Assembly (NCBI GenBank): GCA_029057985.1
Contig: JAIDYR010000011.1
Span: 1-64,000 of the forward strand
Reading direction: 5' to 3'
Origin: Muribaculaceae bacterium
Lineage (GTDB): Bacteria > Bacteroidota > Bacteroidia > Bacteroidales > Muribaculaceae
DNA: 64,000 bases
Positions within the stretch are counted from its first letter, which is position 1. Each line of letters starts with the position of its first letter. The notes under the pieces were generated by a model. That model made no database searches and had not been told where the DNA came from. It saw nothing but the letters and a program-made list of their open reading frames with translations. Shown piece after piece: positions 1 through 64,000 of the stretch. The translations under genes and the position numbers were made by a program.

Positions 1-55
1 GGGAGGATGGAATGTAATTTATATGTTGATTTGAACAAAATTAAGATTAGCGGGG

Positions 56-673
56 TTGAAAGTTAAGAATACTAAAGAAGTAAGAAAAATTAATCATGAA
101 ATATTGAAAACTATGTTAAGACACACATTTCTTGACGGGATTAGCCGCTATTGGTGGCTACCGTTAGTAACCGGACTTTTATGTATAGCACTGGGAGTGT
201 GGACAATATCTTCGCCGACGACGGCACTGCCGGTAATGGCGGCCGCTTTCGCCTACTGCCTGATAGCGCTGGGAATTTTCGACGGAATCTGGGGCCTGTC
301 GACCACGAAATTTAATCCCTCCTGGGGTTGGGATATATGTCTGGCTGTTATTGACATTGTAGCAGGTGTATGGATGCTTACACTTGATCCTGCTCAGATG
401 ACATTGGCATTTCTTTATATAGTAGGGATATGGATAATCTTCGCTGCTTTCAGCGGTGTAGGGCAGATGATGGCCGTATCCATGTATAGTGCATGGACTA
501 CATTTTTCGGTATAATTCTTCTCCTTGCGACTCTGTTTTTCACTTTCTGGTTGCTTCTCAATCCGATCGGACTTGGAGTAATGGCATGGATATGGATAGG
601 AATCGCATTGCTTTGTTACGGAGCTTTTCGCGTCACGATTTCTTTCCGGATCCGTTCATTGCGCAATAGATAG
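56..673 (+). CDS. HdeD/DUF308-like multi-pass membrane protein (TTG start at 56, or ATG at 113)
   Basis: 205-aa ORF with repeated hydrophobic segments and HdeD-like layout; ATG at 113 gives MLRHTFLDG. Confidence 0.7.
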   Translation: MKVKNTKEVRKINHEILKTMLRHTFLDGISRYWWLPLVTGLLCIALGVWTISSPTTALPVMAAAFAYCLIALGIFDGIWGLSTTKFNPSWGWDICLAVIDIVAGVWMLTLDPAQMTLAFLYIVGIWIIFAAFSGVGQMMAVSMYSAWTTFFGIILLLATLFFTFWLLLNPIGLGVMAWIWIGIALLCYGAFRVTISFRIRSLRNR

Positions 674-1464
674 CGTAAGTCTCTGACTCCTCTTAGCCAG
701 TTGCTCTGATATCTGATGAAAGAAGCGGCCGACCGATTTAGTCGGAATGCGTGAATGATCATACGAAGCGGCCATGTCCGGGGATGAAAATAAGTAAACA
801 TTGCTCCCTTGGCCCGGACAAATGCGTCGGTGGTGATTTCGCGTAGTCCTGTCGAATTGTCCTCATGAGAGCAGACAAACTCAGGAATATAGAGTCCCCT
901 CAATCCGTGGCGTTGCATTTCGAAGACAAAAAGGCTGTCTTCTCCCGCGCAGAATTGTGATCCTCTTCCAAAAAGAGGATTGAAGGAGATCCCGGCAAAT
1001 TTTACCGCTCCCAATCGGAATGAGATCTCAGGTCCGCCGCAGAAATACCCTTTCGGAGGATTGGCAGCATCGAATGAGTAATCGGGATAATCTCGTTGCG
1101 CGGAGTAAGATCTGCATTTCATCAATATATAATCAATCTGAGGATTGACATAATATTGATTCAATAATCGCTCAATGTCACCGACTTCATAGCTGATATC
1201 ATCATCCGATAGCAATACAATAGGAGCTTCAGCTGCTTCGAGAGCGATCATGCGGTTGGCTCCCCCTCCGTGACTGGAGTTAGGAATGATCAAAAAGTCT
1301 TCCCTGTCGGCCAATCCCTCCGGTATATCTTCAGGATTGGCATCTGCATACTGCCATGCGACTATATACCTTACTCCCTCTATCCGGGGGTGATTTAATG
1401 AGAGGATTCGTTCGAGACCCTCCCGTCGATACGCAATTATGCAGATATCAAGTCGGAGTTCCAT
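616..1464 (-). CDS. Glycosyltransferase, GT2-like (GT-A fold)
   Basis: N-terminal LDICIIAYRREGLERIL, ...VLLSDDDISYE DxD-like motif; lies in polysaccharide locus. Confidence 0.75.
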   Translation of the reverse strand: MELRLDICIIAYRREGLERILSLNHPRIEGVRYIVAWQYADANPEDIPEGLADREDFLIIPNSSHGGGANRMIALEAAEAPIVLLSDDDISYEVGDIERLLNQYYVNPQIDYILMKCRSYSAQRDYPDYSFDAANPPKGYFCGGPEISFRLGAVKFAGISFNPLFGRGSQFCAGEDSLFVFEMQRHGLRGLYIPEFVCSHEDNSTGLREITTDAFVRAKGAMFTYFHPRTWPLRMIIHAFRLNRSAASFIRYQSNWLRGVRDLRYLLRNERIRKEIVTRKAP

Positions 1465-1483
1465 CGGGTGCCCGGGAAATTAC

Positions 1484-2668
1484 TTAGACGCTATAATTTG
1501 AGGTCAATGATCTGGAATAGATATCCAGATGCTTCTTCACCACGTCCTTAATGTCGTAATAGACCTCGGCCAGCTGACGCGATCTGCGGCCGAACTTCAG
1601 GCAAAGATCGTCATCTTCAAGCAGGCGTTCGATACATTGCGCGAGTTGGAAAGGATTGCGGGGCTCGACCAGGAATCCATTGCCGTCAATCGTGTCGCGG
1701 CATCCGACGCTGTCGCAGGTGACTATAGGCAACCCTGCGGCGGATGCTTCAATCAGAGCCAACGGCACTCCCTCCCTGTAATAGCTCGGGAAAGCCATTA
1801 TTCTGGAGGAAGCGAGGACCTCGTTCATATTATTGATATGTCCTCCCCATACAATATATTTCCCGTCACACAATCGCTCCATTTGCTCCGGCCGCATTGA
1901 GTCAGGATTATGATGGCAGGCTCCGCATATAAGGAACTCAACCTTATTTTCCCATCTCGGACGCAGGAGTTCGGCAGCGGCAATCAGATCTTCCACTCCT
2001 TTACTTTTCAGCAGACGGCCACTGAAGACAACCCTCATTCTTCCATCCGGAAGATATGCAAGTCCGGTCGGGTGACTGAACTTTTTTAGATTTACTCCGG
2101 AGCCCTTGATATATTCGGTCGTATTCAGTGAGATTATGTGTCGGCTATTGAGAATTTCCTCGTCATCATGATTCTGGATTATATTCACTGAATTCTTTTT
2201 ACCCCGGCAGAGGATGCGGAGAGCGGCAGAAATAACTCTGGCCTTATACGAGGCAGGATTCTGGAATGCTATGCCCAATCCGCTGTAAGCATTTATAATA
2301 CATCCGGAAGTCCCTGCAATCTTCGCGGCCAGATTGCCGAGCAGAATCATCTTGACTCCTACGAAATGAAAGACGGCATCGCGGCGTTCATGGAAGAGCG
2401 CAACGAGATGACGGATGGTGAGCATTGAGGAGATAGGCCCTTGACCTGAATGGGGCGAGGGCAGGGGGATATAACCGAAGCCGGCAGCTTCGATAGATGG
2501 TCCGCTGCCATTCTCTCCTCCGGCGATTGTGACATTCCATCCTTTTGCTATCGCAGCCATTCCTACTTCCAGACGATGCGACAGGAAGAAGCGGTCGTCG
2601 GCTACGACTATGACCAGTTCCCGCCCTTCGGTGGCGACTGATTCAGGAATCGGATGATTGATATTCAT
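1484..2668 (-). CDS. Glycosyltransferase family 4 (GT-B)
   Basis: VVFSGRLLKSKGVEDLI and PSYYREGVPLALIEASAAGLPIVTCDSVGCRDTI GT4 signature. Confidence 0.9.
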   Translation of the reverse strand: MNINHPIPESVATEGRELVIVVADDRFFLSHRLEVGMAAIAKGWNVTIAGGENGSGPSIEAAGFGYIPLPSPHSGQGPISSMLTIRHLVALFHERRDAVFHFVGVKMILLGNLAAKIAGTSGCIINAYSGLGIAFQNPASYKARVISAALRILCRGKKNSVNIIQNHDDEEILNSRHIISLNTTEYIKGSGVNLKKFSHPTGLAYLPDGRMRVVFSGRLLKSKGVEDLIAAAELLRPRWENKVEFLICGACHHNPDSMRPEQMERLCDGKYIVWGGHINNMNEVLASSRIMAFPSYYREGVPLALIEASAAGLPIVTCDSVGCRDTIDGNGFLVEPRNPFQLAQCIERLLEDDDLCLKFGRRSRQLAEVYYDIKDVVKKHLDIYSRSLTSNYSV

Positions 2669-2716
2669 GAGTTTTTAAGGTCTGTTTTTGAAGGTAAGGT
2701 TAAGTCTATTAGCGGA

Positions 2717-4216
2717 TTACTGCTGTTTTACGGTTCCGCAGGGTATAACCGGAGCGACTGAATCACTCCGACAGATTCTCCTACGCAGAAGCTCCATGTC
2801 GGCATGGGTCTGCCGGGGATAAAAGGGCGAATGGATTTCCCGTTCGCCCGGTTTGAGTTCAAAAGTAAAGTCATATACAGGCTTCCTTTGATTAGGATCC
2901 AAGGAGTCATACATGATCATATAATCGAATGCAAGCCAAGCCCGGCGGTAGACAATCCCTTTGTCGAGCCAACTGCAATATGGATAATACATTTCAAGGC
3001 GTCGTCCTTCTCCGGTCAGAGGCATAGGATCGAAGAGACTTTTATTTCCGATTAACCCGGCTAAAACTACGGCGCCCCACCATCCGAATGTCAATGCGCG
3101 GCTCCGACATTCCTCAAGCGACATAGCCAATCCAATAGCCAGCGCCGGAAGCAGCAACATCGAGAGGCGGCCGAACGCTATTACCTCAAATCTCATCAAT
3201 TCAAGAATAGAATATGAAATAAGAATCATCCCGAACAGAGATTTCGATCGTTGGCCATCTTTAGCACGAAGAAGCAGCAGGGCAGCTCCGAGGGGTATCA
3301 ATATATTGCAGAATCCCAATCCTATATATCCCTTGAGATTCAGCGAAGCGCCCTCCAATATTGTCTCACCATACTTCAGGATATATTCTGATTGGAATCC
3401 ATATCTCCCGATTGCGGGAAAAGCATCGAGCAATGGCAGACTCACAAGAATAAGCCATTTTAATCCGAATGCAACTGCCGGAGCCAATAAGAGGCACACC
3501 AGCAGATTCCGAGAGCAACCGAAAAACCGGCGTAATCCCGTTGAGCACATAATAGGCAACCACGCCATTGCCAATGCGCTCAGATGGAATACCGCTCCGA
3601 TCAGAAGTTTTATATAGAAGCGTCCGAAGCGCCGTCTTTCCAGATCCGGGATGCCGGCAATCAGGCATCCTGCGGCTGCTCCGGCCAACATAGTCTCAAA
3701 GTCGAGTATGATATATCCGAAAAGACACCAACACGCTATTCCGACAAACCATAAACGGGTATATTTTCTCAGGACTATTGCAAAAGATAAGTTGAGGATC
3801 AATGCGCATAGCATCTGCCAGGACCATAGTCCGATGCCAAGAGACTTCAGCATGATTAGAATCCAGGCGTGACGTCCTCCTTGGCTTCTGCCGAGACTGT
3901 CGGCCGTCATATCTTTTAATGCCGGAAGATAGTCGTATCGCCCCATGGAGATGATAGTGTCGATTCCCACACTATATCTTAATCCGGCGAGCAGGCAAAG
4001 CGCTCCGATTACTATCCAGAAATATAGAAGCCAGGCATCTCTGCGTGTATTTATCCGAATGAATGAATGTCGGGAAGCCGGATTTCCCTCAACGTCGGGA
4101 GTCGAAATTCCGGTGCCGGAGGTGGGTGATAGGGCGATATGCAACGAATTATGGCGGAGATCATGAAAAATGATCCCAGCCGCTATAGCCGTTATGATTG
4201 CAAAATATTGCCACAT
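2717..4216 (-). CDS. EpsG/Wzy-like polysaccharide polymerase, multi-pass membrane protein
   Basis: 499 aa with many TM segments, GLRYSVGIDT motif typical of EpsG family, between GT genes. Confidence 0.75.
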   Translation of the reverse strand: MWQYFAIITAIAAGIIFHDLRHNSLHIALSPTSGTGISTPDVEGNPASRHSFIRINTRRDAWLLYFWIVIGALCLLAGLRYSVGIDTIISMGRYDYLPALKDMTADSLGRSQGGRHAWILIMLKSLGIGLWSWQMLCALILNLSFAIVLRKYTRLWFVGIACWCLFGYIILDFETMLAGAAAGCLIAGIPDLERRRFGRFYIKLLIGAVFHLSALAMAWLPIMCSTGLRRFFGCSRNLLVCLLLAPAVAFGLKWLILVSLPLLDAFPAIGRYGFQSEYILKYGETILEGASLNLKGYIGLGFCNILIPLGAALLLLRAKDGQRSKSLFGMILISYSILELMRFEVIAFGRLSMLLLPALAIGLAMSLEECRSRALTFGWWGAVVLAGLIGNKSLFDPMPLTGEGRRLEMYYPYCSWLDKGIVYRRAWLAFDYMIMYDSLDPNQRKPVYDFTFELKPGEREIHSPFYPRQTHADMELLRRRICRSDSVAPVIPCGTVKQQ

Positions 4217-6447
4217 AAATGCCCTACTGCATGTTCGAAATCTTCCGTTGAAGAAAGTCTATGAGTCCATTCAATTGCATTACGCACCTTTTCGGAACGC
4301 AAAGCGTCGTTTTCGATCAGAGTTCTTATTGCAGAAGCTAAAGAGGCTGCATCCCGGTCTGCCGCGAGCATCCCTCTTTCTTCGTCGGGTCCGATGACAT
4401 CAATGACTCCGCTATTGCGGAAAGCGACGACCGGAGTAGAAGCCATCATGGCTTCTGCGAGCACGATGCCGAAGCCCTCAGCTTCTGACGGCAAAACGAA
4501 AATATCCGCTTCTGCCAGAAGCCTGCGCTTCCTGTCTTCAGATACATAGCCTTCCGGGGAAACATCAAGGTTCCACTCGGTTGCCATCGCGCGCAAAGAC
4601 TCGGAATAATTCTGATCTACCTCTTTACCAGCTACCTTAAGGTTAATTTTGAGTCCTTCATGTTGTAAAAGTCTCATGGCTTCGAAAAGGTAAGTCAAGC
4701 CTTTTCGGGGTTCGATCGTGCCTATAAAAAGTAATTTGACACAATCTTTGGCAAATTTACGTGTTTTTTTCGAGATTTCATTATAAACCAAAGATTTTTT
4801 TATATCGGTCTCCTCTTTTTTTTCTACGGGTTCATTATATTCCGGAGGATCAAATGGGATAGGGATCCTGACTAAGCGCTGCAATTTGATTTCCCGGCGC
4901 AGTATCCGCTCGGTAAATTCTGAGGGTATCACGCTGACGGATAGTTTTTTTATGAAGAGGAGTTCAGCAATTTTATAAATTTTTCCCTTAAGGCCGCTCA
5001 TCTGGATATATAGCGGATGATGGGTGATGCCGATTGCAGTCGCTCTATGAGCCCGCAGATAAAAAAGACTTGGCAGAAGATAGAGGCACTTTGAAGTATT
5101 GAAAATCCAAGCCGGAGATTTAAGATTCTTCCTTCTATAATCCCTTGATATCCTTCTTATATTTTTGAGGGTTTTCCACGGTAAGAGGAGCTTGCCTCCG
5201 GTCTTACCCGATGAGCGGTCTATGACAAGCGTTCCAACTCCGGAATCAAGAACCTTCGAGGCCGCCTTCACGAATTTAAGATTATAGCGGTCGCCACCTG
5301 AGATTCCTGCCGGCTCTTGAGGATGGCAAAAGATCATCTCCGCCGGGGAGTATAGTTCGCAGAATCTGCGGGCCGTCGTGGCGGAGTCAGATTCTTGAGG
5401 GATTTCAATCCGGCGATCCCGGGTAATAATGTCTTTCAGGCTATCCTCCAAGGCCGAGAGCCAATCAGATATGCTCCATCCGTGAATACGGCGAAATAGC
5501 CGGGTATCCATGCATGCTTCATCCGGCACGATTTCACCGGCTACTACACCCAGCCCTGCCGCCTGCGCTTCCATGGCAGCCAGTCCCACCCCTTCGAAAA
5601 CAGAGGGGAAAAGAAATGCGTCGGCTGCACTAAGCCATTTTTCAGCATCACGGCGCTCACCTAAAAATCTGACATTTGTCAGACCTAATCCCTCAGCCTT
5701 CTTTTTTAGGGATGGAAGTAGCGGGCCTTGGCCAATAATAACATATAACCGATCTGAATTCCTGTCGGCTTCTGCCATGCGGAGAATATGCAACTGATTC
5801 TTCTGTTCGGAGGCACGCCCGATATTGAGTATAATCCGGGTTGATTCATCGATCCCGAATTCTTCTCTTATTTCCTTGCGGGCCTTGGAATCAAACCGGA
5901 ATCTTTCGGAGGAAATGCCATTGTGTATTATCTTGCGCCGGGCCCCTCCCATGGGAAACATCCAATCCAGAGCTTCTCTTGAGCACCCGACGAGATCTGT
6001 AGCTCCTCGGGCGTGGCGGCGAAATTTTAGAACTCTCAGGAGGCGTCGAAGTCCTCTGATATCCTGATGAGCATTATGGCTATGCGCGATTCTGACAGGA
6101 ATCCCGAGTGATGCTGCCTCCAAATTGACCTGCGACATTTCTCTATGGCTATGGCAATGGACTGCGGTATACTCTCCCTCTTGCAATATGCGCCTCAATC
6201 GGCGGCGATAATCTTTGTCATTGCCGGAGTAGGGAAGGCGCAGTATCCGCGCTCCCAATTCTTCGAATAAAGCCTCATTATCACCTTCTTCCTGAGTGAG
6301 AATGTCAAATTTAAAACGTTGCGGATCTGAGAATCGGATAATATCTTCGATCACTCTCTCGACTCCTCCGCAGATAAGCCGCGGATAAACGTGAAGGATT
6401 TTCAGCCGATTTGGCAGATGATATGGATTGGAGGAAAGAGATTTCAT
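4192..6447 (-). CDS. Tandem double GT4 glycosyltransferase (two GT-B domains in one polypeptide)
   Basis: Two GT4 signatures: FPSVFEGVGLAAMEAQAAGLGVV and LPSEAEGFGIVLAEAMMASTPVVAF; two N-terminal domains. Confidence 0.85.
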   Translation of the reverse strand: MKSLSSNPYHLPNRLKILHVYPRLICGGVERVIEDIIRFSDPQRFKFDILTQEEGDNEALFEELGARILRLPYSGNDKDYRRRLRRILQEGEYTAVHCHSHREMSQVNLEAASLGIPVRIAHSHNAHQDIRGLRRLLRVLKFRRHARGATDLVGCSREALDWMFPMGGARRKIIHNGISSERFRFDSKARKEIREEFGIDESTRIILNIGRASEQKNQLHILRMAEADRNSDRLYVIIGQGPLLPSLKKKAEGLGLTNVRFLGERRDAEKWLSAADAFLFPSVFEGVGLAAMEAQAAGLGVVAGEIVPDEACMDTRLFRRIHGWSISDWLSALEDSLKDIITRDRRIEIPQESDSATTARRFCELYSPAEMIFCHPQEPAGISGGDRYNLKFVKAASKVLDSGVGTLVIDRSSGKTGGKLLLPWKTLKNIRRISRDYRRKNLKSPAWIFNTSKCLYLLPSLFYLRAHRATAIGITHHPLYIQMSGLKGKIYKIAELLFIKKLSVSVIPSEFTERILRREIKLQRLVRIPIPFDPPEYNEPVEKKEETDIKKSLVYNEISKKTRKFAKDCVKLLFIGTIEPRKGLTYLFEAMRLLQHEGLKINLKVAGKEVDQNYSESLRAMATEWNLDVSPEGYVSEDRKRRLLAEADIFVLPSEAEGFGIVLAEAMMASTPVVAFRNSGVIDVIGPDEERGMLAADRDAASLASAIRTLIENDALRSEKVRNAIEWTHRLSSTEDFEHAVGHLCGNILQS

Positions 6448-8009
6448 TGAATCCGGATATTATCGGGAGAAGGCTTGCGTTTCGTAAACTCTTTTATCTT
6501 TGTGATAATCAGGTGCAGATCGCGGATGCCAAGCGCGCGTAGAATCAAAGGATACAGGATGATGATTGCTGCTATGCATACTAAAAGCTTAAGAATATCC
6601 GTATCTGCGTAGTGAGCAGCCCCAAGTCCGGCAATAGAAGCCAAAGAAGCTGCCAGTAAAGGTAACGTTACTGATTTCAGTAAGATATCCCATACATTGC
6701 TGACTTTTTTCAGAGCATAGGCGGCCGTCACGCTCATTGATATAAAGGAAGATATGGCGAAGCCTATGCATATCCCTTTCAGACCGAAACGGAAACTTAT
6801 AAGCAATACGGCGAGCCCTATCACTTTCCTCACAATCTCAATCTTCATGAGTCCCGAAGGATTGTCGGATGCGAGGATCAAGGTCAGATTAAGTCCGTCG
6901 AACGGAGTCCAGATCATACCTAAGCAGAGCCATGCGAGCAAAGGACCTGTCTCAAGCCATTTATCGCCAAGAACGACAGCGACTATCGGTCCTGACATGA
7001 CAGCCAGAGCAAGCATTATCGGGAATGCTACGCACATGGTCATCCCCGTCATTCTTTTGAAGTATTCAATCCGATGCCCCTCATCCTCCCCGCACTTGCA
7101 TAGGATCGGGTATGACACCCTGCGCACTACCTCACTCATACTTATCGACGGGACGGATGCAAACTGTCGGGCACGGGTAAAAAGACCGACGTCTCCTACC
7201 GGCATCAGTCGCCCGATAATTATAAGATATGAATTAATATACGCTACGTCAGCAAGCCTGGCTCCTATTAGATTAAGACCATATTTAAAGAGTGATTTCT
7301 GAGGTCTGGCATCAGAAAGCACTTGAATATTGCGGCCGTTCTCCCGGTATCGTTGAATATCCGAGGCATTAGATCCGTCGCTCTTATCAGCCGGCATTGC
7401 CTTCTTAGCTGCAAAATAGAGCAAGACAAGCATACTCAAGGCTTGAGTGACCATATATATGGCTATTGACCATACTCCAAGTCCGATGGCGGAGCATACT
7501 ATACCTGTCGAGCCGGAAATAATCAGCGACAGAACTGAAGCAATGGCCCTGCGTCGATATGCAAGCTGACTCATCAGTATAGCTTCCGGCAGACAAGCGC
7601 CCGCCTGCAGGGGGACTGTGATTCCTACGATGCGGGTCAGTCCGATCAGCCGCGGCTCATTATAAAAGTAAGCGACAGCCGGAGCGGCGAACCATAGGAC
7701 CAGATATATCAGTGCGCCTGCGGAAAAATTAAATATTGAAGCCCTCTTTCTGTCATTGCTCCTTTCGATTCCGCGTGCCACCAAAGCCTGAGTCATCCCT
7801 CCCGAAGCCAGGGCCTCGCCTATCTGAATAAAAATCAGGAGCATTCCGATCAAGCCATAGTCAGCCGGAGTTAATAATCTGGCCATGACGACAGTCACGA
7901 CAAATCCGAGAAGCTGTGTGGAGCCTCTTTCCGTCAGACTCCAGACGACCCCGGAGAATGCGCGCCGCCCCGTCGATACTCCTTGATGATTATCGCAGCC
8001 TGATGTCAC
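6444..8009 (-). CDS. Wzx/WzxC-type polysaccharide flippase (MOP superfamily)
   Basis: 521 aa, [37 protein letters not shown] signature. Confidence 0.9.
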
Positions 8010-8943
8010 CCTTTTCGATATGACTCAGAAAATCTTCGTATGCAAGCCGGATCCCTTCGGGAAGTTCGGTCTTATATGTCCAGCCCAGACCTGTAGCCTT
8101 ACTGACGTCAAGGAGCTTACGTGGGGTGCCGTTAGGTTTGGAAGTGTCCCATTCGATTTTACCTTCAAATCCGACAGTCTCCGCTACTAATTCAGTCAGC
8201 CGACGAATCGACAGCTCTTTGCCGGTCCCGGCGTTGACAGTCTCATTGCCCGAATAGTTATTCATAAGAAACACGCAGAGCGAGGCCAGATCATCAACAT
8301 AAAGGAATTCTCTCAGCGGACTGCCGTCGCCCCAGCAAGTGACGGATTCCGCGCCATTGACCTTCGCCTCATGAAAGCGACGTATCAGAGCGGGGAGCAC
8401 ATGGCTGTGTTCGGGATGATAGTTGTCATTGGGGCCATAGAGATTGGTAGGCATCACGGAGATATAGTCCGTGCCGTATTGGCGATTGAGGTACTCGCAA
8501 TATTTTAGGCCGGAGATTTTTGCCAATGCGTAGGCTTCATTGGTCTGCTCCAGAGAGGAAGTCAGCAGGCAGGATTCTGGCATCGGCTGAGGAGCCAGAC
8601 GCGGATAGATGCAGGAAGATCCGAGAAATTCAAGTTTCTTTACTCCGTTTTTCCATGCTGAGTGAATGACATTCATCTCAAGCGTCATATTCTGCCACAT
8701 GAAATCGGCCGGGGCAGTAGAATTGGCAACGATTCCTCCTACCTTGGCAGCGGCAAGGAATACATATTCAGGCTTTTCCATGCGGAAGAACTCCTCTACG
8801 GCGCGCTGGTCGGTGAGGTCCAGTTCGGAATGAGTGCGGGTGATTATATTAGAATAGCCCTGCCGTTGCAGTTCGCGCACAATAGCGGATCCGACCATGC
8901 CTCGATGGCCGGCAACATAAATCTTAGCGTCTTTTTCCATCAT
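7990..8943 (-). CDS. fcl: GDP-L-fucose synthase
   Basis: [34 protein letters not shown], full-length SDR. Confidence 0.95.
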
Positions 8944-8952
8944 GACAAAACC

Positions 8953-10041
8953 TTATTTTACAATTCCTTTTTCAAGATATTCCGCGAGATTGGTCTTGAC
9001 GTGTTCCGATGCGCGTTCGAGCGCCACTTTCTGCATGTCATTCTCGACCATGATGCGTACGAGATTATCGAAGCTTGTCTTAAGCGGATTCCAGCCGAGT
9101 TTCCGGCGTGCCTTTTCCGGATTGCCGAGCAGATTGACCACGTCGGTCGGTCGATAGAAGTCGGGTGAGACTTCGACCACCACCTTCCCCGTCTTTTTAT
9201 CGATCCCCTTTTCGTTCTCTCCTTCACCTTCCCACTCCAGTTCGATTCCTGCGTAGTGGAACGCAAGCGTTGCAAATTCGCGAACGCTATGTTGTTCGCC
9301 CGTAGCGATTACGTAATCTTCAGCTTCCGGCTGCTGAAGAATTAGCCACATGCATTCTACATAATCCTTGGCGTATCCCCAGTCGCGCAGACTTGAAAGA
9401 TTGCCCAGATAAAGTTTGTCTTGCTTCCCCTGGGCGATGCGGGCGGCGGCAAGCGTAATCTTCCGGGTGACGAATGTCTCGCCGCGGCGTTCCGATTCAT
9501 GATTGAAAAGAATTCCCGAACAGCAGTACATACCGTAGGCTTCGCGATATTCCTTGATTATCCAGTAGCCGTAGAGTTTGGCTACCGCGTAAGGACTATA
9601 TGGATGGAAAGGAGTATTCTCATCCTGCGGCACCTCCTCCACCTTGCCATATAATTCCGAAGTGGAAGCTTGATAAATGCGGCATGTCTTGTCAAGCCCG
9701 TTGATGCGGACTGCCTCCAGCACACGGAGCACGCCGACTGCATCGGTATTGGCAGTATATTCAGGCACGTCGAAGCTTACCTGCACATGACTTTGGGCAG
9801 CAAGATTATAGATCTCATCGGGTCGCACTTTCCCGATAACTTTTACCAGACTCATTGAGTCCGCCATATCCGCATAATGGAGATGAAAGTTGGCGTGTCC
9901 CTCAAGATGAGCGATGCGTTCACGAAAATCTATTGAAGAACGTCGGATGACGCCATGTACATCATATCCCTTATCGAGAAGTAATTCGGCAAGATAAGAG
10001 CCGTCTTGTCCGGTCACGCCGGTGATTAATGCTTTTTTCAT
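8953..10041 (-). CDS. gmd: GDP-mannose 4,6-dehydratase
   Basis: [52 protein letters not shown], adjacent to fcl. Confidence 0.95.
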
Positions 10042-10134
10042 TAGATATAATTATGCGAATGAGTCAATAATAGGCGAATCGGGTGGAGTCATTTGAGGCA
10101 TAGCCCTGCCGGCGTTTTTAGTCACGCTGTCGAT

Positions 10135-11262
10135 TCATGCGAATTTATTTTTGGAGTTAATATCTTTAACTCCGGGTCTAACTCCGGGTCTTGCTATAGA
10201 TTTATAATCCTTATACCAGTTGATAAAGCGGCGCAACCCATATTCCAGGCTTGTCGTCGGCTTATACCCGAACTGAATATGAAGTTTGGAAGAATCTGCC
10301 AGAGTCGAATGTACCTCTCCGTGTTGCATCGGAAGAAGAATTGTGTTGGCTTCTTTCCCGGTCAATTCTTCAAGTAAAGCCACGAAATCAGTTATCAATG
10401 TAGGGTATCCATGTCCGATATTGATGACGTCATGCTGAGGGGAAGTATTGAAGATATTGCCTCCTTTTATTATAATTCTTCTGACTGCTTCGGCGACATC
10501 ATCAATATACGTGAAGTCGCGACTCAACTGCCCTCCGTTATATAGAGTGATTTCTCTGTCATTGAGCAATGCATCGGTAAAGATATATGGAGCCATGTCA
10601 GGGCGTCCCCATTCGCCATATACGCTGAAGAATCTGAGTCCGGTCATCTTGAATCCATATAGGTCGGAATAGACGTTGGCCAGCATTTCATTGGTGCGCT
10701 TTGAGATGGCATAGACTGATTTCGGGGCTCCGTTAGCGTCGGATTCCCTGAATGCATGAGGGGATTGCTCGCCATATACCGAGCTGCTGGATGCGTAGAG
10801 AAGACGCTTGGCGCCGCAGGCTCTGCAAATCTCAAGGATTCGCATGAATCCCATGACGTTACTGTCAAGACATTCTTCAGGATGAGTTATCGAATATCTG
10901 ACCCCTGGCTGAGCCGCAAGGTGCAGGATGACGTCAGGCTGGAATTCGACAGCCAATCTTTCAGTCTCGCGATCTCTGATATCGAGTCTGCTGAATGTGA
11001 TCTCCGGGAATCTCTGACTTCGGAGGATTCTTACATCGCGTACGGCGCATAAAGAGCTTTCCGCATAATCCCTATCGGATGCGAAGACTTCATTCATATC
11101 CGCTCGATTGAATCCGCATCGGACCAATCTGTCGATCTTAAGCGCAGGGTCATAGTAGGAGTTGAGATTGTCGATGCCCAACACCTCTATGTGACTTTCG
11201 GCCAGGAATTCCGCCACTCTGCTACCTATAAATCCGGCCGCTCCTGTCAGAAATACTTTCAT
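10135..11262 (-). CDS. NAD-dependent epimerase, UDP-glucuronate 4-epimerase-like
   Basis: KVFLTGAAGFIGSRVAEFL, SSSSVYGEQ, RFFSVYGEWGRPDMA motif. Confidence 0.85.
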   Translation of the reverse strand: MKVFLTGAAGFIGSRVAEFLAESHIEVLGIDNLNSYYDPALKIDRLVRCGFNRADMNEVFASDRDYAESSLCAVRDVRILRSQRFPEITFSRLDIRDRETERLAVEFQPDVILHLAAQPGVRYSITHPEECLDSNVMGFMRILEICRACGAKRLLYASSSSVYGEQSPHAFRESDANGAPKSVYAISKRTNEMLANVYSDLYGFKMTGLRFFSVYGEWGRPDMAPYIFTDALLNDREITLYNGGQLSRDFTYIDDVAEAVRRIIIKGGNIFNTSPQHDVINIGHGYPTLITDFVALLEELTGKEANTILLPMQHGEVHSTLADSSKLHIQFGYKPTTSLEYGLRRFINWYKDYKSIARPGVRPGVKDINSKNKFA

Positions 11263-11999
11263 TTCATTGATGGATTAGCCGCTACGCTCAGTACACTCTC
11301 CAATGCTTCGCGACGATTGGGCGACATGTCGAGATAGCGTCTTGTGGCCGACAGGCGATGAATATCGCTTCCGACAACATTATACATTCCTTTCTTCAGC
11401 AGCCATTCAGCCTTCTTGCGGGCAGTCTCACCATACATTCCGACTATCGACAATATATTCATCTGGAGAATTACTCCGCGACGCTTGAGTTTTTCGTAAT
11501 CATTCTCATTCATATATCGGTAGCGTTCGGGGTGGGCGAGTACCGGATAATATCCTGCGTGCTTGATGTCATCGATAAGCTCGTCGAAATTCATCGGGGG
11601 AGAGAAATAGGAAGTCTCGACAAGCAAGTGTTTTCCTTCATCTCCAAGAGGAAGGAAATCATTTTTCTCAAGCCGCTCCTCAAAGAGGGAGTCGAGCATA
11701 TTCTCCGCTGCGAGACGGAGTTCGATATGACCGTCGTATTCAAGGCAAAGCTCGGCGAAGCGCTGACGCAGGAAGGAAGTCTCGTTAGGGAAATCTTCCA
11801 TGATATGAGGTGTCAGCCATACTTTCTTGACGCCCATTTTCTCATAAGCATCAAGAACTTCCAGGGCTTTCTCCATAGTTGGGATGCCATCGTCAACTCC
11901 GGGCAGGATGTGGGAATGCCAGTCGGTGAGACTCTCCATAAGTCCCGCCTCGCGCAAACCTTCTATTTTTCTTCTGAATGGCCAGAATCCCATAATCAC
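11259..11999 (-). CDS. CpsB/YwqE-type PHP tyrosine-protein phosphatase
   Basis: DWHSHILPGVDDG, LAHPERYRYM, GSDIHR metal-binding motifs; adjacent to BY-kinase. Confidence 0.9.
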   Translation of the reverse strand: MIMGFWPFRRKIEGLREAGLMESLTDWHSHILPGVDDGIPTMEKALEVLDAYEKMGVKKVWLTPHIMEDFPNETSFLRQRFAELCLEYDGHIELRLAAENMLDSLFEERLEKNDFLPLGDEGKHLLVETSYFSPPMNFDELIDDIKHAGYYPVLAHPERYRYMNENDYEKLKRRGVILQMNILSIVGMYGETARKKAEWLLKKGMYNVVGSDIHRLSATRRYLDMSPNRREALESVLSVAANPSMK

Positions 12000-12011
12000 A
12001 AATTTTTTCGG

Positions 12012-14438
12012 TTATTCTTCAAGCGACTGATAGTTGCCGTAAGTATAGTAACTGCTGTGAGCTTCCTCGGTGCCATTGAGGATGATGCTCATTCGCTTCA
12101 GTTTCTTTTCATTATAAAGGATCGTCAGATCCTTTATTGCCGACTTATCAAGCAATCCCGCGCGGATTACGAAAAGAGTAGCATCCGCATAGCGATTGAT
12201 CAACTGAGTGTCGACAACTACATTTACCGGCGGACAATCGATCATTATTATGTCGTACTGATCTCTTACAGCATTCAGAAAATCACCCAATCGCTCCCCT
12301 TCCAGCAGCTCAGCCGGATTTGGCGGACGCTTGCCGATAGGCACGATGCTCAGGCCGCTGACTGATTCTACCGGATAGATGATTCTTGAAGGATCTTCTG
12401 TCTTACCCGACAGATATGACGCCAGTCCGCGACCGGGAGTCCCGACATAATCGGAGAGTGACCCATGGCGGAGATCGCCGTCGATCAGAAGTACCTTCTT
12501 GTTTTTCAAAGCGAAGGATGCTCCCAGATTATATGCTACGAAAGATTTTCCGGACCCGGGGTTGAAAGAGGTGACAGCCAGGACGCTATGCTCAGTGTTT
12601 CGACCGAGCATGAGGTCAATGTTGGAGCGAACTACGCGGAATGCTTCATTGGGCACATCGCGTTTGCCTTCTTCGACAATGGGCTTCGGAGTGTCGATCT
12701 CTTTTTGCCGGGCTTTCTTGGACTGGAGGAATCGACGTAGTTTAAGCCGCTTGCCGATCTGCGGAATTTCGCCGGTGAAGGGGATCGGAAGATTGTCGAG
12801 GTCGCGACGGCTGTGGACTTTATTGTCGACCATCACGAGGATATAGATCGCCACCGCCGGGATAAGCAGGCCCATTACGAAGGCTACAAAAAGAATAGCA
12901 TTGCGTTTTGGAGATATCGGCAAGTCGGATCCGAAGGGAGGCGTGATAATGCGGGTATTATATGCGTTGAAAGCCTGTGACAGATCCGTCTCTTCGCGCT
13001 TCTGAAGCAGGAAAAGATAGAGCTGCTCCTTGATTGCCTGGTCGCGTTTGATCGTGCCGAGATATTTTGCCTGCGTAGGAGTCGTCGCGAGCTCCTTGAG
13101 GCTCTGGCCCTGAGCCGACTGCAGATTGCGAAGGTTGGCTTCGAGAGTCCCGACATATGAATTGACCGAGCGAATCAATGATTCGCGCAGACCATTGGCC
13201 TGATGAGTATACGACTCGACTATAGGGTTGTCGGCGCTTGAGTTGCTGATAAGGTTATCCCGCGTCAGGAGTAAGGTATTATATTCCTTTACCAATTGCT
13301 CGAGTCCGGAATTGCCGACTCCGGTCAGCACCGGGACGACCTTATTGGCGTTCTTGGGATTATTGATATAATCCTTAATGTAATTGGCCATAGCCAACTG
13401 ATTGTTGGCCTCGATCATGCTCTTGCTTACGCTCGAAGACTGATCCATATACATTCTGGCGCTGGCTTCGATATCCGGGATATGATGGGCCGACTGGTAA
13501 TCAGCAATATCGCTGTCTACTTCTCCGAGTTCGCGGATTAACATGGCCAGACGCTCATTGATGAATTCCGAAGTGGCCACGGCCATTCTGTTCTTATCGC
13601 GTACCCAGAACTCATTGTAGACTTCGACGATGGTGTTGAGTACGTCCGTAGCCCGATCGATATTGGTATCGGTCATTGTCAGGTCGATAACTTCTGAATC
13701 CGAGTCAGTCAGGTCAGCGGTAAGTTTGGCGAGATATTTCTCGATTGCTCCGTGTTCGGAGCTTATAGTGACGAGATATTCGTAAGCTTCCTCTCGCGTA
13801 TTGGTATATAGCCCGTTGCTATTGAATGATATCACTCCGACAGGCGTCTTAACGGGAGCTGATCCGACTTTGCCTTTGATGGCAAGATTCTTAAAGGTCA
13901 CTCTTGACTTCTCACCTTTGGGCACTGCGGATACTTCAGTAATGATAAAAGAATCGTCAGGCTGCAAGGTGAGTTTGATAATAAGACCTCCGAATTTCTT
14001 GTCGGTAGTCTCATTCTTTACGTCAAAGGGGGATGACTTTCCGTAGAGGACGTCGTTGTGCGGGAATTTCTTGAGATAGACGGCCGAAGTCAGGTTAAGA
14101 CGCTTCACTACCTCCTGCATTACTGCCGGAGACTTAAGGCTGACGAGCTCATTATAGACGTTAGTGTTTCCTCCGCCCAATCCGAAATCCTTGAAAGCGT
14201 TGGATACATCGGCGATGCCGCCTGACTGAGAATCCTGGATAAGCAATTGCATAGTCCGGCTATACTTCGGTTCCTGCCTGAGAGCATAGAATAAGCCGAG
14301 CCCGACGCAGAGGATTATGGCTATTATAAACCATTTCCAATGGCCGAGGCAAGCGGTCAGGAATCCTTTGAATGAGAAAGTATTTTCTTCCTCGACAGGA
14401 CTTGCGGAGGGTATGGGATTTATGGGGTTTTCCATCAA
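12012..14438 (-). CDS. Wzc-like polysaccharide co-polymerase / BY-tyrosine autokinase
   Basis: Wzz domain plus VTSFNPGSGKSFVAYNLG Walker A, LLIDGDLRHGSLS, Tyr-rich tail SSYYTYGNYQ. Confidence 0.95.
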   Translation of the reverse strand: MMENPINPIPSASPVEEENTFSFKGFLTACLGHWKWFIIAIILCVGLGLFYALRQEPKYSRTMQLLIQDSQSGGIADVSNAFKDFGLGGGNTNVYNELVSLKSPAVMQEVVKRLNLTSAVYLKKFPHNDVLYGKSSPFDVKNETTDKKFGGLIIKLTLQPDDSFIITEVSAVPKGEKSRVTFKNLAIKGKVGSAPVKTPVGVISFNSNGLYTNTREEAYEYLVTISSEHGAIEKYLAKLTADLTDSDSEVIDLTMTDTNIDRATDVLNTIVEVYNEFWVRDKNRMAVATSEFINERLAMLIRELGEVDSDIADYQSAHHIPDIEASARMYMDQSSSVSKSMIEANNQLAMANYIKDYINNPKNANKVVPVLTGVGNSGLEQLVKEYNTLLLTRDNLISNSSADNPIVESYTHQANGLRESLIRSVNSYVGTLEANLRNLQSAQGQSLKELATTPTQAKYLGTIKRDQAIKEQLYLFLLQKREETDLSQAFNAYNTRIITPPFGSDLPISPKRNAILFVAFVMGLLIPAVAIYILVMVDNKVHSRRDLDNLPIPFTGEIPQIGKRLKLRRFLQSKKARQKEIDTPKPIVEEGKRDVPNEAFRVVRSNIDLMLGRNTEHSVLAVTSFNPGSGKSFVAYNLGASFALKNKKVLLIDGDLRHGSLSDYVGTPGRGLASYLSGKTEDPSRIIYPVESVSGLSIVPIGKRPPNPAELLEGERLGDFLNAVRDQYDIIMIDCPPVNVVVDTQLINRYADATLFVIRAGLLDKSAIKDLTILYNEKKLKRMSIILNGTEEAHSSYYTYGNYQSLEE

Positions 14439-14604
14439 TCGGGTTTCAACAGTTAATTTGAGTTATATCAGGTAAGACAGAAATATTGATCAGTTACTGT
14501 GCGTCCCGGAGGCAATGTGATGATTTGGGAGCAGAATGTCAATATCGGAAGCGTCAGCCGGAGAACTCAGACCCCGGCTGACGATGTCATTAAGTCCGGA
14601 TTGT

Positions 14605-15465
14605 TTACTTCTTGGCGAGGTTGACAATAAGGACGGCAGTCGAAGTAAGGACTGAGAATATTGATATCCAGAATCCTGCAGTCATCGTGGTAGTGCCGTT
14701 GATTGTAGTAGCGCGTTTGCGCACATCATTGGGTTCTACATATATGATGTCATCCTGCTGGAGATAGAAGCCGGGATTATTGTAGAGGCTTTTGCCGTCA
14801 AGGAGATTGAAGACATAGACCTGGGTCTTGCCGTTCTCGGTGCGGAAAAGTCTTACATTTTCTCTCTTGCCGTTGATGCCGAGGTCTCCTGCCATGGCGA
14901 TAGCGTCAAGTATGGATACCTGGTCGCGGTTGAATGTAAAGCGTCCGGGTGTATTGACTTCGCCAAGAACGCTGACGCCTGTATTGAGGAACTCGACTGT
15001 GACGGTCGGATCCTTGATCAGGTTGCGACCTATGATTTCGCCTTTGATGAAAGATGCAAGCTCATATCTGGTCATGCCGGCTACATGAAGCACTCCGAGT
15101 ACCGGAAAATCGATAGTGCCCTGAGGAGTGACGGTATAGCTGCTCATGCCTTCGGAAGAATTATTGGAGGAGCCGAAGGGAGTGGTTGTGCCGTAGGTGG
15201 TGGCGTTCTGTCCGAGGCGTGTAGTGACTACCGGGAGATTGAAGAGGCTTGCCAATTGAGGGTCTTTGGAGATGACGACAATCTGGAGCTTGTCGTCAGG
15301 GCGAATCTTGATAGCCTGACGCGCCTGAGTCTCGAATGTCATTACCTGATCTACGTCCTGGAAATATGCCACGTCCTTGGGAGTCTTGCAGCTGCTGAAT
15401 AAAGTCACCATGCCGAGCATTATGCCGGCCAGCCATGAAAGTCGCTTCATTTTCATATCTGTCAA
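14605..15465 (-). CDS. Wza-like polysaccharide export outer-membrane lipoprotein
   Basis: Lipobox LFSSCKTPKDVAYFQD, YTVTPQGTIDFPVLG, SLBB-like VSVLGEVNTPGRF. Confidence 0.93.
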   Translation of the reverse strand: MTDMKMKRLSWLAGIMLGMVTLFSSCKTPKDVAYFQDVDQVMTFETQARQAIKIRPDDKLQIVVISKDPQLASLFNLPVVTTRLGQNATTYGTTTPFGSSNNSSEGMSSYTVTPQGTIDFPVLGVLHVAGMTRYELASFIKGEIIGRNLIKDPTVTVEFLNTGVSVLGEVNTPGRFTFNRDQVSILDAIAMAGDLGINGKRENVRLFRTENGKTQVYVFNLLDGKSLYNNPGFYLQQDDIIYVEPNDVRKRATTINGTTTMTAGFWISIFSVLTSTAVLIVNLAKK

Positions 15466-15689
15466 AGGTTAGAAGAATCGGAGCTTTCCGTCTCGGTGAC
15501 AGGATGCCCCTCTCTTTCTGTATTTTTTTATTTCTATTTTTTAATCAGTTTATTACGTTAAGTAAGTTGCAAAAATTAAGTAAGATGTCAATCTTTTATG
15601 AGTACATTAATTTTTTTCGCTCACTTCCTTTAAAATAACGTTCGGTTATAGTGTTTTATTGGAGATTATCTGATAAATTGATTATGATT

Positions 15690-16823
15690 TCAATCGTACA
15701 GAATTATACCGGTCTTTTTTTCAATTTTTCTGATTGACTTCGTCAGCAGCATATTACCCAATGTCCATAAGACGAAATCGATAAGAATAATCCAATTGAC
15801 GTTAAGGTCGCCGACGGAGAGTCCCCAATTCAGCCCGACGAATCCTATGTCGACCAGTAGAATTACAAGTAATGTCTTGCGGTCCGACAACCCTACATCG
15901 AGCAATTTATGATGGATATGGCATCGGTCGGGCATAAAGGGATTCCTTCGCTTGAGAATACGATGGAAAAATACCCTGCATTGGTCGAGTATAGGGATTA
16001 TCAAGGGGGAGAAGGCGACAGTGATCGGATTGACATCCGCAAAAATATTGCCATGTTCGCGGATGTTGCTGAATTCTACCGCAAGAAAGGCTATTACCAT
16101 TCCCAATGTGAGTGATCCGGTATCGCCCATGAATATCTTATTGTTCTTCTTCGAACTTCCATACATATTAAAGTATATGAAAGGCAGCAGACCGCCGGCC
16201 CCTCCGAAAGCTACCATTGAATATATATAGTAATCGGCATCGTAGAAGGCCAATCCGAAATATGCAAGCGTCAGAAACGCTATGCTTCCGGCTAACCCGT
16301 CGATGCCGTCGATAAGATTCAATGCGTTGATAATGTAGACTATAGCGAATACTGTCAGAAACCATCCAATCCAATCGGGTATTACTCCTATCCCGAGAAA
16401 TCCATGCAGGTTGCAGATCCATATCCCGGAGACTATAGTAAGAATCCCGGCAATGATCTGAAAGATGAATTTGGCGCGATAGCGCACCTCTACCAGATCA
16501 TCCGCGATGCCCAGCAGAAAGAGAAGCATAAGGGAGCAGAACAGAAAGAATAGTCCTACTTCTCCCTGCATGATCACTTCCCGGATTTCATGGGCATTGC
16601 ATTTGATTCCGAGGCCCAGAATAAGCAGTACTGAAAAGATTATTCCCGGCACAAAAGCTATCCCGCCCAGTCGGGGAACCGCTCCGTCATGAATCTTGCG
16701 CTCGTCATGGCTGTCAAATAATCTTTTGCGATAGGCAATAATGAGGATTTGCGGGATCAGACCTCCCACAACAACACCTGCCAATATGAATGTCAAAAAG
16801 TTATTTAGTAGCCAATTATCCAT
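15690..16823 (-). CDS. WecA/TagO-like undecaprenyl-phosphate sugar-1-phosphate transferase
   Basis: DDLVEVRYRAKF, NLIDGIDGLAGS, FMGDTGSL, DRCHIHHKLLD MraY/WecA motifs. Confidence 0.92.
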   Translation of the reverse strand: MDNWLLNNFLTFILAGVVVGGLIPQILIIAYRKRLFDSHDERKIHDGAVPRLGGIAFVPGIIFSVLLILGLGIKCNAHEIREVIMQGEVGLFFLFCSLMLLFLLGIADDLVEVRYRAKFIFQIIAGILTIVSGIWICNLHGFLGIGVIPDWIGWFLTVFAIVYIINALNLIDGIDGLAGSIAFLTLAYFGLAFYDADYYIYSMVAFGGAGGLLPFIYFNMYGSSKKNNKIFMGDTGSLTLGMVIAFLAVEFSNIREHGNIFADVNPITVAFSPLIIPILDQCRVFFHRILKRRNPFMPDRCHIHHKLLDVGLSDRKTLLVILLVDIGFVGLNWGLSVGDLNVNWIILIDFVLWTLGNMLLTKSIRKIEKKTGIILYD

Positions 16824-17029
16824 AGTGAAGGTGAACTTTACCCTAACGTCTTTCGAGCGTCGTCCGCCTTTCTAATCTTCCGTTTAGTTTTCATTCGGAA
16901 ATATAGCCCGGGCGCGAGGCAGTCAGTTCACGTTCGCAAAGTTAGTTATAATTTTTTACTATTTTGCTATTTTAAACAAAAAATCGTCAAATTATTGTCA
17001 ATTTGGTCTTTCTTCGGCCTTATTTTGGA

Positions 17030-18667
17030 CTATTTGGGGTCTGTCCAGTCTCCATTATCTTTAATCAGACGGATAAGCGCGGGCAACGCTTCTGCAGTCG
17101 GCAGATTCTTATGGATTAGTTCTTTCCCTTTGTACAGGCTGACTCTGCCCGGTCCGGCTCCGACATATCCGTAATCGGCGTCGGCCATTTCTCCGGGGCC
17201 GTTGACAATGCACCCCATGACTCCGATCTTCAGTCCTGTCAGATGGGAAGTAGCTTTCTTTACTTCGGCCAATGCCGATTGAAGGTCGAATAGAGTGCGT
17301 CCGCAGCTCGGGCATGCGATATATTCAGTCTTGCTGAAGCGCAGCCGCGTGGCTTGAAGAATTGAAAGTGACAGAGCCGAGATCTCATCCTCCTGCATGG
17401 AAGGAGCCTGGATATGGATGGCATTGCCGTATCCCTTGAGCAGAAGATATCCGAGGTCGGCTGCCGCTTTTATGCGGATTGCTTCCTTATCTTTATCATC
17501 GTAGGAGAAGTGCAGGATGATAGGGGCCTTGCCTCCGCATGCCAGATAGCGTTCGATCCATGATTCTATCTGTCCGACCTTATTGGGATTTATTGAAGAG
17601 ATTTCAATAGGGCGCCCCGACTTCTCAGCGGCATCTTCGGGGTTGCTGTCAGCATATATTTTCAAAGTGTTGTGCGGAAGCTCAATGTCATATCCGATTA
17701 TAAGGGGCCATGAAGTTCTCCCTATTCCTAAGATTGATTCAGCGCGGTCGCGGGCAGGAAAGGTGGTGAAACACTCGGGTTCGTGAATCGGATCATGGCC
17801 TTCTCTAAGACAGATATAATCCCGCAGTTTTGCCGCTACGGGTATCTCATTTTCCGGATCTTCCGAGAGCGACACCCGGATAGTATCACCGATTCCATCG
17901 GCGAGCAGCGTGCCTATCCCGACGGCACTCTTGATGCGTCCGTCTTCTCCGTCGCCCGCTTCAGTTACTCCGAGATGAATGGGATAGTGCATTCCGGAGT
18001 GATCCATCTCCTTGACTAAGAGAGCTACGGTCTCCACCATCACAACTACGTTGGAGGCCTTGATAGAGATGACGATATCATTGAAATTTACCTCTCGTGC
18101 TATTCGTAGATATTCCATTACGGACTCCACCATCCCGGCCGGAGTGTCGCCATAGCGGCTCATGATCCTGTCTGATAGTGATCCATGATTGACTCCGAGG
18201 CGAATGGCAGTGTGGTGGCTGCTGCACACCTCAAGAAACGGGATAAATGCTTTGCGTATTCTGTCGATTTCTGCGGCATATTCCTCATCCGTGAAGTCAA
18301 GCTTGCGGAAAGTGCGGGCTGCATCTACGAAATTTCCGGGATTGATGCGCACTTTCTCGCATCGTTCGGCAGCCGCGAAGGCAGCCTTGGGATTGAAATG
18401 TACGTCAGCGACCAAAGGGATGTCGACTCCGGCCTCTCGGACTCCATTGCCGATAGCTTCCATATTTTCAGCTTCAGTCACACCCTGAGTAGTCAGCCTG
18501 ATGAGATCAGCCCCTTTTTCGGCAATACGCAGAATTTGAGCTACGGAACTCTTGGTATCCAATGTATTGGTATTGGTCATAGACTGCAATCTTATCGGGG
18601 CGTCGCCTCCGATGGAAGTGGAGCCAACTTTTACTTTCTGAGTAGGTCGGCGAGAGTAATTTATCAT
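17030..18667 (-). CDS. ispG: (E)-4-hydroxy-3-methylbut-2-enyl-diphosphate synthase
   Basis: N-terminal VKVGSTSIGGDAPIRLQSMTNTNT, C-terminal ACPSCGRTLFD and GCIVNGPGEMADADYG; long insert form. Confidence 0.96.
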   Translation of the reverse strand: MINYSRRPTQKVKVGSTSIGGDAPIRLQSMTNTNTLDTKSSVAQILRIAEKGADLIRLTTQGVTEAENMEAIGNGVREAGVDIPLVADVHFNPKAAFAAAERCEKVRINPGNFVDAARTFRKLDFTDEEYAAEIDRIRKAFIPFLEVCSSHHTAIRLGVNHGSLSDRIMSRYGDTPAGMVESVMEYLRIAREVNFNDIVISIKASNVVVMVETVALLVKEMDHSGMHYPIHLGVTEAGDGEDGRIKSAVGIGTLLADGIGDTIRVSLSEDPENEIPVAAKLRDYICLREGHDPIHEPECFTTFPARDRAESILGIGRTSWPLIIGYDIELPHNTLKIYADSNPEDAAEKSGRPIEISSINPNKVGQIESWIERYLACGGKAPIILHFSYDDKDKEAIRIKAAADLGYLLLKGYGNAIHIQAPSMQEDEISALSLSILQATRLRFSKTEYIACPSCGRTLFDLQSALAEVKKATSHLTGLKIGVMGCIVNGPGEMADADYGYVGAGPGRVSLYKGKELIHKNLPTAEALPALIRLIKDNGDWTDPK

Positions 18668-18710
18668 GACGCTTGGTATTTAATCGTTAATTTGAGTCTG
18701 TTTCGTTGAT

Positions 18711-18851
18711 TTAGTTACATCTATAGCCCCGCTCAGCGGGGCAAACTTCGGAGGCATAGAGAATACCCGTTCGCAAAGCGCCGATCAGCCCCATGCTCAG
18801 TCGCAAAGCGCCGATCATACCCATAACCAGTAGCAAAGCGCTGATGCTCAT
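18711..18851 (-). CDS. Possible 46-aa small protein with in-frame 10-aa repeats (MSISALLLVMGMIGALRLSMGLIGALRTGILYASEVCPAERGYRCN)
   Basis: Hand translation of the reverse complement: ATG at 18851, TAA at 18711; below ORF-track cutoff. Confidence 0.3.
   Translation of the reverse strand: MSISALLLVMGMIGALRLSMGLIGALRTGILYASEVCPAERGYRCN
18771..18850. repeat. 30-bp tandem repeat, ~2.7 copies
   Basis: tcgcaaagcgccgatcagccccatgctcag / tcgcaaagcgccgatcatacccataaccag / tagcaaagcgctgatgctca. Confidence 0.9.
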
Positions 18852-18871
18852 TTAAATTTCGCTTGCGAAAC

Positions 18872-19705
18872 TTAATTCATGAAGCCTTCGGTCATCAGGA
18901 CTCCGATAAATCCTACGATTTCTCCGCATATTGTCTGCATCGGAGTATGCCGCCATAGCCATACGCGTGCGGCCCCGAGCAGTCCTGCAGCGATTACGGC
19001 AGCCAATACCCATCCCCATAGATTATAGGCAGGAAGCCCATAGCGGTTAAGGACGAGCAGCATGGCTATCAATCCTCCTATACCCGCTCCGTGAGCCGAG
19101 ATCTTCCATTTAAAGTTTACCAGAAGGTTGAATAGTGTGGCAGCGGCGGCTCCTATATAGAAGTAGCCTACCCACCCGGGCAATCCGGTGCGTGTCAGGT
19201 AATAGCCGCATGCCGCCAGGCATCCTGCGGTTATGATATAGGGAATTAGTCGGTCTCTCCTCCGGGTCAATGCCATGTCGGATACATCCCCGAATTTGGT
19301 AAGCACCCATATCGCAGCACAAGGAATGACACATGTCAGGGAGAATACAAGTGCAATTATGGTGAGTTTCGTCGAGGTCGGGGCATATGAAAACATGGAG
19401 AGCTCGAAGACTGCAAGGATACCATACGTCGGGGTCAGGACAGGAGATAGAACCCATGACAGTATATGGCTGACGATAGTCAGCCATCCTTGCGGAGCTT
19501 TAGGCGTAACGTCGGAGGGGATCTCCTCGTCAGACAGTCCTAAGGGAGTATGGTCGGTGGAAATGGATGCCTCAGGAATTTCAATGTCGGTATCAGGTCC
19601 CGCATCTCCATCGATACGCCCGGAGGCTTCAACAGCGGCAACTTTATCAGCGGGACGCTTCCGGTCAGCGCTCCAGGGGTAATAATCAGATGTGTCGATT
19701 TTCAT
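18872..19705 (-). CDS. PAP2-like integral membrane protein (ORF extends to 19771; ATG at 19705 preferred)
   Basis: Multi-pass C-terminal half with ISAHGAGIGG; MKIDTSDYYPW start lies just after promoter-like element. Confidence 0.65.
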   Translation of the reverse strand: MKIDTSDYYPWSADRKRPADKVAAVEASGRIDGDAGPDTDIEIPEASISTDHTPLGLSDEEIPSDVTPKAPQGWLTIVSHILSWVLSPVLTPTYGILAVFELSMFSYAPTSTKLTIIALVFSLTCVIPCAAIWVLTKFGDVSDMALTRRRDRLIPYIITAGCLAACGYYLTRTGLPGWVGYFYIGAAAATLFNLLVNFKWKISAHGAGIGGLIAMLLVLNRYGLPAYNLWGWVLAAVIAAGLLGAARVWLWRHTPMQTICGEIVGFIGVLMTEGFMN

Positions 19706-19816
19706 AATATTGTCATAATAAAAGTGAGTTCTAAAAATTAAACGATGTCTGTGAATTATATTACTAAACAATCATTAAACACTCAGACGACTCTTATTTC
19801 CTATCACTTATTACTT

Positions 19817-19958
19817 AAGTAAGTTCAAAAAATTAAACGATATTTTTAAAATTACCTGAACAATAAAACTCGTTCTTTTTGTCTGCTTCGAGCTTGTCAG
19901 TCAAATCAGCTCAAAAATATCGTCCTTTTAGATGTTCATTAATTTTTCTCACTTACTT
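19817..19958. repeat. MITE-like nested inverted-repeat element
   Basis: Outer AAGTAAGTTCAAAAAATTAA / TTAATTTTTCTCACTTACTT (17/20 complementary) and inner ACGATATTTTT / AAAAATATCGT (perfect 11 bp). Confidence 0.55.
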
Positions 19959-20884
19959 AACTTCATTCCGCCTACCATCTTAAGGAATCTTGTCGGGACA
20001 GGAGTTTCGAAGCGCATGTCGCGATGAGAGATCGGATGGGCGAATCTCAAGGTTCGGGCGTGCAGGGCAAGTCGATTTATAGGGCTTGCTTTAGCGCCGT
20101 ATTTCCGGTCTCCGACGATCGGATGTCCCAATTCCTTGGCATGGACACGGATTTGGTTTTTTCGGCCGGTGTCAAGAGAGAACTCGACCAGTGAATATCC
20201 GTGGCCGCGTGCCAGGACTTTATAGCGTGTGGTCGCCCGACGCAATCCTTCACCCGGTTCTGCAGATGAATAGACTTCATATCGGGATGTCTCCCCCAGA
20301 TAGCTTTGGATGACCCCTTCATCATCGCGCACTATCCCTTCGAGTACTGCGACATACCGGCGCTCAAGCACCATATTATTCCAATTATGTTGCATACCCT
20401 CCTGGGCTTCAGGAGATTTGGCAAACATCATCAGGCCGGAAGTCGCACGGTCCAGGCGATGCACGACAAAGATCTTCTGCCTCGGATCGACGTCTTTTAC
20501 ATATTCTTTCAGTATATTATATGCCGTCTCTTCTTTCTTCTGGTTGCCGGTTCCGACCGACAGCAGGCCATACCCTTTGTTGACCACTATGATATCATCA
20601 TCCTCATAGACCATCTGCATCCTTGGATTTCTGAAGACTACGAACGGCCGGGTGAGATTCAGTTCTACCCATTGTCCGGGTTCGACCGGGGCATTAAACT
20701 GCTTGGTCACAACGCCGTTGATCATCAGATGGCCGAATTTAAGCCATTTCTTTATATCATTACGCGGAGCATCCGTAAAATTGTGTCCGACAAATTCCAT
20801 CAGCCCTTCAGGTTGATCCGAAGTATTCTGACGGGCCAGAATCCGGTCCGGCTCATTATTGAAATTTCTGCGGTAATTGGCCAT
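19949..20884 (-). CDS. RluA/RluD-family pseudouridine synthase
   Basis: FVVHRLDRATSGLMMFAKS, TGRKNQIRVHAKELGHPIVGDRKYG. Confidence 0.93.
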   Translation of the reverse strand: MANYRRNFNNEPDRILARQNTSDQPEGLMEFVGHNFTDAPRNDIKKWLKFGHLMINGVVTKQFNAPVEPGQWVELNLTRPFVVFRNPRMQMVYEDDDIIVVNKGYGLLSVGTGNQKKEETAYNILKEYVKDVDPRQKIFVVHRLDRATSGLMMFAKSPEAQEGMQHNWNNMVLERRYVAVLEGIVRDDEGVIQSYLGETSRYEVYSSAEPGEGLRRATTRYKVLARGHGYSLVEFSLDTGRKNQIRVHAKELGHPIVGDRKYGAKASPINRLALHARTLRFAHPISHRDMRFETPVPTRFLKMVGGMKLSK

Positions 20885-20918
20885 GTTAACTTCGTGGTGG
20901 TTGAGTTATTAATTAAAA

Positions 20919-22268
20919 TTATGTCGCCGGCTCTCTGACGAGGGGCATGGAGTTAAGATCGGGTTGAGGTCGATGGCATATCTGCGGTTTGACTTCGCGG
21001 CGCAGGATGTGATGGCCGAATCTGCATTCAAGACATCGCCCTTTGTCGCAATATTGATCTTTGAGATGTAGCAGGGCTTGACTTCGGGATGCATCATCGG
21101 CCTTAATTCCCATTGATTCCCATGCTTTGATGAGCGAGTTCTTTTCTGCCGGCAGCCCGCGCAGCAGTCCGAGTGCAAGTTCGCCCCGATCGTAGTTCCC
21201 GGTGATGCGTGCGTGGGCCATATAAAACGGAGCAGCCACGTTGATCATCATCAGATTTCGGCTTCCGCGTGAGAGTGTTGAGGTGAGAGAGCCTTCCCCT
21301 TGTTCGGATCCGAAATCGGCATGACTTTTCCAATAATCGGAAGGTTCCCAGGCGAAGAGTCTGAATAATTTGTCGTAATCTCCATCCGCTTTCTCCAGAC
21401 TTGAAGAGAAGCGGACCCCTTCATATAGTGCCCGTGCGAGAAGAGCGAGGCGACGATGAGGAAAATTCTGAGGTCTGGTCCGGGCGTATTTCCATAAGGA
21501 CGCGTTAATAGGGCGAAGGCCGTATTTGCGAGCCAGAAATCCATACTCAGCACAAAGCGACTGATAATATGTGTCAAAAATATGGTCTGATCCGTTCAAC
21601 ATTCCGGCCTGGCCGAATATCAGGGCTTCTATCTGAAGCTGGCTGTCGGAATGATGATAGATAATCCTCAGAGGAAGATTCTTGGCCAGGATCTCGAATG
21701 GAATTCCATTAAGTCCGAAACCTAATCCGCGGGCGAAAAGTATGAAGACAGCCTGCTCCCAATCTCCTCCCGTGAGGGAATTGTAATCCAGCAATCGCGA
21801 TGCTTTTGCCTGAATGCGCTCGACTGCGAGAGTCTCCAACCAATCTTCCCTGATTAGATTTGGAATCGAGGGGATGTAGGGAGCGCAACGCACCTCTTTC
21901 AGGTCTCTCGCAAGTTCGGCATATGTCATAAAGAATTTTTCAGGGAGAATAGCCGTGATTTGGGGGATCTCCTCGCCATTTTGACGCCTGATACGTGTAT
22001 CATCGAAAGCTACGACGTGGAGTATCACATTGTCATATGCAGGGTCGGAATCGTGTCGGTGGCGCATCCAGTCGGAAGCTTTGACGTGAATCTCTATATT
22101 TCCGCTCCAGACTTTTCCGTCGATGCGAAGCCGGGCATTGGTGAAGTCAGGTCCTGCATCATCATTATGGCGTCCCGGTGCAAGAATCTCTATCCGATGC
22201 CCTTGCAGGTCGGTCATTACGGTTCCGAGCATCCGGTGATGCCAGAGATAATGATAAAGCAGTTCCAT
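20919..22268 (-). CDS. DUF2851 family protein
   Basis: ELLYHYLWHHRML...PGRHNDDAGPDFTNARLRIDG...GNIEIHVKASDW characteristic of family. Confidence 0.85.
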   Translation of the reverse strand: MELLYHYLWHHRMLGTVMTDLQGHRIEILAPGRHNDDAGPDFTNARLRIDGKVWSGNIEIHVKASDWMRHRHDSDPAYDNVILHVVAFDDTRIRRQNGEEIPQITAILPEKFFMTYAELARDLKEVRCAPYIPSIPNLIREDWLETLAVERIQAKASRLLDYNSLTGGDWEQAVFILFARGLGFGLNGIPFEILAKNLPLRIIYHHSDSQLQIEALIFGQAGMLNGSDHIFDTYYQSLCAEYGFLARKYGLRPINASLWKYARTRPQNFPHRRLALLARALYEGVRFSSSLEKADGDYDKLFRLFAWEPSDYWKSHADFGSEQGEGSLTSTLSRGSRNLMMINVAAPFYMAHARITGNYDRGELALGLLRGLPAEKNSLIKAWESMGIKADDASRSQALLHLKDQYCDKGRCLECRFGHHILRREVKPQICHRPQPDLNSMPLVREPAT

Positions 22269-22468
22269 TTCGGAGCGGTTAATTTTGAGGATGCCTTATA
22301 ATTGTGAAAGGCATGATCTATAGAACAGATTTTTTGCGGCGAGGAGCGATTTTATTTTTCAAAGTTACGGAAAAAGATTGAATTAAGTAGTGGCTAAGGA
22401 GTGAAATTTGCGAAAAAAACACTAAAGTGCATGAAAAAATTAAAAAATGTGAAAAAATCAGTTTAATA

Positions 22469-22577
22469 TTTGCGTATTCGAAAATTTAGCAGTAATTTAG
22501 CAATGTGTTTTTCATAGTATTAAATTAAGATTAAGGTTAGATCGGCCTCTTTGTGAAAAGAGACCGATCATTTTTTA
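22469..22577 (+). ncRNA. Candidate small RNA copy 1 with own promoter and terminator
   Basis: TTTG(22469)-N20-TAATTTAG(22493), leader tgtttttcatagtattaaattaagattaaggttaga, hairpin GATCGGCCTCTTT-GTGA-AAAGAGACCGATC, T-run 22571-22576. Confidence 0.6.
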
Positions 22578-22609
22578 TATAAGTCTCGCTTGCGGGTCTT
22601 ATATAAAAA
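22572..22609. terminator. Strong palindromic stem-loop, possibly bidirectional terminator
   Basis: TTTTTATATAAG (22572-22583) and CTTATATAAAAA (22598-22609) perfect 12-bp arms; inner CTCGC/GCGGG pairing. Confidence 0.6.
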
Positions 22610-23022
22610 CGATAAGAATAATTTTTCCGATGACGTTTTCTGTAGGATTCCTAAAAAGAATTTCAGCGCTTTGCTTTAGGTCGCGTTATATTGATATATT
22701 AATGAATTGGCAATTAGTATGGGAGGAGGGTTGCTTAGGGAACTGAAAAAAGTTGGCTCAGGATAATTATTGAAGTTATCCAAGTCTAATAAACGATTAT
22801 TTATTCTCATGAAACTTAAAAATCAACAAAAAATTGATTTTAGCAATTTGCCATAAATTTTTGGAGAATTATAGAGTATCGAAAGAATTATTGTTTCCAA
22901 TTGAGAGGGTAGGACTGAATAGATGTCGAATAAGGAAGAGAAAAAGATGACAAAATGGAAATTGAAATTTGTCTAAAAAAGAGTTAAAGTCCTATTAATT
23001 AATAGATTTTGATGCCAAAAAA

Positions 23023-23125
23023 TTTGGTTGATAGGGGAAAAAGTATTAATTTTGCACGTGTTTTTCATGGTATTAGATTTAAGGTTAGAGGATTAGTTGT
23101 CGGGATGACAATTAATCTTTTTTTT
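23023..23125 (+). ncRNA. Candidate small RNA copy 2 with own promoter and terminator
   Basis: TTTG(23023)-N20-TAATTTTG(23047), leader tgtttttcatggtattagatttaaggttaga, hairpin GATTAGTTGTC-GGGA-TGACAATTAATC, T-run 23118-23125. Confidence 0.65.
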
Positions 23126-23175
23126 ATTCCTCTGATTAAGTGAGGGTTATGCCCGACTATTTCCGAGAATCAAAG

Positions 23176-23901
23176 TCAAGCGTAGAGTTCGGCGAGGATA
23201 TCTATTGACTTAAGGTCAGTAGATATCGGCAAATGGAGTGAGTAGTAGCGTATCAGTTGGCGTAGGAGCCGGCGTCGCTGTCCGACGTTGAAACGGAAAT
23301 GACGCATATTTTCATAGTTAATTCTCAATAAAGTAGGAATGATGGAAGCTTCATCAGGGGCAATGATGTCGTTATGTCCGGGATGTAAAGGTGTAAATTC
23401 AGCGGAGCGCATATCAAATAGATTGCCCGATTGCATGGTTGAGGGATCTGGAGAAATCCCTGCAATCGTCAGAAAGCGGATAAGAAATGCCAAGTGAAAA
23501 TTGGCAAGCCCCTTCTCTGCTATATCGAGGTTATGCAATGTATTTATCAGAAACTCCCATATCGGTCGGTCGGCTTCCGATGTCCGCAGTATTTTCCCGA
23601 GGAACTCTGATATGAAAATAACTATGGGAGCCTTACCGGGATCAAAATATATGTTCTGCCATGGATGAGGGGTAGATATAGGACCGAGATACTGCAAATC
23701 CCGATTTTCACGGAAATTAACTTCAGACTCAATGAGCGCAAGGGGCGCCAATCGCGCGTTGCGCAGACGTCCGCTCCTGCCTGCTGATGCCGAGGAAAGG
23801 AAGGATACGCGTCCGCGTTCGGCGGTATACACATTCACGATATTGTTCTTATCGTTATGCCTGATGATTGAAAGTACAATCCCATGAATTTTTGTTAACA
23901 T
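23176..23901 (-). CDS. recO: DNA repair protein RecO
   Basis: MLTKIHGIVLSIIRHNDKNNIVNVYTAERGRVSFL N-terminus; length and RecO_C-like region. Confidence 0.9.
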   Translation of the reverse strand: MLTKIHGIVLSIIRHNDKNNIVNVYTAERGRVSFLSSASAGRSGRLRNARLAPLALIESEVNFRENRDLQYLGPISTPHPWQNIYFDPGKAPIVIFISEFLGKILRTSEADRPIWEFLINTLHNLDIAEKGLANFHLAFLIRFLTIAGISPDPSTMQSGNLFDMRSAEFTPLHPGHNDIIAPDEASIIPTLLRINYENMRHFRFNVGQRRRLLRQLIRYYSLHLPISTDLKSIDILAELYA

Positions 23902-24051
23902 TCCTAAAACTATTTTTCTTAGCTTCTTGTTTTACTAATGCAGACCGGAAAATCAGACTGGTATAATCTATATTTACTCCAGTCTTTCCCATCCCGGTAT
24001 TCATATTTTAAACGTAACATAAAGTATTAATCTTATTAAAAAACATATATT

Positions 24052-24645
24052 ATGGCAGACGCAACTCAGAAGAGCCTTAAAGGCACAAAGACAGCTGAAC
24101 TTCTTGCTCAATCTTATCTTGCGGAATCAATGGCCGTCACCCGCTATACTTATTATGCACAGCAGGCTCAGAAAGACTCTTATTTCCAATATTCCAATAT
24201 CTTTAAGGAGACAGCAGATAATGAGCTCCATCATGCAAAGATCTTCCTTAAATATCTTGTAGACGGAGGCGTCTGCAATGCCGCTATGGGTGTAGATACA
24301 GGCGATCTCAGCAGCACCGTCAAGAACCTGAAGGTCGCGGCTTCCGAGGAGCAGCAGGAAGGCGTGGAGCTCTACACGAATGCAGCCAAGGTAGCCAAGG
24401 AGGAAGGTTTCGATGAAATCGCCGACCGCTGGCTCGCAATAGCATCAATCGAAGCTCACCACGAAGCACGTTTTAATAAGCTTTCGGAGAGAATCGCCAA
24501 CGGCACTGTCTGGAAGCGCGACAAGCCCATCAAGTGGCAATGTCTGGTATGCGGTTATATCTACGAAGGCACCACTCCTCCTGAGAAATGTCCTGCATGT
24601 TATCATCCCTACCAGCACTTTATGGCAGCAGAAGACAATTATTAA
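24052..24645 (+). CDS. rbr: Rubrerythrin
   Basis: ESMAVTRYTYYAQQA, EAHHEARF diiron ligands and WQCLVCGYIYEG...CPAC rubredoxin domain. Confidence 0.97.
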   Translation: MADATQKSLKGTKTAELLAQSYLAESMAVTRYTYYAQQAQKDSYFQYSNIFKETADNELHHAKIFLKYLVDGGVCNAAMGVDTGDLSSTVKNLKVAASEEQQEGVELYTNAAKVAKEEGFDEIADRWLAIASIEAHHEARFNKLSERIANGTVWKRDKPIKWQCLVCGYIYEGTTPPEKCPACYHPYQHFMAAEDNY

Positions 24646-24670
24646 TAGAAATTAATCTACATACACTTCA

Positions 24671-24700
24671 GGACCCGGCATATAATTGTCGGGTCCTTCT
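24671..24700 (+). terminator. Intrinsic terminator of rubrerythrin gene
   Basis: GGACCCG...CGGGTCC followed by TTCTT. Confidence 0.75.
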
Positions 24701-24710
24701 TATATATTGT

Positions 24711-24767
24711 ATCTTACATATCCTGTAGATCCTATATATATCTTACATGTCTTGTAGATCCTATATA
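24711..24767. repeat. AT-rich direct repeat, 2 x 28 bp with period 29
   Basis: atcttacatatcctgtagatcctatata / atcttacatgtcttgtagatcctatata, 2 mismatches. Confidence 0.85.
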
Positions 24768-24809
24768 TCGTATATATATCTTATACATAACTTTACATTT
24801 AACAGGGCG

Positions 24810-27350
24810 TTATTCCCTGAAGTAGACTCGCTTGACGCGAGGAGAGATGGAAGTGAGGATTTCATAAGGAATAGTATCGAGAGCCTCGCTCAGCCGTCCT
24901 ACCGGGGCTGACTCTCCGAAGATTTCCACGGAATCGCCGACCTGGCAGTCAATTCCCGTCACGTCAATCATGCAGGCGTCCATGCAGATGTTGCCAATCG
25001 TCGGAGCCTCCCGGTCGTTGACGAGCACCCGGATCCGTCCGTTGCCGAAATGCCGGCTCATCCCATCGGCATATCCTATCGGGATGGTAGCAATCCGGGA
25101 ATCACGCGTCAGCATCCCTTTGCGGGCATATCCGACCGAGGATCCGGCCGGCCAATCTCGCAGATTTATGATGACTGTCTTAAGCGATGATACCGTAGCA
25201 AGAGGTCGCTCCATCTCGGGAGGGAGAGTATTGACTCCGTAAAGCCCGATCCCAAGTCGGGCCATGTCATAGTGATATTGCGGAAAACGCAATATCCCTG
25301 CCGAATTGAGGACATGGCGTTTGAAGCGGTAGCCGCAATTATCCAGCAGATAGGATGAGGCACGTTCAAATGTCGCAAGTTGCATCTCGGTATAATCATC
25401 CATATCGGGGCAATCCGCAGTAGCGAGATGGGAGAAGACAGAGGAGATCTTGACTCTGTTCTGCCCACGCAGTACTTCAAGGACCTGAGGAAGTTCCTCT
25501 TCGATGAATCCCATACGGTGCATCCCCGTATCGAGTTTTATATGGATAGGATAATCAGTCACTCCATATCGTTTTGCCTGCGTTATGACGTCGCGAAGCA
25601 TACCGAGAGTGTATATTTCCGGCTGAAGCAGATTTGTAAACATCTCCCGATAATCCGCCACCCGGGGATTCATCACCATTATCGGCATTGTTATTCCCCG
25701 TCGGCGCAGAGCTATTCCCTCATCAAGCACGGCTACAGCGAGATATGCTGCGCCCGCGTCCTGAAGAGTCTTGGCTATCTCGTAGCTTCCCGCTCCGTAG
25801 CCGGAGGCTTTTACCATGGCGATCATGCCTGTCGAAGCCGGGAGATGGCTTTTGAAGTAGTTGTAATTTTTTATCATTGCGTCGAGGTTGACTTCAAGCA
25901 CTGTCTCGTGAGTACGGTCTTCAAGTACTTCCTTGACATTTATGAAATCGAATTCCGGCGCCCCCTTCAACAATACTACGGCATCTGAGGTAGGATTAGA
26001 CCGCAATTCCTTGAGCAAGCTGAGAGTGTCGGGGTAAAACAGATCCGACGGACGGAATAAATCGGCGTGGGCAGAGAGTTTTGGCCCGACTCCTACGAAA
26101 AGGTCTATGTCGCGGCGTCGTATAATCTCGGCAATTCTCCGGTAGTCATCTTTTTCAGCGCCCGCTTCATGGCGCAGATCGCTGAGCACCACTATCGCGC
26201 GTTGTCCGGGCACCTGGCGACGCTTAATGAAATCTACGGCCGGGATTAAAGAAGTGATATCCGATGTGTAAGAATCGTAGACGACATTGACTCCGTGGCC
26301 TCCGTCGCTGACGCTCAATCGGGTATCGATGGGATGGAGACATGCGAAACGGCGCTGAATAATTTCATCCGGCAATCCTTCTGAAAGCATGAAGGCCAGC
26401 ACGGCGCAGGCGTTGCGAAGATCGCTCTTCTCAGTCAGAGGAATCCGGATATGACGTTCGGGTCCGCGGAGCCAGGAATATGAGAGAATGGTCCAATCCT
26501 CAGGTTGGGTAAGGTCGGGAAGTAACTGTTTGATATACAAAGTAGCCTCGGAATCGTTCTCACTCCAGCTGATCAGTTGCTTCCCTTTTGGCAGACGCTC
26601 TATATATGGAGCAATCGACGGGTCATCCTTACAGAAAATTACTTTTCTTACGGTCTCGCCTGCGGCAAGGCTGATCTTTTCCTCTATTTTAACTTCGTGG
26701 GAGGGAAAATCCGAGTCGGAATCCTGAATGATATCGGTCACGATTACCGTATCCGGCAATATGCAGTCGGCCAGCCGCTTCATTTCTCCTTCCTTTGATA
26801 CTCCGGCCTCAATCAGGGTAAGGTCGGTGGCATCAGTAATCCCCCACATCGACAGAGGGACACCTATCTGGGAATTATAGCTGCGGGGAGATCTCGCTAT
26901 TTCCCGGATCGGCTCAAGCAGTTGGAAAATCCATTCCTTGATAGTAGTCTTACCTTTAGAGCCGGTAATACCTACTATCTCTCCTCCCCGGCCTCCCTTC
27001 CGCCCGGCTATAGATTGAAGAGCCAGAATAGGATCCTCAACAGGCAGGAAGACGGCTTCCGGGAGTTCATCTGCAAGATTGTCGAGATTAAGATCGGCGG
27101 GTGCGGGATTCTTCAACTGTGACGGTACTACAAAATATCGCACTCCTTTATCATAAAGTTCCCTGACATAGCGCAGACCCGAGTTGGTAGGGGTCTCGAT
27201 GGCAAAAAATATTGTGGAGGCAGGGTTTGAAAGCGAACGCGAATCGGTCAGAAGAGAATTAATAATGGCAGCGTCAGCATCAGAGGCACCTGTCTTGCTG
27301 ATCGGCTCCACTCCGAGCAAGTTGCGGATTTCTGCGAATGATAATTGCAT
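24810..27350 (-). CDS. Bifunctional MurF / alanine racemase fusion
   Basis: MurF GITGSKGKTTIKEW then Alr EVNLDAMIKNYNYFKSHL, AMVKASGYGAGSYE; fusion known in Bacteroidetes. Confidence 0.95.
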   Translation of the reverse strand: MQLSFAEIRNLLGVEPISKTGASDADAAIINSLLTDSRSLSNPASTIFFAIETPTNSGLRYVRELYDKGVRYFVVPSQLKNPAPADLNLDNLADELPEAVFLPVEDPILALQSIAGRKGGRGGEIVGITGSKGKTTIKEWIFQLLEPIREIARSPRSYNSQIGVPLSMWGITDATDLTLIEAGVSKEGEMKRLADCILPDTVIVTDIIQDSDSDFPSHEVKIEEKISLAAGETVRKVIFCKDDPSIAPYIERLPKGKQLISWSENDSEATLYIKQLLPDLTQPEDWTILSYSWLRGPERHIRIPLTEKSDLRNACAVLAFMLSEGLPDEIIQRRFACLHPIDTRLSVSDGGHGVNVVYDSYTSDITSLIPAVDFIKRRQVPGQRAIVVLSDLRHEAGAEKDDYRRIAEIIRRRDIDLFVGVGPKLSAHADLFRPSDLFYPDTLSLLKELRSNPTSDAVVLLKGAPEFDFINVKEVLEDRTHETVLEVNLDAMIKNYNYFKSHLPASTGMIAMVKASGYGAGSYEIAKTLQDAGAAYLAVAVLDEGIALRRRGITMPIMVMNPRVADYREMFTNLLQPEIYTLGMLRDVITQAKRYGVTDYPIHIKLDTGMHRMGFIEEELPQVLEVLRGQNRVKISSVFSHLATADCPDMDDYTEMQLATFERASSYLLDNCGYRFKRHVLNSAGILRFPQYHYDMARLGIGLYGVNTLPPEMERPLATVSSLKTVIINLRDWPAGSSVGYARKGMLTRDSRIATIPIGYADGMSRHFGNGRIRVLVNDREAPTIGNICMDACMIDVTGIDCQVGDSVEIFGESAPVGRLSEALDTIPYEILTSISPRVKRVYFRE

Positions 27351-27357
27351 CTATTAA

Positions 27358-27795
27358 TCAGAACTTTCTTAAAGTCAATATATTCTGACCTACTTTCAAG
27401 GTCATTGATCCCCCTTTTATCTGTAAGACAGTCACTGCGACAGGATCGCTTTCAATTCCCCAGCGGGATATGATGGAGATTTTGTCCTGTCCGGTATAGG
27501 CAGGGAATGAGAAAGTCAGATCGGGAGCCTCACCTGTCACCTGCCCTATGAATCGGGGATTGAATCCTTCGAGGTCATCGCTGCTCGTCAGTTGCAGCAG
27601 ATTCTGATCGAATGATATGTATAGACGGGGAGAGGTCGGAGTGACGGATCGTGCATCGGGATATTCGATTGTCAGTATTTGCCATTGACCTCGCAGAGGG
27701 CCCATCTTATTGTCCTTACTGCATGATCCGAAGAGCAGAATTCCGGTTACGGCGACAATCAGAAGGGGGAGAATATATCGAAAAGTTGTTTTCAT
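27358..27795 (-). CDS. Small lipoprotein, lipocalin-like fold possible (ORF extends to 27885)
   Basis: Signal peptide with lipobox LLFGSCSKD, then LRGQWQILTIEYP. Confidence 0.6.
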   Translation of the reverse strand: MKTTFRYILPLLIVAVTGILLFGSCSKDNKMGPLRGQWQILTIEYPDARSVTPTSPRLYISFDQNLLQLTSSDDLEGFNPRFIGQVTGEAPDLTFSFPAYTGQDKISIISRWGIESDPVAVTVLQIKGGSMTLKVGQNILTLRKF

Positions 27796-27913
27796 TGCAT
27801 TTTTAGTTGATTCATAACGCGTAATCTGCAATTCATCATGAAAGATGGAATGTGCGTTATGAAGATGATATGAAGTTGATTGCAAAATTAGAAAAAAACT
27901 CTTAAAAAAGCAA

Positions 27914-29164
27914 TTATTTATTATATAGCTGTAGATATAGTTCGAGGGTACCGGAGATATGGTAGCGCTTTGCTATGCGCGTGCCTTCCGCTTTCATCAG
28001 AAGCGTATCGTTAACTTCATCGGGCGACTCCGGAGCGAGGATGGCTGCCAAGGCCGCGGCAATGCTTTGCGGATTCTCTTTGTCGGCAAGACGCGCGGCT
28101 CCCCTTACAATGTCAGCCATGCCGCTGACATCGGTAGCTACCAGCGGGATTCCTCCTGCAAGTATCTCGCATGCTGTCAGACCGAATCCCTCCCATTTCG
28201 ATATCTGGGCTCCTGCGGATGCAGAAGCTATGAGCCGGGGGATATCCGAGCGTTCGCCAAGAAAAACTACGTCATCCGCGACTCCTTCCTCCCCTGCTAC
28301 GCGCCTGCAATATCCTATAGTAGCTCCATCGCCTGCAAAAGCCAGAAAAGTGTCGGCCGGGATTCGCTCTCTATATCTTGAATCCCTCTTTAGGATTGCC
28401 AAAGCGCGAATGAGAGAGGCCTGGTCTTTGTTTGCGACAAAACGTGAAATCATCAGAATGGCGTGTCCCGGACGGCCATAGACATCTTCCACGTTCTTGA
28501 TGCCGGCCTTATTCATGCGTTGCCGGAGGAATACATCCGGTCCGGAATTAAATATTTCAATGAGCTCTGACTCTGATTCAGGCAGATTCTCTTCTTCTGA
28601 TTCAGTGCCGTAGCTAAAATCTTCCGTTACAATCCCGTTGCGGACGACGTGGAATCGCGGATCAGCCGGATCTGCTTTCAGCCATTCGATCAAGGCTCTG
28701 ACAGAAGCCGGGGATATGCCCGCTATTGTGTTGTAGCGGGCGTAGATAAGACGCTCCAACGCAGCGATAAGAGGAAAGTGGCGGCGTCTGTTGGTGGTAT
28801 TGTGGTTTGTGAAAATCAATCTGAGAGGTAATCCGCGGGCTGCAATAGAGGCGTCATAAAGGGCCGGAAAAAGATGGACATGGCAGACGTCGGCTTCCTT
28901 CATAAGGTTCCGGAGTTTTCTGACGGCTTTAAATCGGATAATCGGGTTGAAATATGAAGCGTAAGACAATGGCAGGCCGAGAATCCTGACTTTGATATGC
29001 GGATTTCTCTGCAATGGGGCGAAGAGAGGTGAGCGTCCCGGGTCGGCATATAGTGCAAGCGTTATGTCCATGTCGTCGCGCATAGCCATCAGGGGGAGCA
29101 GGTCGCCGAGCAGGCGCTGGGCTCCTCCGGTAAGGAAATGAGGGATGACAATAAGGAGACGCAT
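27914..29164 (-). CDS. Glycosyltransferase family 4
   Basis: RLLIVIPHFLTGGAQRLL, ISKWEGFGLTACEILAGGIPLVATDVSGMADIV. Confidence 0.9.
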   Translation of the reverse strand: MRLLIVIPHFLTGGAQRLLGDLLPLMAMRDDMDITLALYADPGRSPLFAPLQRNPHIKVRILGLPLSYASYFNPIIRFKAVRKLRNLMKEADVCHVHLFPALYDASIAARGLPLRLIFTNHNTTNRRRHFPLIAALERLIYARYNTIAGISPASVRALIEWLKADPADPRFHVVRNGIVTEDFSYGTESEEENLPESESELIEIFNSGPDVFLRQRMNKAGIKNVEDVYGRPGHAILMISRFVANKDQASLIRALAILKRDSRYRERIPADTFLAFAGDGATIGYCRRVAGEEGVADDVVFLGERSDIPRLIASASAGAQISKWEGFGLTACEILAGGIPLVATDVSGMADIVRGAARLADKENPQSIAAALAAILAPESPDEVNDTLLMKAEGTRIAKRYHISGTLELYLQLYNK

Positions 29165-29204
29165 TCTTATAGGAAACAGTAAAGGGTATAAATAAGGTTA
29201 AATG

Positions 29205-29247
29205 TTAAGGGGATTGCCCCCGGTATTAAACCGGGCAATCCCCTTAA
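29205..29247. terminator. Long stem-loop downstream of fructose-bisphosphate aldolase gene
   Basis: TTAAGGGGATTGCCC...GGGCAATCCCCTTAA perfect 15-bp arms. Confidence 0.6.
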
Positions 29248-29280
29248 TCTTATATCGGTTAAGTATTGTAAAGCCGGATA

Positions 29281-30282
29281 TTATTCAGCTTTGCCTTCAG
29301 AGCCGAGCACGTTGATGATTTTGTGCTTGTAGAGTTTCTCCATTTCGTCGCGGGCCGGGCCGAGATATTTACGGGGATCGAACTCACCGGGCTTTTCGTT
29401 GAAGACCTTGCGGACTGCAGCAGTCATAGCCAGACGGCTGTCGGAGTCAATGTTGATCTTGCAGACATCCATCTTGGCTGCTTTGCGGAGTTCCTCTTCG
29501 GGGATACCGATTGCATCGGGAAGTTTGCCACCGTTGGAGTTGATGATGTCGACATATTCCTGAGGCACGCTGGAAGATCCGTGGAGCACGATGGGGAAGT
29601 CGGGAAGTTTAGCTTCTACAGCCTCGAGCACGTTGAAAGCCAAGGGCGGGGGTACGAGACGACCTGTCTTGGGATCTACGGTGCACTGTTCGGGAGTGAA
29701 CTTGTAAGCGCCGTGGGAAGTGCCGATAGAGATTGCGAGGGAGTCGCAGCCTGTGCGGGTGACGAAGTCGATTACTTCCTCGGGGTCAGTATAAGTGTGG
29801 TGGTCAGAGCTTACTTCGTCTTCTACTCCTGCAAGCACGCCGAGTTCGCCTTCTACGGTTACGTCGTATTTGTGGGCGTAGTCTACTACTTTCTTAGTCA
29901 GAGCGACGTTTTCCTCGTAGGGGAGGTGAGAGCCGTCGATCATTACGGAAGAGAAGCCATGGTCGATGCAATCCTTGCAGAGTTCGAAGGTGTCACCGTG
30001 GTCAAGGTGAAGTACGATCTGGGGCTTTTCCCAGCCGAGGGACTTGGCGTAGTCAACGGCACCCTGAGCCATGTAGCGGAGCAAGATGGGATTGGCATAG
30101 TTGCGTGCGCCTTTGGATACCTGAAGGATGACCGGAGACTTTGTGTCAGCAGCGGCTTTGATGATAGCCTGAAGCTGCTCCATGTTGTTGAAGTTGAAGG
30201 CCGGGATGGCATAGCCGCCATGCACGGCTTTAGCAAACATTTCTTTGGTGTTTACCAGACCAAGTTCTTTGTAATCTACCAT
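29281..30282 (-). CDS. fba: Class II fructose-bisphosphate aldolase
   Basis: HGGYAIPAFNFNNMEQ, LHLDHGDTFE, SVMIDGSHLPYEEN, VLHGSSSVP. Confidence 0.95.
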   Translation of the reverse strand: MVDYKELGLVNTKEMFAKAVHGGYAIPAFNFNNMEQLQAIIKAAADTKSPVILQVSKGARNYANPILLRYMAQGAVDYAKSLGWEKPQIVLHLDHGDTFELCKDCIDHGFSSVMIDGSHLPYEENVALTKKVVDYAHKYDVTVEGELGVLAGVEDEVSSDHHTYTDPEEVIDFVTRTGCDSLAISIGTSHGAYKFTPEQCTVDPKTGRLVPPPLAFNVLEAVEAKLPDFPIVLHGSSSVPQEYVDIINSNGGKLPDAIGIPEEELRKAAKMDVCKINIDSDSRLAMTAAVRKVFNEKPGEFDPRKYLGPARDEMEKLYKHKIINVLGSEGKAE

Positions 30283-30440
30283 GATTTATAAATAATATGA
30301 TTTATAAAAATTCTTTATCAGGATTTGAATTCGACTTGAAAATTTGACGGATAACCGCCTGAATCTTTCCACTGCAAAGATAATAAATATTATGGAATTA
30401 TCCTAAGATTGCAGTAAAAATCCTCAGCCGCCGGTGAGTA

Positions 30441-31508
30441 TCATCGAATAATCAGCATAGCGTCGCCGTATGCTCCGAACTCATATCCTTCCTTAAGAGC
30501 AACGTCGTAGGCGTTCATAATGTTTTCGTATCCGCCGAAAGCGCATACCATCATCAGCATCGTCGAGAGAGGAAGATGGAAGTTAGTGACCAGGGCGTCG
30601 CAGACAGAGAAGTCGTAGGGCGGGAAGATGAATTTGTTGGTCCATCCTTTGTAGGGCATGATATGGCCGTCCATGCAGACGGAGGAGGCGATAGCGCGGA
30701 GCACACTTGCGCCGACTGCACATATACGGTTGCCGCGGTCTTTGGCGTCATTGACGATATCGACCAGATCGCCGTCGACCTCCATGTCTTCGCTGTCCAT
30801 GCGATGTTTGGTGAGGTCTTCGACGTCAATGTCGCGGAAATTGCCCTTGCCGCAGTGCAATGTTAAGAATCCTCTTTCTACACCCTTGATCTCCAGTCGC
30901 TTCATCAGTTCGCGACTGAAGTGAAGTCCGGCGGCGGGAGCCATCACCGCGCCTTCTATCTCAGCGAATATATTCTGATAGCGGTCAGCGTCGTCGGGTT
31001 CGACCGGGCGCGTGATATATTCGGGCAGCGGAGTCTCACCCAGAGCGTAGAGTGCTTCTTTGAATTCATCGTGGGGTCCGTCATAGAGGAAGCGAAGGGT
31101 GCGTCCGCGTGAGGTAGTGTTGTCGATGACTTCGGCTACCATTGAATCATCTTCACCGAAGTAGAGTTTATTGCCGATGCGAATCTTGCGTGCCGGCTCG
31201 ACGAGCACGTCCCAGAATTTATTCTCTTCGTTGAGTTCGCGTAGCAGGAAGACCTCGATGCGAGCTCCGGTCTTCTCTTTATTGCCATATAACCGGGCCG
31301 GGAATACCTTGGTATTATTGAAGACCATTACGTCTCCATCCTCGAAATATTCAATAATTTCCTTGAATATCCGATGAGTGATTTCGCCGGTCTTGGCGTT
31401 GACTACCATCAGCTTGCATTCATCGCGGTTTGCCGAAGGGTACTGTGCTATCTGAGAGTCAGGAAGTTTGAATTTGAACTGAGAGAGTTTCATATATTCT
31501 GATTGCAA
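30441..31508 (-). CDS. queA: S-adenosylmethionine:tRNA ribosyltransferase-isomerase
   Basis: [48 protein letters not shown]. Confidence 0.95.
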
Positions 31509-31518
31509 AATGGTGTAA

Positions 31519-32253
31519 TTAGTGGGTGGATGTGTTGTTTGCTGTCAATTCGGCTGATTCGCCGTCGAGCTGACATTCGGCGATTTCCTTGAGAGCTTCG
31601 TCAATAGTGAGACATTGAGTCTCGGTGACGGGGCCTACTGCGGTGCGCCGCAAGGCTATCAGATGGGCTCCGGAGTTGAGAGCTTGTCCGAGATCGCGGG
31701 CGAGCGCACGGATATAAGTGCCTTTGCTGCAAAGGATTCGTAATGTCATATCGCGACCATCGAAGTCCAGCAGTTCGAATTCGTCGATTTCAAGAGGTTT
31801 GGCTGCCAATTCTACGTCATGACCCTTGCGCGCATGAAGATAAGCGCGTTTGCCGTCGACCTTGACGGCTGAGAATACCGGAGGGACCTGCATGATGTGC
31901 CCTGTAAATCTTGGCAGAGTCTCGAGAATCATTTCGCGAGTGACGTGTTCGTAGGGATAAGTCGCGTCGATCTCTTTCTCAAGGTCGAAGCTTGGGGTGG
32001 TCGCTCCGAGTCGCATAGTAGCGATATATTCCTTTCGACCTTGTTGCAGGAGATCGATGCGTCGGGTAGCGCGACCGGTGCATACGATAAGAACTCCCGT
32101 TGCCAACGGATCAAGAGTTCCGGCATGGCCTACCTTGAATTTTTTGACGCCCAGGCGTCGCTGTATGGCTCCGCGCAGGCGCTTCACAGCATCAAAAGAT
32201 GTCCAGCCTAAAGGCTTGTCGATGCCTATTATTTCTCCTTTTACAAAATCCAC
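31519..32253 (-). CDS. truB: tRNA pseudouridine(55) synthase
   Basis: [39 protein letters not shown]. Confidence 0.96.
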
Positions 32254-32261
32254 TTTCTTTA

Positions 32262-32313
32262 AATTCGTGGTTTTATTTCTCAGTTAACTTTGTTGACTGA
32301 GTGGTTATTTGAT
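32262..32313. repeat. Intergenic hairpin-bearing repeat, copy A
   Basis: ttcgtggttttatttCTCAGTTAACtttGTTGACTGAGtggttatttgatt; similar to copy at 60159-60211. Confidence 0.45.
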
Positions 32314-32344
32314 TATTCTGTTATGTGAGTATCGGATTTTGCGC

Positions 32345-33181
32345 TTATTGCCATAGGAGGCAGAGGATGGCGATTACTACGCAATAGATCGAGAACCACA
32401 CGAGTTTCCCTTTCTTAACAAGATTGAGCATCCATTTGCATGCTGCGCAGCCTACTACGAAAGCAGTCACGAATCCGATCAGCAATACATTCCATGTAAG
32501 TTCTGTTGCTGCGGCCGTTTCGACAGCAGGGGCGCTCAGGATGTCTTTTAGGTCGAGCAAGGCTTCGCCAATGATAGGGATGATGACCATCAGAAAAGAG
32601 AACTGAGCTACTTCCGAACGCTTGTCGCCAAGCAGGATACCGGTAGCGATTGTGGTGCCCGAGCGGCTAAGGCCCGGAAGCACGGCTACTGCCTGGGCGC
32701 ATCCGATAATAAACGCATCAAGCCATGAGATGGGATGTCCTGCCGAAGCTTTGGCCATACGTCCGGAGGCAAGCCGATCGCTGAAATGCGCGAAGGCAAG
32801 CAGAGCCGCCGTAATCAGAAGGCAGATGCCGACGACTTTTAGTCCGTCGCCGAAGAATGACTCCACATATTCTTTGAAGAAAACTCCTACGATGCCGACA
32901 GGAATGCATGATAACAGAATTTTGCAGACATACCAAAAATCCGCATCGCGACGGAAAGTAAAGAAACTGACGCAGAGTTTTCTGAACATTGGCCAGAGGA
33001 TGACGACAGTGGAAAGGACTGTGGCCGCATGGACCATTATATCAAACTGCAGTATATTGTCGTTGGGGATATCGATTCCAAGAATCTCACGGAATATCTC
33101 CAGATGGCCGCTGGAAGATATAGGCAGATATTCAGCGAGACCCTGCACGAGGCCTAAGATGAGGGCGTCAAGCCATTCCAT
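32345..33181 (-). CDS. uppP: Undecaprenyl-diphosphatase
   Basis: LGLVQGLAEYLPISSSGHLEIFREILG and LPGLSRSGTTIATGILLG. Confidence 0.96.
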   Translation of the reverse strand: MEWLDALILGLVQGLAEYLPISSSGHLEIFREILGIDIPNDNILQFDIMVHAATVLSTVVILWPMFRKLCVSFFTFRRDADFWYVCKILLSCIPVGIVGVFFKEYVESFFGDGLKVVGICLLITAALLAFAHFSDRLASGRMAKASAGHPISWLDAFIIGCAQAVAVLPGLSRSGTTIATGILLGDKRSEVAQFSFLMVIIPIIGEALLDLKDILSAPAVETAAATELTWNVLLIGFVTAFVVGCAACKWMLNLVKKGKLVWFSIYCVVIAILCLLWQ

Positions 33182-33284
33182 ATCAGAAGTGTTTGAGGTA
33201 AAAAATGTTAATGACTTTGCGTTGATATATCACCTCCGGGAGCATATATCAACCATAGATGGGCGGATGAGTCCGGGTAAATAT

Positions 33285-33608
33285 TTATTTCTTTTTGTTC
33301 TTGTGTCCGGGAGTGTAGATGATGGCAAATGCCATCAGAAGGAATCCGAGAAAGGCTACGGTCGGGCCGACTACTATTCGGCGGGTAGAGAAAATGTCGG
33401 GATTGAATCCTCCTTCGATGCTGCTTGAGCCTCCCGACATGAGCAGGAACCCGATAATTATGAGTGCTACGCACCCGAGCATCATAAGGATATTGACTTT
33501 AGGAAAAATTACGTTTGGATTTGCTCCCTTTGCCGGCTTGGAGATTGAGGTTGCCGGCGCGTTGCTTTCCGTAGTATGGAGAGGTTTTATTGTTGTCGGA
33601 GTTGACAT
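33285..33608 (-). CDS. DUF3098 family small membrane protein
   Basis: Two-TM small protein between uppP and ftsX, conserved Bacteroidetes gene order. Confidence 0.8.
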   Translation of the reverse strand: MSTPTTIKPLHTTESNAPATSISKPAKGANPNVIFPKVNILMMLGCVALIIIGFLLMSGGSSSIEGGFNPDIFSTRRIVVGPTVAFLGFLLMAFAIIYTPGHKNKKK

Positions 33609-33691
33609 ATTTCATATAAGTTATAGTGGAGTATTGCCGTGGACCAGCCGGGTTTTGCGGCTTTGGCTATATCCTCCGGTACTTGAATATT

Positions 33692-34570
33692 TTATCTGAA
33701 GAGTTGGTCGTAGTCCTTATGCAGGTAGTGGCGGGTAGCGATTGCAGCCGCTATCGCGCAGAGCAGCGCTCCCAGAATTATGAGGCATGCGCAGACTGCA
33801 CCCATTACAGGCCAGCTTATCATATTGCGGATTTCCGCATATCCTGCCTGAGGAGCAAGATATATGCAGACCCAAAGCAGGAGTGAAGCGAATATTCCGG
33901 CCAGAGCGCCTGCAAGGAGGTTGCGCGTGACTACCGGCCGGCGGATAAAGCCGTCAGTAGCCCCGACAAGTTGCATAGTATGAATAGTGAAGCGCCGCGC
34001 ATATATTGTCAGATGCACGGTATTGTTGATCAATACAAAAGAAATTATAAGGAGGACCACGGCGATGCCGCCCAGAATTGCGCCGAGTTTATTGATATTG
34101 GCGTTCATGGAGTCTACCATCTCCCCCCGGGGGGTTGCTACTTCTTCGACTCCGGGCAATGCCGAAAGGTATTTCTCTATTTTTACTATTGAATCCTGAC
34201 AGGAATATTGCTCGGGCATGGTGAAGGTAATCTCAGGCGACAGAGGATTGACTCCGAAGAGTTCTTCGAGATCTTCTCCGGTCTCAGCTTTCCATTCGGC
34301 GAGCGCCTGCTCTTTGGAGATTATCGCCAATTGCTTGCAATAAGGGAGGCTGCGCATCGACTCCATCTGCCGGACCGCAGCATCGTTGCTAATAGAATCA
34401 GCCATTATTACGCTGACTTCGAGGCTCTCCCGGATTCGAGACGTCTCGTGTCGGGCGCCCATCGTAATAAGGGCGATGATTCCGAGAATTAGAAGGACCA
34501 GCGTCACTGATACGATCGTAGTGGCATGAGCGGCCCAATATGATATCTTTACTTCTTTGCCTTTTTTCAT
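33692..34570 (-). CDS. ftsX: Cell-division permease FtsX
   Basis: FtsX topology, SVIMADSISNDA, NNTVHLTIYARRFTIHTMQLVGATDGFIRRP. Confidence 0.92.
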   Translation of the reverse strand: MKKGKEVKISYWAAHATTIVSVTLVLLILGIIALITMGARHETSRIRESLEVSVIMADSISNDAAVRQMESMRSLPYCKQLAIISKEQALAEWKAETGEDLEELFGVNPLSPEITFTMPEQYSCQDSIVKIEKYLSALPGVEEVATPRGEMVDSMNANINKLGAILGGIAVVLLIISFVLINNTVHLTIYARRFTIHTMQLVGATDGFIRRPVVTRNLLAGALAGIFASLLLWVCIYLAPQAGYAEIRNMISWPVMGAVCACLIILGALLCAIAAAIATRHYLHKDYDQLFR

Positions 34571-34771
34571 CAGTCAGATTTTGCGGAAAAATTCCGGGGT
34601 TCTGATTTGCCGATCCGGTTTATCCATGCCTGGATTACGTCGGATTGACTGCAAAGATAACACTTAAAAAGTCCGTTGTCAATATTTTCGCGTTTTTTTT
34701 GCTAAATTTGCACTCAAAATAGTAGCCTTGGCCCTTTTCGCAGGGATTTCGGGCAAAAATCGATTGAAAAA

Positions 34772-36112
34772 GTGACTCCAGATCTGACTCCGCGTAAAGC
34801 TGCATATTTCACTCTCGGCTGCAAACTGAATTTTGCCGAGACCTCTACAATTGGAAAAATCTTGGCCGATAAGGGCTTCCGGCGGGCCCTCCCGGACGAG
34901 ACTCCCGATATTTGCGTCGTCAATACCTGCTCCGTGACTGAGATGGCGGATAAGAAAGACCGTTCACTCATACGCCGTCTGGTACGAAAATGGCCTGAAG
35001 CTACCATTGTGGTGACCGGATGCTATGCGCAACTTAAGCCGGAAGAGGCCGCATCTATTGAAGGAGTGGATATTGTATTGGGCAGCAATGAGAAATTGAG
35101 GATAGCCCAATATATCGACGATTGGGAAAGTCGCAGGGAGAAAATAATGGAATCTACATCTTCTCCCGATATCACGACTTTCCTTCCATCCTGTGAGCGC
35201 GGCGACCGGACCCGGTTCTGGTTGAAAGTGCAGGACGGTTGCGACTATTACTGCACGTATTGCACCATCCCCTTCGCTCGCGGACGGTCGCGCTCCGGTC
35301 GCATCTCGGATCTTGTCGACCAGGCCCGCGATGTAGCCCGGCAGGGAGGGAAGGAGATTGTCCTGACAGGAGTCAACGTCGGTTGCTTCGGACTGGACAC
35401 CGGAGAGGACTTCTTTGATCTGCTCCGCCAACTCGATGCTGTCGAAGGGATCGAGCGTTATCGCATATCCAGCATCGAGCCTAATCTGCTAACTCCGGAG
35501 ATAATCAGATGGATTGCTTCAGAAGCCCGGGCTTTCATGCCCTCTTTCCATATTCCGTTGCAATCGGGATCTGACAAAGTGCTGAAGTTAATGAATCGCC
35601 GATATTCTACAGATCTCTTCCAATCGCGAATCCGGTTGATACGCGAGATGATGCCGGATGCATTCATCGGAGTGGATATAATAGCCGGTGCCCGAGGCGA
35701 GAGTGATGAGGAATGGCAGAAATCGCTTGACTTCGTAAAGGGCCTGCCGATATCCCGCCTTCATGTATTCCCCTATTCGGAGCGCCCCGGCACGGCTGCC
35801 TTGCGCCTTAATGCTGAGAGCGTTGACCCCGGAGAGCGTCATCGCAGGGGAGCGGAATTGCAGAAAGTCTCGGATGAAAAACTCGGAGAGTATATGAAGA
35901 AAATGATAGGGCAGACCCGGAAGGTTCTCTGGGAACATTTGCTTCATGATGATCCCTCCCGGATGTCTGGCCTGACTGATAATTACGTGCGGGTCGTGGC
36001 TCCTGCAAAGACTGAATGGATCAACGAAGTGACGCAAGTGAAAATAATCGGGATAGATGCCGAAAGGGCTGAAACTTTGATTGCCGCTCATCTTGACGAA
36101 GGCCTCAACTGA
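34772..36112 (+). CDS. mtaB: t6A tRNA methylthiotransferase MtaB-like (GTG start)
   Basis: KAAYFTLGCKLNFAET, VQDGCDYYCTYCTIPFARGRSRS radical-SAM motif, PSFHIPLQSGSDKVLKLMNRRY. Confidence 0.93.
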   Translation: MTPDLTPRKAAYFTLGCKLNFAETSTIGKILADKGFRRALPDETPDICVVNTCSVTEMADKKDRSLIRRLVRKWPEATIVVTGCYAQLKPEEAASIEGVDIVLGSNEKLRIAQYIDDWESRREKIMESTSSPDITTFLPSCERGDRTRFWLKVQDGCDYYCTYCTIPFARGRSRSGRISDLVDQARDVARQGGKEIVLTGVNVGCFGLDTGEDFFDLLRQLDAVEGIERYRISSIEPNLLTPEIIRWIASEARAFMPSFHIPLQSGSDKVLKLMNRRYSTDLFQSRIRLIREMMPDAFIGVDIIAGARGESDEEWQKSLDFVKGLPISRLHVFPYSERPGTAALRLNAESVDPGERHRRGAELQKVSDEKLGEYMKKMIGQTRKVLWEHLLHDDPSRMSGLTDNYVRVVAPAKTEWINEVTQVKIIGIDAERAETLIAAHLDEGLN

Positions 36113-36145
36113 TCATACTCAACCCTAAACTTAACGTAGTCAAAA

Positions 36146-37132
36146 ATGAAGAAACTGGCTGTCATAATTCTTAACTGGAATGGCAGGAAACTGCTGGAAC
36201 AGTTCCTTCCTGCCGCCGTGCGTCACACTATATCGGAAGAAGCTGATCTTTGGGTTGCCGATAATGGCTCGACAGATGATTCCGTAGCTTACGTCCGTGA
36301 AAATTTTCCGGATGTGAAGGTATTGGAGTTAGATGAAAACTTGGGGTTCGCAGAAGGATATAACGTAGCGATCGCCAGGACTGATTATCCTTATACAATA
36401 TTACTCAACAGCGACGTGGAAGTGACTGAAGGTTGGACTCTTCCTTTGGTGAATCTTCTCGAGGAGCGATCGGACGTCGGGGCAGTAATGCCTAAGATCC
36501 GATCATATCGGAATAAGGAGATGTTTGAATATGCCGGTGCAGCGGGCGGCTATCTCGATCGTCTGGGCTATCCCTATTGCCGCGGCCGACGGTTTGATAA
36601 AATTGAGAAGGATAGCGGTCAATATGACGGAGATCCTGTGGAAGTTGCCTGGGCATCGGGAGCGGCTCTGTGTGTGCGTACTTCTCTTTATCTTGAGTTG
36701 GGGGGGCTTGACAAGAATTTTTTTGCCCATATGGAGGAGATCGATCTCTGCTGCCGCATGATTGGCGCAGGCTATAAGGTTATGGCTGATATGTCTTCGA
36801 CCGTCTATCATGTAGGTGGAGCTTCGTTGCCTAAGGAGGATCCGAAAAAGACATATCTGAATTTCCGTAATAATCTATTGCTGTTGCATAAGAATCTTCC
36901 GCGCAAGAGGGGACGGAAAGTTTTGTTTCTTCGCCGCCTGATGGATACCTTAGCCTTTATTATGTTTGTCGTGAAAGGAAAGACCGGCGATGCTCGGGCT
37001 GTCATGAAAGCTCATTCCGATTTCAGGAAAATGAGAAAAGAATATACGAATCTGCCGGTTAATGACTATATGTCGACTCTTCCGGGAGCCGATCGTTATA
37101 TAGTCATCGACCATTACCTGTTAAGGAAGTGA
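36146..37132 (+). CDS. GT2 rhamnosyltransferase-like glycosyltransferase
   Basis: KKLAVIILNWNGRKLLEQFL, ILLNSDVEVTEGWTLPL. Confidence 0.9.
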   Translation: MKKLAVIILNWNGRKLLEQFLPAAVRHTISEEADLWVADNGSTDDSVAYVRENFPDVKVLELDENLGFAEGYNVAIARTDYPYTILLNSDVEVTEGWTLPLVNLLEERSDVGAVMPKIRSYRNKEMFEYAGAAGGYLDRLGYPYCRGRRFDKIEKDSGQYDGDPVEVAWASGAALCVRTSLYLELGGLDKNFFAHMEEIDLCCRMIGAGYKVMADMSSTVYHVGGASLPKEDPKKTYLNFRNNLLLLHKNLPRKRGRKVLFLRRLMDTLAFIMFVVKGKTGDARAVMKAHSDFRKMRKEYTNLPVNDYMSTLPGADRYIVIDHYLLRK

Positions 37133-37826
37133 TCACGTGTGAGGCAAGGTATATGCCGAAGAGCGAGGGGATAGTAGCTAATGTTCCGAATGAAGAGCGT
37201 TTGTTCTGCTCATCCAGAGGGATAAGGGAATAGCGGCGGGGCGCTTCGCGACTGGCCACAACTTTTAATGTCCGGCGTAACCCCATCTTCTTCAGGCGCT
37301 GCCGCACTGCGCGCGCAAGTCCGTCTTCACTCGTAGACCAAAGGTCAGTCAATTCTACTTTCGCAGGGTCTAATCTTCCTCCCGCGCCCATTGAAGAGAC
37401 TATCGGCACCCGACGTCGCAGACATTCTGCGAGCAAAGCTACTTTGGGAGCGACCGTATCGATGGCGTCAATAACGTAATCATAATCTTCGTCGAGAAGG
37501 GTTGCCACACTTTCAGGAGTCAGAAATTCTGACCGGGCATCGACAGTAATGCCCGGGTTGATGTCTCGGAAGCGCCTTGCAAGAAGTTCTGTCTTTGGTT
37601 GTCCGATGGTAGAATGAGTGGCGATCAGTTGCCGGTTGATGTTGGATACGGATACATTATCAGCGTCAATCAGAGTCAGATGTCCGACACCCGAACGCGC
37701 AAGCATCTCGGCTGCATAACCTCCTACGCCTCCAACTCCGACCACGCATACTCTCGCGGCGGCAAGCTTCCCGCAACCCTCTTCACCCAACAATGTGAGA
37801 GTGCGTGAATTCCATAATTCCTCCAT
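37104..37826 (-). CDS. tcdA: tRNA threonylcarbamoyladenosine dehydratase (CsdL/TcdA)
   Basis: VCVVGVGGVGGYAAEMLARSGVGHLTLIDADNVSVSNINRQLIA ThiF/E1-like. Confidence 0.92.
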   Translation of the reverse strand: MEELWNSRTLTLLGEEGCGKLAAARVCVVGVGGVGGYAAEMLARSGVGHLTLIDADNVSVSNINRQLIATHSTIGQPKTELLARRFRDINPGITVDARSEFLTPESVATLLDEDYDYVIDAIDTVAPKVALLAECLRRRVPIVSSMGAGGRLDPAKVELTDLWSTSEDGLARAVRQRLKKMGLRRTLKVVASREAPRRYSLIPLDEQNKRSSFGTLATIPSLFGIYLASHVITSLTGNGR

Positions 37827-37844
37827 AACCGGATCAATAATAAA

Positions 37845-38060
37845 TCACCTTTCAACCCAGGCTCCCTTGAAGCCTGTCTCCTCGATACTTTTGATTACCT
37901 GAGCCGCCGAATCTCCATCCTCGGGAATTCCGTGCACTTCCAGATAAGAGTCAGCCGTCTGGAGAGTGGAGTTCCAGCGGGCATTGGGAAATTGATTTTG
38001 TACGTGGTTGAGGACCGCATCGCGGGTTGCCTCATCCTGGGCATTGACAGTAAAAAGCAT
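37845..38060 (-). CDS. Small conserved protein, ferredoxin-like/HMA-like fold possible (ORF extends to 38132)
   Basis: MLFTVNAQDEATRDAVLNHVQNQFPNARWNSTLQTADSYLEVHG; ATG at 38060 gives 71 aa. Confidence 0.55.
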   Translation of the reverse strand: MLFTVNAQDEATRDAVLNHVQNQFPNARWNSTLQTADSYLEVHGIPEDGDSAAQVIKSIEETGFKGAWVER

Positions 38061-38076
38061 AATTGTCTGATTAATG

Positions 38077-39618
38077 TTAACTAATTCTGATTCTCCATGC
38101 CTTGGGATAGATATTATTGGCTCTGTTGCCAAGATTTTTCATCATTCCGAGGGGAATCCCTTTGTAAGTAACAACCACGTAGCCCCTTGGAATGTTTTCA
38201 TCGAGATTTGTCAATTCTCCCCGAAGATACCTTAATGTATCTTCCGCATTAAGATCCGCAGAGGGTAGAGCCTCTTTCCTCATGGCAATATTCAAAGCAA
38301 GGCGAGAATCAGGAATAACTTCATGTCTCGGCGCCCGACCTTTGATTTCCGCTACTGGGAGCCCGGCGCCTGTCACGTTGATTCCATGACTGCGCAGGAT
38401 TTCCAGAGTCGGTAAAGCATAAGCGGGAAGCATGGTTACCATACTTCCGGAAAGCTCAAACTGCGGGTCGATATCGGAGCGTATCAAGCTTTTCAATTCA
38501 TTGCGGTTTGCCGGTGATAATTCAATGCAACCTCGCTCTTTTTTACCATTATGCTGCTTCTCCCCAAGATTACGGTTTTTCTTTTTTGAGAACCGGGTTG
38601 AGGCGTATTTCAGATTGTCCGAATCAGGAAGTTCCAATCCGTCATCATAGTTTCCGGGTTTGCGGAAGATGCTGACGTACAGACCTTCTCCGCGGGTAAG
38701 ATGAGGCATAAACCTAAGCCCTTCAATTCCGTTTTCCAAGGCCGGAGAGGCATCTTCGATACCGGTCAGACCTAATGATTCCATTCCTACCGGTATCATA
38801 CCCAGCCGCTCCGCGATATAACGCGAATTATGCTCATCTTCTTCAGTGTTGAATGTGCAGGTGGAATAGATCAGAAAGCCTCCGGGTTTTATTGAGCCGA
38901 CCAGATCAGAAAGAATTTCCTGCTGTAGCAAGGCGCATTTTTCCACGAGTTCTTGACTCCATTGCCTGCGGGCCTCTTCATCCTTACGCATCATCCCTTC
39001 TCCTGAGCATGGGGCATCGACAGCTACAATGTCAAACATTTCCGGTAATCCCGCATACTGAGATGATGCCGCTCCCGTAGTGATAACTCCCGGGTACCCC
39101 CATTTCTCCAGATTTTCTCTAAGTATTTTTCCCCGTGAGGCCACAAATTCATTGCTGACTATGACGGTGCCATCCGGAAAGCCATTGATCATAGCTGTAG
39201 TTTTCCCGCCGGGAGCGGCGCAGAAATCCAACACGGTAAGGTGCCTCCCGGCCTGACCGTCATATTTCTGCTTCTCTTCATTCCCGGAGTCTGCATGATG
39301 ACTTCCGGTCAATCGTTCGGTCAGGCGCTCCGCGATCTGCTGATATATCATAGATGAAGCATCCTGGACATAATAGGCTCCGGCATGAAGCAGGGGGTCG
39401 AGGGTGAAGATAGGGCGCTGAGGAAGGTAAACACCATCGGCACACCATCCGACTCCCACTTTAGTCATTTCCGGGAATAGAGGATCGGCGACCGGCTTCC
39501 TCCGGTTTTTCCTGATGCTGACAGCAGGAGGTGTGTCGAGAGCCGCTATCAGCTTTTCGCCGTCAACTCCCTGCAGATCTTTAAGAGATTCGATAAATGC
39601 GGAAGATAAAGGAGTCAT
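38077..39618 (-). CDS. rRNA (cytosine-C5)-methyltransferase, RsmF/NSUN type
   Basis: LDFCAAPGGKTTAMI, VDAPCSGEGMMRKD, YSTCTFNTEEDE. Confidence 0.93.
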   Translation of the reverse strand: MTPLSSAFIESLKDLQGVDGEKLIAALDTPPAVSIRKNRRKPVADPLFPEMTKVGVGWCADGVYLPQRPIFTLDPLLHAGAYYVQDASSMIYQQIAERLTERLTGSHHADSGNEEKQKYDGQAGRHLTVLDFCAAPGGKTTAMINGFPDGTVIVSNEFVASRGKILRENLEKWGYPGVITTGAASSQYAGLPEMFDIVAVDAPCSGEGMMRKDEEARRQWSQELVEKCALLQQEILSDLVGSIKPGGFLIYSTCTFNTEEDEHNSRYIAERLGMIPVGMESLGLTGIEDASPALENGIEGLRFMPHLTRGEGLYVSIFRKPGNYDDGLELPDSDNLKYASTRFSKKKNRNLGEKQHNGKKERGCIELSPANRNELKSLIRSDIDPQFELSGSMVTMLPAYALPTLEILRSHGINVTGAGLPVAEIKGRAPRHEVIPDSRLALNIAMRKEALPSADLNAEDTLRYLRGELTNLDENIPRGYVVVTYKGIPLGMMKNLGNRANNIYPKAWRIRIS

Positions 39619-39686
39619 TATTTTTTCTCACTTACTAATTTAAATGCAAAATTAGCATAAATTAGTAAAGAATCGTATGCAAGGTC

Positions 39687-39723
39687 TTGAAAAATTGATG
39701 AAAAAAGATTATATTTGTAAAAA
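39687..39723 (+). promoter_or_regulatory. Bacteroidetes-type promoter placing start site at or near the ATG
   Basis: TTG(39687)-N20-TATATTTG(39710-39717), ATG at 39724. Confidence 0.6.
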
Positions 39724-40530
39724 ATGGAAAAGTCTGCTACTCTATATCTGGTCCCGGTCGGCATGTCAGATGCCCCGTACAGCTCTGTCCTTCCCGCCGG
39801 AAACGGGGAGATAATCAGCCGGTTGAAGTATTTTATCGTAGAGAATGTCAGGGAGGCACGTCGCTTTCTGAAGCGTGTGGATCCGGGTATTGATATTTCT
39901 TCGTTGAGGTTCTTCGAACTCAACCGTCACACTGATTCCGACGCCGTAGCCGGGTTTCTCGAGCCGCTTCGGCGAGGAGATGACATGGGAGTGATGAGCG
40001 ATGCAGGATGTCCGGCTGTAGCAGATCCCGGCGCGTTAGCCGTAGCGATTGCTCAGGAAGAGGGTTTTCGTGTGAGGCCTCTTGTAGGGCCGTCGAGTAT
40101 CTTGATGGCAATCATGGCTTCGGGTTTCAACGGTCAGGGATTTTCATTCCGCGGCTATCTCCCTATCGATGACTCGGAAAAAGCAGAGGCTTTGAAGCGT
40201 TATGAAAATGAGTCGAGACGCAACGCTATGACGCAGATATTTATCGAGACTCCCTATCGCAATTCAAAGTTACTAAAGTTTCTGACGGATCATCTTTCGG
40301 ATTCGACTCTCCTCTGCGTAGCATGCGATCTGACAGATCCCGACAAAGAATTTGTCAGAACTCTTAACCCTGCCGGTTGGCGCCGACTGATGTCATCTGA
40401 TCCGTCGGCAGTCAATATCGATAAGCGGCCTGCTGTATTCCTGATATATGCCGGCGACCGCATGGAAGTGCAGCAGACGAAACGTAAAAATCATTATCAT
40501 AAAAGAAACTCAATAAATAAGCATAGATAA
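39724..40530 (+). CDS. RsmI-like SAM-dependent methyltransferase (tetrapyrrole methylase fold)
   Basis: ATLYLVPVGMSD, GVMSDAGCPAVADPGA, LVGPSSILMAIMASGFNGQGFSFRGYLP, FIETPYRN. Confidence 0.9.
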   Translation: MEKSATLYLVPVGMSDAPYSSVLPAGNGEIISRLKYFIVENVREARRFLKRVDPGIDISSLRFFELNRHTDSDAVAGFLEPLRRGDDMGVMSDAGCPAVADPGALAVAIAQEEGFRVRPLVGPSSILMAIMASGFNGQGFSFRGYLPIDDSEKAEALKRYENESRRNAMTQIFIETPYRNSKLLKFLTDHLSDSTLLCVACDLTDPDKEFVRTLNPAGWRRLMSSDPSAVNIDKRPAVFLIYAGDRMEVQQTKRKNHYHKRNSINKHR

Positions 40531-41520
40531 GTGGCCCGTCCTGTAATAAAATTCGCAGGTCAGATGGAGATCCCTTTTGACGAATTTAAGCCTGCTTCAT
40601 CCCGGAAAGAGCCGATGACGGTATCGTCCGGGGATGGGGTAACGAACAGCGTTTTTCCCTCCAATGACAACCCGGCGACCAGAGTGTTCAATTATATATC
40701 GTTCGGATCCGGTTCGAGCGGTAATTGCTGTTATGTCGGCACTAAACATGGCGGTTTTCTCATAGATGCCGGAGTAAAGGCGGATTTCGTTGAGACGCAC
40801 GTTAAGGCCAACGGTTTGAAATGGGAAAAGATAAAAGGGATTCTCCTGACGCATGATCATGCCGATCATGTCAAATATGCCTATACATTACTTCGGACTC
40901 ATAAGCACATGCGGCTCTTCTGCACTAATCGTGTACTCAACGGTCTGCTACGCCGTCACGGCATCTCCAAGCGCATTAAGGATTACCATGTGCCCATATT
41001 CAAAGAGATCCCTTTCAAACTCGCAGGCACTGAAATCACGGCCTTTGATGTTCCGCATGACGGGACTGACAATATGGGCTTTTCTATCAATTATGATAAT
41101 CGGAATTTCGTCATCGCCACCGATCTCGGCGCCATTCCCGAACGGGCACACTTCTATATGAGTCGGGCTACATACCTTGTGATAGAGGCTAATTACGATC
41201 TCCCGATGCTATTGTCAGGTCCCTATCCGGAGTATCTGAAAGCCCGTATCCGTACCGATCGCGGCCATCTTGACAATGTAGCTACTGCCCGATTCCTGCA
41301 AGAAATCTGGAATCCCGGATTAAAATATATCTTTCTATGCCATTTGAGCAAAGATAACAATACTCCCAAGAAGGCTCTGTCAGAAGTCGCAGACGCCCTT
41401 CAGAAACGCGGCATCCGCATCGGCGCCGGCCAAGAGACTCTCTCTGACCGCGAGGCCGACGTCCAGCTCCAGGCGCTTCCCCGCTTCGAGCCAACCCGCT
41501 GGTACGTCTTCCGCCCCTGA
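40531..41520 (+). CDS. YycJ/WalJ-like metallo-beta-lactamase-fold hydrolase (GTG start)
   Basis: SFGSGSSGNCCYV, LLTHDHADHV, LGAIPERA, NRGHLDN-like DRGHLDN. Confidence 0.85.
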   Translation: MARPVIKFAGQMEIPFDEFKPASSRKEPMTVSSGDGVTNSVFPSNDNPATRVFNYISFGSGSSGNCCYVGTKHGGFLIDAGVKADFVETHVKANGLKWEKIKGILLTHDHADHVKYAYTLLRTHKHMRLFCTNRVLNGLLRRHGISKRIKDYHVPIFKEIPFKLAGTEITAFDVPHDGTDNMGFSINYDNRNFVIATDLGAIPERAHFYMSRATYLVIEANYDLPMLLSGPYPEYLKARIRTDRGHLDNVATARFLQEIWNPGLKYIFLCHLSKDNNTPKKALSEVADALQKRGIRIGAGQETLSDREADVQLQALPRFEPTRWYVFRP

Positions 41521-41565
41521 TATCCGTTTTATAAATCAGTCTTATTTACCCTCTCAAAACAGGAG

Positions 41566-42501
41566 TTAATAGTAAGTGATTTCTCTTTCGGTGATTTTAG
41601 TATCGGGAGAGTCGCTTTTGCGGATTTCGCGACGCGTCCAGTTGCCGTGATTATCGTAAGTGTAGACGTAAGTTTCGCTTTGCTCTGCTTCTCCCTGAGG
41701 ATTGTATTGAATTGAAGAAATCAGATTGCCGTTGGGATCATTCTTCATCACCAGGAATAATATCTTTTTGCCGTCGGAATCAAGTTTATAGACCTTATGA
41801 CCATCGGAAGTATATTCTAACATTAAATTGCTCTCAACTCCACGCCGTTTCTCATAAACAGAGATTGGACGTTCCTCCTCGTCAAAGATTATATCCTGCT
41901 GATAGATCGGGGTTGTCTGCTTCAATCTTTTGAATTTGTAATCGGGGTTTAGAGTAATATTTATGTGGGTCGGATCGCTGTTAGCCGAAATATGTTGACT
42001 GTAGATATTAATCGTGCCATCCGGATTGACAGTCTTTTCGTATGTCTCGGTAAAGATAAGATTGCCATCTCCGTCTACAGCTTTACCCTCTTTTGGCAGG
42101 CCATCGTCATCAAGAATCTGCTCATAAACTCTTCCCGGCTTTCCGTCAGAATCATAGCGCTTCTCAGAGATAAAGGCGTTAGTTTTATTATTAGCAGGAT
42201 CAAATGAGATTTCCTCTTTCATCCAGGCTATTCTATCGCAAAGAGTTCTCATCCCCTCACGATTGTACTCTTCGACCATATCCAATTTCTTTTCGTATTC
42301 AGGGAGGGGTCGGCCCAATCGTTTATACTTTCGGATAGTATCTTCATGAAAATATAATTGTTTCTCTATCTTATATGTTTTTACAGTCTTAACCATACCC
42401 TTCAGGTTCTCATTTTCAGCATCAGACTTTTTAAACGTAAAAGCCGATGCCAAGCTGCAACAAGATAAGACAAGAGCAATTATTAATGCCCAACGTTTCA
42501 T
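41566..42501 (-). CDS. Secreted protein with YD/RHS-like short beta repeats
   Basis: Signal peptide MKRWALIIALVLSCCSLASAF; repeated KRYDSDGKPGRVYE / YDNHGNWTRRE units. Confidence 0.65.
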   Translation of the reverse strand: MKRWALIIALVLSCCSLASAFTFKKSDAENENLKGMVKTVKTYKIEKQLYFHEDTIRKYKRLGRPLPEYEKKLDMVEEYNREGMRTLCDRIAWMKEEISFDPANNKTNAFISEKRYDSDGKPGRVYEQILDDDGLPKEGKAVDGDGNLIFTETYEKTVNPDGTINIYSQHISANSDPTHINITLNPDYKFKRLKQTTPIYQQDIIFDEEERPISVYEKRRGVESNLMLEYTSDGHKVYKLDSDGKKILFLVMKNDPNGNLISSIQYNPQGEAEQSETYVYTYDNHGNWTRREIRKSDSPDTKITEREITYY

Positions 42502-44129
42502 TCTGCTATAAGATTTGGATTATCAGATTCTTTCATGCGTTTGATGACGGGGTCGTCGGAGAGTCTGCGGGTCTTGGTATCGAAGTTGGCCCCGATAAGG
42601 ATTATCTCTTTGCCGCTCAGCCGGTCGGGAAGCCAATATTTGCGCGCCTCTATCTGCTCCATGGCCGCCTGCGCCGTGGAGTCGATCTTGAATTCCATGA
42701 TGAAGATGTAGCGGTCCGTCTCCAGACGGATGTCAATACGGCCGGTGGAAGTCCGCTCCTCCATCTTGCAGTAGAACCCCATCAGATTGAAGAGCAGATA
42801 GACGGCATTCTGGAAGTGACCTTCGGCCGAGCCTTTCTCGCTGTAGGGAACGCCCGCTATCAGCGTCTCCATCCTGCGCATGAACCCCGCGGCATCCCCT
42901 GCCCTTACCTCCTGGATAAACGATTTGATCGAGAACGGACGCTGTATCTCTTCAGGATAGAGATAATAGGGGACTAAGAATTTCAGAAAACTCTGTCGGA
43001 CCTCCCGGTTGGGATAGTCGAGGGTATAGGTCTGGAAGTCGGGGTCGTAGTCCTTTATCGTAAGGTAGCCGGCCTGATAGAGCACCGGTATAGGATTCCT
43101 CGTCATTACGCCCGCTTTCTCAAGTTCGTTCTTGTCTATCTCGCAGGGCGCAAGGGCGGAGATATCCCAGTCCTCGCGCTGCATCAGTTTTACAAGGAAT
43201 CCGGGAGTGCCCGTATCGGCCCAGTGATATCCTAATTCCTTGTTGGCGAAGCTATATAGGAGGCTGAAGGGATTGTAGATGTCGGGTGACTTGGTGGAGA
43301 AATGGTAGCCGTCGTAGTTGACGCGCAGTTCTTCGAGCACTTCTTCGAAGGAGCTGTCGGTCTCCCGGGCTACTGAAAGGATGCCGGGACGGAAATATTC
43401 GAAGAGTTCTTCGGAAGTCACTCCGCAGATGGCGGAATATTCCCGGGTAAAGGATATGTCGCGCAGGTTGTTGAGGTCGGAGAAGATGGAGACTTTCGAG
43501 AAGCGGGCCACTCCGGTCAGCAAGCCCATCTTGATGTAGCCATCCATCGTCTTGAGGTTGGAGTAGAAGGCCTTGAGCAGTGAGCGGTAGGACTCGGCAA
43601 GTTCCGGACGGTCGATGGCGTTCAGCAGAGGCTTGTCGTATTCGTCGACAAGGATCACTACTTTCTTGCCTGTCTTTTCGCAGGCCCGACGTATTATATA
43701 AGCAAAACGTTCCTCGGGAGCACGATCTTTCTTTTCATCCCCATACATCTCTTCCCATACTTCGAGATGAGCGTTGAGTTCCGCTTCGAGTGAGCCTTCA
43801 TCCTTATATTGTCGGTTGTTGAGGTCGAGATGCAGAACCGGGTGGGGATCCCAGTCATCGGTCAGGGAATCGATGGCCAGACCCTCGAAAAGGTCGCGAC
43901 GACCTTGAAAATAGGCTTCGAGAGTAGAAAGCAACAGACTCTTCCCGAAGCGGCGCGGACGCGACAGAAAGTAATATCCGTCATCGCGGATAAGATCATA
44001 GATATATTTTGTCTTATCAACATATACGAACCCTTCGGTCCGAAGTTTCTCAAAACTCTGAACCCCCACCGGATACTTTATCTGCATATTTTCCTTGACC
44101 ATATCGCAAAGGTAATACTTATTTGCCAA
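42498..44129 (-). CDS. AAA-ATPase_like / PD-(D/E)XK nuclease-domain protein (start likely 44105)
   Basis: YFLSRPRRFGKSLLLSTL Walker A-like, VVILVDEYDKPLL Walker B, C-terminal GRIDIRLETDRYIFIMEFK nuclease motif. Confidence 0.92.
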   Translation of the reverse strand: MANKYYLCDMVKENMQIKYPVGVQSFEKLRTEGFVYVDKTKYIYDLIRDDGYYFLSRPRRFGKSLLLSTLEAYFQGRRDLFEGLAIDSLTDDWDPHPVLHLDLNNRQYKDEGSLEAELNAHLEVWEEMYGDEKKDRAPEERFAYIIRRACEKTGKKVVILVDEYDKPLLNAIDRPELAESYRSLLKAFYSNLKTMDGYIKMGLLTGVARFSKVSIFSDLNNLRDISFTREYSAICGVTSEELFEYFRPGILSVARETDSSFEEVLEELRVNYDGYHFSTKSPDIYNPFSLLYSFANKELGYHWADTGTPGFLVKLMQREDWDISALAPCEIDKNELEKAGVMTRNPIPVLYQAGYLTIKDYDPDFQTYTLDYPNREVRQSFLKFLVPYYLYPEEIQRPFSIKSFIQEVRAGDAAGFMRRMETLIAGVPYSEKGSAEGHFQNAVYLLFNLMGFYCKMEERTSTGRIDIRLETDRYIFIMEFKIDSTAQAAMEQIEARKYWLPDRLSGKEIILIGANFDTKTRRLSDDPVIKRMKESDNPNLIAE

Positions 44130-44197
44130 TTCTCCAAAATCCGGGATTCGATGCTGTTATTTTGCTGAGTACTCTTACGTTGATTACACTCACGCTA

Positions 44198-44806
44198 TTA
44201 ATCTACGGAAGAATCTGCACTGGATTGGCGATCGGTCTTGCGGAGGATGATTTTAAGTAGAGGTCCTTCGTCGCCTTTGGGGGTTTTGGCTGTCTGCTGT
44301 TCGATAATTAGATCTGCGTTGCCTGCGGGATAGATAGTCAGGTTATCTTCCGTCCCCTTCTTGGAATCATCTGCGGTCAGAATGGGGGCATCATTTATGT
44401 CCAGAGTTTGAAGTAGATACTGCACCAGTTCGTCAGGGAGCAGATCACCTAAATATAGATTGCGTATTATGACGGAGTTTTCGGAGCGAACCTCCACGTC
44501 CCATACTCCGGGAGACCCCATCACGTCGGTATAAAGTGGCCTGCCATTGCCATCGGTCATTACTCCCGTGTAGTTGTAATCTACTGAATCGAGCTTCTCT
44601 CCGACATTGATTGCATCGATAATCGAGCGTACGGTCATCGCGATGTCATGATCAGCATGAAACTCTTCGACAACCGGCGCCTGCTTTGCTGTATCATCCG
44701 TTTTTTTGTCTGATGAAATATTACATCCTGAAGTCACCAAAGACAAAATTATCAGCATTATTGCCGAAGAAAAAAATAAATTACCAAAACAAAATACTTT
44801 ACGCAT
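44198..44806 (-). CDS. Hypothetical lipoprotein
   Basis: Signal peptide with lipobox LVTSGCNISSD. Confidence 0.65.
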   Translation of the reverse strand: MRKVFCFGNLFFSSAIMLIILSLVTSGCNISSDKKTDDTAKQAPVVEEFHADHDIAMTVRSIIDAINVGEKLDSVDYNYTGVMTDGNGRPLYTDVMGSPGVWDVEVRSENSVIIRNLYLGDLLPDELVQYLLQTLDINDAPILTADDSKKGTEDNLTIYPAGNADLIIEQQTAKTPKGDEGPLLKIILRKTDRQSSADSSVD

Positions 44807-44827
44807 TTCTAAAAACTTTTATTGCGG

Positions 44828-44865
44828 AAAGCCCTGCTCCCTATTGATTTCGGGAGCAAGGCTTT
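44828..44865 (-). terminator. Intrinsic terminator downstream of POT transporter gene
   Basis: AAAGCCcTGCTCCC...GGGAGCAaGGCTTT stem. Confidence 0.65.
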
Positions 44866-44899
44866 ATACAGATTTTATTGGATGTAATCGGATTGGTAG

Positions 44900-46450
44900 T
44901 TAACCTTGGGGTTCGTCGGTGACACGTTCGAGCCAGTTGACCATCGCCAGCATGGCGCCCATGGAGATGAAGCAGACAGCCGCAAAGACTACCCAAGCCT
45001 GCCATATAGGACATGCATTATAGATAAGCGGACCGATCCAGAGCAGGAGGTTGCCGACGGCAGTAGCGCCGAGCCAGAGACCCTGACAGAGACCCTGAAG
45101 ATGCTTCGGAGCAACTTTGGATACGAACGAAAGACCGAGCGGAGAAATAAACAATTCGGCTACTGTCAGGAAGAAATAGAGCAGAATAAGCACCCAGGGC
45201 CCGGTCTTCGCGGCTTCACGCTCTGCGATAGGCATATTGCGGAAAGCTTCTCCGGAGGGGAACACATCTATAGCGCAGACCACAGTCAGGAAGATATATG
45301 CTACTGCTGCGAGTCCCATGCCGATAGCAATTTTCTTCGGAGTGGATATCACTTTGCCTTTGCGGGCCAGAGCCGCGAAGTACCACATGATAACCGGAGT
45401 AAGCAGAATCACAAACAGAGGGTTCAATGCCTGCCAGATTTCGGGAGCTATAGAGTCTGTTTTCACGAAGTCGCGGGCGAAGAGGGAGAGTGAAGTGCCG
45501 TTCTGATGGAACGAGAACCAGAAGAAGATAGCGACACCCAGCACTGCGAAGAGCGCACCCATACGCTGACGGATCTCCTTAGCCATGGCTTTTTTCTCCT
45601 CGGCGGAATATTTTACTGTCTCAGCAGCAACTTTCTTGGCCGGAGTGGGGAGACCTTTCTTGGTGAAGAGGAAGATGCAGAGGGAAATGAGCATAGCGGC
45701 AACCGAAGCAATGAAGGAGTAGTGGATACCCTCATTGAAGATCTTCAGATATTCGGAGCAGAACGCGCTGATTTCCGCTGAGGAAGATGAAGCCGAAAGG
45801 TTATGGCCTACTTGCGAAGCAAGAGCGTAAAGGTTATTGATATTTTCCATGCCCATGTTGTCTGTCACACTCAGATATTGATGGCAGAGAGCCGGAAGGT
45901 CGGAGTTATAGACAAGATTATGCACGTCAAGCCACCATGAGCGGAGCATCGGGGCTACAAACGGAGCGATCAGACCTCCGATATTGATGAAGACATAGAA
46001 AATCTGGAAGCCGGAGTCGCGCTGTGCGGCATACTTTGGATTATCGTAGAGCTGTCCGACGATGGCTTGCAGATTGCCCTTGAAAAGACCATTACCAAAA
46101 GCGATCAGGAAGAGAGCGGAGCAAGTGAGAGTCAGAAGCCAGGCAGTATTCTCGGCGGTAGCAAAGATTGGAATAGCGAGCACGATGTAACCAAGGGTCA
46201 TGACACACAGGCCGGAGATGATTGTGCCCTTATAATTTTGGGTACGGTCGGCAATCAGACCGCCTACGAGCGACAGGATGTAGATGCCGGCATAGAAGAA
46301 AGAATAGACCATAGTAGAGGTCTCCTCTTTAAGCCCGAACTTGGAGCAAAGAAACAATACGAGCACGGCATTCATGATATAGTAGCCGAAGCGCTCGCCC
46401 ATATTGCTCAACGCGGCCGGGATAAGGCCTTTGGGTTGATTTTTAAACAT
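44900..46450 (-). CDS. POT/PTR-family proton-dependent oligopeptide transporter
   Basis: MFS with LSNMGERFGYYIMNAVLVLFL and GNGLFKGNLQAIVGQLY. Confidence 0.9.
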   Translation of the reverse strand: MFKNQPKGLIPAALSNMGERFGYYIMNAVLVLFLCSKFGLKEETSTMVYSFFYAGIYILSLVGGLIADRTQNYKGTIISGLCVMTLGYIVLAIPIFATAENTAWLLTLTCSALFLIAFGNGLFKGNLQAIVGQLYDNPKYAAQRDSGFQIFYVFINIGGLIAPFVAPMLRSWWLDVHNLVYNSDLPALCHQYLSVTDNMGMENINNLYALASQVGHNLSASSSSAEISAFCSEYLKIFNEGIHYSFIASVAAMLISLCIFLFTKKGLPTPAKKVAAETVKYSAEEKKAMAKEIRQRMGALFAVLGVAIFFWFSFHQNGTSLSLFARDFVKTDSIAPEIWQALNPLFVILLTPVIMWYFAALARKGKVISTPKKIAIGMGLAAVAYIFLTVVCAIDVFPSGEAFRNMPIAEREAAKTGPWVLILLYFFLTVAELFISPLGLSFVSKVAPKHLQGLCQGLWLGATAVGNLLLWIGPLIYNACPIWQAWVVFAAVCFISMGAMLAMVNWLERVTDEPQG

Positions 46451-46501
46451 GCTTGAACGTTGTTGTGTTAGTTTGGATATTATGGTATTAGGAATTATAG
46501 A

Positions 46502-46933
46502 CTATCCTGCGCTTTCGAGAGCCTTGAAGGCCCGGGCATAGTTGTGCAACTGCTTGACCATCGCTACCAGTCCATTGGAGCGGGTTGGCGAAAGATGACT
46601 GCTCAGTCCGATCTTATCAATGAAATAGAGGTTGGAATTCAGGATTTCGTCGGGAGTGCGGTGATTGAGTACCTTCATCAGCAGCGAGACGATACCTTTG
46701 ACAATCATCGCGTCCGAATCGGCCTGGAAGTCGATATGCCCGTCATCTCCTTTGCGGGCGGAAATCCATACCCGGCTCTGGCAACCCTCTATAAGGTTCT
46801 GAGGAATCTTTTCCGAATCCGGAAACTCCGGAAGGGTATTGCCTAAGTCGATTATATATGCATAGCGGTCCATCCAGTCCGTGAGTTCTGAAAACTCTTC
46901 TATTATTTCGTCTTGAACTTCATTTACGGTCAT
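46502..46933 (-). CDS. sufE: SufE-family protein
   Basis: IPQNLIEGCQSRVWISA SufE cysteine motif; LSPTRSNGL. Confidence 0.92.
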   Translation of the reverse strand: MTVNEVQDEIIEEFSELTDWMDRYAYIIDLGNTLPEFPDSEKIPQNLIEGCQSRVWISARKGDDGHIDFQADSDAMIVKGIVSLLMKVLNHRTPDEILNSNLYFIDKIGLSSHLSPTRSNGLVAMVKQLHNYARAFKALESAG

Positions 46934-47000
46934 TTGACTCTCTTTTTATGATTCAATTACAAAAGTAATTAAAAATTTCCTAATTCCATAACGAAGCAAA

Positions 47001-47038
47001 GAAAAAAGCCGCTTATTTTCGTATAAGCGGCTTTTTTC
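47001..47038. terminator. Intrinsic terminator, bidirectional appearance
   Basis: GAAAAAAGCCGCTTAT...ATAAGCGGCTTTTTTC. Confidence 0.85.
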
Positions 47039-47051
47039 AAGGTTGAGGTTA

Positions 47052-47447
47052 TCAACCACGATATTTTGAAGTGATGGATTGAGCGATTTCCTGCATTTTC
47101 TCAGGGGAGGGGTTGGCGATTTTATTATGGAAGTCCATGTCACCTTCCTGTTGCAGGGGAATGAGGTGGATATGGGCGTGGGGAACTTCCAGACCAATCA
47201 CCGCCATGCCTACTTTGCGGCAGGGAATGGCATCCTTGATCGCTAGGGCTACTTTTTTTGCAAATTTCATCATCTCGCCTATGCGGTCGTCGGAAAGATC
47301 GAAGATGTAGTCGGTCTCCTCTTTGGGCACCACCAAAGTATGGCCCCAGTTGACCGGATTGATGTCAAGGAAAGCAAAGAAGTGGTCATCTTCCGCTATT
47401 TTGTAGCAGGGGATATCGCCTGCGATGATCTTGGAGAAGATAGTCAT
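47052..47447 (-). CDS. HIT-family protein
   Basis: TIFSKIIAGDIPCYKIAEDD and HAHIHLIPL. Confidence 0.95.
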   Translation of the reverse strand: MTIFSKIIAGDIPCYKIAEDDHFFAFLDINPVNWGHTLVVPKEETDYIFDLSDDRIGEMMKFAKKVALAIKDAIPCRKVGMAVIGLEVPHAHIHLIPLQQEGDMDFHNKIANPSPEKMQEIAQSITSKYRG

Positions 47448-47450
47448 AGA

Positions 47451-47912
47451 TCAGATCTCGATTTTTATGATTTCAAACTTCATCTCTCCTGCAGGTACCT
47501 GGCAGGTGACTACGTCGCCTACCTTATGGCCGATGAGTGCCGCCGCAATTGGAGTAGTGGAGGCGAGCTTATTTTCACGGAAGTTAGCTTCGTTTTCAGT
47601 GACAATCGTGTAGGTCACGACCATGCCGTTGGCAAGATTCTTGATGGTCACTTTATTTAGTAACTGCACCTCGTCAGTGTTAAGCTGGGAGTCATCGATT
47701 ATGCGCGCGTTGGCCACGAGTTCCTTAAGCTTTGCTATTTTCATTTCCAGAAGGCCCTGAGCCTCCTTGGCAGCGTCATATTCTGCGTTTTCGGAGAGGT
47801 CGCCTTTGTCGCGAGCCTCAGCGATAGCAGCTTTGATAGCAGGACGCTGAGCCTCGAGTTCGGCGAGTTCCTGCATTTTTTTGTCGTATCCTTCTTGTGT
47901 GAGATAAGCCAT
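47451..47912 (-). CDS. greA: Transcript cleavage factor GreA
   Basis: EARDKGDLSENAEYDAAKEAQ, ALIGHKVGDVV. Confidence 0.96.
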   Translation of the reverse strand: MAYLTQEGYDKKMQELAELEAQRPAIKAAIAEARDKGDLSENAEYDAAKEAQGLLEMKIAKLKELVANARIIDDSQLNTDEVQLLNKVTIKNLANGMVVTYTIVTENEANFRENKLASTTPIAAALIGHKVGDVVTCQVPAGEMKFEIIKIEI

Positions 47913-48026
47913 GGTTGTAAGATAGATAATGGGCAGAAGAGGGGGTGTAGTCCGTCTTGCCCTGATTCAACATTTTAAGTTATTATTCTGCCTTCGGCCG
48001 ACAGAATTCATGATCAGAAAGAGGTT

Positions 48027-48174
48027 AAAAAAGAAAGGAACCCTTTCCCATCATCAATTTGATTCGCGGGAAAAGACCCTTTGAGTGTCGCTCCTTAAGG
48101 CGCGACCGAATAATCTTTTTAGTCCTCTTCTTTTTCTGACTGCAAAGTTACAAAATATTTTGCTTTTTTCCAAA
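48027..48174 (-). promoter_or_regulatory. greA leader with promoter and possible attenuator
   Basis: TTTG-N20-TAACTTTG (rc 48174..48143), GAAAGG-gtt-CCTTTC-TTTTTT hairpin, alternative CTTTTCCC:GGGAAAGG pairing. Confidence 0.45.
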
Positions 48175-48255
48175 TTTCGCAATATTACCGGTCTGCCCGG
48201 TCATATCCCAGCCGCAAACGTATCATCTGTATAGATCACTTCTTTTCCCGTTTTC

Positions 48256-49560
48256 TTATTTTGTTTTTCGGGTAGATTCAAAATGGAAAAGATCGCGGTA
48301 TATGATGTCGGTCGCTCCGAGTTTGGATGAAATATAATCCTTTGATTTAATGCCTCTTTCGCGTAATTCTTCAGGATGAGATATTAATCTGTCGGCTGTA
48401 GCTTCGAAGTCCTGACGGGAATCGACTGCCAATCCGCCTCCTATCGTCTTCATCTCTTTGGCTTCTATGAATTTGGAATGATTTGGTCCGTAGAAGACCG
48501 GGATGCCGTAGACAGCAGCTTCGTTGATGTTGTGCAGCCCTGCTCCGAATCCTCCTCCGACGAATGCCACGTCAGCATATGAATATGCCGAAGCAAGCAG
48601 TCCGAAGCAATCGATGATCAGTACTTTTTTCCTTTCTAAAGTTTCAGGATTTTTCTGAGCCTCACTGAGCAATATCCCTTCTCCTGAGAGCTTCTCGAGA
48701 AGAAGTCTTAATCTTGCATCATCGAACTCATGGGGGGCGATCACTCCTTTTATTCCCTTTGTCTTGCGAAGCCAGTCGAGATATATGTCTTCATCTTCAG
48801 ACCATGAACTCCCGACCATAAAAATTAGATTCCTTTCGCTCTTTGCCCAATCTTTAGAGAAGCGTTGTTCGGAGGTGCCGCAGAAACGATCGAGTGTCGG
48901 GTTAGGTTTTACGGTTCGCATAATATCGGTCACCCGGTCAAAGCGTGTGTCGCCCGCGACAGTAGTGTTTCTGATTCCGATCCCTTCCAGAAGATTCCGA
49001 CTCCCTTCGTCTTGGATATAAAGATGTGTGAACGCTTCCAGAGCTTTGCGGTAGACGGAACCATAAGGCTTGAAAAAGAGTTGACTTTCACGAAATATTC
49101 CGCTGATCAGATAGGTGGGGATTCCTCGCTTCCGCAATTCCGAAAGATAATTTAGCCAGAACTCATACTTGACGAATATGGCCATTGCCGGGTTTGCCAA
49201 TTTAAGGAATCGCCTGACATTGCGTGGAGTATCCATCGGAAGATAGCATACGCAATCGGCTTCTGCATAGTTCTTTCTTACTTCATATCCGGAGGGGGAG
49301 AAAAATGTAAGAAGAATCCGGAAGTCGGGATTATCCCGATGCAGTCGCTCGATAAGGGGTCGGCCTTGTTCAAACTCACCCAAGGAAGCCGCATGGATCC
49401 AGACTGTCTTCCTCCCTTCGGCATTTTCAGAGAAACTTCTGAGTTTAGCCCATGTCTCTTTCAAGCCGGCGTCGAGATGACGGGCCTTTGAATTACCGGT
49501 CAGGGAGGCCAGACGCACTCCCTGCCGGTAGCTCCATATTCCTAAATCATAAAGTATCAT
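48256..49560 (-). CDS. waaA: 3-deoxy-D-manno-octulosonic acid transferase
   Basis: [59 protein letters not shown]. Confidence 0.93.
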
Positions 49561-51086
49561 GCTTCCGGAGCGGGGATATTCTCGATTGCACGACGAATGC
49601 GTGCAATTACCTCTTCTTTAGGCATGAGTTCGGTAATATCAAACATGTGAGGACCCTTACACTGTCCGACAACCGCCAGCCGGAAAGCGTTCATCACGTT
49701 GCCAAGATGATATTCCTTGGATGCGATCCAGTCGAGCACAATCCTCTCGGCATTGGCTGAAGTCATATCGTCGATACCCTCCAGCACTCCGATTAATTCT
49801 TCCATTATAGCCGGAGTCTGAGCGCTCCAACGCTTTTTTACATCCTTGGGAGCATATTCTGTAGGAGCTTCAAAGAAGAAATAGCCTTGTTCCCAGAGAT
49901 CGGGAATAAGATTGGCGCGGCCTTTGACCATGCCGATTGCTTTGGCTACGTATTCCTTATCGAATCCATCGATGCCTTTCTCTTTGAGAATCGGTATGAA
50001 GAGATCGGCGAGTTGGTCGTCGGGAGTAGTCATAAGGTATTCATGGTTAAACCATTTCCCTTTATTATAATCGAACTTCGCTCCTGACTTCGAGCAATGG
50101 TCGAATGAGAATTTCGAGATCAGCTCTTCCATCGACATGACCTCAGAGTCGTCGCCGGGATTCCATCCGAGGAGAGCCAGGAAATTGACTACAGCCTCGG
50201 GCAAGTAGCCTTGTTCGCGGTAGCCTGAAGATATGTCGCCCGATTTCGGATCATGCCATTCGAGCGGGAATACCGGGAAGCCGAGTTTATCGCCATCGCG
50301 CTTCGAGAGTTTGCCGTTGCCTACGGGCTTGAGGAGGAGCGGGAGATGTACGAACTCGGGCATCGTGTCCTTCCAGCCGAAAGCTTCATACAGCAGGACA
50401 TGGAGAGGCGCTGAGGGCAACCATTCTTCGCCGCGGATCACGTGGCTGACCTTCATCAGGTGGTCGTCGACGATGTTGGCAAGGTGATAAGTCGGCAGAT
50501 CATCGGCGCTTTTATAGAGTACCTTGTCGTCAAGGATATTCGAATTGACAGTCACTTCTCCGCGGATTCGGTCGTTGACTCTGACGAGTTGATCCGGTTC
50601 GATCTTGAATCGTACGACATATTGATTTCCGGCATCTATAAGACGCTTTGTCTCCTCTTCTCCCAGAGTCAGGGAGTTACGCATTGAGCCGCGCGTGTGG
50701 GAGTCATATTGGAAATTGGGATGCTCTTCGCGGGCTTTGGCAAGTTCTTCAGGAGTGTCAAAAGCAATGTAGGCCTTGCCGGCGTCGAGAAGACGCTTCA
50801 CGTATTCCCGATAGATATCCCGGCGTTCCGACTGCTTGTAAGGTCCGAAGTCGCCGCCTTCGCGCACTCCTTCGTCGATGCCTATGCCGAGCCATTTAAG
50901 GGACTCATTGATATAATCCTCAGCGCCCGGGACGAAGCGGTTGCTGTCGGTATCTTCGATGCGGAGGATCATGTCGCCGCCGTTGGCGCGTGCGAAGAGA
51001 TAATTGAAGAGGGCAGTGCGGACTCCTCCTATGTGGAGGGGGCCTGTCGGAGAGGGTGCGAAGCGCACACGTACTTTTCTATCCAT
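49557..51086 (-). CDS. gltX: Glutamyl-tRNA synthetase
   Basis: [45 protein letters not shown] (KLSKR). Confidence 0.97.
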
Positions 51087-51180
51087 TGGTATTTTTTATC
51101 TTCGTGTTTATTCGGTTATAGGGTTATTTGGTTGTGACGGCGCAAGCGCCGCTTGCGGCTGACGGATTATTGTGAGGTTA

Positions 51181-52017
51181 TTATCTGCACCGGGTCGGGG
51201 AGAAGTGCTTCCCGTCCCAGGCCCAATGAAGTTCAGGACGCATGTAGGGCTCGAGACGCTTCCGGGCTTCCATAGTAAGATAATTGCTTATTGTCAGTCG
51301 TCCGGTCAGGTCAGAGCCTTTAGGAGAAATCGAATATTCGATAGTATGAAATGGCATTTCCTCCATAATATCGTCCATACTCATCTTCCGCCCGGCCGAT
51401 TTTAGATCGCCGGCCTTCAGATCGTAGAAATCCTTTGGATTGGGGAGCTTGAAGAAATTCTTTATCGGCAATTCCGTTAATGACGCATCTGGAGACTCCG
51501 GATTCACGAGATTATAGAATTTGATGGTGCTGTCTGCCGTTTCCGGATCGCCGGAAATAGTATATATCGTCATTATCAGATTAATCCCCTTTTTGTCATA
51601 GGGTAAGGACTTGATCTGAAGATTGCTGACATTGGTCAGATGGATCCGGATATAGTCCTGATTCATCTCATCTATCCATGATTGACCGCTATATATATTG
51701 CGTATGCGATAGACGCTGTCGTTTTCCATATAGATGGTCATCTCTTTACGCATCTCCTTGGTCAGGATATCCAGATCCGCATCCGGGATCAGAGCGAAAG
51801 CCTGAGCGACAAGGCTTGTCGAGTCAGGCGCCGCGTCGGTCTCTCCAGAAGCCGCGATGACTCCCGGATTAAGTAGCGGCGGATTGATCGACATCGCAAT
51901 GTTGCAGAATCCTGTGATAAAGGCCAATGCCATCCACACCCCAAGAGCCCTCAGCATATCGGGCCTTTTGCTGTCGGTGAAGTCTTCTTTTTTATTTGAT
52001 ATGTCTTTATTTAGCAT
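51181..52017 (-). CDS. DUF3256 family protein (ORF extends to 52107)
   Basis: LIPDADLDILTKEMRKEMTIYMENDSVYRIRN pattern; ATG alternatives at MLNKDISNKK (~52017) and MLRALGVW. Confidence 0.65.
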   Translation of the reverse strand: MLNKDISNKKEDFTDSKRPDMLRALGVWMALAFITGFCNIAMSINPPLLNPGVIAASGETDAAPDSTSLVAQAFALIPDADLDILTKEMRKEMTIYMENDSVYRIRNIYSGQSWIDEMNQDYIRIHLTNVSNLQIKSLPYDKKGINLIMTIYTISGDPETADSTIKFYNLVNPESPDASLTELPIKNFFKLPNPKDFYDLKAGDLKSAGRKMSMDDIMEEMPFHTIEYSISPKGSDLTGRLTISNYLTMEARKRLEPYMRPELHWAWDGKHFSPTRCR

Positions 52018-52116
52018 TTTCGGGGATATTCTCAACAATAATGCAGTCGGAAAATATTTTCCGACTGCAAAGTTACTAATATTTCGCGAGTATGCAAAGA
52101 GGGGCAAGTTGGGAAT

Positions 52117-53922
52117 TTATTTTTTCTTTTTATTGATAAAAACGTCATAGTTGCCGTGATAATCAGCTTTGGCTTTTCTGCTTTTTTTCGAAGGGGTTCC
52201 CTCTTTAGCAGCTGAATTCTTAGCGCTTTTTCTGCGGGCTTTTTCCCTGCGGTCCTTAGCTTCGAGTTTGTAATCGCGGTCAGTGGCTATCTCGGCGCGA
52301 ACTTTCTGGCCGAAAAAGTCGGCATGTTTAAGAGCATTCAGTATTCTGTGGGCATCCTCTTTGCGAACGTCAAAGAGAGTATAGTCCGGAAGCAGGTCAA
52401 TACGTCCGATTTCAGGCTTCGGGCCATTGACCGAGCGATTTATGAGTTCCATCAGGTTGCCCGGGAAGAATCCCTGGGCCTTGCCGATATTGACCATCAT
52501 GCGCTCCATCCCCTCCGGAGCGGTGCGCCGGTCTTTATCACCCTTCTCGCCGCGTTCGCGTTTGCCGGTTTTGTCGCGTTTGCCTTTATCTGATTCATTC
52601 AAGTCGATATCAGGCATATTCTGATAATAAGCAAGCAGGCGGTTGAATTCGAGCGACAGGACTCTTTTCAGCAGATCTTCCTCTGAAAGCCATTCCAGTT
52701 TTTTGCGCACTCCCGGTAGGTATTTATTGATTTCCTCTTCGTTGACCTGAACTCTTTCGAGACGATCAGCGAGAGTATACAATTGCTTTTCAATAATATG
52801 CTCAGGAGTAGGAACTTTCTTATACTCAAATTCCTTCCCTATGATTTTTTCGATTTCGCGCAAGCGATGTTTCTCGCGGGAGTGGATAATCGCTACGCTG
52901 ACTCCGGTCTTGTTGGCGCGTCCGGTTCGCCCTGAGCGATGGGTATAGACGGCTACATCGTCCGGAAGGCCGTAATTAATGACATGAGTCAGATCGTCGA
53001 CGTCAAGTCCGCGTGCCGCTACGTCCGTCGCTACGAGAAGCTGAGTGACATGGTCGCGGAATTTCTTCATGGCCAGATCACGCTGCTGCTGCGAGAGATC
53101 TCCATGCAGACAATCCGCGTTATATCCATCCTTTATAAGTTTATCAGCTATCTCCTGAGTCTCCTTGCGTGTCCGACAGAAGATTATGCCGTAGATATTC
53201 GGATTGTTGTCGGCGATTCGCTTCAAGGCGAGATATTTATCATGCGCCTTGACCATGTAGTAGACGTGCTTCACATTTTTGGAACCTTCATTCTTGTTGC
53301 CCGCTACAAATTCCACGGGATCCTTCATGAATCTCTTGGCAATGTTGGCTATCTCTTTCGGCATTGTAGCCGAGAACATGAGCATCTTTCTCTCTTCCGG
53401 GACATGGGAGAGAATTTCATTTATATCGTCAAGGAAGCCCATGTTGAGCATCTCGTCGGCCTCGTCGAGTATAACGGTATGGACATCGTCAAGTTTTACT
53501 TCGCCACGCTTGATGAGGTCGATCAAGCGTCCGGGAGTAGCAACAATGACCTGAACTCCCTTACGCAGTGCGCGAATCTGAGAATCGATACTCGAACCTC
53601 CATATACGGGAAGAATCCTGATCTTATCCTGATATTTGGAGAAGTCTGCAAGATCGCCGGCAATCTGCAGGCATAATTCGCGTGTAGGAGCTATTATGAG
53701 TGCCTGAGCCCGGTCGGAATCAGGATTGATTCTTTGAAGCACGGGCAATCCGAAGGCAGCCGTTTTTCCTGTGCCGGTCTGAGCCAATCCGACTACATCG
53801 CCATCTTGAGAGAGCAGATGAGGGATGACCATCTCCTGGATGGGCATCGGGTTTTCAAATCCTAATTCTCCGATAGCCTTGAGTAGCTCGGGGGCTACTC
53901 CCAATTCTTGAAATGATTTCAT
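52117..53922 (-). CDS. DEAD-box RNA helicase with DbpA-like C-terminal RNA-binding domain
   Basis: LAQTGTGKTAAFGLP, VILDEADEMLNMGF, HRSGRTGRANKTG, C-terminal GRIDLLPDYTLFDV. Confidence 0.95.
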   Translation of the reverse strand: MKSFQELGVAPELLKAIGELGFENPMPIQEMVIPHLLSQDGDVVGLAQTGTGKTAAFGLPVLQRINPDSDRAQALIIAPTRELCLQIAGDLADFSKYQDKIRILPVYGGSSIDSQIRALRKGVQVIVATPGRLIDLIKRGEVKLDDVHTVILDEADEMLNMGFLDDINEILSHVPEERKMLMFSATMPKEIANIAKRFMKDPVEFVAGNKNEGSKNVKHVYYMVKAHDKYLALKRIADNNPNIYGIIFCRTRKETQEIADKLIKDGYNADCLHGDLSQQQRDLAMKKFRDHVTQLLVATDVAARGLDVDDLTHVINYGLPDDVAVYTHRSGRTGRANKTGVSVAIIHSREKHRLREIEKIIGKEFEYKKVPTPEHIIEKQLYTLADRLERVQVNEEEINKYLPGVRKKLEWLSEEDLLKRVLSLEFNRLLAYYQNMPDIDLNESDKGKRDKTGKRERGEKGDKDRRTAPEGMERMMVNIGKAQGFFPGNLMELINRSVNGPKPEIGRIDLLPDYTLFDVRKEDAHRILNALKHADFFGQKVRAEIATDRDYKLEAKDRREKARRKSAKNSAAKEGTPSKKSRKAKADYHGNYDVFINKKKK

Positions 53923-53961
53923 AAATATAGTGTGTTTTCTATTATTTCGGGTAATATGTAT

Positions 53962-54156
53962 TGAAGTTGTCTAAACTTTTTACGAAATAATGGAGTTAGA
54001 CACCGGATAGGGTCTCTTTTCCTGTCTTACGCCATCTCTCCGGCCGCTTTTGAAGCTTTCATCGGTCGTTTAGCCCGCTAAACTCCCTCTTCAATCTTCA
54101 AAATCGTCTCGAAGATATGACGAAATCCAGAAAAAGAAAAAGTTTAGACGACTTCA
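53962..54156. mobile_element. Putative MITE / non-coding element with 20-bp terminal inverted repeats
   Basis: TGAAGTTGTCTAAACTTTTT (53962-53981) vs AAAAAGTTTAGACGACTTCA (54137-54156), 19/20 complementary; internal GTTTAG-CCCG-CTAAAC hairpin. Confidence 0.6.
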
Positions 54157-54201
54157 TTAAGTAATTTCTTATTCTATAACAAGCCCGCACCCGAAAATGT
54201 T

Positions 54202-54230
54202 AAAAAGCCGCGTCGGAAGCGCGGCTTTTT
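54202..54230. terminator. Intrinsic terminator downstream of the secA-GYF_2 unit
   Basis: AAAAAGCCGCG-TCGGAAG-CGCGGCTTTTT. Confidence 0.85.
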
Positions 54231-54299
54231 ATCGTCAGGGCTCTTATGTCAGGGACTTTAAGGCATTAATAAAAATTATTGCTTTTGTTGGATGCGGTT

Positions 54300-54893
54300 T
54301 TAGAGAGCGATACGCGACATAGTGAATCCCACCATTATTATGCCGAGGCAGAAAGTGATGCCGATCATCATGCGATATAGCCGGGCGTCATCGTGGGCGG
54401 TGCGGCGGAGCTGCTCGATCTGCTGAGGAGTCGCTTTCGGATCCTCGCTCATTTTCCAGTGAGCTTTGCATTTCATTGCAAACCATAGCGCTATCATTCC
54501 GGTAATCGGGAAGCATAACAATGTTGCGAGAATAGCGGCTACTATTGATACTCCCTGCGGCTTGACGCTGAAATTCTGCCTGACGTCCGGCTCTGGAAGA
54601 CTACGGAATCCGATCATGCCGGGAGGTGTGTCGCCTTTACTTCCCGATGCAGAATCCGGCATATTCCCCGATTCTTCGGATGGTGTCTTATCGACGGGTT
54701 CTCCCGTGATCGGATCGAGTCCGGCCAGTGCGCGCCGCATAGCCCGGCATACATCGGGCACATCCTCGGCCCGCTCCCAATCTGACATGCCCTTATGCCA
54801 GACATAAGTAGAAGGTCGCACTCCGGCCCCGAGCAATTCGTCGAGGCCGAGTGGGCCAACCTGTTGATTATCTATTCTTGCGTAAACTTTCAC
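54300..54893 (-). CDS. GYF_2 domain plus CD225/dispanin-like membrane protein
   Basis: N-terminal VGPLGLDELLGAGVRPSTYVWHKGMSDWERAEDV (GYF_2); C-terminal two TMs FPITGMIALWFAMKCKAHW. Confidence 0.8.
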   Translation of the reverse strand: MKVYARIDNQQVGPLGLDELLGAGVRPSTYVWHKGMSDWERAEDVPDVCRAMRRALAGLDPITGEPVDKTPSEESGNMPDSASGSKGDTPPGMIGFRSLPEPDVRQNFSVKPQGVSIVAAILATLLCFPITGMIALWFAMKCKAHWKMSEDPKATPQQIEQLRRTAHDDARLYRMMIGITFCLGIIMVGFTMSRIAL

Positions 54894-54895
54894 GC

Positions 54896-57800
54896 TTATT
54901 GATTCTTGCCGTGACAGTTCTTATATTTCTTGCCGCTGCCGCAAGGGCAGGGATCATTTCGCCCGATCTTGGGATCAGCTTTTATGGGTTGCTTGGCAGC
55001 GGGCTGACGATTTACGTTCTGGGCTGCCGCGCGCTGAGCTGATTCTCCGGGATAAGCGTCGCGTGTGGTAGAGTAGTTCGCATAGGGGTTCGGCATTGCC
55101 TGCTGCGGCATTTCTCTGCGTATCTCCTGCGCTCTCTGAGCGGCTTCGGCAGCCTGGCGGCGTTGCTCCTCTGCGGCAGCTGCCTGACGCTCAGCTTCCT
55201 TAGCCTCATTGTAATCGGGCACTGCGAGGCGTCCGCGCATCAGAGTGGCTACGGCTTTGGAATTCATGCCCTCAAGCATATTCTTCCAGAGATCGTAGGC
55301 CTCGAGTTTATAAATAACCAGCGGATCCTTCTGCTCGTAGGATGCGTTCTGCACTGACTTGCGCAGCTCGTCCATCTCGCGGAGCTGCTCCTGCCATGCC
55401 TTATCGATAGAGGACAGCAGCACAGTCTTTTCCCATGATTTAGAAATAGGCTTACATTCATTTTCGTAGGCTTCCGTGATGTCGGCACGCACATTGAAGA
55501 CTCTGCGACCGTCGGATACAGGGACACCTACGGGACCTGTAGCACCGCGTTCCTCCACGAATTCCTTGATGTAAGGCATAGCATCCTGCTCAATCTTCTC
55601 CTTAGAGCGCTTGAGATGAGTCATTGCCGCTTCGCCAAGGCGCTCGGTGAGTTCCTCGCGATTCATCTTGGAGTATTCTTCTTCCGTGAAGTCCAGGTCA
55701 ATTGCAAATGCTTTGCGCACTTCATCCTTGAATTCGGGATATCCACCTTCGTAATACCCTTCAGCCAATCCGGCAGCCACTTCATATACCATGTTGGCGA
55801 TATCCGAACCGATACGTTCCCCTTTAAGAGCGTTCTGGCGTTTGCCGTATACGCCCTTGCGCTGAGCGTTCATGACGTCATCATACTCGACGAGTCTCTT
55901 ACGGATGCCGAAGTTATTTTCTTCTACTCGTTTCTGGGCGTTTTCGATGGATTTGGTGACCATCTTCGATTCAATCATGTCGCCTTCTTCGAATCCCAGT
56001 TTGTCGAGAGTCTTTACAACTCGCTCATTGGCAAAGAGACGCATTACGGTGTCTTCGAAAGATACGAAGAATACAGAACTTCCCGGGTCGCCCTGACGTC
56101 CTGCGCGACCGCGAAGCTGGCGGTCGACACGGCGTGATTCATGGCGTTCGGTGCCGATGATGGCAAGGCCCCCGGCTTCCTTGACTTCCGGAGTCAGCTT
56201 AATATCGGTGCCGCGGCCGGCCATGTTGGTAGCTATGGTCACAGTCCCTTTCTTGCCGGCCTGTGCTACTATATCAGCCTCCTTCTGATGGAGTTTCGCG
56301 TTTAGGACCTGATGAGGAATATTGCGCAACTGGAGCATGCGCGAGAGCAGTTCGGAAATTTCGACTGAAGTAGTGCCGACAAGTACGGGGCGGCCAATCT
56401 TGACCATATCCTCTACTTCCTGGATGACCGCTGCATACTTTTCTTTCTTTGTACGGTAAACACGATCGTTCTGGTCATTGCGGATCACCGGGCGATTGGT
56501 CGGGATCTCAACGACTTCAAGCTTATAAATATCATAGAACTCGCCGGCTTCAGTCATGGCTGTACCCGTCATGCCGGCCAGTTTCCGATACATTCGGAAG
56601 TAATTCTGCAGTGTGATGGTCGCATAAGTCTGGGTAGCGGCCTCAACCTTCACTCCCTCCTTGGCCTCGATCGCCTGGTGAAGACCGTCGGAATAGCGAC
56701 GTCCCTCCATGATACGCCCTGTCTGCTCATCGACAATCTTGATCTTATTGTCGTCGATTACATATTCTACATCCTTATCAAACAGAGTATAGGCTTTAAG
56801 AAGCTGATTGACTGTATGGACGCGCTCTGCCTTGACTGCATAATCTGCAAGTAGGGCATCTTTTTTCTCCTGTTTTTCAGAGTCAGTCAGATCTTCGGTA
56901 TCTACGGTCGAGAGCTGGCCGGCGATATCGGGTAGCACGAAGAAGGATGGATCCTGGGTAGTATCAGTCAGAACAGCAATACCCTTGTCGGTAAGTTCGA
57001 TCGAGTGGTTCTTTTCGTCGATTACGAAGTATAGAGGTTCGACAGCTACGGGCATTTCTCGGTTATTGTCCTGCATGTACTTGGCCTCGGTCTTTAGCAG
57101 AATCTGCTTGATTCCGTCTTCACTTAGATAGCGGATGAGCGGATTATGCTTCGGCAGGCCCTTATAGGCGCGGAAGAGCGAGAGGCCGCCTTTTTCGAGA
57201 AGCTGATCAGCCGTCATCGGTTTCTTGGAGGGATCGGCCTGACGTTCCGTGTCGAATTTGGCGATCTTTTCAGGGTCGCCGCTTTGTGCAGCAGCGATCA
57301 TTTCCTTTGCTTCAAGCAGATACGACTGTGCCAGCTTACGCTGAGCGTTAACGACTTTTTCTACGTTAGGCTTAAAATCATTAAACATCTGGTCGTCTCC
57401 CTTCGGGACCGGTCCTGAGATTATGAGCGGCGTGCGGGCATCGTCGATAAGCACTGAGTCGACCTCATCGACAATAGCATAGTAGTGGTCGTTGCGCTGC
57501 ACGAGATCGCTCTCCATCGTGGCCATGTTGTCGCGCAGATAGTCGAAGCCGAATTCATTGTTGGTGCCGAATGTTATATCGCTTTGATAAGCCTTGCGGC
57601 GCTCTTCGGAGTTGGGTTGGGTCTTGTCGATGCAATCGACGCTCAATCCGTGGAATTGATATAGAGGTCCCATCCATTCCGAGTCACGCTTTGCGAGATA
57701 GTCATTCACTGTGACTACGTGGACTCCCTCGCCCGTCAGAGCATTGAGGAAAACGGGAAGCGTAGCTACGAGAGTCTTACCCTCACCTGTAGCCATCTCG

Positions 57801-58393
57801 GCGATGTTGTTGGAAGTAGAGTCGCCGTTGAGTATGCCGTGGAGGACCATGCCGCCGATGAGCTGCACGTCATAATGCACCATATCCCATTTCATGAGAT
57901 TGCCGCCGGCTACCCATGAATTTTTATAGATCGCTTTGTCGCCGTCGATGCTTACGAAGTCCTTGCCGGCTGCCGCCAATTCGCGGTCGGATTCGGTAGC
58001 GGTCACTTCGATTGTCTCGTTATTGGCGAAGCGTCGGGCGGTCTCCTTCACTACCGCGAATACCTCCGGAAGGGCAGCGTCAAGTTTACGGGCATACATC
58101 TTGAAGCAGTCATCCCGGAGATCGTCGATTTTCTTCCAGAGCGGTTCGCGCTTATCGTAATCGAGAGTCTCGATCTCAGAGCGTATTTCCGCTATCTGAT
58201 TCTTATAAGTCTGCGCTTCGCCGCGGATATCATCGCGGATGACGTCGATGCGGTGGCGCAGTTCGTCGTTTGATTCGTTGACAAGTTGTTCGGAGATCGG
58301 GTTGATCTCGTTAGCGAGGCGATTCCAGAGGGGACGCACTGCGCGTTCGCTTTGGTTGCCGAATATTTTCTTTAATAGTGAGTTAAGTCCCAT
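54896..58393 (-). CDS. secA: Preprotein translocase ATPase SecA (ORF open to 58540)
   Basis: [13 protein letters not shown] start, [25 protein letters not shown]-terminal [14 protein letters not shown] zinc motif. Confidence 0.97.
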
Positions 58394-58561
58394 TGGGCTA
58401 TGATAAATATATGAGTCCGGACTTCTCACGACCCGGATTATTACGCAGATCGCGCAAATCCCGGTCATAAGAAGACCTAAATAATATGCAAATTTAACTA
58501 TAAATGACCATTCAGCCAAATTTTTCTCAAGTTCGGCCAATTTTTTCTTAGGTAAGTCGGT

Positions 58562-60154
58562 CTACTTCTGAAATACTATAGGCCTGTCGCCGGCGCCGTT
58601 AGGAGCGCGGATATGTATTGTAGAGGTTATTGTCGGGGCGATGGCTGTCGCATCGACAGGAGTCATGATGGTCTGCGGCTTGATTCCGGGAGCGAGCAGC
58701 AGAAAGGGAGTAGGCGGAGTTGAAGTGCGTTGAGGAATGGATATTGTCGGATATCCGTTGTCGTCAACTACGTTCCAACCCGGAGTGTAAGTCAAAAATA
58801 TATCTCCGGAAGTCTTCGGGTCAATGGAATTACGCAGCAGGGCTCCCGTAGGAGAAGGATCCGACAGAATGTCTGAAAGTGTCCGGGCGTCGGATATGCC
58901 GCTCATGCGGATGATGAAGTCGCGGGCTTCATTGCCGGCGGTCTCCCATTTTGCGCCGCGTGCCTCCAGAGCCTGACGATCGAGATAGACCTGATTGCCG
59001 TGGACGCGTTTGACGTAATCTCCGTTGCCGTATTTGGCGGATAAATATGAATTCAGGAGCGATTCAATGCGTCGGAGGGTGACGTCGCCTGTAGGGATCC
59101 TGTATTTAGGATCTGTAATCGTGGCGTCGTTATAATAACCTGTCGAGGTCAGGAATATTACGGAATTTGATAGCCCTACCTGCCTGTCAACCTCCTCAAG
59201 CAATCTCGCAATCTGCGAATCGAGGCGGACATAAGTGTCTTCCAGTTCAAGTTCTCCGGCGTCCCCCTTTGGAGAATCGAATGGAGCGGCAGTATAACCT
59301 ACCGACAGCATGTCGACTGCATCGCGGTGCTTGCCGAGTGAAAGATCGCGTAGGGCGTGGATAGCCACATCGGTCACTTCCGTATTGACCGGAGCAGAAG
59401 TCTTGAAACGCTTGAAGATGTCGCGGTCTGCTTTCCCGAAAGAATGACGGAATCCCTCGGATTTCCGGATTAGTGATATGCCGGGGTAACGTTCCGTAGG
59501 CAGAGCAGGCACCCACCGCAGAGTATCAAGACGCTGACGGAGCGGCATGGTGCGGTTGCGATGGGAAAGAAACTGAGGAAAATCTCGGTAATATGCGGTC
59601 GATGACCATTGGCCGTCGGCATCATTTATCCATACTCCGCAATTGCCGGCGTGTCCGGCCATTATCAAAGCCTGCTGGGCGTCGGGGGAAATGGCGTAGA
59701 CAGAATTAAATCCTGCTCCGTCGATGGCAATCTCGTCAGAAATAGTAGAAACGCGCAGACCGGCGGGCGAGAGGGATTCTTGGGTAAAATTACCCATCGA
59801 TCCCTTGTCTTCCAATGGTAATACTCCTTTTGAGAGCGTCGGGGAATAGATCTCTTTTGCCGGTATGCCATTGGTCTTGGGGTAAGCGCCGGAATAAAGT
59901 AACGCTGTGGCGGCCACAGGGTCCTTTATGTCAGCATTGAGTTCGAGGTCCTTGACATAGACCCCATTCTCCATGAGGCGACGGAAGCCCTTTTCGCCGA
60001 ATAGATCGCGCAGATAGTCGAGATAATCACTGCGGAGTTGATCGACGACAATCCCCACCACGAGCTTCGGACGCCCGGGTGTATGATCGGCCGCAACGAC
60101 GACATTTATCGTCATCAGGCCCATTATTATCGAATTGAGCAGCCTGCGCTTCAT
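58562..60154 (-). CDS. Alkaline phosphatase/phosphodiesterase superfamily protein (PafA-like)
   Basis: Signal peptide; KLVVGIVVDQLRSDYLDYL, DPVAATALLYSGAYPKTNGI, GDAGELELEDTYVRLD. Confidence 0.85.
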   Translation of the reverse strand: MKRRLLNSIIMGLMTINVVVAADHTPGRPKLVVGIVVDQLRSDYLDYLRDLFGEKGFRRLMENGVYVKDLELNADIKDPVAATALLYSGAYPKTNGIPAKEIYSPTLSKGVLPLEDKGSMGNFTQESLSPAGLRVSTISDEIAIDGAGFNSVYAISPDAQQALIMAGHAGNCGVWINDADGQWSSTAYYRDFPQFLSHRNRTMPLRQRLDTLRWVPALPTERYPGISLIRKSEGFRHSFGKADRDIFKRFKTSAPVNTEVTDVAIHALRDLSLGKHRDAVDMLSVGYTAAPFDSPKGDAGELELEDTYVRLDSQIARLLEEVDRQVGLSNSVIFLTSTGYYNDATITDPKYRIPTGDVTLRRIESLLNSYLSAKYGNGDYVKRVHGNQVYLDRQALEARGAKWETAGNEARDFIIRMSGISDARTLSDILSDPSPTGALLRNSIDPKTSGDIFLTYTPGWNVVDDNGYPTISIPQRTSTPPTPFLLLAPGIKPQTIMTPVDATAIAPTITSTIHIRAPNGAGDRPIVFQK

Positions 60155-60158
60155 TAAT

Positions 60159-60211
60159 TTCGTGGTTCTGAGACTCGGTTAACGTTGTTAACCTCGTGGT
60201 TATTCGGTTCA
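60159..60211. repeat. Intergenic hairpin-bearing repeat, copy B
   Basis: ttcgtggttctgagactcGGTTAACgttGTTAACCtcgtggttattcggtt, same layout as copy A at 32262. Confidence 0.45.
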
Positions 60212-60259
60212 GTCGGCGTGTGACGCCGGGTTATTACGTTATGATAATAGTTCTAAAGG

Positions 60260-60300
60260 CTATTAACTATTAACTATAAACTGTTAACTATTAACTATTT
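60260..60300. repeat. TTAACTA-type short tandem repeat overlapping the 3' end of the next gene
   Basis: ctattaactattaactataaactgttaactattaactattt. Confidence 0.8.
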
Positions 60301-61655
60301 TTGTTCGCTGCCCTTAGAATTCTGTTGCGAATGATGAGAAGGGTGAGTGAGAGGATTATTGTCGCGCCCCAAAGGGGGAAGATCGCCGGATTGGCACATT
60401 GGAGTTGGAAAGGCCAGATTAGATAGAGAGTGGCGACGATGATCGTGTCTACTGCAGCCATGGCGATGGCTACTCCGCGTGTCGATCGCCACCAGATAAG
60501 AATGGCTATTGCCAATTGCAATGGATTGGCCCAGAGTGACATCAGATTTGGCGATGTAGAGTCGTGACTTGAGAAGAAGACAAGGAACCATACAACGCAT
60601 CCTGCCAGTCCGAGCAGGCCGAAGAAGATAGTATAGACCCAGGCCAATATCTTTAAGTTTCGTATCTGCCACCAGGCCGCCCACAATGCGATCGCAAGGA
60701 CCAGGATGCTTATTGCCATAGGGCTCAGCAGCCATGGAGTCGGCGGTAAGGCGGTCCCCATTGCTCTGAGCGTAGGAAGATCGGGATTCAGTGTGGTGGG
60801 AGCGACATTACGGTTTGATGCCGATGAGGATGTCAGATTCCCGGGGAAGAGGATGGTTGTAGTCTTTACAAGAGGCCGGCCGTCATCAAAACGCGCTCCG
60901 GCCGCTTTCTGTTCGAGCAGAAGTGGAGCGAAAAGTTCTTCACGGGAAGATACCGGAAGGTCGAGACCTCCGCCGAGTACAAGGTCAATCCCAAACTGAT
61001 ACCACGGGTAATTCTTATGCAATTCCCGCATTGCGTTGCGGAATGTGGAATAGTAGACCGTGTCGGGATAGTCTATTGTACGCGGAGCTACGGCGGCGTC
61101 TATGATGTCGACAATGCGCGTCGAGCAGTTGTCGCGCACGTAATTGTAGCGGTAAATCCGATTCTCTTCGAGGGAGTTGATCTGCAGGAGTTTGCGTAAT
61201 GTATATGTCTCTTCCTGAGTGAGATTCAGATCTTGTTCGGTCACTCCCGAACCACGATGCATGTAGGCTCCTATAAACCATGCCATTGGGCACGGCTCTA
61301 CCATATAATCAGTCTCTCCCTTTACGAATCGATATAGGAAGTTTGGGGCTGCGAAATCAAAGACGCCGTAATTCCAAACCGTATCTACAGGCATACCCTT
61401 ATCGTCGATGCCGCGGATGCGAATTGCCTCATGTCCGAAGAGTTCATAGACCTCCGGACCGGGACTGCAAGTCAGCAGGCTGGCGGTCAGATTGCTCTTG
61501 ATAGGATAGCTGCCCGCTTCAGAGTTTGATGCAGCAGTGCGCGGGGCTACTTTTGCTTGTCCGGAATCTTGTGCGGATGCATACGACGCCGGGAGTATCG
61601 CTCCTATGAGCAATACTCCCAGTGTCATTAATAATCTATGAATTAGGGTAATCAA
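60291..61655 (-). CDS. DUF4105-like membrane protein
   Basis: [39 protein letters not shown]-terminal TM helices. Confidence 0.75.
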
Positions 61656-63049
61656 TATTCGCAGTTCTTGGGATAGCGTGGGAAGGGGATTACGTCGCGG
61701 ATATTCTGCATGCCTGTGACGAAGAGTACGAGGCGTTCGAAGCCAAGTCCGAAACCGGAATGAGGTACTGTGCCGAAGCGGCGCGTATCAAGATACCATT
61801 CCATGCCTTCAAGTCCGAGTTCCTCCATGCGGGTCCGGAGCTTATCAAAGTTTTCCTCACGCTGAGAGCCGCCGATGATCTCGCCGATTTTCGGGAAGAG
61901 GACGTCCATGGCGCGGACCGTCTTACCGTCTTCGTTAAGTTTCATGTAGAAGGCCTTGATCTCTTTCGGATAATCGGTCAGGATCACGGGCTTCTTGAAA
62001 TGATCTTCTACGAGATAACGCTCATGCTCGGAAGCGAGGTCAACCCCCCAGTAGACGGGGAATTCAAACTTCTTACCGCTCTGTTCGAGAATCTTGATAC
62101 CCTCGGAATAGGGCAGGCGCACGAAGTCATTGTCTACGACAAATTTCAAGCGAGCGGGAAGCTCTTTATCGAAATGCTCCGCCAGGAACTCTATGTCGTC
62201 CTTGCAATGTTCAAGAGCGTAATTTATACAGTATTTGATGAATTCCTCGGCGAGATCCATATTGTCTTCGATCTCATAAAATGCCATTTCGGGTTCGATC
62301 ATCCAGAACTCTGAAAGGTGGCGCGGAGTATTGGAGTTTTCAGCGCGGAAAGTCGGGCCGAAAGTGTAAATGCAACCTAACGCCGTTGCTCCGAGTTCGC
62401 CTTCGAGCTGACCACTCACGGTCAGGGAAGCCATCTTGCCGAAGAAGTCCTTGGAATAGTCGATGTTGCCGGCCTTGTCAGTAGGGAGGTCATTCAGCGG
62501 CAGGGTCGTCACCTGAAACTGAGCTCCGGCGCCTTCGCAGTCGGAAGCTGTGATGAGCGGAGTATGGAAGTAGTAAAATCCCTTATCGTTGAAGAATTTA
62601 TGGATTGCGTAGGCAAGTGCGTGGCGGATGCGAAGCACTGCTGCGAATGTATTCGTGCGCGGACGCAGATGAGCTTTCTCGCGGAGGAATTCCAGAGAGT
62701 GTCCTTTTTTCTGGAGGGGATATGTCTCCGGATCAGACGTGCCGTATACCTCGAGTTCTTCAGCCTGGACTTCGATAGTCTGACCCTTGCCCTGAGACTC
62801 TACAAGTTGGCCCTGGACATGGATCGAACTTCCGGTCGTGATGTCCTTCAGATCATCATCCGAGAACTTGGCAAGATCAAACACTATCTGCAGGGATTTA
62901 ATGGTAGAGCCGTCGTTAAGCGCCACGAACTGCACATACTTATTTCCGCGACGGGAGCGAACCCACCCCTTGACATCTACCTTCTTGCCGATATACTCTT
63001 CCGCTTTCTCGAAAAGAGTCTTAATCGGAACGTATTTAATTTTTTCCAT
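61652..63049 (-). CDS. asnS: Asparaginyl-tRNA synthetase
   Basis: [79 protein letters not shown]. Confidence 0.96.
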
Positions 63050-63097
63050 AAAAAATTAAAAAGTAAAAAGTTATAAGTGAAGTGATTACTTCTTTCT

Positions 63098-63133
63098 TTG
63101 AATAAAAATTTTGAAATCAAAATTTTTATTCAA
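63098..63133. terminator. AT-only palindrome, 16-bp perfect arms, overlapping the stop codon at 63126
   Basis: TTGAATAAAAATTTTG-AAAT-CAAAATTTTTATTCAA. Confidence 0.6.
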
Positions 63134-64000
63134 AACTGCCCATGCGGAGGAAATTTACTTCTTCCTGAGTGAGATAGCGCCAGCGACCGCGGGGGAGATT
63201 CTTCTTGGTAAGACCTGCGAAGTAGACGCGGTCGAGCTTGGTCACGCGATAACCGAGATGTTCGAAGATTCGGCGCACGATTCGGTTGCGACCGCTATGG
63301 ATTTCGATTCCGGCCTGATTGCGGTCAGTGTCGCTCACGTAGCTTACTGCGTCAGCGTGGATCTCGCCATCTTCAAGTTCTATGCCGTCGGCGATGCGCT
63401 GCATGTCTTCCTCGGCGATGGGCTTGTCGGTCCAGACGTGATATATTTTCTTTTTGACAAATTTCGGATGAGTTAGTTTTGATGCAAGATCGCCGTCATT
63501 GGTAAGGAGCAGTACTCCGGTAGTGTTGCGGTCAAGGCGTCCTACGGGGTAGATCCTTTCCTGGCAAGCGTTCTTGACGAGGTCAAGTACAGTGAGCCGG
63601 CCGTTGGGATCATCGCTTGTGGTCACGCAGTCTTTCGGTTTGTTGAGGAGGACGTAGCATTTACGCTCGGGAGTTACGACCTTGCCATCATATTCTACCA
63701 CGTCCTGGCGTGTAATCTTGACTCCGAGTTCAGTGACGACCTCTCCGTTGACGCTGACCTTTCCGGCCTGGATGTATTCATCAGCTTCGCGGCGCGAGCA
63801 TATGCCGGCGTTGGCCATATATTTGTTGAGGCGGATTTCGGCTGTCGGATCGATATCTTCGATTACGTAATCGATCTGTTTTGGTCGCGGAGTGAAAGTG
63901 CGGTTCTGCTGCTGATTGCGGTTGAAGCCTCCCTGCGGACGATTCTGACCCCCGTTGCGGTTGAAATTATTGCGGTTCTGCTGTCGATTGTTTTGCTGAT
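63126..64000 (-). CDS. RsuA/RluB-family pseudouridine synthase, 5' end truncated by window edge; Q/N/R/G-rich N-terminal extension
   Basis: Frame stays open past M at 63818 to the edge: ...QNRNNFNRNGGQNRPQGGFNRNQQQNRTFTPRPKQIDYVIEDIDPTAEIRLNKYMANAGICSRREADEYI; VGRLDRNTTGVLLLTNDGDLASKLTHP. Confidence 0.9.
   Translation of the reverse strand, partial: QQNNRQQNRNNFNRNGGQNRPQGGFNRNQQQNRTFTPRPKQIDYVIEDIDPTAEIRLNKYMANAGICSRREADEYIQAGKVSVNGEVVTELGVKITRQDVVEYDGKVVTPERKCYVLLNKPKDCVTTSDDPNGRLTVLDLVKNACQERIYPVGRLDRNTTGVLLLTNDGDLASKLTHPKFVKKKIYHVWTDKPIAEEDMQRIADGIELEDGEIHADAVSYVSDTDRNQAGIEIHSGRNRIVRRIFEHLGYRVTKLDRVYFAGLTKKNLPRGRWRYLTQEEVNFLRMGSFE

Follow-up and report, generated by a model that had tools for sequence, protein, structure and literature searches.

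Two predicted FopS-family small RNAs in a single intergenic gap of a Muribaculaceae genome, in a bacterial family that nearly lacks RRM_1 proteins

Introduction

What is encoded by a gap between two genes that holds two similarly built units on the opposite strand? The case considered here comes from a Muribaculaceae bacterium (assembly GCA_029057985.1, contig JAIDYR010000011.1); the window is the whole stretch analysed, 64,000 nt from position 1 of the forward strand. An earlier note on this DNA had described two plus-strand units with TTTG-N20-TAATTT(A/T)G promoters, a conserved leader and a terminator hairpin, lying in a gap of about 0.9 kb between minus-strand genes. It took them for a duplicated orphan small RNA (sRNA) unit and suggested Bacteroidales-1 RNA as a possible relative.

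RNAs of this build have been described. FopS (RF04319) is a paralogous sRNA family of Bacteroides thetaiotaomicron, where 14 paralogues of ∼65-70 nt have sigma-ABfr promoters (Ruttiger et al. 2025, PMC11697453). The 5' seed, termed R1', binds SusC-type mRNAs by base pairing at their start region and blocks translation, start-region pairing and an in vitro translation block having been demonstrated for FopS-10, and the repression is antagonised by the RRM protein RbpB (PMC11697453). Of the multicopy sRNA families in Bacteroides, FopS is currently the one studied most thoroughly, with RbpB as its known regulator. Our literature search, limited to open-access papers, found no paper on FopS in Muribaculaceae.

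Results and Discussion

Two promoter-leader-terminator units

The gap measures 907 bp, and both promoters described earlier proved exact in position and pattern (Table 1). Against the sigma-ABfr criterion TTTG-N19-21-TAnnTTTG, unit 2 matches exactly and unit 1 with one mismatch. The pattern TTTGN{19,21}TANNTTNG occurs eight times in the window, both unit promoters included, against 1.7 occurrences expected, and none of 100 shuffles reached that count. Over 22 nt the leaders of the two units, spaced 553 nt apart, are 91% identical, and a second block common to both ends in AAGGTTAGA. In each unit an unpaired 5' stretch is followed by a single terminator hairpin and a T-run (fold z-scores of -2.75 for unit 1 and -3.40 for unit 2 against dinucleotide shuffles). 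The predicted RNAs, ∼72 nt and ∼68 nt respectively, are thus of FopS-like size. The two hairpins differ in sequence, as the earlier note had said, but both carry a GNGA-type loop.

Directly 3' of the unit 1 terminator lies a strong inverted repeat (22572-22609; 18-nt arms, fold z -5.63) with a T-run on neither side.

Table 1. Features of the gap and its surroundings (positions in the window)
Feature	Position	Strand	Description and basis
DUF2851 gene	20919-22268	-	flanks the gap
Gap	22269-23175		houses both plus-strand units
Unit 1 promoter, sigma-ABfr type	22469-22500	+	TTTG-N20-TAATTTAG; one mismatch to TAnnTTTG; pattern match
Unit 1 predicted sRNA, FopS-related, class A	22505-22576	+	sub-cut-off Rfam matches; exact leader conservation; T-run extends to 22576
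Class A leader	22505-22537	+	GTGTTTTTCATAGTATTAAATTAAGATTAAGGT; presumed single-stranded seed; unpaired in centroid fold; exact conservation
Class A terminator hairpin	22540-22569	+	GUGA loop, one C.A mismatch; fold and covariation
Unit 2 promoter	23023-23054	+	TTTG-N20-TAATTTTG; exact pattern match
Unit 2 predicted sRNA, FopS proper, class B	23058-23125	+	RF04319 score over cut-off
Class B leader	23058-23087	+	FopS consensus seed region (R1/R1'); 30/30 leading Rfam consensus positions match
Class B terminator hairpin	23091-23117	+	GATTAGTTGTC-GGGAT-GACAATTAATC; fold; stem kept in 59 class B-type units
Class B T-run	23118-23125	+
recO	23176-23901	-	flanks the gap on the other side
Candidate unit 1 pairing site	24026-24062	+	over the rubrerythrin start codon; duplex -19.1 kcal/mol; prediction
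Rubrerythrin gene	24052-24645	+	start region ∼1.5 kb from unit 1

Unit 2 scores as FopS and unit 1 as a relative below the cut-off

A scan of the whole window against Rfam at gathering thresholds returned one match, unit 2 to RF04319 (67.2 bits; cut-off 56 bits). Unit 1 reached 49.0 bits against the same model in a permissive 1-kb search (E 5.9e-6), under the cut-off. Unit 2 agrees with the R1' seed consensus, whereas unit 1 bears several changes relative to consensus positions: an A at position 12, an A at 19, one deletion and an A at 27. Variants in its 5' region, CATAGTATTA and AAGATTAA, are shared with GibS (RF04182; Ryan et al. 2020, PMC7366714). However, GibS has a model of 142 positions, a second seed (R2) and another promoter, while unit 1 spans 72 nt with one hairpin, and the GibS scores, 45.1 bits for unit 1 and 32.0 bits, lie below the cut-off of 115 bits. 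Bacteroidales-1 RNA, which the earlier note had suggested and which resembles the units only in the idea of a promoter-to-terminator transcript, was rejected, as its model gave no match at the gathering threshold, nor when E values up to 5 were allowed.

Judged by these scores, unit 2 is FopS; unit 1, significant but under the Rfam cut-off and with a GibS-like leader, is a relative of FopS that we call class A. The units are therefore no orphans, and because a published sRNA family explains them the find is ordinary in kind: the FopS family was known, and what is new is a sub-cut-off lineage variant, class A, together with the unexpected near-absence of a partner protein in Muribaculaceae. Since the present Rfam cut-off leaves class A out, it is probably missing from annotations.

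Two classes conserved across relatives

Exact copies of the 33-nt class A leader occur in 75 public genome stretches, nearly all of them labelled as Muribaculaceae, Muribaculum, Amulumruptor or broader Bacteroidales metagenome-assembled genomes. A TAnnTTnG motif stands 4-5 nt ahead of the leader in 63 of the 71 class A units that have upstream sequence. Local gene order is reshuffled, with recO, DUF2851 or rubrerythrin inside the fetched stretch at 49 of the 75 loci; a class B unit is also found in 29 of them, often just past the recO 3' end, as in the window. In the window's own genus, class A is present at 13 of 23 fetched DUF2851 loci. The leader was not found in the DUF2851 neighbourhood of FopS-bearing genomes outside Muribaculaceae, so this synteny is lineage-specific. 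Six relatives were scanned with Rfam: their class B units all exceeded the FopS cut-off, while class A appeared as a FopS match in four (44.5-51.5 bits, none over the cut-off), gave only a weak GibS match in one and was not listed in the other.

This qualifies the earlier description of a duplicated unit. The leader does repeat, but a merely local duplication does not account for two classes that are each separately conserved in the family; on this comparison, A and B are two orthologue classes, and unit 1 is more than a degenerate version of unit 2. The idea of a leader-defined sRNA family with a variable terminator held up, as leader and hairpin are conserved together in related genomes, and each hairpin is conserved, or covaries, inside its own class.

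In 72 class A units, the ninth pair counted outward from the loop is TA in 51, GC in 12, AT in 7 and CG in 2; it is paired in 72/72 as against 41 in shuffles, a figure biased upward because the stem-locating search favours pairing. More telling is how many different compensating pairs occur, and two-sided changes that keep pairing are likewise seen at pairs 1, 3 and 7. Class B-type stems are almost invariant near the loop. A GNGA loop closes 131/131 of the hairpins and 14/622 other terminator-like hairpins from the same loci, two figures not obtained by exactly the same rule because a second script used stricter stem rules; under those rules GNGA was scored in 50/72 FopS hairpins, and the contrast is still large.

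These data also bear on a cis-acting role, in which each unit would be a leader or attenuator, the 5' UTR and terminator of a gene downstream. An attenuator would have the same promoter-leader-terminator anatomy, and in some relatives class A does lie just upstream of a same-strand recO. We nevertheless think this improbable: in the window recO and DUF2851 are on the opposite strand and the first plus-strand gene after the units is rubrerythrin, ∼0.9 kb past unit 2, and from one relative to another the unit stays constant while the gene that follows it changes, as does that gene's orientation.

Further copies in the genome and on phage and plasmid records

The genome that contains the window (92.7% complete) has three clear FopS copies and a weak one. 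The third (C55:6558-6629) has the top score, 78.8 bits, and sits between adenylate kinase and prephenate-dehydratase-like genes (named by eye). The weak fourth unit (C10:1719-1806, 31 bits), which has no evident sigma-ABfr promoter, follows an amidase/endolysin-like gene and one for a small membrane protein, and looks prophage-borne.

FopS-like sequences were also seen on phage records MT836368.1, PQ571285.1, MT836359.1 and MT837453.1, a Bacteroides xylanisolvens phage among them, where they adjoin no annotated gene. Records filed as plasmids from Bacteroides, Phocaeicola, Parabacteroides and Prevotella (H5-H22) carry FopS leaders as well; some very large ones may be chromosomes.

Could the two units, then, be mobile or phage-borne remnants that no longer function in the chromosome? 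The phage records and the endolysin gene beside the fourth copy would fit, and phage spread was suggested by the FopS authors (PMC11697453). Such an origin without function seems to us improbable too, as classes A and B are kept in a conserved neighbourhood, with a nearly invariant promoter and leader and with compensating stems. Scarcely credible is a leader conserved as the coding sequence of a tiny peptide: ATGGTATTAGATTTAAGG is present in class B, but class A has CATAGT in place of ATG plus a 1-nt deletion, the 1-nt insertion of the C55 copy breaks the frame, and sORFs were excluded by the authors for the B. thetaiotaomicron members (PMC11697453).

FopS where RRM_1 is nearly absent

FopS matches were present in 149/149 sampled Muribaculaceae genomes, covering 30/30 genera, and GibS exceeded its cut-off in none of the 149. 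RRM_1 (PF00076), the domain of an RbpB-type partner, was found in 2/149 of these genomes and in 0/110 of those at least 90% complete; the window's own genome gave no RRM_1 match, with a positive Bacteroides ihuae control. The two genomes bearing the domain (G004:C40 and G027:C31) have 10 and 8 FopS copies, and their RRM_1 may reflect contamination or a retained ancestral state.

Among 295 Bacteroidales genomes, 37 had both FopS and RRM_1, 26 FopS only, 161 RRM_1 only and 71 neither, with FopS held by 22 numbered families. On these counts FopS extends beyond Bacteroidaceae and can do without RRM_1. FopS copy number in the order did not differ significantly with RRM presence (medians 5 and 4, P = 0.19).

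The present RNAs resemble FopS of Bacteroides in promoter type, leader, size, single terminator hairpin and multicopy occurrence. They differ in setting: Bacteroidaceae have 12-15 copies and RbpB, whereas here ∼3-4 copies occur in a family almost devoid of RRM_1. Muribaculaceae, a large gut family that is also abundant, offer a natural test of the need for RbpB, with FopS in every sampled genome and RRM_1 nearly always missing, and this pattern suggests that, of the components of the circuit, the RNAs are older or more fundamental.

A model of trans-acting repression and its candidate targets

It is highly probable, in our judgement, that the units are two independently transcribed, trans-acting repressors of the FopS/GibS family that pair with start codons and work independently of an RbpB-type RRM protein. 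The data show the anatomy of the units, their homology, conservation and covariation, and the near-absence of RRM_1; from these we infer that both are transcribed, pair with mRNAs and repress them. The gap would yield two sRNAs of ∼70 nt, each with its own sigma-ABfr promoter and Rho-independent terminator, and the unpaired 5' leader would pair with target mRNAs around the ribosome-binding site and start codon, thereby blocking translation. The probable targets of unit 2, which has the consensus FopS seed, are mRNAs for SusC/SusD or other surface proteins, as in Bacteroides; unit 1 belongs to a lineage-specific class whose seed is GibS-like, and rubrerythrin is its best predicted target. In Muribaculaceae, FopS RNAs would have to do this work without an RbpB-type RRM protein.

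Targets were predicted against 597 start regions, drawn from the window, a 300-kb sample of its own genome and SusC loci, without an accessibility term. For the unit 1 leader, the rubrerythrin start came first of the 597 by shuffle z (-5.9) and second by energy; for the unit 2 leader it came 50th by energy. Pairing at least equal to it occurred in 1/160 AT-matched start regions and 9/3000 random AT-matched 65-mers; the signal emerged after several leaders and scoring rules had been tried. Across the 75 relative loci, rubrerythrin had the lowest mean z of 15 gene families (-2.77, n = 12; reversed leader +0.66), these families being neighbours at the loci rather than a sample of the whole genome. 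The conserved codons ATGGCAGAC (ATG GCA GAC) fall within the pairing site, so the site's conservation is partly that of the protein; with part of the site being conserved coding sequence, rubrerythrin targeting remains a prediction. The full proposal, that class A is a distinct Muribaculaceae sRNA with a seed intermediate between FopS and GibS which represses rubrerythrin independently of RbpB, is in our view a doubtful one. If true, it would tie this RNA family to peroxide or oxygen defence, beyond glycan uptake alone.

At the start codons of the window's own genome, the seed complement AATACYATGAAAAAC gave 26 matches with up to two mismatches, against 21 for the reversed control, and 3 of those 26 matches fall in the sRNA genes, leaving no enrichment. 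Three approaches to the SusC start regions examined gave little, and no such region ranked near the top. Among Sus genes the strongest candidate is a SusD start on contig C11, which ranked second of 597 by energy for the leader of the third copy; this start and that of rubrerythrin are the two predicted target leads.
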